This document shows, piece by piece, positions 1 through 64,000 of a stretch of DNA of 64,000 nucleotides. Under the pieces are notes generated by a model that was given only the letters and a program-made list of their open reading frames with translations, ran no database searches and was not told the DNA's origin. Each line of letters opens with the position of its first letter. Position 1 is the first letter of the stretch. The translations under genes were made by a program, and so were the position numbers. The DNA is from a bacterium (GTDB lineage Bacteria > Actinomycetota > Thermoleophilia > Miltoncostaeales > Miltoncostaeaceae). The stretch is from the NCBI GenBank assembly GCA_029977205.1, contig JAPOLI010000002.1, positions 1-64,000 of the forward strand. The letters are read 5' to 3'.

Positions 1-1394
1 CAGTTGCCGACCTTCTCCGCGGGCCGCTCAGCGGAGAAGCAAAGGTTGACACTGCCGTCCGGCTCGGTCACGAGGTCGCGCCTCATGCTGTTGACGCTCG
101 GGAACGGCTGGTCGGGCGTCTGGAGCATCGAACGGGTCTGGACGTCGTATACGACGAGAGACCAGAAGTTCTTGGCGGGCGCATCCGGAGGAAGCCGCAT
201 GGAGTAGGTGCGGTCGCCATCGAGCCATTCCCCGTCGCTGTCGCGCGCGATCACCGCGTACTGCGAACCGATGCCCGGCATCTTCAGGATCATGGCGGGC
301 GTGTTGACGGTCGCCACGTAGTAGAAGGCAAGGCGTGCCTCGGCGTCAACGCCCCCGGCACCGTCGTCGATCAGGTAGCGGTAGTCGTTTCCGTACAGCA
401 TCGTGTACCACTTGCTGGTCTCCTCGCCGTACAGGTACGCCTCAGGGGCACGCGGGGCGAACGAGACAGCGCGCGCGTAGGCGTTACCAACGACCACACC
501 CTGCTCGAGGGCCTCGCGCTGACGCTCCGACGGCGCGAACGACTCACCTTTCCGGATTCCGAGGAGGCTGGCCATCCCGAGAATTTCCGGATCGAATGCC
601 TCGGGCGGCTCCTTGTCGATCGCCCTGTGGATCTCCTCGAAGAACGACGCGTGATTGGAGTGGATCGTGTTGATCTCCACCCCGGACATGTTCTTCCAGT
701 TCATCGCCGGCGGGTCGTCCTTGTCCTTCAGGGCATAGGCCCTGATTCCGTTCCGGAACAGGTCCGAGGCGGGCCCCGTGTCGCCGTCAACCAGCATTCC
801 CCGGCACGGAACCCAGTTGACGTGGGTCGGCGAATGGGCGACGAAATACGTCTCCCCCTCGTGTTCCGCGGTCCCCCCGGTCGGCGTATCACTGAGCGGC
901 CCTGAGTAGTCCGGCCCGAGGATGAGGTACTTGCCCCCCGCACCCCGGTCCGGGCCAGGCGGCCCCATGTCGACCACGAACGAGAATGTCGCGTCGTTGA
1001 TCGTGCTCGGCCCGCAGTTCGGCGGGATCTCGATGACGACCGGGCCTGATGCCTCCAGGTCGAGGGTGCAGAACGCATAGACCGTGTCGGTGTTCCCCGT
1101 CAGGAACAGGCTGTTGGAGTCCATCAGATCGTCAAAGATCATCCAGTTGGCCTCAACCGGCCCGCCCTCAAAGGCATCTTCTGAGCCCTGCCTGATCGCC
1201 TCGAGGCTGGCGACAGGAACCATGTTGATGAACAGGGCCGCCGCCCGGGCGACATCCGCGAGGGCGTAGGCATCGGCAACGTCCGCCCGGTTGACGAAGC
1301 CGTCCGTCAACCGCAGCGACGACCCCTCGACCTCGACCGAGTCCGGGGTCTGGACGTCGTCGGGGATGTGAGTGTTGTAGCCGGGTGTCGCCAT
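1..1394 (-). CDS. DUF1254/DUF1214 domain protein, C-terminus beyond the window
   Basis: The frame runs from an ATG at 1394 down to base 1 without a stop, so about 464 residues are visible and the C-terminus lies outside. The N-terminal half reads like DUF1254 (NTDTVYAFCTLDLEASGPVV, followed by a region on dividing substrate-like loops), and the second half like DUF1214 (IRAYALKDKD, then LFYG-type tyrosine-rich segments and NFWSLVVYDVQTRSML). There is no signal peptide, unlike many family members. Proteins of this pair of domains are common in soil bacteria and have no firmly assigned activity. The gene stands alone, 224 bases from yebC, with a CRP-like inverted repeat in its upstream region. 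Family call is confident, function unknown. Confidence 0.8.
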   Translation of the reverse strand, partial: MATPGYNTHIPDDVQTPDSVEVEGSSLRLTDGFVNRADVADAYALADVARAAALFINMVPVASLEAIRQGSEDAFEGGPVEANWMIFDDLMDSNSLFLTGNTDTVYAFCTLDLEASGPVVIEIPPNCGPSTINDATFSFVVDMGPPGPDRGAGGKYLILGPDYSGPLSDTPTGGTAEHEGETYFVAHSPTHVNWVPCRGMLVDGDTGPASDLFRNGIRAYALKDKDDPPAMNWKNMSGVEINTIHSNHASFFEEIHRAIDKEPPEAFDPEILGMASLLGIRKGESFAPSERQREALEQGVVVGNAYARAVSFAPRAPEAYLYGEETSKWYTMLYGNDYRYLIDDGAGGVDAEARLAFYYVATVNTPAMILKMPGIGSQYAVIARDSDGEWLDGDRTYSMRLPPDAPAKNFWSLVVYDVQTRSMLQTPDQPFPSVNSMRRDLVTEPDGSVNLCFSAERPAEKVGN

Positions 1395-1497
1395 GGGACT
1401 TCCCCCTCCGGAATCGCGGTGCATCGGCTCCGGCTGGACCATGCTGCCGGCGGGAGCGCTGGCCCGCGTGGCTAACATACCATTGGTTCGCAGTTTT

Positions 1498-1516
1498 GTG
1501 TGACGCAACATCACAC
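1498..1516. promoter_or_regulatory. CRP/FNR-like inverted repeat upstream of the DUF1254 gene
   Basis: On the minus strand the site reads GTGTGA, seven bases, TCACAC, a perfect 6-bp dyad centred about 113 bases before the DUF1254 start. The core TGTGA/TCACA is the Crp half-site, but the spacer is seven bases, not the six of the classical E. coli site. A Crp/Fnr-family regulator is encoded at 50206-50832. Any link between the two is inference. Confidence 0.4.
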
Positions 1517-1618
1517 TTGCTGGGGGATGGGGGCGGTAGTGGTGGCTGTCTCTCGAGATCCATGCCCGCACGTGCACCCCCGGCAGGGTGCTACCGGCGG
1601 CACATGCCAGGGCCGTGT

Positions 1619-2371
1619 CTACCCGGCGACGGCCTCCATCACGGCCTCGGAGATGTCGAAGTTGGCGTAGACGTCCTGGACGTCGTCGTTCTCCTCGAGG
1701 CTGTCGATGAGGCGGAGGAGTTGCCGGGCCTCCTTCTCGCCCGCTTCCACCGTCGTCTTGGGAAGCATCGTGATGTCCGCTGACGCCGCGGCGAATCCGG
1801 CCCCCTCGATGGATGCACGCACCGCCGAGAGGTCTGTCGGCTCCGTGACGACCTGCCACTGCGAGCCGTCCTCGGCGATGTCCTCGGCGCCCCCTTCGAG
1901 AGCCGCGTCCATCAGGGCCTCCTCATCGACGCCCTCGGCGTCCACGAGGATGATGCCCTTGCGCTCGAACTGCCACGCCACGCTCCCGGGAGTGCCGAGC
2001 TCCGAACCATTCTTCGTGAAGATGTGGCGCACATCGCTGGCCGTGCGATTGCGGTTGTCGGTGAGGGCCACGCAGATGATCGCGACGCCGCCGGGCCCGT
2101 ACCCCTCATAGGTGATGGCCTCGTAGTCCACGCCGTCGCCGCCCGCGCCGGTTCCCTTCTGGATCGCGCGCTCGATGTTGTCCTTGGGCATCGAGTTGGC
2201 GCGCGCCTTCTCGACGGCGGTGGCGAGCGCGGCGTTCGAGACCGGGTCGCCCCCGCCCTCGCGCGCGGCAACGGTGATGGCGCGCGACAACTTCGAGAAG
2301 AGCTGGCCGCGCTTCGCGTCGGCCGCGCCCTTCTTGCGCTTGATGGTGGCCCACTTACTGTGCCCCGACAA
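1619..2371 (-). CDS. yebC: YebC/TACO1 family protein
   Basis: A 250-residue protein with the family N-terminus [20 protein letters not shown] and the conserved AKANSMP/NIERAI-type region (ARANSMPKDNIERAIQKGTG), followed by YEGYGPGGVAI. Length matches the family (about 240-250). The start is a TTG at 2371: it gives the standard MSGHSKW terminus and follows a strong AGGAGGA ribosome site at 2377-2383. The gene overlaps the end of pdxT by 17 bases and is probably translated from the same mRNA. YebC proteins have been described both as DNA-binding regulators and as factors that help ribosomes through difficult proline stretches. The cytoplasmic role here is inferred from family only. Confidence 0.93.
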   Translation of the reverse strand: MSGHSKWATIKRKKGAADAKRGQLFSKLSRAITVAAREGGGDPVSNAALATAVEKARANSMPKDNIERAIQKGTGAGGDGVDYEAITYEGYGPGGVAIICVALTDNRNRTASDVRHIFTKNGSELGTPGSVAWQFERKGIILVDAEGVDEEALMDAALEGGAEDIAEDGSQWQVVTEPTDLSAVRASIEGAGFAAASADITMLPKTTVEAGEKEARQLLRLIDSLEENDDVQDVYANFDISEAVMEAVAG

Positions 2372-2999
2372 CGGTGTCCTCCTCGTGCTCCGTGCCTGCT
2401 GCCACCTGCCCGATGCCCTCGACGAACAGCCGGTGGAGCCGGCGGTCGGCGGTGAGCTCCGGATGGAACGCCGCCACGATACGCGTCGCATCACGGGCAG
2501 CGACAGGGTGCCCCCCGTGCTCGGCGAGCACCTCGACCGAGGGGCCGACCTGCTCGATCCATGGGGCGCGGATAAAAATACCCTGCATGGGCGGATCGCC
2601 CAGTACAGCGACCTCGACCGGGGCCTCGAACGAGTGCACCTGCCGTCCGAAGGCGTTGCGGCGCACCACGATGTCCATGCCTCCGATCAGGGGCTGCGGG
2701 CCGCCGCCGGCGATACCCGTCGCGAGCATGATCATCCCTGCGCACGTGCCGAGTACCGGCAGGCCATCATCCACCCGCAGCCGCACGGCATCCAGCAGGC
2801 CGGACTCCCCGGCGACGAGGCCGAACGTGGTGCTCTCCCCTCCGGGGATCACCAGGCCACCCAGGCCCGCGAGGTCCTCGGGCGCGCGCACCCGGGTGGT
2901 GCGCGCTCCCACGTCGGCCAGCGCGGCCTCGTGCTCGGACACCGCTCCCTGCACGGCGAGCACGCCGATTCGGGGGCGTCGTGCGTCGGCTGCGCTCAC
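2355..2999 (-). CDS. pdxT: PLP synthase glutaminase subunit PdxT
   Basis: Class I glutamine amidotransferase of 214 residues that supplies ammonia to PdxS for pyridoxal 5'-phosphate synthesis. Visible motifs are the N-terminal strand [14 protein letters not shown], the PGGEST loop, the nucleophile motif [10 protein letters not shown], and the C-terminal FHPELT that carries the catalytic His and Glu. The GTG start at 2999 overlaps the pdxS stop as GTGA, so the two subunits are translationally coupled. The 3' end overlaps the yebC start. Length and motifs are normal for the family. Confidence 0.96.
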
Positions 3000-3910
3000 C
3001 AGCCCCGGGTCTGCAGGAGACCGCCATCGGCGATCTCGCCGATCTCGAGCCCGGGCATGGCCTCGCGCAGACCACGGGACACCCGCGCGACCACATCCGG
3101 GTCGTCCCAGTGCGTCGTGGCCTCCACGATCGCGCGCGCCCGAGCGGGCGGATCCTCGCTCATGAAGATCCCGCTGCCCACGAAGACGCCCTCCGCGCCC
3201 AGGTGCATCATCAGCGCGGCGTCCGCCGGCGTGGCGATGCCGCCTGCCGAGAAGTTGACCACCGGAAGGCGGCCGTGCAGCCCCACCCACTCGATGAGCT
3301 CCAAGGGGGCGGCCATCTCCTTCGCGATGGCGAACCGCTCGTCGGGGGTAGCCGACACCACGCGGCGGATGTCCTGGGTGATCGTCTTCATGTGGCGGAC
3401 GGCCTCCACCACGTTCCCGGTGCCCGCCTCGCCCTTCGTCCGGATCATCGCGGCGCCCTCGGCGATGCGACGGAGGGCCTCGCCGAGGTTCGTGGCGCCG
3501 CACACGAACGGCGCGGTGAACTGCCGCTTGTCGACGTGGCTCGATTCATCCGCCGGCGTCAGCACCTCGGACTCATCGATGTAGTCGATCTCCAGCGCCT
3601 GCAGAACCTGTGCCTCGACGTGGTGGCCGATCCGGCACTTGGCCATCACCGGAATCGTGACGGCCTCCTGGATCCCCATGATCATCTCGGGGTCGCTCAT
3701 CCGGGCCACTCCACCTGCCTTGCGGATCTCCGCGGGGATGCGCTCGAGCGCCATCACGGCGCAGGCGCCGGAATCCTCGGCGATCTTGGCCTGGTCGGCG
3801 TCGACGACGTCCATGATCACGCCGCCCTTGAGCATGCGGGCGAGACCCGCCTTCACCGCATCGGTGCCGGTGGCGCCTTGGGCGCCGTTGCCTGCGACGT
3901 CGTCGCTCAC
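2996..3910 (-). CDS. pdxS: PLP synthase lyase subunit PdxS
   Basis: A 304-residue (beta/alpha)8 enzyme that makes pyridoxal 5'-phosphate from ribose 5-phosphate, glyceraldehyde 3-phosphate and ammonia, in a complex with PdxT. Key residues are present: Asp34 in VIMDV, Lys91 in MAKCRIGH (Schiff-base lysine) and the second lysine in RTKGEAGTG. The C-terminus ends shortly after [14 protein letters not shown], as in actinobacterial homologues. The start is GTG at 3910 with AGGAG at 3918-3922 (7-base spacer). The gene heads the pdxS-pdxT-yebC transcript and has a TAGACT -10 box upstream. Confidence 0.97.
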
Positions 3911-3938
3911 TCAACAACTCCTGATCGGTAACGCCCGC

Positions 3939-3944
3939 AGTCTA
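3939..3944 (-). promoter_or_regulatory. Candidate -10 box of pdxS-pdxT-yebC
   Basis: TAGACT on the minus strand, placing transcription start near 3932 and leaving a leader of about 22 nt that contains the AGGAG ribosome site at 3918-3922. No clear -35 box is seen. Confidence 0.45.
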
Positions 3945-3989
3945 GAACGGAGCGGCCCGAACGGGGTGCCCCCATCGGGGCGTGGCGGC

Positions 3990-4793
3990 CTAGGCGGGGA
4001 TCGCCGTCAGGGTGCGCCGCGGCAGCTGATGCGCGGCGATTCCATGCGCAAGGGCCTGCGCCACCGCTACGAACGCGGTGAGACTCGGCTCTCCACCGCG
4101 CTCCTCGGAGGGAACGACCCGGACCACCGGGGCACGGGCGGCCGCGGAGAGACTGGAGTCGACGAGCGCGACCGCTGGGGCCGCAGCGGCCCGGGCGGCC
4201 GCGACGGCGTACTCCGCGACGCGGGTCTCCTTCCCCACGGAGATCGCGATCAGACCGCCACCCCGTGCGAGAGCACCGAGGCGCATACGGATGCGGGGCT
4301 CGCCCGAGTCGACGACGAGCACCTCTCTCCCACCGCGGGCAAGTCGATCCTCCAAGAGGGCCAGCACGGGGCGGGCCGCGGGATCACCGGCCACGACGAT
4401 CGGCGCGACTCCGGCGAGCGGAGCCACCAGCGGCTGCACGCCGTCCGCGCCGAGGCGCACTGCGACGTCCTCGAGGGCAAGGCGGTCGGAGTCGAGTACC
4501 TGCACGCGCCCGGGCTGGCCGGGAGAGCCGACGACGCGCACCCCGAGGCCGGGCCGGTGCGCCTGGCGCACCGTGCGCTGGAGCTCCGGGTAGCCGGCGT
4601 AGCCGAGGGCCTGTGCGAAGCGCACCACGGTGGCGGGGCTGCAGTGGGCGGCCTGCGCGACCTCGTGTGCGGACACCAGCGGCAACTCCGCAAGGTGGTC
4701 GACGAGGTAACGGGCGAGGGCCTGCTGAGCCGGGCTGAACCGCTCGTAATCACGGCGGAGGACCTCGGCGAGCTCGGTGGCGTCAGGTGGCAC
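3990..4793 (-). CDS. RpiR/MurR family transcriptional regulator
   Basis: 267 residues. The N-terminal 80 residues form the RpiR-type helix-turn-helix domain (FSPAQQALARYLVDHLAELP, then SAHEVAQAAHCSPATVVRFA and LGYAGYPELQ). The remainder is a SIS sugar-phosphate-binding fold (IVVAGDPAARPVLALLEDRL, GGGLIAISVGKETRVAEYAV). Such regulators sense phosphosugars or amino sugars. It lies 79 bases upstream of pdxS on the same strand, so it may affect pdxST, whose substrates are phosphosugars, but the spacing and the pdxS -10 box suggest a separate transcript. Start GTG at 4793; no clear ribosome site. Confidence 0.85.
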   Translation of the reverse strand: MPPDATELAEVLRRDYERFSPAQQALARYLVDHLAELPLVSAHEVAQAAHCSPATVVRFAQALGYAGYPELQRTVRQAHRPGLGVRVVGSPGQPGRVQVLDSDRLALEDVAVRLGADGVQPLVAPLAGVAPIVVAGDPAARPVLALLEDRLARGGREVLVVDSGEPRIRMRLGALARGGGLIAISVGKETRVAEYAVAAARAAAAPAVALVDSSLSAAARAPVVRVVPSEERGGEPSLTAFVAVAQALAHGIAAHQLPRRTLTAIPA

Positions 4794-4840
4794 GTGCCTC
4801 TGTTTCGACAGGCAGGCGCCCCTCCCTTCCCGGGTCGGCC

Positions 4841-4846
4841 TACGAT
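4841..4846 (+). promoter_or_regulatory. Leaderless -10 box
   Basis: TACGAT six bases before the GTG at 4853, with no ribosome site between them. This fits a leaderless mRNA. Confidence 0.5.
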
Positions 4847-4852
4847 TGATTC

Positions 4853-6415
4853 GTGCTTCGCCCCGCAGCCCTCATCGCACTGCTCGCTGTGCCCGCCGCG
4901 GCGACGTCCGCGCCGTGGCTCCCGCCCGCGGCCCTCGCGCCCCCGACCCGCGGCTCGGGACCACCTGCGATGGCCGGCAACGATGACGGGCGTGCGGTTG
5001 CTGCGTGGACCACGCGCACCGGCGTGATGGTCGCACTGCGTACCCCGGGCGGTCCGTGGTACCCGGCCACGCGCGTGCCGGGCAGCAGCCGCGGGGCGAC
5101 GGATGTGGCGGTGGCGATGACCGATGCCGGTCTCGCAGCCGTGGCATGGGTGGAGCGCGGACGGGTGCGGGCGAGTATCCGCCCCGCGCGCAGGCGCTTC
5201 CTGCCCGCGACGTACGTGTCGCCTGCGGACAGGCTGGCCGTGGCGCCTCAGGTGGCCTTCGGCCTCGGATGCGGACCGCTCGTGGCGTGGCAGTCAAACG
5301 AGGACGGCGGGAAGGCTGTCCGGGCCGCGTGCGGCCGGGCCAATGGCCGCTTCGGATCGCTGGCACGGGTGTCTCCCCCGGGCGAGCAGGCCTCGGCGCC
5401 CGCCGTGGCGGGCGGCCGCACGGGAGTGATCGTGCTGTGGCGGCAGGATGACGGGGGCACATACCGGGTGCGCTCCGCCACGCGGGGCCCCCGCGGGGGC
5501 TTTTCCCCTCCCGACACCCCGTCACCCAGCGGCACGGCTGTGATCGTGGACCCGTCCGTGGCGCTCGCCCCCGACGGCGCGGCGCTGGCGGCCTGGACCC
5601 TCACGCGCGGCGACAGCGTGGTGGTGCAGGCGGCGGTCCGCCCCATCACCGGCGGGTGGAGCACGCCCGCGGACCTTTCGCGTCCTGCCCCTCAGGCACG
5701 CGGGGCCGCAGTCGGCCTCGACGCCGCGGGCGCGGCCATGGTGGCCTGGTCGCGTGACGGCATCGTTCAGGTGGCCGAACGGGGCGCCGGCCAGGAGTGG
5801 GGCCCGCCGCGCGACCTCTCCGACTCCGCGGTGACCGCAGGTGCTCCCGCGGTGGCGGTGAGCGGCGCCGGAGCGGCCGTGGTGGCGTGGCCCGCCGTAT
5901 CCGACGGCACGGCGGTGACGCAGGCGTCCCTGCGCGCCGCAGGTGAGGCGTTCACGCCAGCGGCGACGATCTCGGACCCCGGGCGGCCCGCCATCGCACC
6001 AGCCGCGACCATCGGCGACGATGGAGTGGCCCCTGTCGCGTGGCAATGGACCGACCCCGCACAGGATCCGACCTACGCCCCCTCCGGGGTGATGGCCGCG
6101 ACCGGGGTCGCGGGGAGCACCACGTCGGGCCCGGCGACGCTCGTGGACCTTCGCGCACAGCCCAGCCGCGTGCGCTCCGGGAAGCCGATCCGGATCACGT
6201 TCGGGCTCTCCCGGGCAGGCCGCGTGCGGATCACCGCGCGGCGGCAGGGATCGAATCGGGTCGTGGGCGCCATCGAGATGAGCGCCGCCGACGGCGCCAA
6301 CCGCCTGGTGCTCTCCGGAAGCCTCGGCGGCGCCTCCCTCGGCCGCGGCCGCTGGGTCATCACGGCCCGGCCACGCGGCGGCGCGGCGCGGTCGCTCCCG
6401 CTCATTGTGGTTTAG
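4853..6415 (+). CDS. Exported repeat protein, probable beta-propeller
   Basis: 520 residues beginning with a signal peptide (MLRPAALIALLAVPAAATSA). The body holds about eight diverged repeats of roughly 45-60 residues, each with a core like AAVAWVERG, ALAAWTLTRG, AMVAWSRDG or AVVAWPAVSDG followed by a strand and an aromatic-rich turn, which resembles propeller blades. After about residue 420 there is a separate beta-rich C-terminal domain (LVDLRAQPSRVRSGKPIRI and later strands). No catalytic motif is recognised. The GTG start sits six bases after a TACGAT box. The next gene starts nine bases downstream and probably shares the transcript. Function unknown; location outside the membrane inferred from the signal. 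Confidence 0.7.
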   Translation: MLRPAALIALLAVPAAATSAPWLPPAALAPPTRGSGPPAMAGNDDGRAVAAWTTRTGVMVALRTPGGPWYPATRVPGSSRGATDVAVAMTDAGLAAVAWVERGRVRASIRPARRRFLPATYVSPADRLAVAPQVAFGLGCGPLVAWQSNEDGGKAVRAACGRANGRFGSLARVSPPGEQASAPAVAGGRTGVIVLWRQDDGGTYRVRSATRGPRGGFSPPDTPSPSGTAVIVDPSVALAPDGAALAAWTLTRGDSVVVQAAVRPITGGWSTPADLSRPAPQARGAAVGLDAAGAAMVAWSRDGIVQVAERGAGQEWGPPRDLSDSAVTAGAPAVAVSGAGAAVVAWPAVSDGTAVTQASLRAAGEAFTPAATISDPGRPAIAPAATIGDDGVAPVAWQWTDPAQDPTYAPSGVMAATGVAGSTTSGPATLVDLRAQPSRVRSGKPIRITFGLSRAGRVRITARRQGSNRVVGAIEMSAADGANRLVLSGSLGGASLGRGRWVITARPRGGAARSLPLIVV

Positions 6416-6424
6416 TCCCGCTCC

Positions 6425-6925
6425 ATGGCAGTGGCATCACCAATCAGACGGGACCTGGCTATCGGCGGCTGGGGCCTCGCCGGCGTCGGCCTGATCGGGG
6501 TCATCGCGGCATCCATCGTGGTGGGTGATGCCGCAGGACGGGTCATCATCCCCTTCATCATCGTGGCGCTGGTATTCGGCCTCGCGCAGGTGATCGTGAG
6601 CGGCGGCTGGCTGCGGAACGCCGTCGCCGACGCACCCCCACCGCCCCAGGACCTCGTGATGGAAGCGGAATCAACGACCCTGCGCCGGGTGGGCCTGCCA
6701 GCGGTGCTCATCGCCATCCTGGTCATCATCGCGCTCTTCTCATGGGTGCAGTTCGCGGCGCTTCTCGCGGGTGTCGCATTCGCAGCCGGCAGCACCGACC
6801 TGCGCTCGCGCTACTGGATCACCGCCTTCGAGCGCGAACACGGCGTGACGATCCTGCGCGAGGTCGCCTGGCTGTCGTTCGCCACCGTGCGAAAGCCCCT
6901 CTGGGCGCGACCCGACGGCGACTGA
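6425..6925 (+). CDS. Small integral membrane protein, unknown
   Basis: 166 residues with four predicted membrane segments in two hairpins: about residues 12-32 and 40-60, then 85-103 and 106-122. The linker (about 63-82) is acidic and proline-rich, and the C-terminal tail is soluble and charged. No family recognised. The ATG lies nine bases after the exported repeat protein, suggesting co-transcription. Ends 18 bases before the convergent xseB. Confidence 0.65.
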   Translation: MAVASPIRRDLAIGGWGLAGVGLIGVIAASIVVGDAAGRVIIPFIIVALVFGLAQVIVSGGWLRNAVADAPPPPQDLVMEAESTTLRRVGLPAVLIAILVIIALFSWVQFAALLAGVAFAAGSTDLRSRYWITAFEREHGVTILREVAWLSFATVRKPLWARPDGD

Positions 6926-6943
6926 GCCGACGGGCGGGGTGCC

Positions 6944-7210
6944 CTAGGAGGACGTCTCGTCCTCGGGATCCCCTCCGGTGAGCTCCTCCACCTGGGCCCG
7001 GATCGCCTCGAGCCGGGCCTCGCACCAGGCCTGCAGGGCTGCGCCGCGCCGGAACAGCCGCAGGGCCTCGTCCAATCCGACCTCGCCGGACTCCAGCTGA
7101 TCGACGCAGTCCTCGAGCTCCGCCATGGCGTCCTCGAACGCGACCCCATCGGGGACGTCTCCGGGCTCCGTGATCGTGACCGTGGACAGATCGGGCACCG
7201 CATCGCCCAT
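6944..7210 (-). CDS. xseB: Exonuclease VII small subunit
   Basis: 88 residues matching XseB: the helical hairpin FEDAMAELEDCVDQLESGEV followed by LDEALRLFRRGAALQAWCEA. It partners with XseA in degrading single-stranded DNA from both ends. The ATG at 7210 shares one base with the xseA stop (TGATG), so the subunits are coupled. An acidic tail follows the conserved core. Confidence 0.93.
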   Translation of the reverse strand: MGDAVPDLSTVTITEPGDVPDGVAFEDAMAELEDCVDQLESGEVGLDEALRLFRRGAALQAWCEARLEAIRAQVEELTGGDPEDETSS

Positions 7211-8499
7211 CAGGCCTCCCCCTCCTCCACCCGCGCGGGCACGACGCCGTCGCGGAATTCCAATGACAGCAGCATGCCTGCCGGGACCGCAGCGGCCGAG
7301 CGCACCAGGTCTCCCGCCTCGTCGCGCACGAGGGCGAAGCCCTCTGCGAGCGGGCGCGCCGGGTCTCCCACCGCGAGGCGCGCGGTGAGCACCGCGAGGC
7401 GCGCCGCCGCCCCGGACTGGGCGGTGCCGATGGCCAGCGCGCGGCGGGCGTCAAGCGAGCGCAGGTCACGCGCCGGCGCGGCCACGCCATCCCGCGCGGC
7501 GCGGGCCAGTCGGGCGGCGAGGGCCTCCACGGCCTCGCGCGGACGACGGACCACGGCCTCATGCGGCCGCACGAGCCCCGGGCGCGCGGCGATCAGATCA
7601 AGCTCCCGCGCGGCCCGACCCGCTACCCGCAGCGCCGAGGCCGACAAGCGGCGCCCGAGAGCGCGCAGGTCCTCGATCAGCACGGCGCGGTCGGGAACGA
7701 CGAGGTCGGCGGCGGCTGTGGGCGTTGCCCCTGCGGCATCAGCGGCGAGGCACGCGAGGGTCACATCCGGCTGGTGCCCGATTCCGACCACCACGGGCGT
7801 GGACGTGGCGCGGATCGCGCGGACCATTGCCTCGTCGCTGAACGGGAGCAGGTCCTGGAGCGATCCGCCACCCCGTGCCACGAGGATGACGTCGACGCGG
7901 GGGTCGGCGTCGAGCGCGGCGATTTGCCGCGTCACCTCCGACACGCAGGCGGCACCCTGCATCGCGGCATGCGCCACCAGCACGCGCGTGGGGAACCGCT
8001 CCTCGATCCGCCGCAGCACATCAGCACGCGCAGCGCCCCCTGCGGCCGTCACCAGGCCGACCCCCGCCGGCACGAATGGCAGGGGCCGCCGGAGGGCGGC
8101 GTCGAACAGGCCCTCGTCCGCGAGGCGCCGTCGCCGCTCCTCGATCATCCGCAGGATCTCCCCCTCCCCTGCGGGCTCGATGCGCCGCAGCCGGATGATC
8201 AGCCGGCCGTCGCGTCGCGAGAACTCGGGGCGGGCAACGGCCTGTACGACCCCGCCGTCGGCCAGGTCGTGGCCATCGGCGACGTCGGTGGCGTATGCAA
8301 AGCAATCCACGCGCGCATCGTGGCCGTCCCGGGGGTCCTCCAGGCGGAACCACAGAAGGCGCCCATCGCGCCCCGAGCGGAGGTTCACCACCTCGCCACG
8401 GATGTAGATCATCCGCGTGTGCTCGGAGATCACCCGCTCGAGCGCAGAGACCACATCGTCGACCTCGAAGATCCGTGCGGGTGCGGCGTCGTCAGCCAT
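7210..8499 (-). CDS. xseA: Exonuclease VII large subunit
   Basis: 429 residues. The N-terminal OB-fold (YIRGEVVNLRSGRDGRLLWF) binds single-stranded DNA, and the central nuclease domain contains LPFVPAGVGLVTAAGGAARA, the DVILVARGGGSLQDLLPFSD motif and VVGIGHQPDVTLACLAAD, all typical of XseA. The C-terminal region is helical and arginine-rich, as expected for the part that binds XseB. Cytoplasmic DNA repair and recombination enzyme. Start ATG at 8499. Confidence 0.95.
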   Translation of the reverse strand: MADDAAPARIFEVDDVVSALERVISEHTRMIYIRGEVVNLRSGRDGRLLWFRLEDPRDGHDARVDCFAYATDVADGHDLADGGVVQAVARPEFSRRDGRLIIRLRRIEPAGEGEILRMIEERRRRLADEGLFDAALRRPLPFVPAGVGLVTAAGGAARADVLRRIEERFPTRVLVAHAAMQGAACVSEVTRQIAALDADPRVDVILVARGGGSLQDLLPFSDEAMVRAIRATSTPVVVGIGHQPDVTLACLAADAAGATPTAAADLVVPDRAVLIEDLRALGRRLSASALRVAGRAARELDLIAARPGLVRPHEAVVRRPREAVEALAARLARAARDGVAAPARDLRSLDARRALAIGTAQSGAAARLAVLTARLAVGDPARPLAEGFALVRDEAGDLVRSAAAVPAGMLLSLEFRDGVVPARVEEGEA

Positions 8500-8515
8500 G
8501 CCCAGATGATGCCGC

Positions 8516-9919
8516 TCAGGTCGGGGGCATCAGGACCACCATCACGGCGACAGCGGCCAGCACGGCGACGCCGAGCAGGACCTCCACGCGGACGCTCGCC
8601 GCCAGTGCTCGAACGCCATCCGATGCGTCCGCCGGCGCGAGCCCCAGTGCCGAGCGCTCGAGCCGCGGATGTATCACGAAGCGGTTTCCGGCGGCGAGCA
8701 CGAGCATCACGGCGAACACCGCGAGCTTCACGAGTAGCGCAAGCCCGTAGTCCGTGCTCCAGAGGGCCGAGAGAGACGGCAACTCCGCGAGCGCCCGGTA
8801 GGTGCCCGTGATCACGAGCACCACGACCGCGATCACGGCGACGGTGGAGAAGCGCACCACGATCGCCGCCCCAAGGCGGACGCGGTCGACGGACCCGAGC
8901 GCCGCGAGCAGGGGCATGGCAAGGACGAGCAGCATCACGAGCCCGCCGAGCCAGGCCGCGGTGGCCCACCCGTGGGCGATGTCGAGGGCCGTTCCGAGCG
9001 TGGCATCCGTTCCGCGGGCCGCGTGCCCCGACCAGGAGAGAAGGACAGCACCCAGTAGACCCGGCAGCGCGATGATGTAGAGGAGCGCCCCGGATGGCGC
9101 CAGCCCCGGATCACGGCCGCGCACCACCGCGGCCACGAGCGCGCCCGCCGCGGCCAGCACGAGCAGCCCGATCCACGCGGCGCCCCAGCGCGTATCCCCG
9201 AGCAGGGCGGACCACTGCCCGCCCACGGCTGCGGCCTGAACGGGAAGCGCGAGCGCCAGGCCCGCGACCCACGCCGCGAGCAGCACCCACAGGGCACGCC
9301 ACCACCCGATCACGTACGGGGATGCGTTTGCGGCGGCGCGGTCGCGCAGCGCCTCGCCGCCCGTGGCGCCGGGTGGCGCAAGACCCCCCGTCACCCATGC
9401 GCGTGACAGGACCCACTCACGGGTCAGGGCCAGGCCCGCCATTCCAAGAACGCCGATCAGGACAAGAAGCCGTGCGATCACCGCCAGGGGCCCTGCACCA
9501 TCGGAGCCGGGCACCTGGGCCTGGGCTGCAACCGGTGACGCCGTCCGCACCGCGAACACGCTCGTCCCGGCGAATGGGTGCCCGTCCACGGTCATGCCCG
9601 CCCAGGCAACGCGGTAGGTCCCGGGCCCATCACGCGGCACCGCGATGAGGATCGCCTGCGGGTCATCGACGCCGACCGACGCGGCGCGGGACACGGCGCC
9701 ACGGGGACCCCGCACCTCGGCGCGCGCGAGCCCGGTCTCGATGGGCTCCGGCTGGGCCACGCGCACGACCCCGGGGACGGCGGCCACGGATGCACGATCC
9801 GCAGGGGTGATCATGGGGTCCGCAGCGGCTGCCGCCGGCCCCGCGCACATCACGATGACGGCTGCGAGGAGCAGGAGCACGATGCCGGGACCCCGGATCC
9901 CCGGCCGTCGCGCCGCCAT
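8516..9919 (-). CDS. CopC-CopD fusion, copper-related membrane protein
   Basis: 467 residues. After a signal peptide (about residues 1-30) comes a CopC-like beta domain ending in TYRVAWAGMTVDGHPFAGTS, the normal CopC signature, followed by a CopD domain with about eight membrane segments (LLSWSGHAARG, WLGGLVMLLVLAMP, VLVITGTYRALAE, LLVKLAVFAVMLVLAAGNRF). The mature CopC part begins ADPMITPADRA and lacks the N-terminal copper-ligand histidine usual in CopC. CopC/CopD move copper across the envelope. The ATG at 9919 overlaps the Nramp stop by one base, so the gene is co-translated with a metal transporter. Metal specificity is not proven. Confidence 0.85.
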   Translation of the reverse strand: MAARRPGIRGPGIVLLLLAAVIVMCAGPAAAAADPMITPADRASVAAVPGVVRVAQPEPIETGLARAEVRGPRGAVSRAASVGVDDPQAILIAVPRDGPGTYRVAWAGMTVDGHPFAGTSVFAVRTASPVAAQAQVPGSDGAGPLAVIARLLVLIGVLGMAGLALTREWVLSRAWVTGGLAPPGATGGEALRDRAAANASPYVIGWWRALWVLLAAWVAGLALALPVQAAAVGGQWSALLGDTRWGAAWIGLLVLAAAGALVAAVVRGRDPGLAPSGALLYIIALPGLLGAVLLSWSGHAARGTDATLGTALDIAHGWATAAWLGGLVMLLVLAMPLLAALGSVDRVRLGAAIVVRFSTVAVIAVVVLVITGTYRALAELPSLSALWSTDYGLALLVKLAVFAVMLVLAAGNRFVIHPRLERSALGLAPADASDGVRALAASVRVEVLLGVAVLAAVAVMVVLMPPT

Positions 9920-11244
9920 CACGCCCCCGCGAAGGTGAGCACGAGCAGCACCGTGTTCAGGGCGATGACGAGGATGGCGATGGCGATGCCCAGGATCGTC
10001 GTCACCCGCCGGTTGACGAGGACGCCCATCACCCGCCGGTCGGCCGTCACCTGCAGCAGGGGTATCAGGGCGAACGGGATGCCGAACGACAGGATGACCT
10101 GCGAGATCACGAGGGCGATCACCGGATCCACCCCCAGCGCGATGATGATGAACGCCGGTGCCATCGTGATGGTCCGCCGCAGCCACACCGGTATCCGTCG
10201 CCGCAGGAACCCCTCCATCACCACCTGCCCCGCGAGCGTGCCGACGCTTGACGACGACAGCCCGGATGCCAGCAGTGCGACGCCGAACAGCACGTCGGCG
10301 TGGCTGCCGACCACGCTCCCGAGCGCGTCATAGACCTGCGTCAGGTCCTCGCCCACCCCCGTCAGACCGGCCGGGTTGAACACCGACGCGGCGATGACGA
10401 GCATCGAGATGTTCACGAGGCCTGCGATGGTCATCGCGATGATGACGTCCACCACCTCGAAGCGGAACAGTCGCCGCTTCGCCTCGGGGTCGGTCACGGG
10501 CACCCGGCGCTGCGTGAGCGCGGAGTGCAGGTAGATGACGTGCGGCATCACGGTGGCTCCGAGGATGCCGACCGCCAGCAGCACGCTCTCCGTGCCGTCG
10601 AAGCCCGGCACGAGGCCGGATGAGATGTCAGCGCCGGACGGTCCGGCCAGGAAGACCTGCACGGCGAAGGCCACGACGATCACCCCGACGAACGCGGCGA
10701 TGACGGCCTCGAGCCGCCGGAACCCACGGGCCTGGAGGCCGAGGATCGCGTACGAGGCGACGGCGGTGATCACGGCGGCCGGAAGCAGCGGTATGCCGAA
10801 CAGCAGGTAGAGGCCGAGCGCCGCACCGACGAACTCCGCGAGGTCGGTGGCCATCGCCACGAGTTCCGCCTGCGCCCAGAGGCCGAGGGTTACGGGGCGG
10901 CGGTACCGCGCCCGGCAGGCCTCCGCGAGGTTCATGCCCGAGGCGATGCCGAGCTTCGCGGACATCGACTGGATGATCATCGACATCAGCACGGCTGCGA
11001 CGACGACCCACAGGAGCAGGTAGCCGAACTTCGCGCCGGCTGCCATGTTCGTGGCGAAGTTGCCGGGGTCGATGTAGGCCACGGCGGCGATGAACGCGGG
11101 GCCGAGGAACGGCGTGAACCGACGGACGCCCACGCGGCGGCCGGCCAGGGAGTCCTCGGCGGCCTTCAGCACCAGGGCATCGCCGGGCAGCGCATCGGAC
11201 GGTCCGGGAGACGGCGGCGCGGGATCGGGACGTCGCATGCTCAC
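9919..11244 (-). CDS. mntH: Nramp family divalent metal transporter (MntH-like)
   Basis: 441 residues with about eleven membrane segments. Diagnostic motifs are AYIDPGNFATNMAAGAKFGY in the first segment (the DPGN metal site) and GATVMPHVIYLHSAL in the sixth (the MPH site). These helices bind Mn2+ or Fe2+ for proton-driven uptake. The start is taken as GTG at 11244, which gives a GTGA overlap with the upstream gene; an in-frame ATG at 11238 is an alternative. The gene sits between a membrane-anchored unknown and the CopC-CopD fusion in one tight operon. Confidence 0.93.
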   Translation of the reverse strand: MSMRRPDPAPPSPGPSDALPGDALVLKAAEDSLAGRRVGVRRFTPFLGPAFIAAVAYIDPGNFATNMAAGAKFGYLLLWVVVAAVLMSMIIQSMSAKLGIASGMNLAEACRARYRRPVTLGLWAQAELVAMATDLAEFVGAALGLYLLFGIPLLPAAVITAVASYAILGLQARGFRRLEAVIAAFVGVIVVAFAVQVFLAGPSGADISSGLVPGFDGTESVLLAVGILGATVMPHVIYLHSALTQRRVPVTDPEAKRRLFRFEVVDVIIAMTIAGLVNISMLVIAASVFNPAGLTGVGEDLTQVYDALGSVVGSHADVLFGVALLASGLSSSSVGTLAGQVVMEGFLRRRIPVWLRRTITMAPAFIIIALGVDPVIALVISQVILSFGIPFALIPLLQVTADRRVMGVLVNRRVTTILGIAIAILVIALNTVLLVLTFAGA

Positions 11245-11807
11245 CGCGCACGCGCCGCCCGGATGATCGCGCGCGGAGGCACGCTGGCCGCGGATACGAC
11301 GACCGAATGGCCGCCACGGGTGGTCAAGACGGCCACCCTCCCCCCGGATTCGAACTGCGAGGCCGCAGGACCGCGTGCGGCGACGGACCTGCTGCCGGCC
11401 GGCGCGGACACGGGCGCGCCATCGATCACCGACCACGCGAGCCGACGGCCCGCGCGGGCGTAGATGAGCGTGCGTACCTCACGCCCGTCCACGACGTCCT
11501 GGCGCCGGGCGATGGGCAGCCACCCCAGGCGTCGCGCGAGATCCGGGAACGGCACCCCGAAGGCGGCCGCCAATGGACGCCCGCCCGCGGTGGCCGGTGG
11601 GGCGCCCGACTGCGGGGGCTGCGCCTGGGCGGCAACGACGTCGGTCGCCACCTGACCGGGCGTGGTCGTCGCCGACCCGAAGGCGATCGCCACGCCGGCC
11701 GCCAGGACCGTCAGGCCGAGCCCCATCCCGAGCCCTCGCGGGGGCTGTTCGTCGCCCTCGGTACGGACGGTCGTCCCGCTCGCCCCGGGCGGATGCGGGT
11801 CTACCAT
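11241..11807 (-). CDS. Single-pass membrane protein resembling the outer domain of anti-sigma factors
   Basis: 188 residues: a short cytoplasmic tail, one membrane helix (about 27-45), a Pro/Gln/Ala-rich linker and an outer domain with VPFPDLARRLGWLPIARRQ, TLIYARAGRRLAWSVIDG and a closing strand TTRGGHSVVVSA. From memory this pattern resembles the extracytoplasmic part of some actinobacterial anti-sigma factors, but the zinc-finger N-terminus of those proteins is absent. First gene of the metal-transport operon. It could be a sensor or partner for the transporters; that is inference. Its ATG region overlaps the -10 box of divergent ctaA. Confidence 0.55.
   Translation of the reverse strand: MVDPHPPGASGTTVRTEGDEQPPRGLGMGLGLTVLAAGVAIAFGSATTTPGQVATDVVAAQAQPPQSGAPPATAGGRPLAAAFGVPFPDLARRLGWLPIARRQDVVDGREVRTLIYARAGRRLAWSVIDGAPVSAPAGSRSVAARGPAASQFESGGRVAVLTTRGGHSVVVSAASVPPRAIIRAARAR
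11802..11807 (+). promoter_or_regulatory. Leaderless -10 box of ctaA overlapping the opposite start codon
   Basis: TACCAT six bases before the GTG of ctaA at 11814. Its last three bases are the complement of the ATG of the divergent gene ending at 11241, so transcription of ctaA would start next to the translation start of its neighbour. Confidence 0.45.
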
Positions 11808-11813
11808 CGGCGC

Positions 11814-12758
11814 GTGGCCATCCACTCCGAGACCGCGAGGCCCCCGGGCGTCATGCGGCGCACATGGGCGGGGCTCACCTCGGCACGTGGCGTGCGCTGG
11901 GTCACCGGCGTCACCATGGCGCTGCTCTGGGTGATCATCCCGAGCGGAGGGATCGTGCGCCTCACCGGGTCGGGCCTCGGATGCACGGACTGGCCCCTCT
12001 GCGAGAACACCAGCGTGATCCCCGCGATGGATGCGAACGCCTGGATCGAGTACACGAACCGCATGCTGTCCGGCGTGGTGATGCTGGTGGCGGTCATCTC
12101 CGCGGTCGTCGTGATGCTCGCGCGCGGCACGGGCCTGTCCACCCGCGTGGCTGCAGTGGTCGCCGCAGCGGCCACCATCGGGCAGGTGCCGCTCGGTGCG
12201 GTGACGGTGTACTTCGAGCTCCACCCCCTCCTGGTCGCATCGCACTTCGTGCTCTCGCTCCTTGCCCTCGGTGCGGGCGTCATCGCATTCCTCGGCGCGG
12301 ACGACGTCGCGCGCGGCGTCCGGCGCGCCCTTGCCGCACCGGCGGGCTGGCTCGCCGCGGTGGGCGCGGTGGCACTGGTCACGACGCTCATCACAGGGGT
12401 CCTCACCACATCAGCCGGGCCCCACTCGGGTGACCCCGATGTGGTCACGCGGTACGGCACCCTCGATGCCGCCGCGTACTGGCACGTGCGCGCGGTGATA
12501 CTGCTGGGCATCGTCGCCATCGCCGTTGCGGTGCTCGCCCGGCGACGGCGCGCCGATCGGGGTCTGCTCGTGCCAGCGCTCCTGTTCATCCCGCTCTTCA
12601 TCGCACAGGTGATCATCGGCGAGGTGCAATGGCGCACCCAGCTCCCGTGGGAGGTCGTGGTGTTCCACGTGGGCGTCGCCGGGCTGGTCTGGGGAGTCGG
12701 CGTCGCCGCCCTCTGGCGCCTCGCGCGCCCCATCACGCCGGGATCCACCTCCGCCTAG
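11814..12758 (+). CDS. ctaA: Heme A synthase (CtaA/COX15 family)
   Basis: 314 residues, eight membrane segments in two four-helix halves. Makes heme A from heme O for aa3-type cytochrome oxidase. Visible: the loop cysteine pair Cys57/Cys63 (GLGCTDWPLC), the catalytic Glu79 in EYTNR, and histidines at 144, 224 and 285 that match three of the four family heme ligands. The fourth position is Asn82 where Bacillus CtaA has His in ExxH; I believe Asn is usual in actinobacterial homologues. GTG at 11814 is chosen from the TACCAT box; an in-frame ATG at 11853 is possible. The stop overlaps the convergent zinc-finger gene in CTAG. Confidence 0.92.
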   Translation: MAIHSETARPPGVMRRTWAGLTSARGVRWVTGVTMALLWVIIPSGGIVRLTGSGLGCTDWPLCENTSVIPAMDANAWIEYTNRMLSGVVMLVAVISAVVVMLARGTGLSTRVAAVVAAAATIGQVPLGAVTVYFELHPLLVASHFVLSLLALGAGVIAFLGADDVARGVRRALAAPAGWLAAVGAVALVTTLITGVLTTSAGPHSGDPDVVTRYGTLDAAAYWHVRAVILLGIVAIAVAVLARRRRADRGLLVPALLFIPLFIAQVIIGEVQWRTQLPWEVVVFHVGVAGLVWGVGVAALWRLARPITPGSTSA

Positions 12759-13108
12759 CGCCGACGGCCGCCGGATGCGGCCTCCTGGCAGGACACGCAC
12801 CGCTCGGCGTCCGGGACGATCTCGAGTCGCGCCGCGGGGATCGCCCCGCCACAGTCCACGCAAATGCCGTATTCGCCGCGCTCCGCCGCCTCGGCCAGCC
12901 GGAGCAGCCGCTCCTCCTCCTCCTTGAGCCGGAGCTGGGCCTGCAGCTGCCGCTCGCGCGCCTCCGCGTCGGTTGCGGCCTCGGCCGGGTGATGGTGGGC
13001 GTCGCTTGCCTCGCTCCCGTCCGCCGCGAGGTCAAGTGCCTCGGCGCGCTCGTGCGCCTCGCGCGCGAGCCGTGCGAGGCGTTCCGCCTGATCCTCGTCC
13101 TTCGGCAT
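12755..13108 (-). CDS. DksA/TraR-type C4 zinc finger protein
   Basis: 117 residues. A long charged coiled-coil-like helical region (about 8-80) leads into a CxxC-17-CxxC zinc finger (YGICVDCGGAIPAARLEIVP, then ERCVSCQ), the DksA/TraR arrangement. DksA proteins bind RNA polymerase and work with ppGpp, and the acidic tip residues of the coiled coil decide activity; here that tip is not clearly conserved. Stand-alone gene with a leaderless-type promoter. The stop codon shares CTAG with ctaA. Confidence 0.85.
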   Translation of the reverse strand: MPKDEDQAERLARLAREAHERAEALDLAADGSEASDAHHHPAEAATDAEARERQLQAQLRLKEEEERLLRLAEAAERGEYGICVDCGGAIPAARLEIVPDAERCVSCQEAASGGRRR

Positions 13109-13114
13109 GGGCTG

Positions 13115-13120
13115 ACTCTA
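13115..13120 (-). promoter_or_regulatory. Leaderless -10 box of the DksA/TraR gene
   Basis: TAGAGT on the minus strand, six bases before the ATG at 13108. No ribosome site fits in the gap. Confidence 0.5.
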
Positions 13121-13162
13121 GCGCCGCCGCAGCGTGGCACCCCCGCACCGGCAGGGCCGGTG

Positions 13163-13168
13163 TAGGCT
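13163..13168 (+). promoter_or_regulatory. Leaderless -10 box of the ABC ATPase
   Basis: TAGGCT six bases before the GTG at 13175. Confidence 0.5.
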
Positions 13169-13174
13169 GCGCGC

Positions 13175-14158
13175 GTGAGTACACCCGCAGTGGAGACCCG
13201 CGACCTCGTGCGCGAGTTCAAGGGGGGAATCCGCGCGGTGGACGGCGTGAGCCTCCGTGTGGACTCGGGCGGGATCTTCGGCTTCCTCGGCCCCAACGGG
13301 GCGGGCAAGAGCACCACGGTGCGCATGCTGACCACGCTCCTCCGGCCCACCAGCGGCACCGCGGTGGTGGCCGGGTATGACGTCATGGCCGAGCCGGACG
13401 CCGTGCGCCGGCGCATCGGCGTGGCCCTGCAGGACGCCGCCATCGACCCGTACATGACCGGCCGCGAACTGCTGCGCCTGCAGGGCGTCCTGCATGGGCT
13501 CACCCGGGCGGAGTGCCGCGCCCGGGCTGATGACCTCCTGTCCCGCGTGGGACTCGAGGATGCGGCCGACCGGCGGGTGGGCACCTACTCCGGTGGCATG
13601 CGGCGTCGGCTCGACCTCGCGCTCTCGCTCGTGCACGAGCCGGTGGTGCTGTTCCTCGACGAGCCCACCACCGGCCTCGACCCGACATCCCGGGTCGCCC
13701 TCTGGGAGGAGGTACGCCGCCTGAACGCAGATCACGGCACCACGATCTTCCTCACCACGCAATACCTCGAGGAAGCCGACCAGCTCGCCGACCGCGTGGC
13801 GATCATCGATGGCGGGCGAATCGTCGCGGACGGAGCACCGGCGGCGCTCAAGGCCGAGATCGGCGAGCCGCTGCTCACGGTCACCGCCGGAGAGGGCTCG
13901 ACGCCCGAGGACATCGCCCGCGTGCTGTCCGGCTTCGGACCCGTCATCCCCGGGTCTGCCGAGAACGGCGCCGGGGTACGCCTCCCCGGGGGGTCGTCCG
14001 CGATGGCGGACGCCGTGCGGGCGCTCGACGACGCGGGCGTCCGCTTCCAGGCGATCGACCTCGCGGAACCGTCGCTCGATGACGTGTTCCTCGCCTGCAC
14101 CGGCCGCCACCTCGAGGGCGCTGCCGACGAGCCTGCGCTGCCCGCGTCCGACACCTAG
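13175..14158 (+). CDS. ABC exporter ATPase, DrrA/CcmA type
   Basis: 327 residues. Walker A GPNGAGKST, Q-loop in GVALQDAAID, signature TYSGGMRRRLDLA, Walker B VVLFLDEPTTGLDP and H-loop replaced by the TTQYLEEAD motif of the DrrA family (glutamine where most ABC proteins have histidine). The C-terminal 90 residues are the DrrA-type extension ending in SLDDVFL. Such ATPases drive ABC-2 exporters of lipids, drugs or polysaccharides. The two likely permease genes lie at 14940-16534, separated from this gene by an oppositely oriented gene. Start GTG, six bases after TAGGCT. Confidence 0.92.
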   Translation: MSTPAVETRDLVREFKGGIRAVDGVSLRVDSGGIFGFLGPNGAGKSTTVRMLTTLLRPTSGTAVVAGYDVMAEPDAVRRRIGVALQDAAIDPYMTGRELLRLQGVLHGLTRAECRARADDLLSRVGLEDAADRRVGTYSGGMRRRLDLALSLVHEPVVLFLDEPTTGLDPTSRVALWEEVRRLNADHGTTIFLTTQYLEEADQLADRVAIIDGGRIVADGAPAALKAEIGEPLLTVTAGEGSTPEDIARVLSGFGPVIPGSAENGAGVRLPGGSSAMADAVRALDDAGVRFQAIDLAEPSLDDVFLACTGRHLEGAADEPALPASDT

Positions 14159-14862
14159 CCGGGATCGCCCCCGCGCTCGCCCAGCACGTCACGCATCCGG
14201 GCGGTCGGGTCGTCGCATGCCCGCATGCAGAACCGGCATGCCTCGTCCCCGAGGCTCATGATCTCGGTGCGCTCGGCGACCAGCCCATCGCGGCCGGGGT
14301 GCAGGGCGCTCATCCAGTTGCCGTCCATGACGCAGATCACGGTGGTGACGTCGAGGGCATCGTGGCGCGCCATGAAGTCACGGAAGAAGCAGCGGCGCAC
14401 GATGATCTCGAACGACCCGTCCCCCGGCCGCGTGAACTCAAACTCGAAGTACGGGCCGTAGGCGGCCGACGCCCTGCGCCATGCGGCCTCGACGCCGTCC
14501 AGCCCGCGCCGCGCCGCCTGATGGCCGAGCCAGTGCATCGACCCGGCAAGCGTTCGCGCGAACGCGTGCGACAGCAGTTCCTTCGCCCGGGCGTCGCCCA
14601 CCCGGGGCTCGAGCTCCCGGTAGGCGGCAAGGGTCACGGCGGACATCCCGAGCTCGCCCCGCGAGGCGGCGTCGATCACGAGGTCGGCATCCTCCTCGAT
14701 GAGATGGTCGGCGCCCCTCCGGACGGCGGCGATGATGGCATCGACGTCCTCCACGCCCTCATCCGCGAGGTGCTCGGCAAGGTGGCCGAGGATCGCTCGC
14801 GGGACGTAACGACCCATCAACCAGCCGCCCTCGGCGGCGAGGACCGCGTCCGCAATGCCCAT
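14155..14862 (-). CDS. L-2-amino-thiazoline-4-carboxylic acid hydrolase-like protein
   Basis: 235 residues. The C-terminal half matches the ATC hydrolase family: a cysteine after VTTVIC, the following Asp in VMDGNW, and the terminal LGDEACRFCM motif. ATC hydrolase family members open thiazoline rings or are of unknown role. The ATG at 14862 is chosen over a GTG at 14889 because GGGGAG precedes it by seven bases and the TAGGGT box at 14892-14897 would give a short leader. It sits between an ABC ATPase and its permeases on the other strand; whether it acts on the transported compound is unknown. Confidence 0.7.
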   Translation of the reverse strand: MGIADAVLAAEGGWLMGRYVPRAILGHLAEHLADEGVEDVDAIIAAVRRGADHLIEEDADLVIDAASRGELGMSAVTLAAYRELEPRVGDARAKELLSHAFARTLAGSMHWLGHQAARRGLDGVEAAWRRASAAYGPYFEFEFTRPGDGSFEIIVRRCFFRDFMARHDALDVTTVICVMDGNWMSALHPGRDGLVAERTEIMSLGDEACRFCMRACDDPTARMRDVLGERGGDPG

Positions 14863-14891
14863 CAGCCGTCTCCCCGGAAGGCCATGCACGC

Positions 14892-14897
14892 ACCCTA
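14892..14897 (-). promoter_or_regulatory. -10 box of the ATC-hydrolase-like gene
   Basis: TAGGGT on the minus strand; transcription would start near 14885, leaving about 23 nt with GGGGAG before the ATG at 14862. Confidence 0.4.
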
Positions 14898-14926
14898 CAT
14901 GCGGATAGCCGGGCTGCCGCGCGCTG

Positions 14927-14932
14927 TAGGGT
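14927..14932 (+). promoter_or_regulatory. Leaderless -10 box of the ABC permease pair
   Basis: TAGGGT seven bases before the ATG at 14940. Supports that ATG over the GTG at 14931, which lies inside the box. Confidence 0.5.
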
Positions 14933-14939
14933 GACGCCG

Positions 14940-15770
14940 ATGCCGGCCGCCCCCTGGACTCACGACGCGCTCTCGCCGCGCGCCTCGCGCCTGCTCGCCG
15001 GTCGCCAGACCCTCGCCCTGGGATGGCGCTCGATCGTGACGACGATCCGCCTCCCGCAGGCCTGGTTCCCCGCGCTCTTCTTCCCCCTCGTCCTCATGGC
15101 CATCTTCACGGCCTCGTTCGGCGGCGCGCCGGGCGCGGTGCCGGGGTTCCCCCCGGTACGCGGCTTCCTCGACTTCGCGGTGTGCGGCGCCATTGTGCAG
15201 GGCGTCCTGATTGCGGGCACGTCGGCGGGCGCGGCCTTCGCCACGGACATCGAGGGCGGGTTCTTCGACCGGCTCGTGGCGTCGCCCACGTCCCGTGTCG
15301 CGATCCTCACCGGCCGCCTTGGGGCCTCGATGGCGCTCGGGCTCTTCCAGGCGGTGCTGTTCATCGCCATCGCGTGGATCTTCGGGGCCCGGGTGGACGG
15401 CGGCATATCGGGATTCCTGATCGTGCTGCTGATCGCCGTCATCTTCGCCGCGGCGGTGGGGGGGCTCGGGGTGTACCTCGCCCTGCGCACGGGGTCGGGC
15501 GAGGCAGTGCAGGGGATGTTCCCCCTGTTCTTCGCCCTCCTGTTCTTCTCCTCGGCGTTCTTCCCCATCGAGACGATGACGGGCTGGTACGCGGCAGTCG
15601 CCCGCGCCAACCCCATCAGCTACCTCGTCGAGTCCATGCGGCTGGAAATCATCGGCGGCGCCACCATCGGCACGACGATGGCGGGCATCGGGATCGCGGT
15701 TGGTCTGGCCGTGATCACGATCGGCGCATCCGCCATGGCCCTCCGCCGCAGGCTTCGCGTGGCCGCATGA
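14940..15770 (+). CDS. ABC-2 type exporter permease
   Basis: 276 residues, six membrane segments, ABC-2 membrane fold. Conserved family features are the amphipathic start (TLALGWRSIVTTIRLP), the GGFFDRLVASPTSR coupling loop after the second segment, and FPIETMTGWYAAVARANPIS before the last segment. It should pair with the next permease and with the ATPase at 13175. Substrate unknown. Overlaps the next gene as ATGA. Confidence 0.9.
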   Translation: MPAAPWTHDALSPRASRLLAGRQTLALGWRSIVTTIRLPQAWFPALFFPLVLMAIFTASFGGAPGAVPGFPPVRGFLDFAVCGAIVQGVLIAGTSAGAAFATDIEGGFFDRLVASPTSRVAILTGRLGASMALGLFQAVLFIAIAWIFGARVDGGISGFLIVLLIAVIFAAAVGGLGVYLALRTGSGEAVQGMFPLFFALLFFSSAFFPIETMTGWYAAVARANPISYLVESMRLEIIGGATIGTTMAGIGIAVGLAVITIGASAMALRRRLRVAA

Positions 15771-16534
15771 GGGTTCTGACCGTCAGCCTGGGCCTCGCGG
15801 GGCGCAACCTCCTGCTCGTGCGGCGGGTTCCGTCGGTGTTCATCCCATCCCTCGTGATGCCGCTGTTCATCCTCATCGCGACAGCGGGTGCGTTCCACGG
15901 GATCGGGGCCCTGCCCCAGTTCGCCGGCGAGTCATACCTGGCGTTCACGATCCCCATGGCCGCCGTGATGGGCGCAGGGTTCGCCGGCATCAACTCCGGG
16001 ATGACCCTCGCCCGTGATCTCGAGGGCGGCTTCTTCGACCGCCTCCAGTCGAGCCCCGCTCCACGCCTGAGCCTCGTCCTCGGCCCCATGCTGGCCGCGC
16101 AGGCCCGCAGCATCCTCACGACGGTGGTGGTGTTCGTCGCCGGGATGATCGGGGGCGTCATGCTGCCGGGGGTCGGGCCGACCCTGCTCATCTTCGCGTT
16201 CGGCCTGCTCTTCGCCGCCGCGGCCTCATTCTGGGCGATCGGCGTCGCGCTGCGCAGCAGGACGGTCCAGGCCGCGCCCATCATGCAGCTCGTGGTCTTC
16301 CTGTCGGTCTTCCTGTCGGTCGCCTACGTCCCCCTGGACGCGATGCACGGGTGGCTCGGCATGATCGCCCAGTACAACCCGGTGACCTACATCCTCAATG
16401 CGGCGCGCAGCGCCGAGCTCACCGGGACCGTGATCTGGTCAGAGACATGGCCCGGGCTCCTCGCCGCAGTTGTCCTGCTGGTCGTGCTCGGCGCGTTCGC
16501 CCTCGCCCCCCTCCGGCACCTCGAGAACCGGTGA
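15767..16534 (+). CDS. ABC-2 type exporter permease, second subunit
   Basis: 255 residues, homologous in plan to the preceding permease: EGGFFDRLQSSPAPRLS coupling loop, then LDAMHGWLGMIAQYNPVTYI before the last segment. The ATG at 15767 overlaps the previous stop, so a heterodimeric membrane part is likely. DrrB-like. About 115 bases follow before the convergent nudix gene. Confidence 0.9.
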   Translation: MRVLTVSLGLAGRNLLLVRRVPSVFIPSLVMPLFILIATAGAFHGIGALPQFAGESYLAFTIPMAAVMGAGFAGINSGMTLARDLEGGFFDRLQSSPAPRLSLVLGPMLAAQARSILTTVVVFVAGMIGGVMLPGVGPTLLIFAFGLLFAAAASFWAIGVALRSRTVQAAPIMQLVVFLSVFLSVAYVPLDAMHGWLGMIAQYNPVTYILNAARSAELTGTVIWSETWPGLLAAVVLLVVLGAFALAPLRHLENR

Positions 16535-16599
16535 GCGCCTCGCGCCCCATGCCGGCGCCGGCCCGGCGACCGCGCCCCACATGATCTCCGTCAGCCCGC

Positions 16600-16615
16600 C
16601 CGCCGGAACCGGCGG
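16600..16615. terminator. Possible hairpin between convergent genes
   Basis: Seven-base perfect arms CCGCCGG and CCGGCGG around AA, in the gap between the permease and nudix genes. There is no T-run. The rest of 16535-16649 shows nothing recognisable. Confidence 0.3.
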
Positions 16616-16649
16616 CCGCGCCACGCGCTGACGCCGCCGCGCGCGCCCC

Positions 16650-17234
16650 TCAGGCCAGGCGCATGGCCTGCAGCCGCAGGAGTCCGATCAGGGACTTCGC
16701 GTCATGCACCTCGGATATGAGCACCTCGAGGTCCGCGAGCGCCACGGGCACGACCTCGATCTCCTCCTCGGCGATCGGCGCGTGGTCCACCGCCGTGAGC
16801 CCGGTGGCCATGAAGCAGTGGATGTACTCCTCGAGGATCGCCGGCGCCGTGTAGAAGCCACCGAGGTCCGTCCACGTCGTCGCGGCACGGCCGACCTCCT
16901 CCGCAAGCTCACGGCGCGCGCAGTCGAGCGGCGGCTCACCCGGGACGTCGAGCTTTCCGGCCGGGAGCTCGAGGAGGTATTCACCCACCGCCTCGCGGGG
17001 CTGGCGCACCATCAGCACGTGGTCGTCCTCCACGGGCACCATCACCACGGCCCCCGGGTGGGCGATGACCTCCCGGCGCACCACCATGCCGCTCGGCCTG
17101 CGGTAGTGCACGACCGACAGGTCGACGACCTGGCCGGCATAGATGGGTTCGGTGGCCTCCACGGTCATCCCGGCGATCGGTCGGCCGCCGTCCAGCGGAT
17201 GATTCGCCGCGGGCCCCCGCGTGGCGCCTGCCAT
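16650..17234 (-). CDS. NUDIX hydrolase, ADP-ribose pyrophosphatase type
   Basis: 194 residues. Nudix box AGKLDVPGEPPLDCARRELA followed by EEVG, with the extra residue before the first Glu seen in ADP-ribose pyrophosphatases, and the preceding VRQPREAVGEYLLELP typical of that subgroup. The downstream proline and glutamate region (TAPAILEEYIHCFMA) also fits. It probably cleaves ADP-ribose or similar nucleoside diphosphate sugars. The ATG lies 11 bases after the M20 peptidase stop, so it is likely the last gene of the pyrG transcript. Confidence 0.88.
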   Translation of the reverse strand: MAGATRGPAANHPLDGGRPIAGMTVEATEPIYAGQVVDLSVVHYRRPSGMVVRREVIAHPGAVVMVPVEDDHVLMVRQPREAVGEYLLELPAGKLDVPGEPPLDCARRELAEEVGRAATTWTDLGGFYTAPAILEEYIHCFMATGLTAVDHAPIAEEEIEVVPVALADLEVLISEVHDAKSLIGLLRLQAMRLA

Positions 17235-17245
17235 CCGCGCCCCGC

Positions 17246-21833
<4,588 letters not shown>

Positions 21834-21855
21834 GCCGACTCCGCCCCGGGCGTCA

Positions 21856-22746
21856 TCAGCGGCCGAACTTCTCCCGATAACGACGGAAGAACGACGACTC
21901 GGGGAAGATCGCCAGATGCACCTCCTCGCCGCCCAGCCCGACGGTGATCGACCGTCCGGGTGGCAGGGCCGCGATCCGCACGCCATCGGCCAGCACGTCG
22001 CAGTCACCGACGATGGCCGAGTTCGTGACGGTGAGCTTCTCGTCCGCGGCGAGGATGAGCGGACGGGTGTCGAGATGGTGGGCGGCGATGAACGACAGCA
22101 CGAAGCATTTGACGCGCCACGACACCGTGGGGCCGCCCGCCGCCAGGTTGTAGGCGGTGGAGCCCACCGGGGTGGAGCAGATGAGGCCATCGCAGCGCAC
22201 CGTCGCGACCGCCTCCCCCGACACCGAGTACGAGAGGTCGGCAAGGCGCGACTCGCCCCCGCGGAGGAACGCCAGGTCGTTCACCGCCTGCAGGGTCCCC
22301 TCGCTCCACTCGGCCTTGAGCGACGGCAGGCCCAGGGTGATGTAGTCGCCGTCCAGCGCCCGCGCCAGCCCCCGCTCGAGGCCGGACTGCTCGACGCTCG
22401 CCAGGAACCCCACGCGTCCGAAGTTGACGCCCAGCACCGGTGCTCCCGTCGTTGCCTCCCGCGAGAGCGCGCGCAGGATGCTGCCGTCCCCGCCCAGCAC
22501 GAGGACGAGGTCCGACCCATCTCCGCGCAGGTCGGTGGGCTCCAGCAGCGTGCGCTCCGCGAGCGGCGGGTGCTTGGCGGCTTCCTCCGCCGTAGCCGCC
22601 ACCTCCACCCCGCGGGCATCGAGGATCGAGATGATGGTGGGCATCACGCCGGCGGTCACCTCGGCGGCGCCATGCGTAAGCACGAGGACGCGTTCGGCGC
22701 GCGACCCCGCGACCTCGCTGATGGGCCGGTACGGCGGCACGGTCAT
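21856..22746 (-). CDS. nadK: NAD kinase
   Basis: 296 residues. GGDGS motif in LVLVLGGDGSILRA, the NAD-binding GVNFGRVGFLA, the conserved VNDLAFLRGG and STPVGSTAYNLAAGGP. Phosphorylates NAD to NADP. The stretch after GGP reads VSWRVKCFVLSFIAAHHLDT, differing from the usual IVxPxxxAxxLxPI, where the proline-rich consensus is replaced. The ATG overlaps the tlyA stop as ATGA. Confidence 0.95.
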   Translation of the reverse strand: MTVPPYRPISEVAGSRAERVLVLTHGAAEVTAGVMPTIISILDARGVEVAATAEEAAKHPPLAERTLLEPTDLRGDGSDLVLVLGGDGSILRALSREATTGAPVLGVNFGRVGFLASVEQSGLERGLARALDGDYITLGLPSLKAEWSEGTLQAVNDLAFLRGGESRLADLSYSVSGEAVATVRCDGLICSTPVGSTAYNLAAGGPTVSWRVKCFVLSFIAAHHLDTRPLILAADEKLTVTNSAIVGDCDVLADGVRIAALPPGRSITVGLGGEEVHLAIFPESSFFRRYREKFGR

Positions 22747-23543
22747 CCGCCCTCCGCCACGGCAGCGGCGACCGCCGCCTGCACGTCCACGCCCGCGTCC
22801 TGGCCCGGCGCCGCCGGACCGAGGGCGAGGAGGAACACCTCGCGATTGCCCTTGGGGCCGGGGGTTCCGCTGTCCGCGGCGCCGGCGACCGTGCCACCGG
22901 ACTCCGCGATCGCGGCGGCGACGCGCATCAGGGCATCGTGGCGCAGCGCGGGGTCGCGCACGACCCCGCCCGATCCCACGTTCTCCCGCCCGACTTCGAA
23001 CTGCGGCTTGACCATGACGAGGGCACGGTACGCCGGAGACAGGCATCGCGCCACCGCGGGCCATACGAGGGCCGACGAGATGAACGAGACGTCCATCACC
23101 GCGAGGCCGGGCACACGGGGCAGCATCGCGGGCTCGAGGGCGCGCGCGTTGGTGCGATCCAGCACGTCGACGCGGGGGTCCTCGCGCAGCGCCCAGGCCA
23201 GTTGGCCGTATCCCACGTCCACGGCGATCACGGTGGCGGCCCCGCGCCTCAGGAGCACGTCGGTGAACCCGCCCGTCGATGCACCCACGTCGATGGCATC
23301 GGCCCCTGTGACGTCAACGCCCAGGCGCTCGAGCGCATGGTCGAGCTTGAGGCCGCCGCGGGACGCGAATTCCGGGCCGTCGTCGATCTCGATCGCGACC
23401 TCGGGTCCTACCTGCTGGCCCGGCTTCACGTCGGCCCGCCCGTCCACGCGCACGCGGCCCGCCATCACGGCGGCCTGCGCGCGCGCACGCGACGGGAAGA
23501 GCCCCCGGTCCACGAGGGCGGCATCGAGTCGCTGCCGGGCCAC
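22743..23543 (-). CDS. tlyA: TlyA family rRNA 2'-O-methyltransferase
   Basis: 266 residues. N-terminal S4 RNA-binding domain (RQRLDAALVDRGLFPSRARA), then an FtsJ-type methyltransferase: EFASRGGLKLDHAL, SAM motif AIDVGASTGGFTDVLLRRGA, DVSFISSALVWP, MVKPQFEVGR. TlyA proteins methylate 16S and 23S rRNA riboses and make ribosomes sensitive to capreomycin. Start GTG at 23543, six bases after TACGAT, so the tlyA-nadK-recN mRNA is probably leaderless. Confidence 0.95.
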   Translation of the reverse strand: MARQRLDAALVDRGLFPSRARAQAAVMAGRVRVDGRADVKPGQQVGPEVAIEIDDGPEFASRGGLKLDHALERLGVDVTGADAIDVGASTGGFTDVLLRRGAATVIAVDVGYGQLAWALREDPRVDVLDRTNARALEPAMLPRVPGLAVMDVSFISSALVWPAVARCLSPAYRALVMVKPQFEVGRENVGSGGVVRDPALRHDALMRVAAAIAESGGTVAGAADSGTPGPKGNREVFLLALGPAAPGQDAGVDVQAAVAAAVAEGG

Positions 23544-23549
23544 GAGTGG

Positions 23550-23555
23550 ATCGTA
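23550..23555 (-). promoter_or_regulatory. Leaderless -10 box of tlyA-nadK-recN
   Basis: TACGAT on the minus strand, six bases before the GTG at 23543. Confidence 0.5.
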
Positions 23556-23604
23556 GCCGCGCAGATGGCGACGCCCGACGCACGGCCGCGCCGGCGGACA
23601 CGCG

Positions 23605-25497
23605 TCAGCGCGCGGAGTGCGCTCCGAGCGCCACGCGCGCAGCAGCGGCGGCTGCGGCCGGGGTGACCCCGGCGTCGGCGAGCAGCAGATCGCGCCGACC
23701 GTGCTGGATGAACTCGTCGGGGATGCCGATGCGCTCAATGCGCGCCGGGCCGTCACCGATGGCCTCGAGTACCGCACTGCCGAATCCGCCACTCAGCACA
23801 TGGTCCTCGATGGTCACCACCACATCGTGGGTGCGCGACAGCTCCGCCAGGAGCTCCGCGTCGATCGGCTTCGCGAACCGGGCGTTGACCACGGTCGGCC
23901 TCACGCCGAGCTCCTCCGAGACGATGCCCGCGGCGTCGAGGGCGACCTGCACCCCGTAGCCGTAGCCCACGAGAGCCACCCGCGCGCCCTCCTCCAGAAC
24001 ATGCGCACGGCCCACCTCCAGCGCCTCCGGCCGATCCGGCAGCGCCACGCCCGTGCCGGCGCCGCGTGGGTACCGGAACGCCGAGGGTCCGTCGAGCCGG
24101 AGCGCCGTATGCAGCATGTGCACGAGCTCGGCCTCGTCCATCGGGGCCATCACGGTCATGCCGGGAATGGATCGCATGTACGCGATGTCGAAGACGCCGT
24201 GGTGGGTCGGCCCGTCATCGCCCACGAGTCCGCCGCGATCGACGGCGAACACCACCGGCAGCTCCTGGAGGGCGATGTCATGGACGATCGGGTCGTAGGC
24301 CCGCTGCAGGAAGGTCGAGTAGATCGCGCAGACCGGGCGGTACCCGGCAATCGCGAGGCCGCCGGCGAACACCACCCCATGCTGCTCGGCGATTCCGACG
24401 TCATATGTGCGCTCAGGGAACCGGCCGAGCATGTGGTTCATGCCCGTGCCCTTGAGCATGGCGGCCGTGACCCCCACCACACGGGGGTCCCCCTCTGCCT
24501 CCTTCACCAGTGCCGTCCCGAACACCTCGGTGTAGGAGGGCGGACCCGGCGACGCAGGCGTGGCGGCGCGCCCGCTCTCCACGGCGAACGGGCCGGACCC
24601 ATGCATGGCCTCGCCGTCCTCCTCCGCCGGGCCGTAGCCACGGCCCTTGTCGGTGTGAATGTGCAGGAGCACCGGGCGGTCACTGTCGGCGGTCTTCTCG
24701 AGGGCACGGCGCATCGCCGAGATGTCATGACCGTCGATGGGGCCCATGTATGCGAAGCCCAGCGCCTCGAACAACTGCCCCGGCACGAACAGTGCCTTGG
24801 TGGCGCTCGAGAGCGAGTGCCCCAGGTCGTGCATGCCCGGGATCAGTCCGAGGCCCTTCTCGATCTCATGGCGCACCTTCGTGAGCATCGGGTCGAGGCG
24901 TGCCTTCTGGAGCGCCCCGGCAAATGCGCCGACGTTCTGCGAGATGCTCATGCCGTTGTCGTTCAGGACCACCGTGATGGGCGAGCCCAGGTGGCCCGCG
25001 TGGTTCATGGCCTCATAGGCCATCCCGCCGGTCATCGCGCCATCGCCGATGACCGCAACGACACGCCGGTCGCGCCTGCCGCTCACGCGCATGGCCTCGG
25101 CGAGTCCCACGGCATACGAGATGCTGGTACTGGCGTGCCCCGCGCCCATGACGTCATGCTCGCTCTCCTCCCGGCGGAGGAATCCCGAGATCCCCTCGTA
25201 CTGGCGCAGGGTGCCGAACTCCCCGAGCCGTCCGGTCAGCAGCTTGTGTCCGTAGGCCTGGTGCCCGACATCCCAGAGGATCCGATCGCGCGGCGATTCG
25301 AGCTCGGAATGAAGCGCGAGACTGAGCTCGACGGTCCCGAGGCTCGACCCGAGATGGCCGCCGGTGTGCGAGACGGTGTCGATGATGGCCCGTCGCATCT
25401 CCGCGGCGAGCGCCGTGAGCTGCGTGTCGTCCATGTCGTGGAGCTGGCCGGGCCCGTCGAGCGATGCGAGGAGCGGGTACGCGGAGTCGTTGATCAC
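23605..25497 (-). CDS. dxs: 1-deoxy-D-xylulose-5-phosphate synthase
   Basis: 630 residues, full length. First enzyme of the MEP isoprenoid route, joining pyruvate and glyceraldehyde 3-phosphate with thiamine diphosphate. Motifs: HTGGHLGSSLGTVELSLALH, DVGHQAYGHKLLTGR, the ThDP motif VIGDGAMTGGMAYEAMNHAG ending at LNDN, and the transketolase C-terminal half with VGIAEQH and DRGGLVGDDGPTHHG. GTG start six bases after TACACT. Divergent from budA with 57 bases between the starts. Confidence 0.98.
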   Translation of the reverse strand: MINDSAYPLLASLDGPGQLHDMDDTQLTALAAEMRRAIIDTVSHTGGHLGSSLGTVELSLALHSELESPRDRILWDVGHQAYGHKLLTGRLGEFGTLRQYEGISGFLRREESEHDVMGAGHASTSISYAVGLAEAMRVSGRRDRRVVAVIGDGAMTGGMAYEAMNHAGHLGSPITVVLNDNGMSISQNVGAFAGALQKARLDPMLTKVRHEIEKGLGLIPGMHDLGHSLSSATKALFVPGQLFEALGFAYMGPIDGHDISAMRRALEKTADSDRPVLLHIHTDKGRGYGPAEEDGEAMHGSGPFAVESGRAATPASPGPPSYTEVFGTALVKEAEGDPRVVGVTAAMLKGTGMNHMLGRFPERTYDVGIAEQHGVVFAGGLAIAGYRPVCAIYSTFLQRAYDPIVHDIALQELPVVFAVDRGGLVGDDGPTHHGVFDIAYMRSIPGMTVMAPMDEAELVHMLHTALRLDGPSAFRYPRGAGTGVALPDRPEALEVGRAHVLEEGARVALVGYGYGVQVALDAAGIVSEELGVRPTVVNARFAKPIDAELLAELSRTHDVVVTIEDHVLSGGFGSAVLEAIGDGPARIERIGIPDEFIQHGRRDLLLADAGVTPAAAAAAARVALGAHSAR

Positions 25498-25503
25498 CCG
25501 TCA

Positions 25504-25509
25504 AGTGTA
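25504..25509 (-). promoter_or_regulatory. Leaderless -10 box of dxs
   Basis: TACACT on the minus strand, six bases before the GTG at 25497. Confidence 0.5.
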
Positions 25510-25554
25510 CGGCCGATGCCCGCACGCAGCGCCGCGAGCGGGCACACTGCGGGC

Positions 25555-26376
25555 ATGGCGATCGACCCCGAGCTCGTGCGTGCGCTGCACCTGGTGGCGG
25601 AGGACCGCCGTGGTGCCTCCGAGGACGCGGCTGCTGTGCACCACCTCTTCCAGACCTCCACGGTCGCGGCCCTTATGGACTCGCGTTACGACGGTGACCT
25701 GACGGTCGGCGAGGTGATGGCCCACGGCGACCTCGGCCTCGGCACGCTCGCCGCCCTCGACGGCGAACTCATCATCGTCGACGGCGAGGCCCACGTGGGG
25801 CGCACGGACGGCTCCCTCTCCCCGGTCGCGCCCGGCACCACCACCCCATTCGCCGTGGTGACCCCATTCGCACCGGGGGACCCCGTGACCATCCTGGAGA
25901 TGGACCACCACGCGCTGCTGGAGCGGCTCGACGCAATCGCCCCGGGCGCGGTGTCCGCCGTCCGCATCGAGGGCACGTTCCGGCGCCTGCACCTGCGGAG
26001 CGTTCCGCGGCAGCAGAAGCCCTATCCACCCCTCAGCGAGGTCGTCGCCGCGCAGGCCGAGTGGGAGGTGCGCGACGTCGCGGCGGTGGTCGTGGGGTTC
26101 CGTTTCCCACGGGAGGCCGCAGGCCTCGAGGTGCCCGGATGGCACCTGCACGCCATGGCCCTCGACCACTCGACGGGCGGTCACGTCCTCGAGGCCGATG
26201 TCGAGTCGGTGCGCGCCTGGATCGATGCCACCGACGAGGTGCACGTGGAGCTCCCGCCCGGAGTGCAGATCGGGGGTGCAGACCCCGCGATGCGGGCCGA
26301 GATCGAGCGCGCCGAGACCAGCCCCACGCCGGATCACGCGGGCGCCCCGGCGCATCCGCCGGAGTCCTCGGGCTAG
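25555..26376 (+). CDS. budA: Alpha-acetolactate decarboxylase
   Basis: 273 residues. Fits BudA/AlsD: FQTSTVAALMDSRYDGDLTV, AHGDLGLGTLAALDGELIIV DG-type strand, TTPFAVVTPF, and the zinc motif WHLHAMALDHSTGGHVLEAD with three histidines. Converts acetolactate to acetoin. No acetolactate synthase or butanediol dehydrogenase gene is nearby, and the gene stands alone on the plus strand between two large minus-strand blocks. Start ATG at 25555; only a weak CACACT box is seen. Stop shares CTAG with the convergent gene. Confidence 0.88.
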   Translation: MAIDPELVRALHLVAEDRRGASEDAAAVHHLFQTSTVAALMDSRYDGDLTVGEVMAHGDLGLGTLAALDGELIIVDGEAHVGRTDGSLSPVAPGTTTPFAVVTPFAPGDPVTILEMDHHALLERLDAIAPGAVSAVRIEGTFRRLHLRSVPRQQKPYPPLSEVVAAQAEWEVRDVAAVVVGFRFPREAAGLEVPGWHLHAMALDHSTGGHVLEADVESVRAWIDATDEVHVELPPGVQIGGADPAMRAEIERAETSPTPDHAGAPAHPPESSG

Positions 26377-26636
26377 GCCGGCTGGTCCTCCGAGAGGCCA
26401 TCCGGCACGACGGCCTCGGCTGCCGGGTCCCCGATGCGCGGCACGTCTACGCGCGCGGCCGCCTCGGCCTCGGCGATCGCCCTGGGAATGATGTCCACCA
26501 CGGCGGCCGAGAGGTCCGACGCCTGCCGGGCCAGCTCCTCGATCTCCGCCACGGGCCGATCGCCCGCCTCGGCGATGCGCTGGGACAGCTCCTCGAGGCG
26601 ACGGGTTGCCTGCTCCAGGTCCTCGCGCGCGCTCAC
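26373..26636 (-). CDS. Small helical protein, unknown
   Basis: 87 residues. A helical heptad-like region (REDLEQATRRLEELSQRIAE, then VAEIEELARQASDLSAAVVD) and a short disordered acidic tail. No family recognised; size and position recall small coiled-coil partners. The GTG overlaps the nusB stop as GTGA, making this the last gene of the aro-efp-acc-nusB operon. The stop shares CTAG with budA. Confidence 0.65.
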   Translation of the reverse strand: MSAREDLEQATRRLEELSQRIAEAGDRPVAEIEELARQASDLSAAVVDIIPRAIAEAEAAARVDVPRIGDPAAEAVVPDGLSEDQPA

Positions 26637-27046
26637 GCCGCAGCCCCCTCGTTCTCGCGCGCCACGCGGCCGAGCACGCCGTTCACGAACCGGGGTGCCT
26701 CGGCGGCGCACCACTTCTTTGCCATCTCCACCGCTTCATCGATCGCGACCGGCACGGGTACGTCGCCGGCGGCCATCTCATGCACCGCGACGCGCAGGAT
26801 GTTGCGCTCGAGCGGCGCGATCCGATCCGCCGTCCACCCATCGGCCGCGGCCGTGATGCGCTGATCGATCGTCGCGCGATCCGCCTCGACCCCGTCGACG
26901 AGGGACTGCGTGAAGGGGTCATCCGCGTGCTCGCCCGCCCGCAGGGCGTTCTCGACGAGCTCCGGGACCGGCAGGCCGGTCACATCGCGCTGGTAGAGCA
27001 GGATCACCGCCTGACGGCGGGCCTGCCGACGCGAGACCTCCCCCAT
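26633..27046 (-). CDS. nusB: Transcription antitermination factor NusB
   Basis: 137 residues, all-helical NusB fold: RRQARRQAVILLYQRDVTG at the start, then IAPLERNILRVAVHEMAAGD, PVPVAIDEAVEMAKKWCAAE and PRFVNGVLGRVA. Works with NusE/S10 in rRNA antitermination. The ATG shares one base with the accC stop (TGATG). Confidence 0.95.
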   Translation of the reverse strand: MGEVSRRQARRQAVILLYQRDVTGLPVPELVENALRAGEHADDPFTQSLVDGVEADRATIDQRITAAADGWTADRIAPLERNILRVAVHEMAAGDVPVPVAIDEAVEMAKKWCAAEAPRFVNGVLGRVARENEGAAA

Positions 27047-28407
27047 CAGCGCGCGCCGCCGCCCATCGACGGCAGGTGCTCCGCACGCTCGGTGAGGTAT
27101 GCCGTGGTGTAGCGACCCGTGCCGAAGACGTCCTCGCGGGAGATCTCCTCGAGCAGCGGCAGCGTGGTCGGCACGCCCTCCACCACGCTCTCCGAGAGGG
27201 CACGCTGCATCCGTGCCACGGCGCGGGGGCGATCAGGCGCCCACACGCAGAGCTTCGCGATGAGCGAGTCGTAGTACGGCGGCACGTAGCCCCCGGTGCG
27301 GCAGAACGTGTCCACGCGCACGCCGGGACCCGATGCCAGCTGGAACAGCCCCAGGCGCCCCGCGGCCGGCCGGAAGTCAAACGCCGGGTCCTCCGCGTTG
27401 ATCCGGCACTCGATGGCGTGGCCGTTCGGCTCGATGCGGCCGGTGCGCGAGAGCACCTGGCCGTCGGCGATGCGCAACTGCTCCGCCACGATGTCCATGC
27501 CGCTCACAAGCTCGGTGACCGGGTGCTCCACCTGGAGGCGCGCGTTCAGCTCCAGGAAGTAGAAGTCGCCCGCGGCATCCACGAGGAACTCCAGGGTGCC
27601 CGCCGACTTGTAGTCCCATGCCCGGCAGGCGCGCTCGGCGGCCGCGTGCAGGCCCTCGCGCGTGCTGTCGAGCAGGTTGGGGGCAGAGCCCTCCTCCACC
27701 ACCTTCTGGTGGCGGCGTTGGATCGAGCACTCGCGGTCGCCGACGATGAGGACACCGCCCAGGCCGTCGGCCAGCACCTGCACCTCGACGTGCCGTGCCC
27801 CCTCGAGCAGCTTCTCCACGTACAGCGAGCCGTCGCCGAACGCCGCCAGCGCCTCCTGCGCGGCATTCTCGAAGGCGCGATCGAGCTCGTCGGGGCCCTC
27901 CACCCGGCGCATGCCGCGGCCGCCGCCCCCCGCGGAGGCCTTCAGCAGCACGGGGTAGCCCGCGCTCTCGGCGGCCTCCCGGGCCACGGCGAGATCCGTC
28001 ACGGGGCCGTCCGAACCGCCGAGGACAGGCAGCCCCGCCTCCACGGCCGCGCGCTTGGCCTCGATCTTGTCGCCCATGCGCTGCATGACCTCAGGCGCCG
28101 GGCCGACGAACCGGATCCCGTTCCGCGCGCACTCGGTGGCGAACTCGGGGTTCTCCGAGAGGAAGCCGTAGCCAGGGTGCACGGCGTCGCACCCGGTCAC
28201 CTCGGCGGCGCCGATGACGTTGCGCATGTCGAGGTACGACTCGCGTGCAGGGGGCGGGCCGATGCACACGGCCTCATCCGCCATCTCCACGGCCGGCGTC
28301 TGCGCATCGGCCGTGGAATACACCGCCACGGTGGGAATTCCGAGCTCGCGGGCGGTCCGGATGACGCGCACGGCGATCTCGCCGCGGTTGGCGACGAGGA
28401 GCTTCAC
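27046..28407 (-). CDS. accC: Biotin carboxylase
   Basis: 453 residues. MKLLVANRGEIAVRVIRTAR start, HPGYGFLSENPEFA, ATP-grasp loop KASAGGGGRGMRRV, HVEVQVLADGLGGV, ECSIQRRHQKVVEE and the active-site NARLQVEHPVTE. Carboxylates the biotin of the carrier protein with ATP and bicarbonate. The carrier encoded just upstream is the fusion at 28404-30146, joined as GTGA. accA/accD are not in the window, so the acceptor (acetyl-CoA or another acyl-CoA) cannot be read here. Confidence 0.97.
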   Translation of the reverse strand: MKLLVANRGEIAVRVIRTARELGIPTVAVYSTADAQTPAVEMADEAVCIGPPPARESYLDMRNVIGAAEVTGCDAVHPGYGFLSENPEFATECARNGIRFVGPAPEVMQRMGDKIEAKRAAVEAGLPVLGGSDGPVTDLAVAREAAESAGYPVLLKASAGGGGRGMRRVEGPDELDRAFENAAQEALAAFGDGSLYVEKLLEGARHVEVQVLADGLGGVLIVGDRECSIQRRHQKVVEEGSAPNLLDSTREGLHAAAERACRAWDYKSAGTLEFLVDAAGDFYFLELNARLQVEHPVTELVSGMDIVAEQLRIADGQVLSRTGRIEPNGHAIECRINAEDPAFDFRPAAGRLGLFQLASGPGVRVDTFCRTGGYVPPYYDSLIAKLCVWAPDRPRAVARMQRALSESVVEGVPTTLPLLEEISREDVFGTGRYTTAYLTERAEHLPSMGGGAR

Positions 28408-30146
28408 GGGGCGAGCACGAAGAGCGTCTGGCCGAACTCCACGGGCTCGGCGTTGCCCACCTTGATCTCGCGGATCGTGCCGGCGCGCTCCGCGGTGATC
28501 TCGTTGAAGATCTTCATCGCCTCGATGATGCACAGCACCTGGCCCTGCACCACGCGGTCACCCACCGCCACGAACGGGTCGGAGTCGGGGTTCGGCGCGG
28601 CATAGAACGTGCCGACCATCGGACTCACGACGTTGACGCCGTCGTCCGCGGTGGGCACCGGTGCACCCGGAGCCGCCGCGGCGGCGACAGCCGGGCGCAC
28701 GGTCACGCGGGCGCCGCCGATCTCCACGCTCACCTCCGACTGGCCCGCGCCCTCGACCACCTCGACAAGCGTTTCGATGAGTCCGCGGTCAACCGCCATG
28801 CCGGTCTCGCCCGACTCCTCGGCGAGCAGCGACCGACGACGGTCCACCAGGCGCTGCCCCGACTCCGGGAACTGCGCGAGGACGATGGCGTCCTCCTCCG
28901 ACACATCCGACGGGGCCGCGGCCAGCACCGCGGCGAGGTCCGGGGGCTCCCCGGTGGTGCCCGCACCGCGCGCAACGGCAAGGGCGTCCTCCGACACGGT
29001 CCCGCGCAGGCGGCCACGGGGCCCCAGGGCGATGTCGGCGAGCTCAGGTGAGGTCTCCCTCCAGCGCACGCCATCCATCACGTGCTGGGCAGCCTGGGCC
29101 ACGATTGCCTCCCCGAGCGGCGGCGCGAACGTCACCCCGCCGAGGTCGCGGCACACCGCCGCGCACTCCTCGGCCGCCTCATGGGCACGCGATGCCAGGC
29201 CCTGGCGGCTGAGGCGTGACACCAGCCCGGCAGCCAGGTCGGGGGGCAGCTGCAGTTGCGGGCCACCGGCGAGCTCCGCCGCGCGCCGCACGCGCTCGGG
29301 CGCCACGAGCGGCCAGATGGTGCGGCCAGCATCCTCGAGGGCGGGCACGTCAACATCGAACTCCCGTCCGCCGCCGTGCAGTGCCACATGGAGGGCCTCC
29401 GCCGACGGCCGGCCCGCCACCAGCGCGGCCGCACCCACGGACGCGTGCAGGGCATGCGCGCCGGCGAGCGCAGCGCTCAGCGCCGACATCGAGGCGAGCC
29501 CGCCCGTCGCGCGCAGCGACACCTCGACCGGGATCGGGCACCTGTCCACCACGTTGCCGACCAGGAGGCCCATGGCCACCGGGGTGAGGTTGCCGCCGAG
29601 ATCCGAGATGCAGAGAGAGGTGGCCCCCGGCAGATCGGCCAGGGCGAGTGCCTCCTCGACCCAGCGCGGATCCGCGGCGTCGGGCACCGGGCCGAGCACC
29701 AGCGTCGGCACGAAGCCGACGCCCGCATCCCCGGCGGCCTCGGCAACCAGTCGCAGCGCGTCGACATCGTTCAGCGTGTCGTAGGCGCGCACCCGGGTCG
29801 CTCCGCTTGCCGCGGCCGAGGTGATCAGACGCGCCGCGACGCCGGCGCCGAGGGGCACCTCACCGAGCAGCGTGCGACCGGTGACCACGATGCCGATGGT
29901 GGCGCCCCCGGCCTGTCGCGCGACGACGCGGAGGCGATCCAGCGGGCTCTCCGTCCGTCCGTCCATCGCAGCGCGCGCGGACGGCGGGTCGAGCACCTCG
30001 ATGACGCGCGCGCCGATCGGCGCGAGCGCGGCGGCGGCGGCCCCGAGGTCGTCGGGGGCAATCCGCGCGCCCCAGGGCGGGGTGCAGAGATCGCGCAGGG
30101 TGACATCGACCAGTCCGATGTCGATGGCGGCAGGCTCGGTGCTCAT
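28404..30146 (-). CDS. Biotin carboxyl carrier protein fused to a degenerate PycB-like carboxyltransferase domain
   Basis: 580 residues. C-terminal 75 residues are a biotinyl domain with VSPMVGTFYAAPNPDSDPFV and CIIEAMKIFNEI (biotin Lys545). Residues about 9-400 follow the pyruvate/oxaloacetate carboxyltransferase plan: VDVTLRD (14-19), RAYDTLNDVDALR (120-132), SLCISDLGGNLTP, ATGGLASMSALSAAL and a PYC_OADA-like tail. Compared with the family signature CIKDMAGLLTP, the carbamylated lysine is Ser181, and the metal-ligand HTH is SLR at 210-212. The domain therefore looks unable to hold the metal or act as a normal carboxyltransferase. Coupled to accC and efp by GTGA and ATGA overlaps, so it is probably the AccB of the cell. 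The role of the dead domain is unknown. Confidence 0.85.
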   Translation of the reverse strand: MSTEPAAIDIGLVDVTLRDLCTPPWGARIAPDDLGAAAAALAPIGARVIEVLDPPSARAAMDGRTESPLDRLRVVARQAGGATIGIVVTGRTLLGEVPLGAGVAARLITSAAASGATRVRAYDTLNDVDALRLVAEAAGDAGVGFVPTLVLGPVPDAADPRWVEEALALADLPGATSLCISDLGGNLTPVAMGLLVGNVVDRCPIPVEVSLRATGGLASMSALSAALAGAHALHASVGAAALVAGRPSAEALHVALHGGGREFDVDVPALEDAGRTIWPLVAPERVRRAAELAGGPQLQLPPDLAAGLVSRLSRQGLASRAHEAAEECAAVCRDLGGVTFAPPLGEAIVAQAAQHVMDGVRWRETSPELADIALGPRGRLRGTVSEDALAVARGAGTTGEPPDLAAVLAAAPSDVSEEDAIVLAQFPESGQRLVDRRRSLLAEESGETGMAVDRGLIETLVEVVEGAGQSEVSVEIGGARVTVRPAVAAAAAPGAPVPTADDGVNVVSPMVGTFYAAPNPDSDPFVAVGDRVVQGQVLCIIEAMKIFNEITAERAGTIREIKVGNAEPVEFGQTLFVLAP

Positions 30147-30703
30147 GCTCGGCTCACGTACTCCCGGGTTCGCGTGTCCACCTTGATCCGGTCACCCTCG
30201 TTGACGAAGAGCGGCACGTTCACGGTGGCACCGGTCTCCAGGGTTGCGGGCTTCGTCACGTTGCTCACGGTGTCGCCCTTCACGCCCGGATCCGTCTGGG
30301 TCACCTCCAGCTCGACGGACGCAGGTGGCTCGGCGCGGAACGGGGCCTCGCGGACGAACAGCACCTGTACCTCCGAGTTCGGGGCGATGAGGTCCACGGC
30401 CTCGATGGACGCCCTGGGCACGTTGACCTGCTCGTAGGTCTCCCCATCCATGAACACGAGCCCGTCGCCGTCCTCGTACAGCATCTGCATGTTGCGGGTC
30501 TCGGTCGTCACCCGCTCGAGCTTCTCGCCGGCGCGGAAGGTCTTGTCAACCACCGTGCCCTTGGCGAGGCTCTTGAGCTTGGTGCGTACGAACGCGCCGC
30601 CCTTGCCGGGCTTGACGTGCTGGAAGGACACGACGCTGACGAGGTCGCCGTCGAGGTCGAGCACCCATCCGTTCTTCAGATCGTTGCTGCTGATGGCCCC
30701 CAC
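30143..30703 (-). CDS. efp: Translation elongation factor P
   Basis: 186 residues, three beta-barrel domains. Domain I tip FQHVKPGKGGAFVRTKLKSL holds the lysine normally at the modification site (KPGKG). Domains II and III show YEDGDGLVFMDGETYEQV and the closing TRTREYVSRA. EF-P relieves stalling at proline runs. No epmA-type modification gene is in the window. GTG start at 30703 with GGAG upstream; the 3' end overlaps the accB-type fusion as ATGA. Confidence 0.97.
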   Translation of the reverse strand: MGAISSNDLKNGWVLDLDGDLVSVVSFQHVKPGKGGAFVRTKLKSLAKGTVVDKTFRAGEKLERVTTETRNMQMLYEDGDGLVFMDGETYEQVNVPRASIEAVDLIAPNSEVQVLFVREAPFRAEPPASVELEVTQTDPGVKGDTVSNVTKPATLETGATVNVPLFVNEGDRIKVDTRTREYVSRA

Positions 30704-30712
30704 GGCCCGCTC

Positions 30713-31783
30713 CTAGTTGCTGGTCGTCGTCAGGTCGGTCGGGATGCCGGTGAGCACCTCGCAGCCATCGTCGGTGACGATGGCGAGGTCCTCGATGCGC
30801 ACTCCGCCGACCCCCTCCAGGTAGATGCCCGGCTCGATTGTGACAACCATGCCGGTTTGAAGTACCTCTCCGCCCTCCCGACGGAGCCACGGGCGCTCGT
30901 GGATGTCGAGCCCCACGCCGTGCCCGAGGCCGTGGCCGAAGTGATCCCCGAGGCCCGCATCCGCGATGATCCCGCGAGCCACCGCGTCGAGGTCCATCGT
31001 GTGGACTCCGGCACGGCAGGCGGCGAGGGCCGCGCGCTGGGCCTCGAGGCACACCGCATAGGCCTCCTCGAGCGCGGGTGGGAGCGTACCCGTGGCGAGG
31101 GTGCGCGTGCAGTCAGAGGCGTAGCCGGCGTGTCGGGCGCCCATGTCCACCACGACGAGGGTATCCCGCGGGATCGCCTCCGCCCGCGGAACAGCATGCG
31201 GCAACGCGCCGTGAGGACCCCCCGCCACGATGATGTCGAAGCTCGCGCCGTCCGCCCCCATCTCGCGCATCCAGCCCTCGAGCGCCCACGCGGTCGCGGC
31301 CTCGGTGCGTCCGGCGAAGCCGGCGTCGATGAGGCGCGCCAGCGCGGCATCCGCGATACGGGTGGCCTCGCGGATGCACTCGAGCTCCGCCTCCTCCTTG
31401 ACCACCCGCAGGCCCTCGACGAGCCCGGATGTCGGAATGAGCTCGACACCCGTGAGCCTGCGCGCGATGCGATCGCGGCGGGCCACGGTGACATGCTCGG
31501 CCTCGATGCCCGCACGCCCCTGAGGCACGACATCGGCAAGGCGGTCCATGAGATCCCGCCCGGCGATGACCACGTCGGTGTCCTCCACCTGGCTTCTGGC
31601 CGCGGCGGTATACCGGGAGTCGGTGAGGAGCACCCGCGATTCGGGCATGACCACGAGCACGCCATTCGAGCCCACGAAACCCGACAGGTACCGGATGTTC
31701 ACGAGGTCGGTGATGATGAGGGCATCGAGCCCCTCCTCCCGCAGCACCTCCCCGATGCGCGCCTGGCGCTCCGGGAGGCTCAA
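30713..31783 (-). CDS. pepQ: Xaa-Pro aminopeptidase (M24B)
   Basis: 356 residues. N-terminal creatinase-like domain (TDLVNIRYLSGFVGSNGVLV) and a pita-bread metallopeptidase with metal ligands in VVVDMGARHAGYASDCTRT (two Asp), GHGLGHGVGLDIHERP (His), TIEPGIYLEGVGG (Glu) and VRIEDLAIV (Glu). Removes N-terminal residues before proline. The start is a TTG at 31783 that overlaps the aroQ stop as TTGA and gives a normal N-terminus. The pepQ-efp pairing is common in bacteria. Confidence 0.94.
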   Translation of the reverse strand: MSLPERQARIGEVLREEGLDALIITDLVNIRYLSGFVGSNGVLVVMPESRVLLTDSRYTAAARSQVEDTDVVIAGRDLMDRLADVVPQGRAGIEAEHVTVARRDRIARRLTGVELIPTSGLVEGLRVVKEEAELECIREATRIADAALARLIDAGFAGRTEAATAWALEGWMREMGADGASFDIIVAGGPHGALPHAVPRAEAIPRDTLVVVDMGARHAGYASDCTRTLATGTLPPALEEAYAVCLEAQRAALAACRAGVHTMDLDAVARGIIADAGLGDHFGHGLGHGVGLDIHERPWLRREGGEVLQTGMVVTIEPGIYLEGVGGVRIEDLAIVTDDGCEVLTGIPTDLTTTSN

Positions 31784-32217
31784 CCCGCGAGCTCCGCCTT
31801 CAAGATGTCCAGCGCCTCGCGATAGCCGTCGGGGCCGTGCCCGGCCACGGTTGCCAGCGCGATGTCGCGCACTACTGATGCCTTCCGGAACTCTTCGCGC
31901 GCGTTCACATCGGACAGATGCACCTCCACGAAGGGTGCGCCCATGACCTCGAGTGCATCGCGGATGGAGTACTGGTAGTGCGTCCACGCGCCGGGGTTGA
32001 CGATGGCTCCGTCCACAGCGCCGGCGAGCCCGTGCACGTGCTCCACGAATGCACCTTCGTGATTGGTCTGGAACGTCCCCACGGACATCCCCCGCTCCGC
32101 GCCCCACGCGCGCACCTGCGCTTCGAGCTGCGGCAGCGTGAGGGTTCCGTAGTGCTCGGACGGCCGTCGCCCCAGCATGTTGAGGTTCGGCCCGTGCAGA
32201 AGGGCGATGGTGATCAT
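31780..32217 (-). CDS. aroQ: Type II 3-dehydroquinate dehydratase
   Basis: 145 residues. LLHGPNLNMLGRRPSEHYG with the catalytic Tyr, QTNHEGAFVEHVH, IVNPGAWTHYQYSIRDAL and VEVHLSDVNAREEFRK with the catalytic His region. Third shikimate-pathway step. ATGA overlap with aroB. Confidence 0.97.
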   Translation of the reverse strand: MITIALLHGPNLNMLGRRPSEHYGTLTLPQLEAQVRAWGAERGMSVGTFQTNHEGAFVEHVHGLAGAVDGAIVNPGAWTHYQYSIRDALEVMGAPFVEVHLSDVNAREEFRKASVVRDIALATVAGHGPDGYREALDILKAELAG

Positions 32218-33311
32218 GGAAGCAGCTCCTCCACGGCCGCGCGCACGACGGCCGGGTCGGGGTCCTGGTGAGTGACGACGTCGCCGGGAGCGCTCAGCAG
32301 CACCATGTTAAGCGCACGCCCATCCGACTTCTTGTCGCGCGACATGATCTCGATGACCTCGGCGACATCCACCGACGGGTCCAGTTCCACGGGAAGCCCG
32401 TGGCGGGCAAGCGTGGCAGCGGTGCGCTCGCGCCACACCGGGTCGAGGCCGCGCACGCGCTCACTCACGCGAAGCGCGGCGAGCAGGCCCAGCGAGATGG
32501 CCTCGCCATGGTGGTAGAGGTCGTATCCCGCCGCCGCCTCGATGCCATGGCCCACGGTGTGCCCGAGGTTGAGGATCGCGCGACGCCCCAGATCGAACTC
32601 GTCCTCTGCCACCACCTCGAGCTTGCACTCCGCGCACCGGCGGATCAGGTCCACGAGCTCGGCATCCGGGCCGGGCAGGTCGGGCCATGCCGCCACCATC
32701 TCCATGAGGTCGCCGCCGACGAGCAGGCCGTACTTCACGACCTCGGCGAAGCCGCACGACAGCTCCCGGGGTGACAGGGTGGAGAGCACCGTCGTGTCCA
32801 TCACGACTGCCTCGGGCTGGTACACGGCGCCGACGTAGTTCTTGCCCTCGGGGAGGTCCACGCCCGTCTTCCCGCCGAGCGACGAATCCACCATGGCGAG
32901 GAGCGTCGTGGGTGCCTGCACCAGGCGCACGCCCCGCTGGTAGGACGCGGCGAGGAATCCGGCGAGGTCGCCCACAACACCGCCGCCGACGGCCACCACG
33001 GTGTCCCGGCGGCGTATGCCGGCGCGCGCGCAGGCCCGGCTCAGGCGCTCGATCTCGGCCAGGCTCTTCGAGGCCTCCCCCGCGGGAACCGGCTCGATGT
33101 GCACGCGCAGCCCGGCGGCGCGGCACGAGGCCGCAGCGCGCTCGCCGGCGGACGCGATGCCGTCGTCAACCACCACGATCGCGCCGTCTCCCTCGCCGCG
33201 CCCGGCCACGAGAGGGCCAATCAGGTCGATCGCGCCCGCCCCGAGGTACACCGGGACCTCGCGCGCGCCGATCACGGCCGTGATCGCCGGGTCGGGTGCG
33301 GTCGTGCTCAT
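32214..33311 (-). CDS. aroB: 3-dehydroquinate synthase
   Basis: 365 residues. NAD-binding GGGVVGDLAGFLAASYQRGV, TTLLAMVDSSLGGKTGVDLP, KNYVGAVYQP, and zinc ligands in the NLGHTVGHGIE and YHHGEAISLG motifs. Converts DAHP to 3-dehydroquinate. ATGA overlaps on both sides with aroK and aroQ. Confidence 0.97.
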   Translation of the reverse strand: MSTTAPDPAITAVIGAREVPVYLGAGAIDLIGPLVAGRGEGDGAIVVVDDGIASAGERAAASCRAAGLRVHIEPVPAGEASKSLAEIERLSRACARAGIRRRDTVVAVGGGVVGDLAGFLAASYQRGVRLVQAPTTLLAMVDSSLGGKTGVDLPEGKNYVGAVYQPEAVVMDTTVLSTLSPRELSCGFAEVVKYGLLVGGDLMEMVAAWPDLPGPDAELVDLIRRCAECKLEVVAEDEFDLGRRAILNLGHTVGHGIEAAAGYDLYHHGEAISLGLLAALRVSERVRGLDPVWRERTAATLARHGLPVELDPSVDVAEVIEIMSRDKKSDGRALNMVLLSAPGDVVTHQDPDPAVVRAAVEELLP

Positions 33312-33835
33312 CCCGCCTGGTCCTCGGGGCCGTCACCCTCCGCCCAGTCGGCAAGCACGCGCGCCACGTCATCCGCCGGACGCGATGCGTCGAGGATCAC
33401 GTCGGCCGCCTCCCGGTACACGTGCTCGCGCTCGGCCGCGCGCCGGATGAACCGCTCGCGGTCCTGCGCAAGCGGGCGCCCCGGCTGGCCCCCCACGCGG
33501 TCCCACGCGAGCGCCGGGTCGATCTGCAGCCACGCGACCCACGCGGTCCGTCCGAGCAACTCGCGCGTGCGCTTGCTCCCGAGCGCGCCCCCGCCAAGCG
33601 CGAGCACGCCGGGGTCGGCGGCGAGGTTCTCGCGGATGAGGTCCTCCTCGGTGCGGCGGAACCACAGCTCCCCCCGTTGGGCGAATATCTCGGGGATCGA
33701 CTGGCCGGCGTGCGCCACGATGAGATCGTCGACGTCGAGGAACTGCACACCGAGGAGATCTGCGGCCTGTCGGCCGACGGTGCTCTTGCCCGCGCCCATA
33801 TACCCCGCGAGCGCGATCCAGCGCTCCGTGGCCAC
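33308..33835 (-). CDS. aroK: Shikimate kinase
   Basis: 175 residues. P-loop LAGYMGAGKSTVGRQAADLL, shikimate-binding FLDVDDLIVAHAG and GELWFRRTEEDLI, GGG motif LALGGGALGS and the lid region GGQPGRPLAQD. Phosphorylates shikimate. GTG start at 33835 one base after the aroC stop. Confidence 0.96.
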   Translation of the reverse strand: MATERWIALAGYMGAGKSTVGRQAADLLGVQFLDVDDLIVAHAGQSIPEIFAQRGELWFRRTEEDLIRENLAADPGVLALGGGALGSKRTRELLGRTAWVAWLQIDPALAWDRVGGQPGRPLAQDRERFIRRAAEREHVYREAADVILDASRPADDVARVLADWAEGDGPEDQAG

Positions 33836-33836
33836 G

Positions 33837-34997
33837 CTACTGCGCCAGGACCGCGCGGTAGCGGTCCACCGCGGCGTCGAGTGAGGCGATGGAGTCGCCG
33901 CCGAACTTGTCGATGAGCGCCTGCGCGAGGACGAACGCGATGACGGCCTCGCCGATCACGGCGGCCGCCGGGACCGCGCAGATGTCCGACCGCTCCTTGA
34001 ACGCCGACGTGGCCTCCTTGCTCTGCACGTCGACCGAGGCGAGCGGGCGGCTGAGCGTCGCGATGGGCTTCATCGCCGCGCGCACCACCATCGGCGCGCC
34101 ATGCGTCATGCCGCCCTCCAGGCCCCCCGAGCGGTTCGTGCGGCGGTGATAACCGCGCTCCTCGCTCCAGAAGATCTCGTCATGAGCTGCGCTGCCGCGG
34201 ATGCGCCCGAGCTCGAAGCCCGCGCCGATCTCCACGCCCTTGATGGCCTGCACGCCGAGCATCGCCTGCCCGATGCGGCCATCCAGGCGCGTGTCGCCGC
34301 TCACATGCGAGCCGAGCCCCGGAAGCGGGTCGAACACCCACACCTCGAAGATCCCCCCGAGGGTGTCGCTGTCCTGGCCGGCGGCCTTGATGGCCGCCTT
34401 CATGCGATCAGATGCGCCAGGGTCGAGGGCACGCACCGGGCTGGCGTCCACCTCGGCGAAGTCCGCCAGCACAAGGTCATCGCGCGCCGGAGTGGACTCC
34501 GGGCCGATCTGCACGACATGGCTGCGGACCTCCATCCCATACCGGCGAAGGAGTGCCTTGGCCACCCCGCCGGCAGCCACCCGCGCTGCCGTCTCCCGGG
34601 CGCTGGCGCGCTCCAGGATGTTGCGCAGGTCGTCGGTCTCGTACTTCTGCATGCCCGCCAGGTCCGCATGACCGGGACGGGGAAGCGTGATCGGGTCCAC
34701 CTCGGCCGACGGCTCCCAGATCGCCATGCGGTCCTCGGACCAGTTGGCGAAGTCGCGATTCATCACCATCAGCGCAACGGGGCTCCCGAGCGTCCGTCCG
34801 TGGCGGATCCCCGCGGTCACCTGCACCCGGTCGGTCTCGATCTTCTGCCGGCCACCGCGGCCATACCCCAGCTGGCGGCGCGCGAGGTCGGCGTCGATGT
34901 CATCGGGCGTGAGGGGCAGGCCGGCCGGGAGCCCCTCGATGATCGTGGTCAGGGCCGGGCCGTGCGACTCCCCCGCTGTGCGGTAGGTGAGCGCCAT
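33837..34997 (-). CDS. aroC: Chorismate synthase
   Basis: 386 residues. TYRTAGESHGPALTTIIEGL start, QLGYGRGGRQKIETD, GIRHGRTLGSPV, RPGHADLAG, RASARETAARVAAG and the flavin-site region THGAPMVVRAAMKP. Makes chorismate from EPSP with reduced FMN. ATG at 34997 chosen over an upstream start because it gives the standard terminus and is nine bases from TATGCT. First gene of the ten-gene operon. Confidence 0.97.
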   Translation of the reverse strand: MALTYRTAGESHGPALTTIIEGLPAGLPLTPDDIDADLARRQLGYGRGGRQKIETDRVQVTAGIRHGRTLGSPVALMVMNRDFANWSEDRMAIWEPSAEVDPITLPRPGHADLAGMQKYETDDLRNILERASARETAARVAAGGVAKALLRRYGMEVRSHVVQIGPESTPARDDLVLADFAEVDASPVRALDPGASDRMKAAIKAAGQDSDTLGGIFEVWVFDPLPGLGSHVSGDTRLDGRIGQAMLGVQAIKGVEIGAGFELGRIRGSAAHDEIFWSEERGYHRRTNRSGGLEGGMTHGAPMVVRAAMKPIATLSRPLASVDVQSKEATSAFKERSDICAVPAAAVIGEAVIAFVLAQALIDKFGGDSIASLDAAVDRYRAVLAQ

Positions 34998-35006
34998 CGG
35001 GCTCGC

Positions 35007-35012
35007 AGCATA
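35007..35012 (-). promoter_or_regulatory. -10 box of the aroC-to-nusB operon
   Basis: TATGCT on the minus strand, nine bases before the aroC ATG, with no ribosome site between. No other strong promoter is seen inside the operon. Confidence 0.5.
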
Positions 35013-35042
35013 CCGCCCCACCGGGCGCGCACCGCGGGCTGA

Positions 35043-35939
35043 TCAGGCCGCATGCTGTGCCCGCGCTCCCCGCGGGCGCCGCTCCCCCTGCTTCACGCGC
35101 GCAAGCGGATGCATGAGCAGGTAGGCGCTGGCCAGGCCGCTCCACTCCCCGTAGCCATCCACGAGCTCACGCGTCTCCTCAGCGTCGGGCCAGCGCCCCG
35201 TCTCAGCCGCCACGATGCGCATCAGGCCGAGATCCCCCACCATCGGCGCATCGAACCGCCCGAGTCCGTACGTGCCCACGATCCCGGCGCTCCAGGGGCC
35301 GAGCCACGGCTCGCGGGTGACGCGCGCGGCCATGCGACCGGTGGACACGCCACGCAGGCGCTCCAGGTCCATGCCGCGGGCAAGGCGCACCATCGCCCCA
35401 GCCCGGCGCGCGGCGAGCCCGGTCGCAACGGCCCGCGCAGGTTGCACACCGGCGAGATCGGCGGACGACGGCGGCTCGACGAGGCCGTCGGGTCCGCGCG
35501 TGGAGGCCATGGCCACCACCGCGCGCTCCATCCGCGCCGCCTCGCCCCCCGACACCAGTTGCCCGCAGGCAGCCGCGATGACCGAGTGGGCGACCGTGGC
35601 GAGGCGAGCGGGCCGGTATCCCGCCCGGCGCACGCTCACGGGTGCCATGCGCGGATCGCGGCGCGCCATGCGCAGGAACGCCGCGTGGTCCTCGTCCAGT
35701 GCGAGGACGAACCGCAGGGCGTCGACCGCACTGCACAGGTCCGGTGCGCGGATCGCCGCGTCGAGGTCGCCGTCATGGCGCTGGCGCACGGCGGCCCGGC
35801 CCGGGCCGGCGGGCGTGACCAGCGCGATCGCCAGCACCGAGCCCTCCCAGCGCCGGGTCGCACCCGCGCCCCCCGCCGCGGACAGGCGCAGGTCGTACGG
35901 GCCCGCCGGCCGCAGCACGGTGACGATCGACCGTTCCAT
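35043..35939 (-). CDS. AlkA-type DNA glycosylase (HhH-GPD superfamily)
   Basis: 298 residues. N-terminal beta domain (VTVLRPAGPYDLRLSAAGG) as in AlkA, then a helical domain with the helix-hairpin-helix EPWLGPWSAGIVGTYGLGRF and the catalytic aspartate in VGDLGLMR (Asp236). C-terminal YGEWSGLASAYLLMHP fits the family. Removes alkylated bases such as 3-methyladenine. Start ATG at 35939, six bases after a TACACT box. The first 167 bases overlap the 3' end of the peptidase frame at 35773 in another frame of the same strand. Confidence 0.82.
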   Translation of the reverse strand: MERSIVTVLRPAGPYDLRLSAAGGAGATRRWEGSVLAIALVTPAGPGRAAVRQRHDGDLDAAIRAPDLCSAVDALRFVLALDEDHAAFLRMARRDPRMAPVSVRRAGYRPARLATVAHSVIAAACGQLVSGGEAARMERAVVAMASTRGPDGLVEPPSSADLAGVQPARAVATGLAARRAGAMVRLARGMDLERLRGVSTGRMAARVTREPWLGPWSAGIVGTYGLGRFDAPMVGDLGLMRIVAAETGRWPDAEETRELVDGYGEWSGLASAYLLMHPLARVKQGERRPRGARAQHAA

Positions 35940-36375
35940 GCGCCGAGTGTACGAAGGCCGCCGGACCGATCACCACGATCACGCCGATGGCCAGGAACGG
36001 CGCGAGCGGCAGCGCGATGGCAGAGGGTCGCACCCGCCGCTTGGCGGCGAGGCCAAAGCCCCATGCCGCGGCAAGGACGAGGCCGGCGAGAACGGCGGCA
36101 AGGCCCGGCACCGCGCCGAGCGCCGCGCCGATGAGGGCTCCCAGCTTCACATCGCCCATGCCCATTCCCCCTGGGCGCACGAGGGCGGGTGCCAGGAGGA
36201 GCATGCCCGCCAGCGCACCCGCCGCCATCGGAGCCCACCACGGGGCATCCCCCACCGCGCCGATCACGAGCACCGCCCCGAGAGCCGGCAGCACCACGAT
36301 GTCGGGGATCACCCGGCGTCGCAGGTCCCATCCCACCGCAGGGATCAGGGCGATCACGAGCACCAGTACGGCCAC
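35773..36375 (-). CDS. A24 prepilin-peptidase-like membrane protein with an overprinted tail
   Basis: 200 residues. The first 138 fit the peptidase A24 core: Asp17 in WDLRRRVIPD, the MGMGDVKLGA motif with Asp75, and five membrane segments ending in PLAPFLAIGVIVVIG. The last 55-60 residues are Arg/Gly/Ala-rich, lie inside alkA and look like an out-of-frame reading, so the ancestral stop may have been lost. The short form lacks the N-terminal methyltransferase half of full prepilin peptidases. No pilin gene is in the window. GTG start six bases after TACGTT. Confidence 0.75.
   Translation of the reverse strand: MAVLVLVIALIPAVGWDLRRRVIPDIVVLPALGAVLVIGAVGDAPWWAPMAAGALAGMLLLAPALVRPGGMGMGDVKLGALIGAALGAVPGLAAVLAGLVLAAAWGFGLAAKRRVRPSAIALPLAPFLAIGVIVVIGPAAFVHSAHGTVDRHRAAAGGPVRPAPVRGGGRGCDPALGGLGAGDRAGHARRPGPGRRAPAP
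35946..35951 (-). promoter_or_regulatory. Leaderless -10 box of the AlkA-type gene
   Basis: TACACT on the minus strand, six bases before the ATG at 35939, lying inside the upstream peptidase frame. Confidence 0.5.
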
Positions 36376-36381
36376 GACGCC

Positions 36382-36387
36382 AACGTA
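36382..36387 (-). promoter_or_regulatory. Leaderless -10 box of the A24 peptidase
   Basis: TACGTT on the minus strand, six bases before the GTG at 36375. Confidence 0.45.
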
Positions 36388-36435
36388 GGGCCACTCCTGT
36401 CACGGGGGTCGCATCAGTCGTGCCGAGGTCGCCTC

Positions 36436-36441
36436 TATGCT
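36436..36441 (+). promoter_or_regulatory. Leaderless -10 box of rnhA
   Basis: TATGCT eight bases before the ATG at 36450. Confidence 0.5.
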
Positions 36442-36449
36442 GGTCACAG

Positions 36450-36974
36450 ATGACGCACCGCCATCAGCACCCGGTGACCGTGGTCACGGATGGGGCCTGC
36501 TCCGGCAATGGCACGGACGCCGCGCGCGGCGGCTGGGCGGCCATCATCATCGCGCAGGACGGCTCGGAGATCGTCCTGACGGGAGCCGAGGCACCCAGCA
36601 CGAATAACCGCATGGAGCTCATGGCGGCGATCGAGGGCCTTGCCGCCGCACCCGACGGGTCGACGGTGGACCTCATCACCGACTCCTCGTACCTCGCCAA
36701 GGCGATCAGCGACGACTGGCTCGGTTCCTGGCAGCGGCGCGGCTGGCGGACCGCCGGTAAGAAGCCGGTGGCCAACCGCGACCTCTGGGAGCGGCTTCTG
36801 GCACAGCTCGCGCGACACCATGCCGTGACTCCGCGCCTCGTCCGCGGGCACGCGGGGCACGACCTCAACGAGCGCGCCGACCGCCTCGCGCAGGACGCTG
36901 CGGCGACCGCAGACGCCACCACGCCGCCCATGGATGGCACCGCATCGGAACAGATGGGGTTCGACATCACGTGA
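36450..36974 (+). CDS. rnhA: Ribonuclease HI
   Basis: 174 residues. Active-site carboxylates are in order: Asp in VVTDGACSGNG, Glu in NNRMELMAAIEGL, Asp in LITDSSYLAKAI and the late Asp in LNERADRLA. KKPVANRDLWERL is also standard. Degrades RNA in RNA/DNA hybrids. A 25-residue C-terminal tail after the core is unconserved. Confidence 0.95.
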   Translation: MTHRHQHPVTVVTDGACSGNGTDAARGGWAAIIIAQDGSEIVLTGAEAPSTNNRMELMAAIEGLAAAPDGSTVDLITDSSYLAKAISDDWLGSWQRRGWRTAGKKPVANRDLWERLLAQLARHHAVTPRLVRGHAGHDLNERADRLAQDAAATADATTPPMDGTASEQMGFDIT

Positions 36975-37036
36975 GGCGTGCGAATATGTAGGACCCGCGG
37001 TCGCGGGGTCGCTATTCGACGGTGAGGAGCAACCGG

Positions 37037-37732
37037 GTGTCACGCAAGGGGTGGTTGATCGGCGGAGCGGTGGTCATCGTGGTCGCCGTGGTCGTCGCGC
37101 TGATCGTGGTCAGCGTCTCGGGTGGCGACTCCTCTGGAGACGCATCCTCTCCTGCCGAGACCAAGGGCGGCACCGAGGTGGCGGCCCTCGTCAAGGGGCT
37201 CCCGCAGGCCGACTTCGCCATCGGGAAGCCCGGCGCGCCGGTGACCGTGCGTGAGTTCATCGACCCCCAGTGCCCAGTGTGCAAGGCCGCGAGCGAGAAG
37301 ACCATCCCCGGGATCATCAACGGTCCCGTCAAGGATGGAACCGCCCGACTGATCATCGAGCCGCTGACGTTCATCGGATCCGACTCGTCGAGCGGGGCCC
37401 TCGCCATCGCGGCGGCCGCCCAGCAGGACAGGGGCTTCGCCTACACCGAGGTGCTCTACGCCAACCAGGGTCAGGAGAACTCAGGATGGGCGACCGACGA
37501 GGTGCTTACCGGGATCGCTGCGGCGACGCCTGACCTCGACGTCGAGGCCTGGAAGACCGCCAGGACGGGTGACGCGGCGGCAAACGCGGTGTTCGCGTCC
37601 AGCGACCGCGGAACGGCCGCGGGCGTGTCGGCCACGCCGACCTTCGTGGTCAGCGGCCCCGGCGGCACCAAGGTGATCACCGGCGCAGTGGAGTCCTCCG
37701 AGGTCAACAGCGCAATCGAGGCCGTCAGCTGA
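37037..37732 (+). CDS. Membrane-anchored DsbA-like thioredoxin protein
   Basis: 231 residues. One N-terminal membrane helix (about 5-27), a Ser/Gly/Asp linker, then a DsbA-type thioredoxin fold with the active site CPVC in REFIDPQCPVCKA and the cis-Pro region VSATPTFVVSGP. Forms or exchanges disulfides outside the membrane. GTG at 37037 is chosen because GAGGAG lies seven bases upstream; the GTG at 37022 has none. A hairpin (36992-37010) precedes it. Its stop overlaps the probable CTG start of the VKOR gene, its likely reoxidant. Confidence 0.88.
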   Translation: MSRKGWLIGGAVVIVVAVVVALIVVSVSGGDSSGDASSPAETKGGTEVAALVKGLPQADFAIGKPGAPVTVREFIDPQCPVCKAASEKTIPGIINGPVKDGTARLIIEPLTFIGSDSSSGALAIAAAAQQDRGFAYTEVLYANQGQENSGWATDEVLTGIAAATPDLDVEAWKTARTGDAAANAVFASSDRGTAAGVSATPTFVVSGPGGTKVITGAVESSEVNSAIEAVS

Positions 37733-38199
37733 CGCTGCTCCGCCTTCGCATCGCGCAGGGCGTCCTCGCCCTGCTCGGGCTGGGCATCACGGGGTACCTG
37801 TCGTGGGAGCGCCTGAGCGGCGGATCGCCTGCATGCGTGATCGGCGGGGGCTGCGCCACCGTGCAGAACTCCGACTACGCGCAAATCGCGGGCGTATCGC
37901 TCTCCTACCTGGGGTTCATCACCTACGCCGTCATGCTCGTGTCGGCGCTGCTTCCCGGCTTTCTCGGGAGACTCCTCGGCCTGATCACGGGAGTCGGCGG
38001 CGTGCTGTTCTCTCTCTGGCTGCTCTACGCCGAGCTATTCCTCATCGAGGCGATATGCCCCTGGTGCATGGCCAGCCTCGTGGTGATGATCCTCGCCCTC
38101 GCGGTCGGGATCTGGCGGATCATCGCGGCAGGCGACCTGCGCTCCGATGACGGCGCGCCGCCGGACGGCATGGACCGGGCCGGCGCCGCGGGGACTTAG
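37729..38199 (+). CDS. VKOR family disulfide-generating membrane protein, probable CTG start
   Basis: 156 residues from a CTG at 37729 that overlaps the DsbA stop as CTGA. In the required frame no ATG, GTG or TTG occurs before a GTG at 37837, and that later start would delete the first membrane helix and first loop cysteine. The full frame reads LRLRIAQGVLALLGLGITGY, the loop pair Cys in SPACVIGGG and GGGCATV, NSDYAQIAGVSLSYLGF and the quinone-site CPWC. VKOR reoxidises DsbA using quinone. A -1 frameshift fusion from the DsbA gene is the alternative. Confidence 0.8.
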   Translation: MTLLRLRIAQGVLALLGLGITGYLSWERLSGGSPACVIGGGCATVQNSDYAQIAGVSLSYLGFITYAVMLVSALLPGFLGRLLGLITGVGGVLFSLWLLYAELFLIEAICPWCMASLVVMILALAVGIWRIIAAGDLRSDDGAPPDGMDRAGAAGT

Positions 38200-38381
38200 T
38201 CCCCGCCCCGCCGCTGGATCGACCGGAGCAGGAACCACAGCACGACGAGCACGACCGCGGCCGTCCCGGCCACTGCGAGTTGCCCCATCGCGAGCCCGAC
38301 GATCACCCCGATGAACGCGATGCCCGTGAGCACGAGCATGCCGATGGCCACGCCGCGGCTGGGCTTTCCGTCGTCTGACAC
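38196..38381 (-). CDS. Small two-helix membrane protein
   Basis: 61 residues with two membrane helices (about 11-30 and 35-52) and a basic end. No family recognised. GTG start at 38381, six bases after TACGGT. The stop (TAA) overlaps the VKOR stop (TAG) in TTAG. Confidence 0.55.
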   Translation of the reverse strand: MSDDGKPSRGVAIGMLVLTGIAFIGVIVGLAMGQLAVAGTAAVVLVVLWFLLRSIQRRGGD

Positions 38382-38387
38382 ACCCCC

Positions 38388-38393
38388 ACCGTA
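38388..38393 (-). promoter_or_regulatory. Leaderless -10 box of the two-helix protein
   Basis: TACGGT on the minus strand, six bases before the GTG at 38381. Confidence 0.4.
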
Positions 38394-38419
38394 ACCGTCC
38401 CGCCGTCAGGTGGCGCGGC

Positions 38420-38425
38420 TAACGT
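38420..38425 (+). promoter_or_regulatory. Leaderless -10 box of the exported protein at 38433
   Basis: TAACGT seven bases before the GTG at 38433. It overlaps an upstream GTG at 38424, arguing against that start. Confidence 0.45.
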
Positions 38426-38432
38426 GCCCGGC

Positions 38433-39551
38433 GTGTCGACGCCACGCTTCGCCCGCATCGCCTCCGGAGCCCTCGTCGCAGGCGGGGTCGCCCTCCTCCT
38501 GGCGTCCGGTGGATCGGCCGAGGGGTGGGCCAACACCCTCCGGTGCACGCCGCAGGCGGACGCCCAGGCCATTGACGTACAGCTGTCCGTGGCCGGGAGC
38601 CCACTCGCCGGCCAGGGCGCCGCCTTCGTGCGCGAGGGGATCGCCAACGACATCGACCCGCGCGTCCTCGTCGCCATCGCCGCGCAGGAGACGATGCTCA
38701 TGACCTACGGGCCGGCACAGGAGATCAACAACCCGTTCGGCCTCGGTCCCGACATCGCCTTCGCCACGCCTGGGGACGCCATCGCGCGGGCCGCGAGCAC
38801 CCTCAACCGCTACGCGGCCGACGGGCTGGTCACCCTTCCGCAGATCGGCGCCCGCTGGGCACCCGTGGGGGCGAGCAACGACCCGCAGGGCCTGAACGGC
38901 GGGTGGGCCGCCGGGGTCGGCGCGTTCCTCGCGCGGCTCGGTGGCGATCCATACCGCCCCGTGCAGGCATCCGCGCAGGACCCGACGCCGGTGTGCGCTC
39001 CGGCGGGCACCACGGCGGCGCCCTCGCCTGACTACACATGGGTCACGCCGCACGTGATCCCCGCGGTCACTCCCACCGACGGCCCCGGCGTCGTCGTGGT
39101 CTGGGGCGGGCAGGCGCCCGTGCCCAGCGGATCGACAATCGCCGATGGCGCCGACCCGCGCACCGGGCGGACCGCAGTCCTCGAGGGCTTTGCGTTCCCC
39201 GTCGCCGCCCCCAAGGGATCTCCGGTCTCCTACCAGCCCTCCGGCCAGGGCCCCGTGGTCATCACGTCGGCGCCGGGTGCGCGTGTCGTCGCGCCGATCT
39301 CGGGCACGTTGCGCGTCGCTGCGGGACGCGCGGCTGCAGCAGGCGTGGGCTTCTGGGTCGTGGCCCCCGGACGCGACCGCGTCGGGCTCGGTCCGCTGAT
39401 GTCGTATGAGCCGGGTATCGCCGCGGGCGTCCCGGTGGCGGCGGGCCAGCCGCTCGGGCGGGCGACGGGCTCGACCACCATCGCCTGGCAGCGTGATGGC
39501 GTGGCCGTCGGGATCCAGCCGATGCTCGCCGCCACCCGACCGTCCGACTGA
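38433..39551 (+). CDS. Exported protein with lysozyme-like and degenerate M23-like domains
   Basis: 372 residues with a signal peptide (about 1-29). Residues about 50-165 resemble a glucosaminidase/lysozyme fold: DIDPRVLVAIAAQETMLMTY, then NNPFGLG and ARAASTLNRY. The C-terminal 130 residues resemble an M23/LytM beta fold (ARVVAPISGTLRVAAG, PVAAGQPLGRATG) but lack the HxxxD and HxH zinc motifs. A cell-wall binding or remodelling role is inferred. Stand-alone gene. Confidence 0.6.
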   Translation: MSTPRFARIASGALVAGGVALLLASGGSAEGWANTLRCTPQADAQAIDVQLSVAGSPLAGQGAAFVREGIANDIDPRVLVAIAAQETMLMTYGPAQEINNPFGLGPDIAFATPGDAIARAASTLNRYAADGLVTLPQIGARWAPVGASNDPQGLNGGWAAGVGAFLARLGGDPYRPVQASAQDPTPVCAPAGTTAAPSPDYTWVTPHVIPAVTPTDGPGVVVVWGGQAPVPSGSTIADGADPRTGRTAVLEGFAFPVAAPKGSPVSYQPSGQGPVVITSAPGARVVAPISGTLRVAAGRAAAAGVGFWVVAPGRDRVGLGPLMSYEPGIAAGVPVAAGQPLGRATGSTTIAWQRDGVAVGIQPMLAATRPSD

Positions 39552-39568
39552 CCAGGCTCACCGCGGGG

Positions 39569-39574
39569 TAACCT
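39569..39574 (+). promoter_or_regulatory. -10 box of the MDR oxidoreductase
   Basis: TAACCT; transcription would start near 39581, leaving about 27 nt with GAAGGAG at 39596-39602 before the GTG at 39608. Confidence 0.4.
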
Positions 39575-39607
39575 CCGCAACTCAGGCCGGTCGAAGAAGG
39601 AGTGGCA

Positions 39608-40615
39608 GTGAAGGCGATCCGCATGAACGAGCCCGGAGGGCCCGAGGTCCTCGTCCTCGAGGACGTCCCCGACCTCGCCCCGGGCGCCGGGGAGGTCGTG
39701 GTGGACCTCAAGGCCGCCGCCCTCAACCGGCGGGATGTGTTCGTGCGCAAGGGAGTCGCGAAGGTGCCTCTCCCCCTCACCCCCGGGTCGGATGGAGCCG
39801 GCGTGGTGAGCGCCGTCGGCGCGGGCGTCGCCGGGGCAGCGGAGGGGGACGAGGTCATCATCCTCCCGTCCCTCGCCTGGGGCGACGATCAACGGTTCCC
39901 GGGCCCGCGCTTCCGCATCCTTGGGGGGCCCGACCAGGGCACGTATGCCCAGCAGATCGTGATCCCCGCCGAGAACGTATTCCCGAAGCCCGAGCGCCTC
40001 TCGTGGCACGAGGCAGCCGCGCTTCCCCTCGCCGGGCTCACCGCGTGGCGCGCGCTCTTCAGCCGTGCGCGCGTGCAGCCGGGCGAGACCGTCCTGGTGA
40101 TCGGCATCGGAGGCGGTGTCGCCACCTTCGCCCTGCATCTGGCAAAGGCCGCGGGGTGCAGGGTGGTGGTGACCTCATCCTCAGACGAGAAGCTGGAGAA
40201 GGCCGCCGCACTCGGCGCCGACGTCGGCGTGAACTACGCGACTGCCGGTGACGAGTGGCCCGCCGCCGTGAAGGAGGCCAACGGCGGCGGGGTGGACGCG
40301 GTGATCGACTCCGTGGGATCCACCTGGGCCGGCAGCGTCGACTCCTGCGCGCCCGGCGGACGCGTGGTGGTGTTCGGCGGCACGGGCGGAGCCAAGGTGG
40401 AGATGATGGTCCGGCCCGTCACGCTCGGACAGGTGAGCATCCTCGGCACCACAATGGGGAGCCCCGCCGAGTTCGGCCAGCTGCTCTCCGCCGTGGACAC
40501 CCAGTCATGGGTTCCGGTCATCGACAGCGTGCGGCCGCTCGCCGAGGCCGCCGCCGCGCACGAGCGCGAGGAGGCCGGCGCGCACTTCGGGAAGCTCGTG
40601 CTGGACTGCGCGTGA
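39608..40615 (+). CDS. MDR superfamily NAD(P)H-dependent oxidoreductase, quinone-reductase type
   Basis: 335 residues. GroES-like N-terminal part (MKAIRMNEPGGPEVLVLEDV, ALNRRDVFVRKG, PGSDGAGVVSAVGAGV) and a Rossmann fold with VLVIGIGGGVATFALHLAKA. No cysteine or histidine zinc ligands are seen in the usual positions, so it belongs with zinc-free quinone oxidoreductases. Substrate unknown. GTG at 39608 chosen because GAAGGAG lies five bases upstream. Followed by a membrane protein gene with a GTGA overlap. Confidence 0.85.
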   Translation: MKAIRMNEPGGPEVLVLEDVPDLAPGAGEVVVDLKAAALNRRDVFVRKGVAKVPLPLTPGSDGAGVVSAVGAGVAGAAEGDEVIILPSLAWGDDQRFPGPRFRILGGPDQGTYAQQIVIPAENVFPKPERLSWHEAAALPLAGLTAWRALFSRARVQPGETVLVIGIGGGVATFALHLAKAAGCRVVVTSSSDEKLEKAAALGADVGVNYATAGDEWPAAVKEANGGGVDAVIDSVGSTWAGSVDSCAPGGRVVVFGGTGGAKVEMMVRPVTLGQVSILGTTMGSPAEFGQLLSAVDTQSWVPVIDSVRPLAEAAAAHEREEAGAHFGKLVLDCA

Positions 40616-41007
40616 CCGACGCCGCACCGCCCAGCCTGCAGGAACGACTTCGTCCGATCTGCGCCATCATCGGGGCGATCGGTGCCGTGCTCAGCGTGCT
40701 CGCCGCCTTCGTCGCCATCGAGGCGTTCTCTCTCGGCGGGATCTTCTACACGTTCAGCTACCACTCGGGTGGCTGGGCCGGGGCCGTGGCATTCCTCATG
40801 GCGCTCATGACCGTGGGCGGCGCCATCGTGGTGCGCCGCTCGCCCGCGCTGGGATCCACGCTGCTGTACGTGGGTGGCTGCGGGGGCTTCCTCGCCTGCG
40901 GGGGGATCTGGCTCATCCCCGGCCTCGTCACGCTGGTGGCGGCGAACCTCGCGCTCTGGGCCATCACGGACCCCTTCGCGGACCAGCCTGCCGGCGCACG
41001 CTCCTGA
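40612..41007 (+). CDS. Small four-helix membrane protein
   Basis: 131 residues with four membrane segments (about 17-36, 52-70, 78-95, 98-117) and a cytoplasmic N-terminus. No recognised family. GTG start overlaps the oxidoreductase stop as GTGA, so the two are co-translated. Ends 13 bases before the M42 peptidase. Confidence 0.65.
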   Translation: MTDAAPPSLQERLRPICAIIGAIGAVLSVLAAFVAIEAFSLGGIFYTFSYHSGGWAGAVAFLMALMTVGGAIVVRRSPALGSTLLYVGGCGGFLACGGIWLIPGLVTLVAANLALWAITDPFADQPAGARS

Positions 41008-41020
41008 TCGGACGCGGCTG

Positions 41021-42061
41021 ATGGATCTCCCGCTCCTTCGCCAGTTGTGCGAGGCCTCTGGCCCACCCGGCGCCGAGGACCGCGTGCGCGCCCTCGTGCG
41101 CGAGCGCCTCGCGGCAGTGGCCGACCGCGTGGACGACCTCGCGATGGGGTGCATCGACGGGGTCCGCGCACCCGATGGCGAGGCCGCGGGCCGCCTCATG
41201 CTCGCCGCCCACATGGACGAGATCGGCCTCATGGTCACGCACGTCGATGATCGTGGCTTCGTGAAGTTCATCCCCCTCGGCGGCTGGGATGCCCGCACCC
41301 TGGTCGGCCAGCGCGTGCTGGTGCACGGGCGACGTGACCTGGTCGGCATCGTCGGCAGCACCCCCGTGCACCTCCTGGATGAGGCCGCCCGAAGCAAGGC
41401 GCCGAAGATGGAGGACCTCACGATCGACCTCGGCCTGCCGGGCGAGCAGGCGCAGGAACTCGTCCGGGCGGGCGACGTCGCCAGCCGCGTGCGCGACCTC
41501 GCGGAGGTGGGCGACCTGGTCTCCGGCAAGGCACTCGACGACCGGGTGGGCGTCTACGTGATGCTCGAGGGGCTACGTGCCGCAGGGCCCTCGCCCATGG
41601 AGGTCCATGCGACGGCCACGGCCCAGGAAGAGGTGGGTTTGCGCGGCGCGCGCACCGCCGCGCACCGGATCGCGCCGGACATCGCGGTGGCCATCGACAC
41701 GTGCCCGGCCGACGACGGTCCCGGCACCCCATCCAGTGGTCCTTCCACGCGCCTCGGAGAGGGCGCGGCGATCCGCGTGATGGACGCCAGCGCCATCGGG
41801 CACCGCGGACTGGTCGATCTCCTCATCGCGCTCGCCGAGGAGCGCGACATCCCCCACCAGCTCCACGTGTCGAACAAGGGCGGCACCGATACGGCCAGCC
41901 TGCAGCTTTCAGGTCGCGGCGCGATCGCCGGCTGCATCTCGATCCCCACGCGCTACGTGCATACGAGCGTGGAGGCGTGCCACCCCGACGACATCGATGC
42001 GGCGGTCGCCCTCACCGCCGCGCTCATCGAGCAGGCGCATCGACTACTCGCCCCCGCGTAG
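41021..42061 (+). CDS. M42 family metalloaminopeptidase
   Basis: 346 residues. Metal ligands fit the M42/PepA-like group: His in LAAHMDEIGLMV, Asp in SGKALDDRVGVYV, Glu-Glu in TAQEEVGLRGART, Asp in AVAIDTCPAD and His in PTRYVHTSVEAC. FrvX/CelM-like enzymes are cytoplasmic aminopeptidases forming large shells. Probably shares the oxidoreductase transcript; no ribosome site or own promoter is evident. Confidence 0.9.
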   Translation: MDLPLLRQLCEASGPPGAEDRVRALVRERLAAVADRVDDLAMGCIDGVRAPDGEAAGRLMLAAHMDEIGLMVTHVDDRGFVKFIPLGGWDARTLVGQRVLVHGRRDLVGIVGSTPVHLLDEAARSKAPKMEDLTIDLGLPGEQAQELVRAGDVASRVRDLAEVGDLVSGKALDDRVGVYVMLEGLRAAGPSPMEVHATATAQEEVGLRGARTAAHRIAPDIAVAIDTCPADDGPGTPSSGPSTRLGEGAAIRVMDASAIGHRGLVDLLIALAEERDIPHQLHVSNKGGTDTASLQLSGRGAIAGCISIPTRYVHTSVEACHPDDIDAAVALTAALIEQAHRLLAPA

Positions 42062-42064
42062 GGG

Positions 42065-42931
42065 TTACGCCACGAGCACGGCGATGGCGAACCCGCCCAC
42101 GATGACGGCGATCATGCCGCCGATCACGGCCGGCGCCATCCTCCCGTAGGCCATGTGGCCGCGGCCGAATGCGGACAGCGCGATCGCGGCGAGGAAGCCC
42201 CCGACGAGGCCCCCGAGATGCCCCCCGATGGATATCCCGGGGATGACGAACGTGATGGCGAGGTTCAGCAGGAGGAAGATCCCGACGCTCGAGCCCAGGA
42301 GGGCGATGCCCTGCTGGCGCTCGAGGACCAGCAGGGCGGCCATGAGCCCGTAGATCCCTCCGGAGGCGCCGACCGTGAGGGCGTCGGGTGCGAGGAGCAG
42401 GGCGCCGGCAGCGCCCCAGACGACGCTCGACAGGTAGATGGCGCCGAACCTGAGCGTGCCGGCATAGCGCTCCAGCGCACCCCCGAGCCACCACAGGACG
42501 ATCATGTTGAACAGCAGGTGGATCAGCCCCGCGTGGACGAACGCGGACGTGATGATCCTGTACCACTGCCCGTCGGCCACGAATGGGCCGTAGAGCCCGA
42601 GGTCAACGGCGATGCCGCTGTTGGCACCGGAGATGCCCACTCCCTGCGCGAGCGTGACGATCGCGATCGCCACGCACAGCGCGATGAGCCCCACCGTGAG
42701 CGGCGCGCCGCCGGTGCGCATCCCGAGGTCAAGTCGACGTGTGCGACTCGCAACCGACCCGGGGCGCGGCCCGCCCGCGCAGTCAGGGCACTTCATGCCC
42801 ACGGCCGCAACGCGCGCGCAATCCGGGCAGATCGGCGTGCCGCAGGTGGAGCACGAAATAAGGGTCTCGCGGTCCGGATGCCAGCGGCATCGGGCCTCAG
42901 CGGTCCCGGTATCGGCGATCGGCTCTGCCAC
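42065..42931 (-). CDS. Rhomboid family intramembrane serine protease with N-terminal zinc-binding region
   Basis: 288 residues. Residues 15-51 hold C-x2-H and three C-x2-C pairs (B-box-like). Then seven membrane segments: HLLFNMIVLW (Asn142), catalytic Ser190 in VGASGGIYG and catalytic His238 in IGGHLGGLVGG. Cleaves membrane proteins within the bilayer. Start GTG at 42931; the nearby ATG is out of frame. An eight-base spacer separates it from TACCAT. Confidence 0.93.
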   Translation of the reverse strand: MAEPIADTGTAEARCRWHPDRETLISCSTCGTPICPDCARVAAVGMKCPDCAGGPRPGSVASRTRRLDLGMRTGGAPLTVGLIALCVAIAIVTLAQGVGISGANSGIAVDLGLYGPFVADGQWYRIITSAFVHAGLIHLLFNMIVLWWLGGALERYAGTLRFGAIYLSSVVWGAAGALLLAPDALTVGASGGIYGLMAALLVLERQQGIALLGSSVGIFLLLNLAITFVIPGISIGGHLGGLVGGFLAAIALSAFGRGHMAYGRMAPAVIGGMIAVIVGGFAIAVLVA

Positions 42932-42939
42932 GCGAAACC

Positions 42940-42945
42940 ATGGTA
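42940..42945 (-). promoter_or_regulatory. Leaderless -10 box of the rhomboid gene
   Basis: TACCAT on the minus strand, eight bases before the GTG at 42931. The rest of the gap to gltB contains TTGACA at 43005-43010 as a possible -35 for gltB, without a good -10 partner. Confidence 0.45.
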
Positions 42946-43101
42946 TCCCGCTTTCTGCCGTGCGATAGGCCGATCGGTGCACGCATGCCGGGTCATGCGG
43001 CCCGTTGACAGGGGGCAGCGCGACGGCTTCACTACCCGTTCCGCCCGTGCGCGACCGCCCGTGCGCGGCCGGTCGATTGTTCGCCACACGAGAGGCTCTC
43101 C

Positions 43102-46100
43102 TTGACGACGCCTGCGCCGTTTGCCCACACGCCACCGCCGGGACTCCCCGAGCTGACGGAGCATGACGCCTGCGCACTCGCCGCCTTCGCCACCCGCGAC
43201 GGCGCGCCGAGCCGCGACATCATCGAGCGCGCGCTGCTGGGCCTCGACATGATGGTGCACCGGGCGGGTAGCGTGGACGGCGAGGGCGACGGCTCCGGCC
43301 TCCAGGTCGACATCCCACGCCCCCTCTGGGCTGCACGCCTGGCGGCGGAGGGGCTTGACCCCGCGGCGGCGCACGACCGGCGGTTCGTGGTGGCGCACGT
43401 GTTCTTCGAGGGGACCGCGGAGGCGGACGACGAGCTGCCCCGGCTGATCGACATCGCTCGCCTGCACGGCTTCGAGGTGCTCATCAGCCGCGAGGGCGAG
43501 ATCGACCACTCGGCGCTCGGCCCGCGCGCCGCGGAGAACCCACCCGTCTTCTGGCAGCTCGCGCTCACGGCCGGTGACGCCGACACCGCATCACGCGACT
43601 GCTACCGCGCCATGGTCGCGATCGAGCAGGAGCTCACGTGCCACGTGGCCTCGTTCTCCGCCAACGACTGCGTGTACAAGGTGCTCGGCCAGCCGATGGT
43701 GCTGCCGGCGTTCTTCCCCGAACTCGCCGATCCGTCGTTCGGCTCGGCGCGCGTCATCGCGCATAACCGCTACTCCACGAACACCTATCCGACCTTCAGC
43801 AGGGTCCAGCCCTTCGCGATCCTCGGCCACAACGGCGAGATCAACACCATCGCGCAGTTGCGTGAGCAGTGCCGCCAGCTGGGCCTCCCGGTCACGCGCG
43901 ACGGATCGGACTCGCAGGACCTCAACCGCCTGCTCGAGGGCCTGATCTTCGAGAAGGGGCTCTCGCTCATCGAGGCCGTGGAGTTCGCGCTGCCGCCCAT
44001 CCTCGGCGAGGTGCACCGCCTGCCCGCCGACCTGCAGGACCTCTACGTGCACTACCGCGAGGCGTGGGGTCCCTATGCCCAGGGACCCGTCGCCCTTGCG
44101 GCGCGCGCGTACGACGAGATGGTGTTCTCGGTCGACGCCCTCGGGCTGCGCCCGCTGTGGTGGGTCGAGACCGACGACATCTACGTCGCATCGTCAGAGC
44201 CCGGCATCGTGCCGGTGCACGAGCTGACGGCTGACCCCCGCCCCCTCGCGCCGGGCGAGAAGATCGCCCTCATCGCCGACGAGGCGGGCGTTCCGCAGGT
44301 CCTCTCCTACCCGGAGGTGCAGCGCGAGGTCCATGTCCGTGCCAGCGCGCGCGGCGGTCTTCCGGGGGCCGAGGCACGGGCCCGCCTTGCAGGTGGACTC
44401 GAGCCCGTGCGCGATGGCGCGGACATCCCCCACCACGATGAGGGCGCAGACGTTCCCCTCGACGCACTCCTCGCCTCGGCCGGGTGGATCGACAGCGACA
44501 AGCAGCAGGTGCAGTTCCACGCCGACCGTGGAGCCGAGCCCATTGGGTCCCTCGGCTGGGATGGCCCGCTCGGTCCGCTCTCGCCCGTACCCCTTCCCGT
44601 GTCGGACTTCCTGCAGGAGACGGTCGCGGTGGTGACCAACCCGGCCATCGACCGGGAGCGCGAGGTCGAGCACTTCTCGACGCGCGTCGTGCTCGGACGC
44701 CGCCCGCCCATCGAGGGCGTGGAGCCCACCCCGCCGCAGCGCTGTGAGCTGCGCATGCCCGTCATCCTCGGCGCCATGCGCCCCGGGGTCGAGGTGAGCC
44801 TGCCCGAGCTTCGCCGCGTGGCGGCCGGCCAGGGCGTGGCAGTGATGGAGGATGTCGTCGGCGCCTGGGGCGACCGCTACGCGCGCCTGCCCCTGCACTT
44901 CCCCGCAGACGCCACCACGCGCGACCACGTGGACCTGCTGTGCGAGCGCGCGGTCGACGCCGTCACCGCCGGTGCCGAGATCCTCGTCCTCGAGGACCGC
45001 CTCGCCACCGCGCAGGAGCGCGTCATGGACCCGCACCTGGCCGTTGCGGCTGTCGACAAGGTGCTCCGCGAGGCGCACGACGCCGATGGCGTCGCACTGC
45101 GCCGCCGCGTCAGCATCGTGCTGAAGGCCGCGGGGATCCGGAACGTCCACGACGTCATGGTCGCCGTCGGCTTCGGCGCCGATGCCCTGTGCCCCTACGC
45201 CATGCTCGAGCAGGCCGTGGACGGCTCCCCGGAGCCGGAGGCCGCCGCCGGCCGCCTGCTCGAGGGCCTGCAGAAGGGCATGGAGAAGGTCCTCTCGACA
45301 CTCGGCATCCATGAGATCCGCGGGTACGGACGCCTCGTCTCCGCGATTGGCGTCGCCCCGGAAGTGCTTGACCGCCTGGGAATTCCCGGCTTCTGCGCCT
45401 CGGAGGGCCGCGGTCTTGACTTCGCCCGCCTCGACGTGCTGGCCGAGCAGGGGCGCATGATCCGCGCCGGCGAGGAAAGCCCGGGCAAGGTCAAGCTGCC
45501 GCGCATGTACCCGAAGGTGTGGAAGGCGCTCGCGCGCGTAGCCAACTCAGAGCGCGGCTACGACGAGTTCGCGGAGACCTGCCAGGCGCTCGAGGACGAG
45601 CAGCCGGTGGCGCTCCGCCACGCGATCGGCATCCAGTTGGCACCCGACGCCGATCGCCTCCCCGCTTCGGGCGTGTCCAGTGGCGTCGGCGATCAGGACC
45701 TCCCCTTCGTGATCTCATCGATGTCCTTCGGCAGCCAGGGCGAGACCCCGTTCCGGGCATACGCCGAGGCGGCCTACCGGGCGAACATGCTCTGCATGAA
45801 CGGCGAGGGCGGCGAGATCCGCGACATGTACGGCAAGTACCCCAAGAACCGTGGCGTGCAGATCGCGTCCGGCAGGTTCGGGGTGTCGTCGCTGCTCATG
45901 AACGCCTGCGAGTGGATCGAGATCAAGATCGGCCAGGGCGCCAAGCCCGGCGAGGGCGGGCACCTGCCCGGATCAAAGGTCACCGAGGCCATCGCCGCTG
46001 CGCGCAACGCCACGGTGGGGTCCGACCTGATCAGTCCGTCGAACAACCACGACCTGTACTCGATCGAGGACCTCGCGCAGCTCATCGACGAGCTCAAGAC

Positions 46101-47718
46101 GTCGAACCCGTACGCGAAGGTCATCGTCAAGGTGCCGGTCGTGCCGGGCGTGGGCACCATCGCAGTCGGCATCGCCAAGGCGGGTGCGGACGTCCTCACG
46201 CTCTCGGGCTTCGACGGCGGCACCGGTGCCGCCCGCCTCCACGCGCTCCGGCGCGCAGGCCTGCCCTGCGAAATCGGCACCGTGCTCGCCCACCACGCGC
46301 TGGTCGAGGCCGGCATCCGCGACCGCGTCGAGATCTGGGCGGATGGCGGGCTGCGCACGGCGGCCGACGCCATCAAGCTCATCTGCCTCGGCGCGAACCG
46401 CCTCGGCTACGGCACGGCCTCGATGGTCGCCATCGGCTGCACGATCTGCCGCGGCTGCCAGCTGGACACCTGCCACGTCGGCATCGCGACCCAGCTCGAC
46501 GAGGAGGAGGCGGAGCACCGCGGCCTCAAGCGCTTCGTGCCCCGGGAGTACGAGCCCGCCGTCGAGGCGCTCATGCGCTACTTCACCGAGATGGGTGAGG
46601 CAATGCGCCGAATCGCCGGCGAGATGGGCATCGCCAACGTCCAGGACCTCGTGGGCCAGGCCGATCGCCTTGCGCAGATCACCCACCACGCGGAGATGGA
46701 CCTGGATGGCCTGCTCACCCCGACCCACCACGGCGTGATCGGTGGCCCGGACGAGGGCGAGCGGTACTTCCGTCCGTTCACGCCCCCGCCGCCGCACCGC
46801 GCGCCCGACGCGGCCCAGGAGGCGCTCGAGGCCGCCACCGTGCTGGCCGTCGAGGAGAGCGAGCTGACCGCCCGCGACAGGAACCTCGGAACGGACCTCG
46901 CCGGCGTGATCGCCCGCGCCCGCACCGGCCTGCACACGCCGCATGAGCTGAGCGCGCAGGTGGCGCGCACCGCGCCCGAAGGGCACGCAGGCACGCTCGT
47001 GGACCTCCAGTTCACCGACGGCGCCGCAACGGGATCGGGCCTGGCGGCGTTCAACGTCGAGGGCGTGCGCATCCGGGTGGCTGGCGGCGCGCAGGACGGC
47101 GTCGGCAAGTGCTCGCTCGGCGGCGAGGTGCAGGTGCTCAAGGCACTGTCGGACTCCGGCGAGTGGGTCGGCGGACACGTCGGCAAGTCATTCGCATACG
47201 GCGCCCAGCGCGGGCTCTTCCTCATCCAGGGCGATGCCGATGCGCGGGCGGGCATCCGGCTGTCGGGCGCCGACATGGTCCTCGGGGGCGAGCCGCAGGG
47301 CCCCATTGACGACCGCATCGGCGCGCTCGGCGCCCGCGCGAACTGCAAGGGCTTCGCATTCGAGTACATGACGGGCGGGCGCGCCGTGGTGCTGGGCGAC
47401 CCCGGTCCCTGGCTCTGCTCGGGCATGACGGGCGGCGTCGTCTATGTGCGACAGGAGGACGCGTGGAACCTCGATGAAGCCGCGATCCGGAGGCGCCTGT
47501 CGAAGGCCGCCAAGGTGAGCATCGTGTCCTTCGAGCCCGAGTCCGAGGACGCCTACAACGTCACCGAGCTCCTCACGTCCTACTGCGCTGCGCTCGCCGC
47601 GTCGGGGCAGGAGGAGGAGGCGGCCCGGGTCGGGTCCCTCATGGACGCGCCGGAGGATCACTTCATCGCGATCCACCCGGTCACCCAGCAGGCTGACCCG
47701 AACCTCTCCACGGAGTAG
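43102..47718 (+). CDS. gltB: Glutamate synthase large subunit
   Basis: 1538 residues. N-terminal class II amidotransferase with nucleophile Cys24 (TEHDACALAAF), so a 23-residue propeptide is expected. Central domain, FMN domain (FVISSMSFGSQGETPFRAYA, KPGEGGHLPG, LISPSNNHDLYSIEDLAQLI, TLSGFDGGTGA) and a C-terminal GXGXG beta-helix (LVDLQFTDGAATG). The iron-sulfur motif is C1113-C1116-C1119-C1124, with Cys1116 in addition to the usual C-x5-C-x4-C. No gltD is nearby. TTG start; AGAGG precedes. Converts glutamine and 2-oxoglutarate to two glutamates. Confidence 0.96.
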   Translation: MTTPAPFAHTPPPGLPELTEHDACALAAFATRDGAPSRDIIERALLGLDMMVHRAGSVDGEGDGSGLQVDIPRPLWAARLAAEGLDPAAAHDRRFVVAHVFFEGTAEADDELPRLIDIARLHGFEVLISREGEIDHSALGPRAAENPPVFWQLALTAGDADTASRDCYRAMVAIEQELTCHVASFSANDCVYKVLGQPMVLPAFFPELADPSFGSARVIAHNRYSTNTYPTFSRVQPFAILGHNGEINTIAQLREQCRQLGLPVTRDGSDSQDLNRLLEGLIFEKGLSLIEAVEFALPPILGEVHRLPADLQDLYVHYREAWGPYAQGPVALAARAYDEMVFSVDALGLRPLWWVETDDIYVASSEPGIVPVHELTADPRPLAPGEKIALIADEAGVPQVLSYPEVQREVHVRASARGGLPGAEARARLAGGLEPVRDGADIPHHDEGADVPLDALLASAGWIDSDKQQVQFHADRGAEPIGSLGWDGPLGPLSPVPLPVSDFLQETVAVVTNPAIDREREVEHFSTRVVLGRRPPIEGVEPTPPQRCELRMPVILGAMRPGVEVSLPELRRVAAGQGVAVMEDVVGAWGDRYARLPLHFPADATTRDHVDLLCERAVDAVTAGAEILVLEDRLATAQERVMDPHLAVAAVDKVLREAHDADGVALRRRVSIVLKAAGIRNVHDVMVAVGFGADALCPYAMLEQAVDGSPEPEAAAGRLLEGLQKGMEKVLSTLGIHEIRGYGRLVSAIGVAPEVLDRLGIPGFCASEGRGLDFARLDVLAEQGRMIRAGEESPGKVKLPRMYPKVWKALARVANSERGYDEFAETCQALEDEQPVALRHAIGIQLAPDADRLPASGVSSGVGDQDLPFVISSMSFGSQGETPFRAYAEAAYRANMLCMNGEGGEIRDMYGKYPKNRGVQIASGRFGVSSLLMNACEWIEIKIGQGAKPGEGGHLPGSKVTEAIAAARNATVGSDLISPSNNHDLYSIEDLAQLIDELKTSNPYAKVIVKVPVVPGVGTIAVGIAKAGADVLTLSGFDGGTGAARLHALRRAGLPCEIGTVLAHHALVEAGIRDRVEIWADGGLRTAADAIKLICLGANRLGYGTASMVAIGCTICRGCQLDTCHVGIATQLDEEEAEHRGLKRFVPREYEPAVEALMRYFTEMGEAMRRIAGEMGIANVQDLVGQADRLAQITHHAEMDLDGLLTPTHHGVIGGPDEGERYFRPFTPPPPHRAPDAAQEALEAATVLAVEESELTARDRNLGTDLAGVIARARTGLHTPHELSAQVARTAPEGHAGTLVDLQFTDGAATGSGLAAFNVEGVRIRVAGGAQDGVGKCSLGGEVQVLKALSDSGEWVGGHVGKSFAYGAQRGLFLIQGDADARAGIRLSGADMVLGGEPQGPIDDRIGALGARANCKGFAFEYMTGGRAVVLGDPGPWLCSGMTGGVVYVRQEDAWNLDEAAIRRRLSKAAKVSIVSFEPESEDAYNVTELLTSYCAALAASGQEEEAARVGSLMDAPEDHFIAIHPVTQQADPNLSTE

Positions 47719-47885
47719 GCAGCACGGCGGCGGCGGCGGCGTTCGCCGCGGACCGCATGGCGCAGGCACCTCGTGCGACGCGAGTCCGCACGGGGCGCCT
47801 GCGCGATCGTAAGCGGCCTCACAAAGGACACCGGGCGCTGCCGCGCCGCGCCCCGATCCGGTCCTGCGTCCGGCAATCTTGTGCC

Positions 47886-49184
47886 ATGGCATCGGCAGAC
47901 CAGCTCGCGGAACGCCTTCACGCCGTGCGGGACCGCACCCTCGCGCTTATCGACCCGCTCGACCCGGACTGGGTGGGTCGCACCCCTGACCCCATCATGA
48001 GCCCGCCGGCCTGGGACCTGGCCCATATCGCGGCGTACGAGGAACTCTGGCTCGTCACGCACCTCTCCGATGACGCGCCCCTGCATCCCGACCTCCAGGC
48101 CACCTACGACGCCTTCGAGACCCCTCGGGCCGTGCGCGGCGACATCCGCATCCTCGATGGTGCGGAGTCACGCGACTACATGGACGCCGTGCGCATCCGT
48201 GCGCTCGCGGTGCTCCAGGGCGCCGACCTCTCTCCATCAGGCCCCCCTCTCACGGCCGACGGGTTCGTGTGGGACATGGTCGCCCAGCACGAGGCCCAGC
48301 ACGACGAGACGCTCCTGCAGACCCTGCAACTCATGCCGGCCGGGACATACTCGCCCTGCGCCGGTGCCCTCCCCCCGGGAACGACGGGCTCCTGCACCCC
48401 CGATCCCGTGGACATCGAGGGCGGCACGCTGGTGATGGGGTGCTCCAGCGGCGGCGCCCTCGACTGCGAGGGGCCGGTCCACCACCGGTCGGTTGCGCCG
48501 TTTCGCATGGACCGCGCTCCCGTGACCATCGGACGCCACCTCGAGTTCATCCGCGACGGCGGATACGCAGATGCACGGTTCTGGAGCGCGGAGGGCTGGG
48601 CATGGCGCGTGAGCCAGGACGTGGAGGCCCCCCTCCACTGGCAGCCCGACGGCGCGGGCGGCTGGACGCGCACCTGGTTCGGGTGCACCGAGGCCGTCGA
48701 TCCCGCCGAGATCCTCTGCCACATCTCGTTCCATGAGGCCGAGGCCCACGCGCGATGGGCGGGAGCGCGGCTGCCCACGGAGCATGAGTGGGAGTTCGCC
48801 GCGCGGCATGATCCGGCCCGCGCCGACGATGCCTGGGCTCCATGGGGTGCGGCGAGCCACGATGGGCGGGCGAACCTCGGCCAGGTCGCCTTCCGCCCCT
48901 CACGGGTCGGCGCCTACCCGGACGGCGTCGCGCCGAGCGGATGCGCCCACATGGTGGGCGACGTGTGGGAGTGGACGAGCACCGAGTTCGATGCCTACCC
49001 CGGCTTCCGCCCCTTCCCGTACCCCGAATATGCAGAGCCCTTCTTCCGTGCGGGCTACAGGGTCCTGCGCGGTGGCTCATGGGCAACCCAGTCGGTGGCC
49101 GCGCGCGCCACCTTCCGCAACTGGGACCTCCCCGAGCGCCGGCAGATCTTCTCGGGCGTGCGCCTCGCGTGGGATACCGCATGA
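47886..49184 (+). CDS. egtB: Ergothioneine biosynthesis sulfoxide synthase EgtB
   Basis: 432 residues. N-terminal DinB-like domain with a three-His iron site: His47 (WDLAHIAAYE), His135 and His139 (QHEAQHDET). C-terminal formylglycine-enzyme-like domain with LPTEHEWEFAAR and VGDVWEWTSTEFDAYPGF and the closing VLRGGSWATQ. Arg81 and Arg84 keep the spacing of the gamma-glutamylcysteine-binding arginines of type I EgtB, as I recall them. Joins trimethylhistidine to a thiol with oxygen. ATG at 47886; the 167-base gap before it shows no clear promoter. Confidence 0.93.
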   Translation: MASADQLAERLHAVRDRTLALIDPLDPDWVGRTPDPIMSPPAWDLAHIAAYEELWLVTHLSDDAPLHPDLQATYDAFETPRAVRGDIRILDGAESRDYMDAVRIRALAVLQGADLSPSGPPLTADGFVWDMVAQHEAQHDETLLQTLQLMPAGTYSPCAGALPPGTTGSCTPDPVDIEGGTLVMGCSSGGALDCEGPVHHRSVAPFRMDRAPVTIGRHLEFIRDGGYADARFWSAEGWAWRVSQDVEAPLHWQPDGAGGWTRTWFGCTEAVDPAEILCHISFHEAEAHARWAGARLPTEHEWEFAARHDPARADDAWAPWGAASHDGRANLGQVAFRPSRVGAYPDGVAPSGCAHMVGDVWEWTSTEFDAYPGFRPFPYPEYAEPFFRAGYRVLRGGSWATQSVAARATFRNWDLPERRQIFSGVRLAWDTA

Positions 49185-50209
49185 GCAGCGGCGCAACTCC
49201 CTCGGAGAGCGTCGCGACACGCGTTGCCACCCCACTGCCCTGGCGACTGGACTGCCATATCGGCGCTGGTGGAGAGGCGGCAGTCGCCGATGAACTTCGC
49301 CGGGCGCTCACCGCGCGGCGCCCATGGATCCCCGCGCGGTGGTTCTACGACGATGCCGGATGCGACCTGTTCGTGCGCATCACCGACCTCGATGAGTACT
49401 ACCAGACACGCACCGAGCAGGCGCTCCTCGAGGACCACGCCCCGGAGATCGTGCGGGCGCACGGCGTGGCCGAACTCGTCGAGATCGGATCCGGCGCGGC
49501 GCGCAAGACGCGCGTGATCCTTGATGCGATGGAGGGGGCGGGAACCCTGAGGCGCTTCATCCCCTTCGACGTCAGCCCGGGCGCGATCGCCGCGAGTGCC
49601 GCCGACATCGCCGCGGCATACCCCGGCACCCGTGTCCATGGCGTGGCCGGCGACTTCGGCCGGCACCTCTCGCGCATCCCGCGGCCCCGGCAGGACGGCC
49701 GGCGCATGGTGGCATTCCTCGGAGGCACGATCGGCAACCTCGATCCGCCGCGTCGCCGCACGATGATGCGCCGCCTTGCACGGCTGATGCGGCCGGGGGA
49801 CTGCCTGCTGATGGGCACGGACCTCGCGCACGACCCCGAGGTGCTCGTGCGGGCCTACGACGACGCGCGTGGCGTCACGGCGGCGTTCAACCGCAACATC
49901 GTCCGGCACATCAACGCCGCCTACGCCGGTGACGCCGACCCCGAGCAGTTCGCCCACGTCGCGCGGTGGAATGCCCGCGCTTCACGCGTCGAGATGCACC
50001 TGCGCGCCCGGCGTGACATCGACTGGAGCATCGCCGGCCTTGGGGTGGTGCTGCCGATCGAGGCCGGGTCCACGATCCGCACTGAGATCTCGTGCAAGTT
50101 CACGCCCGCGGGGGTGCGCGCGATGTACGAGGACGCCGGCCTCGCCCTCACGGCCTGGCATGAGGATTCCCTCGGGCGGTACGCCCTCTCGGTCGCGACC
50201 GCCGGCTAG
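49181..50209 (+). CDS. egtD: L-histidine N-alpha-methyltransferase EgtD
   Basis: 342 residues. PWIPARWFYDDAGCDLFVRI, the substrate Tyr in DEYYQTRTE, SAM motif LVEIGSGAARKTRVIL, FLGGTIGNLDPPRR and C-terminal IRTEISCKFTPAGV. Trimethylates histidine to hercynine, the substrate of EgtB. ATGA overlap with egtB makes a two-gene ergothioneine operon; egtA, egtC and egtE are not in the window. Stop shares CTAG with the convergent Crp/Fnr gene. Confidence 0.95.
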   Translation: MSSGATPSESVATRVATPLPWRLDCHIGAGGEAAVADELRRALTARRPWIPARWFYDDAGCDLFVRITDLDEYYQTRTEQALLEDHAPEIVRAHGVAELVEIGSGAARKTRVILDAMEGAGTLRRFIPFDVSPGAIAASAADIAAAYPGTRVHGVAGDFGRHLSRIPRPRQDGRRMVAFLGGTIGNLDPPRRRTMMRRLARLMRPGDCLLMGTDLAHDPEVLVRAYDDARGVTAAFNRNIVRHINAAYAGDADPEQFAHVARWNARASRVEMHLRARRDIDWSIAGLGVVLPIEAGSTIRTEISCKFTPAGVRAMYEDAGLALTAWHEDSLGRYALSVATAG

Positions 50210-50832
50210 TCCTCCATCTGGCGAAGGATCACCGTGCGACGCCGCACGCTGATCTCGCCCTGCTCCTGCAGGCGACCGAGGGCCACGGTGATCGACTCAC
50301 GCGCGGCGCCGACCATGTCACCGAGCTCCTGGTGGGTCACCCTGAGGTCGAGCCGGATGCCCTCCGGCGTCACCTTCCCCCACCGTTCAGCGAGTTGCCG
50401 CAACTTGAGGATCAGCCGACGCTCGAGGCGCGGCTCGAGCGCGATCGCCGCCGACAGCTCGCGGTCCGCGACGGCGAAGGCGAGTGCCCGGATGATCCAT
50501 GCCGCGAGCGCCGGGTCCGAGAAGAGCACGTCGTCGAGCGACTCGCTGAGGACCAGCAGCTCGGCATCCGTCACCGCGCGCACCCGTGCCCCGGGTGCCC
50601 CGGGCCAGCCGCCATCCGTCAGGGCGAGGGCGTCACCCTCCTGCAGCAGCGCGATGGTGCGACTGCGCCCCGCCTCGGCGTCCACCACCACGGCGAGTCG
50701 TCCTACCGCCACGACCCCGATGTGCCCCCGGATCGTGGCCTGGGGAAGCTCCTCGCCTGCCAGCACCTGAACAGCCGTGCAGACCTCGACCAGGCGTCCG
50801 TACACCTCGTCGCTGAACCCGCCGTCGTTCAC
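50206..50832 (-). CDS. Crp/Fnr family transcriptional regulator
   Basis: 208 residues. N-terminal cyclic-nucleotide-binding-like beta barrel (QATIRGHIGVVAVGRLAVVV, TIALLQEGDALALTDGGW) and a C-terminal winged helix (RVTHQELGDMVGAARESITV ALGRLQEQG). No Fnr-type cysteine cluster is present. Start GTG at 50832 overlaps the ABC-F stop as GTGA. It faces egtD and could regulate oxidative-stress genes; that is inference. Confidence 0.85.
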   Translation of the reverse strand: MNDGGFSDEVYGRLVEVCTAVQVLAGEELPQATIRGHIGVVAVGRLAVVVDAEAGRSRTIALLQEGDALALTDGGWPGAPGARVRAVTDAELLVLSESLDDVLFSDPALAAWIIRALAFAVADRELSAAIALEPRLERRLILKLRQLAERWGKVTPEGIRLDLRVTHQELGDMVGAARESITVALGRLQEQGEISVRRRTVILRQMED

Positions 50833-52787
50833 GACCCGTCCACCAGGAGCGCCGCACGATCCTCCCACTCCGCCATGGCGTATGAGAGGTCCTCCTGCAA
50901 TGCGCGATGGCGCTCACCAAGCCGCGTCACTGCCTCGACGTCTCCGGTCGCACCCGCCTCGGCGACCTCGGCCTCGACTGCGGCGATGTCCGCCTCGATG
51001 CCGGCGATGCGCGCCTCGATCTTGCTCACCTCCCGCGCGAGACGGCCATTCGAGCGGCGCGGCGTGCGTGCGTCGGCGCCGCTCCCGCTCTCCCGGGCCG
51101 CCGCGCGCGCGCGGCGCGACACAGATCGCCCCGCCCCCGGGGCCGGGTCACCTGCTGCCGACCCCGGCCCACCACCGGTGGCACCGTCCGCAGAGTCCTC
51201 GTCAGCAGCCATCTGGCGAAGCGCCAGCAGATCCCCGTAGCCGCCCGCGCGCATCGAGGCGGTCCCCTGCTCGAGCGACAGGGTGTGCGTGGCCACGGCA
51301 TCGATCAGGGCGCGGTCGTGCGACACCAGGATGACCGTTCCGTCATAGGCCAGGAGTGCATCCTCGAGCGCCTCGCGGCTCTCGACGTCCAGATGGTTCG
51401 TGGGCTCATCGAGGACCAGGAGGTTCCCGCCCTCCGCGACAAGCTCCACGAGCCCGAGGCGGCGGCGCTCACCACCGGAGAGATCCTCCACGAGGCGATC
51501 GGCCATCTCGCCGCTGAACAGGAAGCGCCCGAGCAGCGTGCGTGCCTCCGTCTCGGTGAGCGCGCTGCCCGCCTTGACCGTCTCGGCGAGGCTCCTGCTG
51601 CCGTCGTACTCGCGCGCGTGCTGCGTGAAGTACGACGGCATCACCTTGTGTCCCATGCTCACCCGTCCGGATGCGGCCTCGCGGCGCCCGAGCAGGGTCT
51701 CGACCGTCGTGGTCTTCCCTGCCCCGTTCGGCCCGACGACGGCGACGCGCTGGCCCCGCTCGATCGTGAAGCCCGCCTCATGCACGAGCGATCGGCCCGC
51801 GACCTCCACGGAGAGCCCGTCCGCCTCGAGCACCACGCGGCCTGGTCGGTCGGTCTTTGGAAACCCGAACGACAGGGACTTCTCGCGTGTCGGTGCGGCG
51901 ACAGGTTCGATCCGGTCGCGCCGGCGCGCACGCGATCGGGCCTGCTTGGCCTTCGTCCCCGCGCGCCAGCGGGTGATGAACCGGTCGAGTCGCTCGATCT
52001 CCGCGCGGCGCTTCTCGGCAATGGCCGCCTGCTGCGCATCCTCCTCTGCGCGTGCCCGCCGGAATGCGGAGTATCCCATCGGCCAGTGCGTGGCCCGCCC
52101 ATCGGCGATCTCGAGCACCGAGGTCGCGGTCGACTCGAGGAACCAGCGATCGTGCGAGACGATCACCACGGCGGCACCGATGTCCCGCACGATCCCCTCG
52201 AGCCACTCCATCGCCTCCAGGTCGAGGTGGTTGGTGGGCTCATCGAGGAGCAGCACCTGGGGCCGGCCGGCAAGTGCCCGCGCGAGGGAGGCACGCGTGA
52301 GCTCTCCCCCGGACAGGCTCGTGAGGGGGCGATCCAGATGCGCGTCGGTCAACCCGAGGCCGCGCGTCACGCGCTCCACCCACGCACGCCAGTGGTACCC
52401 GCCGGCAGCCTCGAGGTCGGTCTGCGCGCGGTCGTAGTCCCTCATGGTCGCGGGCCCATGGTCGCCGCTCGACATGCGGGCCTCGAGCGCGGCCATGCGC
52501 TCCTCCGCATCACGGGCGTGGGCGAGGCCCTGCTCGACGTATTCGCGCACGCTGCCGGCCGCCCGGGCGTCTGGCCGCTGGTCATGCAGGGCCACGCGCT
52601 CACCGCGAGGGATGGACACCGACCCGGAGTCGGCCTCGTCTATTCCCGCGAGGATCCGCAGAAGAGTGGTCTTGCCCGCGCCATTTCGCCCCGCCACGGC
52701 CAGGCGGTCACCAGGACCGATCCGGAACGAGACATTGGCGAAGAGAGTGCGCGGACCGAACGCCTTTGTCAGTCCCGTTACCTGCAC
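50829..52787 (-). CDS. ABC-F family ATPase, ribosome-associated type
   Basis: 652 residues, two ABC domains without membrane segments. Walker A GRNGAGKTT and GPNGAGKTT, signatures LSGGELTRA and LSGGERRRLG, Walker B VLLLDEPTNHLDLEAM and LLVLDEPTNHLDVES. An arginine-rich linker lies between them and a charged coiled coil at the C-terminus. Members act on the ribosome in translation control or drug resistance (EttA, Uup and antibiotic-protection groups); the subgroup is not decided here. GTG start at 52787, three bases from a shared palindromic promoter. Confidence 0.92.
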   Translation of the reverse strand: MQVTGLTKAFGPRTLFANVSFRIGPGDRLAVAGRNGAGKTTLLRILAGIDEADSGSVSIPRGERVALHDQRPDARAAGSVREYVEQGLAHARDAEERMAALEARMSSGDHGPATMRDYDRAQTDLEAAGGYHWRAWVERVTRGLGLTDAHLDRPLTSLSGGELTRASLARALAGRPQVLLLDEPTNHLDLEAMEWLEGIVRDIGAAVVIVSHDRWFLESTATSVLEIADGRATHWPMGYSAFRRARAEEDAQQAAIAEKRRAEIERLDRFITRWRAGTKAKQARSRARRRDRIEPVAAPTREKSLSFGFPKTDRPGRVVLEADGLSVEVAGRSLVHEAGFTIERGQRVAVVGPNGAGKTTTVETLLGRREAASGRVSMGHKVMPSYFTQHAREYDGSRSLAETVKAGSALTETEARTLLGRFLFSGEMADRLVEDLSGGERRRLGLVELVAEGGNLLVLDEPTNHLDVESREALEDALLAYDGTVILVSHDRALIDAVATHTLSLEQGTASMRAGGYGDLLALRQMAADEDSADGATGGGPGSAAGDPAPGAGRSVSRRARAAARESGSGADARTPRRSNGRLAREVSKIEARIAGIEADIAAVEAEVAEAGATGDVEAVTRLGERHRALQEDLSYAMAEWEDRAALLVDGS

Positions 52788-52790
52788 TGC

Positions 52791-52804
52791 GCCTAATGTT
52801 AGGC
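52791..52804. promoter_or_regulatory. Palindromic bidirectional promoter between the ABC-F and RNase D genes
   Basis: GCCTAATGTTAGGC, arms of six with a TG centre. On the plus strand it gives TAATGT and on the minus TAACAT, each eight bases before a GTG start (52808 and 52787). The two -10 boxes overlap by four bases, so both genes should be leaderless and compete for polymerase. Confidence 0.6.
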
Positions 52805-52807
52805 ACA

Positions 52808-53998
52808 GTGAGCGATCAGACGAGCATGCTCGTCACGCCCGAGGAGGTCACCGACCTCGCCGGCCGCGTGCGGGGCCACGGGCGCATGGCGCTGGATGTC
52901 GAGTTCCTGTGGGAGCGCACCTATGCACCGATCCCCTGCCTCGCCCAGGTCGCGACGCCCGATGAGATCGCCCTCGTCGACCCCATCGAGGGCGGGGCCC
53001 TCAACGCGGTTGCGGAACTGCTCGCCGACCCCGATGTCGAGGTCGTGATGCACGCGCCGAGCGCGGACCTCACACTGTTCGCTCTGGGATTCGACGTGCG
53101 CCCCTCGCGGCTGCTCGACTCCCAGTTGATCGCGGGCTTCGTGGGCCTGGGCGCCGGGCAGAGCCTGGGCGCCCTGCTGCAGAGGGTCCTGGACATCCGG
53201 GTGCCCAAGACCGAGGGGTACTCAGACTGGTCGCGGCGTCCGCTCACACGGGCGCAGCTGGAGTACGCGGCGACCGACGTGGCCCACCTGTTCGCCATGG
53301 TTGACGAGCTCATGAGGCGCGCGACCGCGCTCGGGCGTCGCGAGTGGGTGCTCGAGGAGCATGAGCGCCGCTACGGTCCGTCGGCGCGCGTGGCCCCGGA
53401 TCCGCTCGAGGCGTGGAGGAAGGTCAAGGGGCAGGGGCGCCTCCAGCCAGCAGAGCGCGCGGTCCTGCGCAGGGCCGCCGCATGGCGCGAGACCGAGGCG
53501 CGACGCCGTGACCGACCGGTGGGATGGCTTCTGCCCGACCGGACACTCATCGAGGTCGCACGGCGCAGGCCGACGAGCCCCGGGGCCCTCCTCGACGAGC
53601 GCGGGGTCCCGTCGGCGATGCGCGAGAGCGAGGCCGCAGCGCTCATCAGGGCGATGGACGAGGGTGCACACGACCCGCCCATCGCCCTCGGGCCACCGCC
53701 GCCGGCAAAGGTGCAGGCGCGCCTCGACACACTCACCCCCCTTGCACAGATACTGCTCACGGCGCGCTCAGCGGCCGTCGAGCTCGCGCCGACCCTCGTC
53801 GCGACGCGCGATGACGTCGACGCCTTCCTGGCGGCCGTCCTCATGGATGAGCCCCTCGAGGCACTCCCCCTCGGGCGTGGCTGGCGGCGGGAGGTGGCCG
53901 GCGATGCATTGATCGACCTCGCGGCCGGCCGCCTGGGCCTTGCACCGCTGTCCGAGTCGCCGTTCCTTGCGGAGATCTCGCTCCCCGGCCACGAGTGA
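52808..53998 (+). CDS. rnd: Ribonuclease D-type 3'-5' exonuclease
   Basis: 396 residues. DEDDy nuclease core: MALDVEFLWERTYAPIPCLA (Asp and Glu), VVMHAPSADLTLFALGF (Asp), and LEYAATDVAHLFAM (Tyr-x3-Asp). HRDC-like helical region follows (ERAVLRRAAAWRETEARRRD). Trims tRNA 3' ends and other RNAs. GTG at 52808 follows the palindromic promoter; an in-frame ATG at 52826 is a weaker choice. Confidence 0.93.
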   Translation: MSDQTSMLVTPEEVTDLAGRVRGHGRMALDVEFLWERTYAPIPCLAQVATPDEIALVDPIEGGALNAVAELLADPDVEVVMHAPSADLTLFALGFDVRPSRLLDSQLIAGFVGLGAGQSLGALLQRVLDIRVPKTEGYSDWSRRPLTRAQLEYAATDVAHLFAMVDELMRRATALGRREWVLEEHERRYGPSARVAPDPLEAWRKVKGQGRLQPAERAVLRRAAAWRETEARRRDRPVGWLLPDRTLIEVARRRPTSPGALLDERGVPSAMRESEAAALIRAMDEGAHDPPIALGPPPPAKVQARLDTLTPLAQILLTARSAAVELAPTLVATRDDVDAFLAAVLMDEPLEALPLGRGWRREVAGDALIDLAAGRLGLAPLSESPFLAEISLPGHE

Positions 53999-54016
53999 CC
54001 GGTCCCTGAAATGCCG

Positions 54017-54070
54017 CGGGGGGCGCCTGCGCCTGGGACGGAGCCCTGTCCCGGCGCGCGACGCCCCCCG
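54017..54070. terminator. Nested hairpin between rnd and the small Cys-rich gene
   Basis: Outer arms CGGGGGGCG and CGCCCCCCG match over nine bases; inner arms GGGAC and GTCCC sit within. Located between convergent genes and lacking a T-run. Likely ends both transcripts. Confidence 0.5.
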
Positions 54071-54084
54071 GACCTGCAGGAGGT

Positions 54085-54258
54085 CTAGGCGGCCTCGGGG
54101 AGCACCGGCTCCCCGTCGGTCACGCAGGACCCCCCATCGTGGGAGCAGCCGACAACGGAGCACGGCTCGTCGAGCCTCCACTCCAGTCGGTCGAGGAGTG
54201 CGGCGACATGATCCATGTCGACCACCTCCCTGCTCCTCAATTCGATGACGGTGCCCAT
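54085..54258 (-). CDS. Small three-cysteine protein, unknown
   Basis: 57 residues. The ATG at 54258 is selected because AGGAGG lies five bases before it; a longer frame from 54294 has no ribosome site. An N-terminal strand-helix part is followed by CSVVGCSHDGGSCVTDGE, with three cysteines and one histidine that could bind a metal. No family recognised. Confidence 0.6.
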   Translation of the reverse strand: MGTVIELRSREVVDMDHVAALLDRLEWRLDEPCSVVGCSHDGGSCVTDGEPVLPEAA

Positions 54259-54343
54259 GGTCGCCTCCTGTAGATGTGCTGCTACCCACCTCATCTACGG
54301 TGCATCCAACTCCCGCCCGTGCGACCGGCGCGTGGCGGTCGTG

Positions 54344-55060
54344 TTAGGGCTCGGTGAAGCCGTGAGGATCCACGAGCGGCGCCAGATCGGCCATCGCAGT
54401 GACCAGCGCGACGCGGGCCGATGACGGCGCCTCGGCGACCAGCGGGAGCACCTGCCACTGAGTGCGATGAAGGTAGGTCCCTGCCCACCGACGGTGGCGG
54501 CTGCCGGTGCGCATCACGAGGGCCTGGATGCTGCGCAGGTTGTCCGAGCGATCTGCGATCTTGATCAGGTGCGCATCTGGCGGCCCCTGGACGAGAAGCC
54601 GACCGTAGTAGTCGCGCACGGCATCCCCCGCCACGCGGGCATCCGGGGCGGTCAGCCACACCACGAGGTCGGCGGTGCGCGCCCCGAAGCCGGTGCGGAT
54701 TTCCTCCGGCGTGGTGACGGTGTCCTCCACGACGTCGTGCAGGAGCGCGGCGGCGAGCACGTCGCCATCGGTCACGCCCCACTGGGTGAGGCCGACCGCC
54801 ACCCGCACCGGATGGAGCCAGTACGGGGTGTCGCTCCCACGCCGCGTCTGGCCCTCGTGGCGCTCGCGCGCGAACGCATCGGCTCGCAGCAGGACCGCGC
54901 GCTCGTCCTCCGTACGCGCGGCGAGCACCCGCTGCCACGCGTCCTCGACGTCCGCGGCGGCGTCGAAGTGCTCCGGCCACGCGAGATGGCGCGGGGCGAT
55001 CGGCGCCAGCGCATCGCCCGAATCACCAACGGACGGGGGATCAAGAGGACCGGTCGCCAT
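54344..55060 (-). CDS. HD-domain (p)ppGpp hydrolase-like protein (small alarmone hydrolase type)
   Basis: 238 residues. SpoT/MESH1-like HD motifs: ARERHEGQTRRG, YWLHPVRVA (His83), AAALLHDVVEDTVTTPEEIR (His108/Asp109) and HLIKIADRSDNLRSIQA (Asp170, Asn174). There is no synthetase or TGS domain, so it is a small stand-alone hydrolase. It should cleave pyrophosphate from ppGpp or related compounds with Mn2+. ATG at 55060, seven bases after TACCCT. The start codon overlaps that of the divergent ppx/gppA gene. Confidence 0.85.
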   Translation of the reverse strand: MATGPLDPPSVGDSGDALAPIAPRHLAWPEHFDAAADVEDAWQRVLAARTEDERAVLLRADAFARERHEGQTRRGSDTPYWLHPVRVAVGLTQWGVTDGDVLAAALLHDVVEDTVTTPEEIRTGFGARTADLVVWLTAPDARVAGDAVRDYYGRLLVQGPPDAHLIKIADRSDNLRSIQALVMRTGSRHRRWAGTYLHRTQWQVLPLVAEAPSSARVALVTAMADLAPLVDPHGFTEP

Positions 55061-56606
55061 GGGCTCTAGGGTAGCGCGCCCCGACGCGCCGGCAGGCGAT
55101 GCCCGGCGCCTCGCCGTGGTCGACCTCGGCTCCAACACCTTCCGCCTCGTGGTGTTCGAATACCGGCCGGGCGGACCCTTCCGGCTCGTGGATGAGGTGC
55201 GCGAGGTCGTTCGCCTGACCGAGGGGACGCCACCGGGCGAGGCCATCCCGGCGACGGCTGCCGCGCGTGCCGCCCGGGTTGCCCGGCTCTTCACCGGGTT
55301 CTGCGAGGGATCGGACATCGATGAGGTCCGCGCGGTTGCGACCAGCGCCATCCGCGACGCCCCGAACGGTGACGAGGTGCTGCAGGCGATCATCGACGCC
55401 GGGCTGCCCGCCCGGATCATCTCGGGTGATGAGGAGGCCCGCTACGGGTACCTCGGCGCGGTCAACGGCACCACCCTCACGGACGGACTGATCGCGGAGC
55501 TCGGCGGGGGGAGCATCCAGGTGGGCCAGGTGGAGGACCGCCGGCTCACCCGATCGGTCAGCCGCCCACTGGGCGCCGTGCGGATGACCGACGCGTTCAT
55601 GGCCGCCGCCGTGCAGACGCGCGACGACGTCCGCGCCGTGAAGCGGCACGCGCTCGACGTGTTCCACCTCGAGCCGTGGATCAGCGAGGCGAATCGCCTC
55701 GTGGCGATGGGGGGCGCGGTCCGGACGCTCGCGACCATGGCCCAGAAGGCGGTGGGCTACCCCCTCGGCGAGGTTCATGGATACCTGCTGGGCCGGGAGG
55801 CGCTGGGCGAGCTCATCACGCGCATGACGAGCGTGCGCCGCGCGGAACGTCGGCGGATTCCCGGCCTCAAGGCGGACCGCGCCGACATCATGCTCGCCGG
55901 CGCGGTGGTGCTGGACGCCCTCATGCAGGCCGCAGATGTCGACCGCGTCGAGGTATGCGCGGAGGGCCTTCGCTGGGGTGTCTTCTGGGAGGACTACCTC
56001 GCGCCCGCAGACCCACCGCTCGTGGACGACGTACGGGCCACGAGCGTGCGCGATCTCGCCGAGGTGTACGGGTATGACCGCGCGCACTGCGAGCAGGTCG
56101 CGCGCCTGGCACTGGACATCTTCGACGGCCTTGCCCGCCTCGGCGTGCATGACGGCGACCCGCGCGAGCGCGAGTGGCTCTGGGCCGCCGCCCTCCTCCA
56201 CGACGTCGGCACCCTCGTGGACTACAACGATCACCACAAGCACGGGCACTACCTCGTGCTGAACGCCGGCCTTCCGGGCTTCCGCCATCGTGAGCTCGTG
56301 ATCATCGCGCAGTTGGTCCGTGGTCACCGAAAGCGGGTCCAACCGCCGGGGCCGCTCAGCGCACTGCTCAAGGGCCGCGACGAGGAGCGCATCCTGCGCC
56401 TGGCGGCATTCCTGCGCATCGCGGAGCAGCTGGAGGTGGGCCGGGCGCGGGCCATCACCGGCGTTGACTGCGCAATCGCCGGTGACCTCGTGACCCTGTG
56501 GCTCCGGGCCCATGGCGACGTCGATGTGGCCATGTGGTCCGCGCGCCAGGAGGCCGACGTCTTCCGCAGGGCGACCGGCCGCCGGCTCGCGATCGAGCGC
56601 GCGTAG
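55059..56606 (+). CDS. Ppx/GppA family exopolyphosphatase / pppGpp phosphohydrolase
   Basis: 515 residues. ASKHA ATPase-like N-terminal half: AVVDLGSNTFRLVVFEYRPG, TSAIRDAPN, EEARYGYLGA, LIAELGGGSIQVGQV and AVRMTDAF. The C-terminal HD-like domain has HDVGTLVDYNDHHKHGHYLV. Splits phosphate from polyphosphate or pppGpp. The ATG at 55059 overlaps the ATG of the divergent hydrolase in CATG; no promoter is obvious on this strand. Confidence 0.92.
   Translation: MGSRVARPDAPAGDARRLAVVDLGSNTFRLVVFEYRPGGPFRLVDEVREVVRLTEGTPPGEAIPATAAARAARVARLFTGFCEGSDIDEVRAVATSAIRDAPNGDEVLQAIIDAGLPARIISGDEEARYGYLGAVNGTTLTDGLIAELGGGSIQVGQVEDRRLTRSVSRPLGAVRMTDAFMAAAVQTRDDVRAVKRHALDVFHLEPWISEANRLVAMGGAVRTLATMAQKAVGYPLGEVHGYLLGREALGELITRMTSVRRAERRRIPGLKADRADIMLAGAVVLDALMQAADVDRVEVCAEGLRWGVFWEDYLAPADPPLVDDVRATSVRDLAEVYGYDRAHCEQVARLALDIFDGLARLGVHDGDPREREWLWAAALLHDVGTLVDYNDHHKHGHYLVLNAGLPGFRHRELVIIAQLVRGHRKRVQPPGPLSALLKGRDEERILRLAAFLRIAEQLEVGRARAITGVDCAIAGDLVTLWLRAHGDVDVAMWSARQEADVFRRATGRRLAIERA
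55068..55073 (-). promoter_or_regulatory. Leaderless -10 box of the alarmone hydrolase
   Basis: TACCCT on the minus strand, seven bases before the ATG at 55060, lying inside the first codons of the opposite ppx/gppA gene. Confidence 0.45.
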
Positions 56607-56666
56607 TCGGCGCCGTGGTCATGCCGTGGCGCGCCTGAGGCGCCTCGCCCTGCGTGCCGGGCGGAC

Positions 56667-57026
56667 CTACCCTCCGGCGATCGTGACGCGGTAGCGCGCT
56701 CCGAGATGGGCCGCGACCGCGTCCCGGTGGTCGCCCTGCACCTCCACCACGCCGTCCTTCACCGCTCCACCCGAGCCGCACAGGCGCTTGAGCTCGCGGG
56801 CGATGTCGCGCAGTTCGGCGGGTGGGAGCCCCGTGACCAGGGTCACGGTCTTGCCCTTGCGCCCGGCCTTCGTCCGCGACACCCGAACGATCCCGTCGGC
56901 GCTCCCCGCCGAACGTCCGGCCTGCGTCGGCGCGGGATCAGGCGACGGCACCCCGCGCGTGCCGTCCGGGCCGCTCGAGTACACCGTGGAGGCGTCCGCG
57001 CTCGTGTCGCGTCGAATACGTGCCAT
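56667..57026 (-). CDS. SUI1/YciH family translation factor
   Basis: 119 residues. A disordered N-terminal tail followed by the SUI1 fold: RTKAGRKGKTVTLVTGLP, ELRDIARELKRLCGSGG and DGVVEVQGDHRDAVAAHLGA. Homologues of eIF1 influence start-codon choice; the bacterial role is not settled. ATG at 57026. Paired divergently with the PHP gene through a symmetric promoter. Confidence 0.92.
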   Translation of the reverse strand: MARIRRDTSADASTVYSSGPDGTRGVPSPDPAPTQAGRSAGSADGIVRVSRTKAGRKGKTVTLVTGLPPAELRDIARELKRLCGSGGAVKDGVVEVQGDHRDAVAAHLGARYRVTIAGG

Positions 57027-57035
57027 GCCCAGGCG

Positions 57036-57045
57036 ATGGTACCGT
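57036..57045. promoter_or_regulatory. Symmetric divergent promoter between the SUI1 and PHP genes
   Basis: Minus-strand TACCAT (57036-57041) and plus-strand TACCGT (57040-57045) overlap by two bases within a near-palindrome around GGTACC. Both lie nine bases before an ATG (57026 and 57055). Confidence 0.55.
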
Positions 57046-57054
57046 CGCCGCCGA

Positions 57055-57891
57055 ATGGCGCACGACCTCCACCTCCACACGAATCGCTCCGATGGGTCAC
57101 ACGACCCCGTCGATCTCGTGGAGTACGCGGCGACGCGCGGCGTCGACGTGGTGGCGATCACCGACCACGACACCATGGCCGGGGTCGTCGAGGCCGAGGA
57201 GGCGGGCCGTGCCATCGGCGTGACGGTGATCCCCGGAATCGAACTGTCGATCAAGGTTCCGCACGGCAGCATGCACTTGCTGGGGTACTTCCCCGATCAG
57301 GCCCCCGAGCCCCTCGCCGGCCTCATCGCGGGCTTCGGCGAGAAGCGCGTGGAGCGCGCGAGGGAGATGGTGGACCGCCTGAACGACATGGGCGTGACGC
57401 TCGACTGGCAGGACGTCCTCGACGGCGCGGCGGGCGCCCCCCTCGGACGCCCGCACATCGCCGAGGCCCTGATGCGCGCGGGGCACGTGAGCGAGCGCAA
57501 GGAGGCCTTCGACCTCTACCTCGGCGATGGGCGCCCGGCATACGTGGGATCGGACGGCCTCGACGTGGAGGAGGGCATCACGCTCGTGCGCGACTCGGGC
57601 GGCGCACCGGTGCTGGCGCACCCCTACACGCTGAGGCTCGACGACGCGCATCTCGACCCGTTCGTGGGCCGGCTGGCGCAGGCCGGCCTGGCCGGAATCG
57701 AGGTGCATCGTCCGGAGTACACGCCGGACCAGTTCGCCACGTACGGCGCCCTCGCCCGCAGGTACGGGCTGGTCCCATCCGGCGGGTCCGACTACCACCG
57801 GCCCACGAGCCCGCACCACCCCGGTTCCACGGGCGATCCGCCCCTGCCGGAGGAGACGGTCGACCGCCTGCTGGCGGCGGCGCTGGGCTAA
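57055..57891 (+). CDS. PHP domain phosphoesterase, RNase AM/TrpH-like
   Basis: 278 residues. Metal-binding motifs DLHLHTNRSDG (His, His), VVAITDHDTMAG (Asp-His), PGIELS (Glu), VLAHPY (His) and GGSDYH (Asp-His) are all present. Related enzymes hydrolyse nucleoside 3',5'-bisphosphates or trim RNA 5' ends. ATG at 57055. Its stop codon lies inside the -10 box of the next gene. Confidence 0.9.
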   Translation: MAHDLHLHTNRSDGSHDPVDLVEYAATRGVDVVAITDHDTMAGVVEAEEAGRAIGVTVIPGIELSIKVPHGSMHLLGYFPDQAPEPLAGLIAGFGEKRVERAREMVDRLNDMGVTLDWQDVLDGAAGAPLGRPHIAEALMRAGHVSERKEAFDLYLGDGRPAYVGSDGLDVEEGITLVRDSGGAPVLAHPYTLRLDDAHLDPFVGRLAQAGLAGIEVHRPEYTPDQFATYGALARRYGLVPSGGSDYHRPTSPHHPGSTGDPPLPEETVDRLLAAALG

Positions 57892-57894
57892 CGT
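57889..57894 (+). promoter_or_regulatory. Leaderless -10 box of oligoendopeptidase F, overlapping the PHP stop
   Basis: TAACGT; its first three bases are the TAA stop of the PHP gene. Seven bases separate it from the ATG at 57902. Confidence 0.5.
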
Positions 57895-57901
57895 CACCCC
57901 C

Positions 57902-59695
57902 ATGACGACCACCGACTCCGCACCCCGCGCCGAGGGCGTCCGCTGGGACCTCTCACTCCTGTGCGCCTCCGCCGACGACTGCCGCACGCGCCTCGCGCGG
58001 GCGCTCGATGACTGCCGTGCGTTCGAGTCGCGGTACCGGGGCACGGTGGCGGACATGGACGGCAGCGCGCTCGCGACGGCACTGGCCGAGATGGCCCGGA
58101 TCGAGAACGAGCTCGGCTGCCTTCACTCGTATGCCTCCCTGCGTGAGTCGGTCGACGTGACCAACCCCGAGAACCAGGACCTGGATGCCCTGATGGACCG
58201 GTCGATGGTCGAGGCCGCGAACGCCCTGCGCTTCTTCGAACTCGAGTGGCTCGACCTGGACGACGAGGTGGCAACCCGGCTCGCGGACGCCCCCGAGGTG
58301 GCCGCGGACCGCCATCACCTCGTGGCCGCTCGGCGATTCCGGGATCACACGCTGTCCGAGGCCGAGGAGCGCATGCTCGCCGAGCGCAGCCCGGCAGCGG
58401 CCAGTGCGTGGCAGACCCTCTTCGGGCGCATCACATCGACCCTCGAGGCGGAGTTCGACTCCGGCGACGGCGTCGAGCCGCACACGATCGACCGCCTGCT
58501 GGCATGCGTGCGCAATCCGGACCGCGACATCCGCTTCCGGGCCCTCGACACGCTCTACGCGACCCTCGGCCCCCACTCCCCGACCCTCGCGCACTGCTAC
58601 GACACCCTCGTCGGCGATCGCCTCGCCATGGATCGCCTCCGCGACTACGACGACCCGATGGACCCGACCCACCTTCGCAACGAGGTACCCGGTCCGGCGA
58701 TCGAGGCGATGATGGCCGCCGTCGAGTCGCACTACGCCCTCGCCCAGCGCTGGTTCCGCGTGAAGGCCCGCCTCCTCGGCCTGGACACCCTGCATCTCGC
58801 CGACCAGTACGCGCCGCTCGGGGACGCCCGACAGGTGCTGTTCCCAGAGGCCCGCGGAATCATCGGGGCGTCATTCCGGGCGTTCTCGCCGCAGGTCGGA
58901 GACATCGCGGATGGTTTCTTCGAGGAGGAGCGCATCGATGCCGAGCCGCGCGCCGGCAAGCGCGGCGGGGCCTTCTGCGCATCGGTGGCGCAGGACGCGC
59001 GCCCCTTCATGCTCATGAACTACACCGACCGCATGGACGACGTGATGACCCTGGCGCACGAGCTCGGCCACGGCATGCACTTCACCCTCGCGTCAGCGCA
59101 CCAGACGGCGCTCTCGTACCACACGGGCCTGGCCCTGGCAGAGGTGCCCTCCACGTTCGCCGAGATCATCGCGTTCGACCACCTCATGGCCACCGAGCAG
59201 GACGAGGCCACGCGGACCGCCCTCGTGTGCGAGCGCGTCGAGGGGTCGTTCGCCACGGTGTTCCGCCAGACGGTGCTGGCGCGTTACGAGCAGGACGCCT
59301 ACCGCCTCCGCGCCGAGGGCACCACGCTGACGGATGACCGCCTGTCGGAGATCTGGATCGCGAAGAACGCGGCGTACTACGGCGATGCGGTGGAACTGCC
59401 CGGGGGCTACGGGCTCGGGTGGTCGTACATCCCGCACTTCATCTCCACGCGCTTTTACACCTACGCATACGTGTTCGCGCACCTGGTCACGCTCGCGCTC
59501 TACGCCCGCTACCGCGAGGACGGCGACGACTTCGTGCCGCGCTACCTCGCGTTCCTCGCTGCCGGTGGGTCCGCGGAGCCGGCCGATCTGCTGCGTCCGC
59601 TGGGGGTCGACCTCGAGGATCCATCCTGCTGGGACCCCGGCTTCCGCGAAATGGAGCGCATGGTCGCGCGCGCGGAGGAGATGACGGGCGCCTAG
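57902..59695 (+). CDS. pepF: M3 family oligoendopeptidase F
   Basis: 597 residues. N-terminal helical PepF domain (RWDLSLLCASADDCRTRLAR, ENELGCLHSYASLRESVDVT) and an M3 catalytic domain with HELGH at 386-390, preceded by MLMNYTDRMDDVMTLA, and the downstream Glu ligand region YHTGLALAEVPSTFAE. Splits short peptides in the cytoplasm. Length normal. ATG seven bases after TAACGT. Confidence 0.95.
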   Translation: MTTTDSAPRAEGVRWDLSLLCASADDCRTRLARALDDCRAFESRYRGTVADMDGSALATALAEMARIENELGCLHSYASLRESVDVTNPENQDLDALMDRSMVEAANALRFFELEWLDLDDEVATRLADAPEVAADRHHLVAARRFRDHTLSEAEERMLAERSPAAASAWQTLFGRITSTLEAEFDSGDGVEPHTIDRLLACVRNPDRDIRFRALDTLYATLGPHSPTLAHCYDTLVGDRLAMDRLRDYDDPMDPTHLRNEVPGPAIEAMMAAVESHYALAQRWFRVKARLLGLDTLHLADQYAPLGDARQVLFPEARGIIGASFRAFSPQVGDIADGFFEEERIDAEPRAGKRGGAFCASVAQDARPFMLMNYTDRMDDVMTLAHELGHGMHFTLASAHQTALSYHTGLALAEVPSTFAEIIAFDHLMATEQDEATRTALVCERVEGSFATVFRQTVLARYEQDAYRLRAEGTTLTDDRLSEIWIAKNAAYYGDAVELPGGYGLGWSYIPHFISTRFYTYAYVFAHLVTLALYARYREDGDDFVPRYLAFLAAGGSAEPADLLRPLGVDLEDPSCWDPGFREMERMVARAEEMTGA

Positions 59696-59712
59696 GACCG
59701 GGCCCGGATGCA

Positions 59713-59738
59713 CGACGGGCGCCCGCGGGCGCCCGTCG
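59713..59738. terminator. 26-bp perfect palindrome between convergent genes
   Basis: Half-arm CGACGGGCGCCCG is followed by its exact reverse complement. It lies between the pepF stop and the next convergent gene and can fold to a very stable GC hairpin. No T-run. The likely role is a two-way terminator. Confidence 0.55.
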
Positions 59739-59782
59739 CATGAACCAGCGGTGCCCGGATGGGCGACCCGCGATGTGGCCCG

Positions 59783-60226
59783 TCAGCCGGCGCCCTTGGA
59801 CGACTTCTTCGAGGCCTTCAGCGGGTTGAGGGCCTTCTGCACCTGCTCGGGGAGCTCGGTGGAGTGATACACCGGTCGGCCGCACTCGGCCTGCGCCGAG
59901 ATGGGCGCGTGGCACGTGGTGGGCGGCTCGCTCCAGATCGAGAGCGTGCGGTGGCCGCGCTCGCAGAGGTAGAGCGTGGCCAGCCCCTCGCGGGCGCGTG
60001 GCGTGGCGGAGGGCTCCACGACGTCGTACTCCTCGGCGGGAGTCCCCTCCTCGACGAACTCCTCCTCGACGACGACCTCCTCGGCCACGGGCTCTGCGGC
60101 CTCGTCGGCAGCGGGCTCCTCGGCAGGTGCGTCGTCGGCAGGCGCATCCTCGGTGGCCACGGCGGCCTCGGCCTCAGGGGCCTCCTCCACGGCCTCGGGG
60201 GCCTCCTGCTCGGTCTCGTCGCTCAT
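59783..60226 (-). CDS. Acidic-tailed protein with a possible zinc site
   Basis: 147 residues. Residues 1-70 are almost wholly Glu/Ala/Asp/Pro/Val, likely disordered. Residues 80-125 hold Cys88, His92, Cys105, His106 and Cys115 in LYLCERGHRTLSIW and AECGRPVYH, a plausible zinc ribbon. The C-terminus (KASKKSSKG) is basic. No family recognised. GAGGAG precedes the ATG and a TATAGT box lies upstream at 60262-60267. Confidence 0.65.
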   Translation of the reverse strand: MSDETEQEAPEAVEEAPEAEAAVATEDAPADDAPAEEPAADEAAEPVAEEVVVEEEFVEEGTPAEEYDVVEPSATPRAREGLATLYLCERGHRTLSIWSEPPTTCHAPISAQAECGRPVYHSTELPEQVQKALNPLKASKKSSKGAG

Positions 60227-60261
60227 CTGGAAGATCTCTCCTCGGGTTCGAACGGTCGGGG

Positions 60262-60267
60262 ACTATA
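60262..60267 (-). promoter_or_regulatory. -10 box of the acidic-tailed protein
   Basis: TATAGT on the minus strand, about 36 bases before the ATG at 60226, with GAGGAG in the leader. Confidence 0.45.
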
Positions 60268-60284
60268 GCGCCCATCCGGCTGAT

Positions 60285-60290
60285 TACCCT
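60285..60290 (+). promoter_or_regulatory. Leaderless -10 box of the methyltransferase
   Basis: TACCCT eight bases before the GTG at 60299. Confidence 0.45.
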
Positions 60291-60298
60291 GCCCTGTC

Positions 60299-60982
60299 GT
60301 GCATCCCGAAGATCCCCGCACCGTGTGGGAGGACGTCCCGGCCGGCGACCTCGCCCTGCGCATCCGGAGGCCCCCCTCCGCCGAGGACCTCCTCGACGAG
60401 GAGGAGTTCGCCGACGACGAGCGCCTGCCGTACTGGGCCGAGGTGTGGCCGAGCGGGCGCGTCCTGTGCGGGGTGCTGGCCGAAATGGACCTCTCGGGGC
60501 ACAACGTGATCGAGATCGGGGGCGGCATCGGCACCGGCGCGATGGTGGCCGCCATGCGGGGCGCGCGCGCCCTCAACACCGACTGGTACGCGGCGGCGGT
60601 CGAGTTCAGCCGCTGGAATGCGCGCAACCTGCGCCTCGACATGGACGCCCAGGTGATGGACTGGCGCGATCCCCCGGCCCAGGTGCTGGCACGCGGGCCG
60701 TACGACCTCGTGGTGGGCGCGGACATTCTCTACGAGGCCCGCAACGGCGAGGCCCTCGGGCTGTTGGTCCCCGCCCTGTGCGAGCCATCCACCGAGGTGA
60801 TCATCGCCGACCCGCGACGCCCGGACGCACGCGCGTTCGTGGACGGCATGCAGGCGGCCGGATGGGCATACCGGCGGGAGGACCTCCCCGTGCCCGGGCG
60901 AATCGACGAGACCGGGGCGATCGTGCACGTGCACCGGTTTCGGCCCCCGGCCCGGAAGCACAACGAGCCGGTCGTCATCTAG
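60299..60982 (+). CDS. Class I SAM methyltransferase, METTL/ETFB-lysine type
   Basis: 227 residues. LPYWAEVWPSGRVLCGVLAE, SAM motif VIEIGGGIGTGAMVAAMRGA, acidic NTDWYAAAVEFSRWNARNL and YDLVVGADILYEARN. The pattern resembles the nicotinamide/protein-lysine methyltransferase group. Substrate unknown. Ends 16 bases before tRNA-Asn and may be co-transcribed. Confidence 0.8.
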   Translation: MHPEDPRTVWEDVPAGDLALRIRRPPSAEDLLDEEEFADDERLPYWAEVWPSGRVLCGVLAEMDLSGHNVIEIGGGIGTGAMVAAMRGARALNTDWYAAAVEFSRWNARNLRLDMDAQVMDWRDPPAQVLARGPYDLVVGADILYEARNGEALGLLVPALCEPSTEVIIADPRRPDARAFVDGMQAAGWAYRREDLPVPGRIDETGAIVHVHRFRPPARKHNEPVVI

Positions 60983-60998
60983 ACTCCCGGCTCGCCGA

Positions 60999-61070
60999 TC
61001 CTCGGTAGCTCAATGGTAGAGCATCCGGCTGTTAACCGGAGGGTTGTAGGTTCGAGTCCTACCCGAGGAG
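60999..61070 (+). tRNA. tRNA-Asn (GTT)
   Basis: Full cloverleaf: acceptor TCCTCGG (60999-61005) with CCGAGGA (61063-61069), D arm GCTC/GAGC, anticodon stem TCCGG/CCGGA around the loop CTGTTAA with GTT at 61031-61033, T arm GTAGG/CCTAC around TTCGAGT, discriminator G at 61070. CCA is not encoded. Confidence 0.98.
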
Positions 61071-61095
61071 TTCCCTGCTCAGAGCCGCTTTTTTT
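61071..61095 (+). terminator. Possible terminator after tRNA-Asn
   Basis: A run of seven T at 61089-61095, notable in this GC-rich window, follows a weak hairpin GCTCAGAGC. It ends transcription of the methyltransferase-tRNA unit at best weakly by structure. Confidence 0.4.
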
Positions 61096-61113
61096 AGCGC
61101 CTCGCCCGGGACG

Positions 61114-61515
61114 TCACTGGTCCTCGAGGTAGTCGCGCAGAGCGGCGAGCGCTGCCCGGTGCTCACCCGGCATCCAGTCCGCGGGGTCGATGCCGGACGC
61201 ATCCGGCTCCGCGCGCGTCCACCACGTGACGCGGCATCCGGGGTGCAGTGGCCGAACGAGGAAGACGTTGATGTGGCTGTCCACCGGGAGTCCCGCGGTC
61301 ACCCGGGACACCAGCGCGAACTCCGCATCGTCGCAGCTGATGAAGCGCTCCTGCACCGTCGATCCGTCCGCGCGCTCGAGCACGCGGACATCACGCACCG
61401 GGTGGCTGCGCACGTACGACGGGTGCCACCGGACGATCGCCGAGGGGTCGCGGAGCACCGCCCACGCCGTCTCCGGCGCCACGGCGATGTCCACGGACAC
61501 CTCGTAGTCCCCCAT
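61114..61515 (-). CDS. SRPBCC/polyketide-cyclase-like protein
   Basis: 133 residues. START-like fold: YEVSVDIAVAPETAWAVLRD, IVRWHPSYVRSHPVRDVRVL, VQERFISCDDAEFALVSRVT, then a C-terminal helix AALAALRDYLEDQ. Such proteins bind hydrophobic ligands. The ATG lies eight bases after the OsmC stop, so the two are one operon. Ligand unknown. Confidence 0.82.
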   Translation of the reverse strand: MGDYEVSVDIAVAPETAWAVLRDPSAIVRWHPSYVRSHPVRDVRVLERADGSTVQERFISCDDAEFALVSRVTAGLPVDSHINVFLVRPLHPGCRVTWWTRAEPDASGIDPADWMPGEHRAALAALRDYLEDQ

Positions 61516-61523
61516 CGACGCCG

Positions 61524-62024
61524 CTAGGCGGGGGCCCCCGCCGTCTCCTCCGCCGGCACGAAGTCGAGCTCCGTGACGATGTCGATCGCGGCGGCCACCG
61601 ACCGGGCGTTCGGGCAGTGGTGCGCATGGATCGCGTTGCAGCGCTCCGCCGCCTCACGGTGCTCGGAGTCGGCCTTCAGCGTGTAGCGCACGATAATGCG
61701 CCGCAGATGCAGCACGTTGTCGTCGTCAACGCCGACCTCGCCAATTGCATCCGCCACCAGGTCGTCACCGCTCGCGGTGATGCCACGGGCCTTGAGCGTG
61801 CCCCCGAACGTCCCGATGAGGCACCCCGCGACGGAGGCCACGAGGTAGTCGAGGGTCCCCGGGTACTCCGGCACCGAGCCGGGCGCGAAGCCGTAGTGCT
61901 CCCCCTGCCATCCGGGCACCCCGAACGTCACGTCCGTGCCCGTCATCTCGAGCCTGGCCTTCCGGATGGGTGCCTGCTCGCGGGTCAGGTGGACCCGCAC
62001 CTCATGCATCTGGTCCTCGGGCAT
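61524..62024 (-). CDS. OsmC family peroxiredoxin-like protein
   Basis: 166 residues. OsmC fold with SVAGCLIGTFGGTL in place of the first active cysteine region, and a second cysteine in HAHHCPNARSV. Members reduce organic hydroperoxides with two cysteines; both are present here. ATG at 62024 is chosen because GGGAGG precedes it; an ATG at 62036 is upstream. A TATGAT box at 62060-62065 would give a 29-nt leader. Confidence 0.85.
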   Translation of the reverse strand: MPEDQMHEVRVHLTREQAPIRKARLEMTGTDVTFGVPGWQGEHYGFAPGSVPEYPGTLDYLVASVAGCLIGTFGGTLKARGITASGDDLVADAIGEVGVDDDNVLHLRRIIVRYTLKADSEHREAAERCNAIHAHHCPNARSVAAAIDIVTELDFVPAEETAGAPA

Positions 62025-62059
62025 CGCCCCTCCCATGTCGTCGTGTCGCCCGTCGCCGG

Positions 62060-62065
62060 ATCATA
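62060..62065 (-). promoter_or_regulatory. -10 box of the OsmC-SRPBCC pair
   Basis: TATGAT on the minus strand, start near 62053. Confidence 0.45.
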
Positions 62066-62105
62066 GGCATCGCAGGCCCGACCGGGCGCGTGACGTGCCC
62101 CCGGG

Positions 62106-62111
62106 TACTCT
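62106..62111 (+). promoter_or_regulatory. -10 box of the PLDc_N/SHOCT gene
   Basis: TACTCT; start near 62118, with AAGGAGG at 62148-62154 five bases before the ATG at 62160. Confidence 0.45.
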
Positions 62112-62159
62112 CGCCACGGGCGTCCACCCGGGCGCCAGCCTGTCAACAAGGAGGAAAAG

Positions 62160-62534
62160 ATGGACTGGAGCTTCGGAGATGTCCTCTGGACGACCTTCGT
62201 GATCTTCGTCTGGGCGATGTTCCTGGTCATCCTGATCAACGTCCTGATCGACCTGTTTCGCAGCAGGGACCTCAGCGGCGGGATGAAGGCCCTGTGGGTG
62301 CTCGTGCTCGTCGTCCTGCCGCTCCTCGGTGTTCTGATCTACCTCATCGCTCGCGGCGGGGGCATACAGGACCGCGCCGTGGCGGCCCAGCAACGCGATG
62401 TCGCGGAGCTGAAGAAGATGGTGGGCGGCGGGGACACGCCGGCTGACCAGATCACCCAGGCCAAGGCCCTGCTCGACTCGGGCGCGATCGATCAGGCCGA
62501 GTACGAGGCGCTCAAGGCAAAGGCCCTCGCCTAG
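62160..62534 (+). CDS. Two-helix membrane protein with PLDc_N and SHOCT domains
   Basis: 124 residues. Two membrane helices (about 8-32 and 42-64) of the phospholipase-D-nuclease N-terminal type, a linker with a small basic patch, and a C-terminal SHOCT motif (ITQAKALLDSGAIDQAEYEA). Function unknown; SHOCT is thought to aid oligomerisation. Strong ribosome site. The stop shares CTAG with the convergent gene. Confidence 0.8.
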   Translation: MDWSFGDVLWTTFVIFVWAMFLVILINVLIDLFRSRDLSGGMKALWVLVLVVLPLLGVLIYLIARGGGIQDRAVAAQQRDVAELKKMVGGGDTPADQITQAKALLDSGAIDQAEYEALKAKALA

Positions 62535-63397
62535 TCGGCATAGCGCTCGTCGAGGCGACGGTGCTCCGGGAGCCCGACCGCATCCGTGATCTCCGCGAAG
62601 GTCATCAGCATGGATGCATCGGGGCCCGAGCCCGTCGCCGCGAGCGCCTCGTACGTCGCGCGCAGGGCGTGCCCGGCGGCGAGGATGCCGCTGATGCCCC
62701 AGAGCACCAGCCGGAAGCCCATGTCACCGAGCTCTGGCGTGGAGACCACCGGCGTACGCCCGCCCTCCACCATGTTGGCGACCGGATGACAGCCGGCGAG
62801 GTCGTGCCCGATGCGCGCGAGTTCATCCCGATCGAGGGGTGCTTCCACGAAGATGGCATCGGCACCGAGCTCCGCCGCGGCGCGGCCGCGCGCGATCGCC
62901 TCGTCCAAGCCCTCGAGACCGCGTGCATCGGTACGCGCCACGAGGAAGAGGTCGATGCCCTCGTCGCGGAGGTCGACGACCGCGCGGATCTTCGCGAGCC
63001 ACTCCTCGCGCGCGACGATCGCCTTTCCGTCCATGTGCCCGCAGCGCTTCGGCCACTGCTGGTCCTCGATGATGATCCCTGCGGCACCGGCGCCGTGCAG
63101 CAGGCGCGCTGTGCGGGCCGCGGACAGGGCGTTGCCGTACCCCGTATCGGCATCCACGATCACTGGCGCGCCGGGCACCGCCGCGATCAGGTCACGCGCT
63201 GCATCGGTGATCTCGGTCTGGGTGAGGTAGCCGAAGTCCGGCAGGCCGAGCCGCGACGCGGCCACTGAGTAGCCGGATACCACCAGGGCCTCGAATCCGG
63301 CCTGCACCGCGATCCGAGATGACAGCCCGTCGTACACGCCCGGCAGCACCAGCGGCTCCGGGCCATCGGCGAGTGCCCGCAGGCGCCCTGCGCTCAT
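62531..63397 (-). CDS. Isocitrate lyase/PEP mutase family enzyme
   Basis: 288 residues. LPGVYDGLSSRIAVQAGFEA, metal site VDADTGYGN (Asp82, Asp84), IIEDQQWPKRCGHMDGK with Glu111 and catalytic Cys119, and VARTDARGLEGLDEAI. KRCGH is the lyase form of the motif, so a C-C lyase such as a 2-methylisocitrate lyase relative is likelier than a mutase. ATG overlaps the upstream stop as ATGA. Confidence 0.87.
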   Translation of the reverse strand: MSAGRLRALADGPEPLVLPGVYDGLSSRIAVQAGFEALVVSGYSVAASRLGLPDFGYLTQTEITDAARDLIAAVPGAPVIVDADTGYGNALSAARTARLLHGAGAAGIIIEDQQWPKRCGHMDGKAIVAREEWLAKIRAVVDLRDEGIDLFLVARTDARGLEGLDEAIARGRAAAELGADAIFVEAPLDRDELARIGHDLAGCHPVANMVEGGRTPVVSTPELGDMGFRLVLWGISGILAAGHALRATYEALAATGSGPDASMLMTFAEITDAVGLPEHRRLDERYAD

Positions 63398-63840
63398 GTC
63401 GCCTCTCCTCTGTCGTCGGTGCCCCGCAGGTACCACAGGACCGCGGCGAGGCACCCCACGTAGCCCAGCGTGAGGGCGAGCCCATTCGTGAACCAGAGGA
63501 GGGGATTGGGGAGGACGTACGCCGAGAGGAGCGCCAGCAGGAAGACGACCGCGAGGGGGAGCACGTGCACCATCTGCCAGCTCTTCAGCGGGATCGGCTC
63601 CGGGCGCACGCGCAGGCGCAGGCCCGTGGTGATGACCACCATCACGAGATAGCCCGCGAACGCGCCCCCGAGGAACAGCAGGATCTCCCAGGGACCGGGG
63701 TTATCACCCTTGAAGTGCGCGGCGAGGCCGACCGCGGTGAACGTGGCGAGGGTGAACCCGTACGGCAGGGACATCTGCGCGAGCAGCGCGCGCAGACCCG
63801 CCGCATATCCACGGTCGGGGGGTCCGGGGCCGGTGCTCAC
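63394..63840 (-). CDS. Four-helix membrane protein, unknown
   Basis: 148 residues with membrane segments at about 30-46, 54-72, 90-108 and 116-134. No family recognised. GTG start overlaps the stop of the LytR_C gene as GTGA. Co-transcribed with the lyase. Confidence 0.65.
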   Translation of the reverse strand: MSTGPGPPDRGYAAGLRALLAQMSLPYGFTLATFTAVGLAAHFKGDNPGPWEILLFLGGAFAGYLVMVVITTGLRLRVRPEPIPLKSWQMVHVLPLAVVFLLALLSAYVLPNPLLWFTNGLALTLGYVGCLAAVLWYLRGTDDRGEAT

Positions 63841-64000
63841 GGCCCGGATGCGGTGTCCTTGCCGACCACGACCACCACGTCGGCGTCACCGATCACATCA
63901 CGGGCAACGCCGTCGATGGGTGGCGCGCTCGTGATGCCGAGGTCCTTGGCCACGTTCTGGGCCACCGCCTGGCTGCCAGGGCGCCACATCACGACCGACG
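63837..64000 (-). CDS. LytR_C domain protein, N-terminus beyond the window
   Basis: Only the last 53 residues are visible: VVMWRPGSQAVAQNVAKDLG and the terminal DADVVVVVGKDTASGP, matching the LytR_C domain found on cell-wall ligase and other surface proteins. The rest lies past base 64000. Confidence 0.7.
   Translation of the reverse strand, partial: SVVMWRPGSQAVAQNVAKDLGITSAPPIDGVARDVIGDADVVVVVGKDTASGP

Follow-up and report, generated by a model that had tools for sequence, protein, structure and literature searches.

The window, that is, the whole 64,000-nucleotide stretch of DNA that was analyzed, contains two divergently oriented genes with exactly 20 bp between their GTG start codons. 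The leftward gene encodes an ABC-F ATPase (NCBIfam NF000355, 408.8 bits versus a cutoff of 380), and the rightward gene an RNase D-like 3'-5' exonuclease (PF01612 plus HRDC; its TIGR01388 score of 267.8 bits is slightly below the cutoff of 298.95), in agreement with a preliminary description of the locus. A Crp/Fnr-family regulator gene is located downstream of ABC-F, also in those same-genus loci that extend far enough, and is probably the second gene of the leftward transcript, in one operon with ABC-F. The coordinates of all features are listed in the table.

Features of the ABC-F/RNase D locus and of a second divergent intergenic region (positions in the window)
Feature	Position	Strand	Remark
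Crp/Fnr-family regulator gene	50206..50868	-	overlaps 3' end of ABC-F gene
ABC-F ATPase gene	50829..52787	-	652 aa, GTG start; profile matches
GTG codon of ABC-F	52787-52785	-	
Proposed bidirectional promoter	52788..52807	none	entire intergenic region, 20 bp
Imperfect palindrome GCCTAATGTTAGGC	52791..52804	none	6-bp arms, TG center
TAATGT, -10-like box of RNase D gene	52794..52799	+	8 nt before GTG
TAACAT, -10-like box of ABC-F gene	52796..52801	-	8 nt before GTG
GTG codon of RNase D	52808-52810	+	
RNase D-like 3'-5' exonuclease gene	52808..53998	+	HRDC domain, GTG start; profile matches
SUI1 gene	ATG at 57026	-	Pfam identity taken from the G018 homologue
SUI1/PHP intergenic region	57027-57054	divergent	core ATGGTACCGT at 57036-57045; 4.2 kb from the ABC-F/RNase D site
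PHP-domain phosphoesterase gene	ATG at 57055	+	Pfam identity taken from the G018 homologue

Both start codons are supported by the relatives, which exchange GTG, ATG, and TTG at the same position in each gene. The box contains an in-frame ATG (52796), which was considered as the RNase D start and rejected, since it is absent from relatives with TAATCTTA and TAACCTTA. No Shine-Dalgarno sequence precedes either gene: the best match to AGGAGG was 4/6 before ABC-F, within the box region, and 3/6 before the RNase D gene. In one same-genus genome (G003; 99% complete), no RNase D match was detected; because its ABC-F contig ends within the gene, RNase D loss and an assembly gap are indistinguishable there.

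The 26 bp at 52785-52810 read CACTGCGCCTAATGTTAGGCACAGTG and are symmetric at 22 positions. The preliminary description had recognized TAATGT on one strand and TAACAT on the other, each eight bases from a GTG, with four bases in common and with the GTGs three bases outside the ends of a 14-bp palindrome. The boxes are indeed found at 52794-52799 on the forward strand and at 52801-52796 on the reverse strand, share positions 52796-52799, and the distances agree. The palindrome has 6-bp arms (GCCTAA and TTAGGC, which pair), but it is not perfect, since its central TG is asymmetric and unpaired. GCCTAATGTTAGGC occurs as a single exact copy in the genome, and its core TAANNTTA is found once in the 64-kb window. 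Palindromes of the 6-2-6 type arise frequently by chance (the window has 57, and five shuffles have 32 to 63); therefore, the palindrome alone carries little weight, and we rejected any statistical argument based on it by itself.

In Actinobacteria, leaderless genes are marked by TANNNT some 12 bp ahead of the start (PMC3160421). We counted TANNNT spacings in 400 kb of the same-genus genome G018 (71% GC; 354 genes predicted with a home-made gene caller) and found a peak 6, 7, 8, and 9 nt before candidate starts, with counts of 26, 27, 19, and 8. Counts at other spacings near the start were mostly 0 to 4 (about 2 to 3), and the reversed motif showed no such peak. In the window's own genes, the corresponding counts were 5, 4, 4, and 2, compared to 0 to 2 elsewhere. 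Because of this peak, which is consistent with the TANNNT-type leaderless genes reported for Actinobacteria (PMC3160421), about 20% of the genes in the genus look leaderless. Both boxes of the ABC-F/RNase D region, at 8 nt, fall inside the peak, and their spacing is similar in the relatives. With TANNNT at the peak spacing (first T 14 nt before GTG or ATG) and no Shine-Dalgarno sequence, both genes resemble the leaderless genes of Actinobacteria, including Mycobacterium tuberculosis (PMC3160421; PMC3898074). They differ from these in that the two signals interlock on opposite strands.

For comparison, the ABC-F/RNase D pair was collected from 33 genomes, most of the relatives being metagenome-assembled, representing about 10 genera of one family (Miltoncostaeales, Thermoleophilia). 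Four contigs with the actinobacterial locus (L034, L039, L042, and L045) bear titles like Bifidobacterium breve or Acidobacteria and are likely mislabeled. Overlapping -10-like elements on opposite strands were retained in 29/33 divergent pairs, with start codons 20 to 22 bp apart. Seventeen pairs carry TAANNTTA, with four bases in common, and 12 carry TANNNTA, with five; in the remaining 4, the boxes are separate. The distance from the ABC-F box to the start is 8 nt in nearly all 33 pairs (7 nt in two), and that from the RNase D box is 6 to 9 nt. The presence of both boxes together is not due to chance.

Within the genus, 14 sequences could be compared without gaps. The T, A, and T columns of the TAATGT box show no change in them. 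The six-base core has four invariant positions; the other two vary only in G012, where the changes turn TAATGTTA into TAATGTA and both boxes are retained. Third codon positions nearby had a mean entropy of 1.0 bit; 3/38 were invariant, none of them A or T in this 71% GC genome. The pattern CAH-N6-TAANNTTA-N6-DTG was present exactly once per genome in 13/20 same-genus genomes, always between ABC-F and RNase D, and its reversed control gave no matches in the 20 genomes. For the TANNNTA core, the pattern with 7/7 spacers (CAH-N6-TANNNTA-N6-DTG) was found in 3/42 genomes, below its control and never at the ABC-F/RNase D locus. With 8/7 spacers, it recovered the pair in other genera; its unrelated matches were about equal to the control, so this core is informative by position only.

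Core changes in the relatives lead to other arrangements still carrying both TANNNT boxes. Furthermore, the constraint imposed by both boxes is limited to TAA/TTA, and the outer arms GCC/GGC are not kept throughout. The alignments indicate that the boxes are conserved while the palindrome itself changes. The preliminary description had suggested looking for the palindrome in related genomes; this comparison did not refute the promoter, since the boxes are kept across the family, but the palindrome gives way to TANNNTA in other genera.

The four genomes with separate boxes (G014; G030; G022 and G033) have start-to-start distances of 31, 42, 76, and 84 bp, and both genes still have TANNNT 7 to 8 nt before the start. 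In a tree of RNase D from 30 genomes, which is unrooted, so that the direction of change is not proven, the overlapping arrangement is present on either side of the midpoint root. The tree requires a minimum of two changes of register and three independent separations of the boxes (G014; G030; G022 plus G033). G064 and G065, close relatives of G030 in the same genus, carry TAGGGTA, which suggests that the separation in the G030 lineage arose from an overlapping state.

A second region of this kind was found between SUI1 and PHP. Like the ABC-F/RNase D region, it has two overlapping TANNNT boxes between divergent genes and is conserved in the genus; it differs in that the boxes share only the central TA of ATGGTACCGT and in its spacers of 7 to 10 nt. 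In the genus loci examined where both starts were readable, these are 26 to 30 bp apart, and in another genus (g8; G026) the SUI1/PHP pair has TAGGCTA. The SUI1/PHP region is apparently a second bidirectional promoter, leaderless on both sides. Since it has interlocked boxes too, the ABC-F/RNase D promoter would not be a lone oddity in the genus. A conserved TAGGGTA core between start codons was also noted at L127 to L130 (G019, G013, G007, and G015), flanked by a 71-aa membrane-like open reading frame on one side and only a 16-aa open reading frame on the other; this core is probably one-sided or antisense.

Geometry, conservation, and the genus-wide leaderless signal were all read directly from the genomes. 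From them we infer recognition by sigma, the 5' ends, transcription in both directions, and coupled expression. We consider it very likely that the 20 bp between the genes act as a bidirectional promoter giving two leaderless mRNAs and coupled low-level expression, with no switch. RNA polymerase with the housekeeping sigma factor would bind the common AT-rich core in either orientation, reading it as TAATGT rightward and as TAACAT leftward, and the RNA would begin at each GTG or within one or two bases of it. The RNase D mRNA and the ABC-F mRNA, the latter with the Crp-like regulator, would both be leaderless and translated independently of a Shine-Dalgarno sequence. Each binding event would serve one gene, and at ordinary firing rates both would be expressed side by side, resulting in coupled, compact, low-level expression from one element. 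A search near the site revealed neither a consensus promoter with -35 and -10 elements nor a terminator. The mirror-symmetric promoter of two divergent, apparently leaderless genes postulated in the preliminary description is thus supported by the comparison across the family.

Symmetry of a common -10 element is known to give divergent transcription with starts 7 to 25 bp apart (PMC10268837; PMC12825309). The ABC-F/RNase D region resembles these promoters, described by Warman, Grainger, and coworkers in Escherichia coli and other prokaryotes, in that an AT-rich core is a -10 element on both strands and mRNAs, here predicted from sequence, are made both ways. The predicted start separation, from 17 bp (canonical -7 spacing) to 21 bp (starts at the GTGs), falls within this range; 17 bp differs from the commonest distances of 18, 10, or 23 bp, and spacing is variable. 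In the TANNNTA arrangement, -7T and -11A coincide (PMC10268837). Unlike the known promoters, the genus has a four-base overlap (TAANNTTA) rather than this commonest reciprocal form, the start codons directly flank the core with no leader on either side, and the arrangement is kept across genera for one gene pair. In the open literature, we found no direct precedent for leaderless bidirectional promoters or for leaderless genes in Thermoleophilia. We propose that the promoter is of a known kind and that its strong conservation and double leaderlessness are the new part.

The preliminary description had gone further, linking the two genes in a mutually exclusive switch, i.e., an overlap that evolved for antagonistic expression of ABC-F and RNase D. 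The four or five common bases would prevent two polymerases from binding together, so that simultaneous steric exclusion is plausible, and the retention of the overlap in most pairs is in line with such a role. Moreover, in E. coli a strongly activated direction can lead to repression of the opposite one (PMC12825309). However, repression of one side was observed there only upon such activation, and the basal activity of five E. coli bidirectional promoters studied by experiment was too low for polymerase competition (PMC12825309). No activator or transcription factor binding site was identified at our locus, and we see no biological reason for a translation ATPase and RNase D to exclude each other. 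The overlap was lost in G014, G030, and G022/G033, requiring three or more changes on the tree, and neither apparently leaderless gene was lost with it. Exclusion is therefore dispensable for the pair, since these lineages keep both genes, each with its own box. We consider a switch improbable, and this part of the preliminary description was not upheld.

An inverted repeat between divergent genes could also be the operator of a dimeric transcription factor, possibly of the Crp-like regulator, whose gene follows ABC-F in comparable same-genus loci. We regard this as very unlikely. CCTAANNTTAGG is present at this locus only in the 12 genomes having it and nowhere in the other 8; with copies elsewhere absent from all 20 genus genomes, it has no regulon, and a purely local regulator is possible. 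The outer arms differ even within the genus (CC/GG, TC/GC, AC/GC, and CG/CC), and in other genera the palindrome is replaced by nonpalindromic TAGGGTA, TAGGCTA, or TACATTA, while both TANNNT boxes stay. The known Crp/Fnr sites are longer, and the 12-bp site does not appear to match them. On the grounds of the missing copies and the lost palindrome, the regulator-site reading was rejected. There is likewise little chance that only one box works as a promoter and that the other simply reflects the symmetry of -10 elements, even though near-symmetry is found in most -10 elements and divergent transcription is often incidental (PMC10268837): in all 33 pairs, each box keeps its distance from the start codon of its gene, and genes whose boxes have separated each retain one. 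In vivo, the activity of one box could nevertheless be weak or absent. Finally, a stem is possible on the transcript strand, but its folding is insignificant (z -1.65; 13/200 shuffles equally good), searches gave no Rfam match of note and no terminator, and a leaderless mRNA would exclude the element. An RNA element, hairpin, or terminator in place of a promoter was therefore rejected as extremely improbable.

The predicted bidirectional promoter is a compact natural example of a symmetric promoter that takes up a complete intergenic region and leaves neither gene a leader. Since the core is bordered by conserved start codons, a direct comparison of genomes reveals how the box register has moved. 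The locus may serve as a test case for the reason why bidirectional promoters persist (coupled expression, interference, or compactness), and it argues against calling promoter overlap alone a switch without data. For the family, we tentatively suggest, as a rather doubtful possibility, that selection keeps leaderless promoters with a shared core because they would hold an RNA-processing nuclease and a translation factor at a constant ratio (RNase D with ABC-F, and PHP phosphoesterase with SUI1); the core could slip by one base, from a four- to a five-base overlap, with the distance between the start codons staying near 21 bp.
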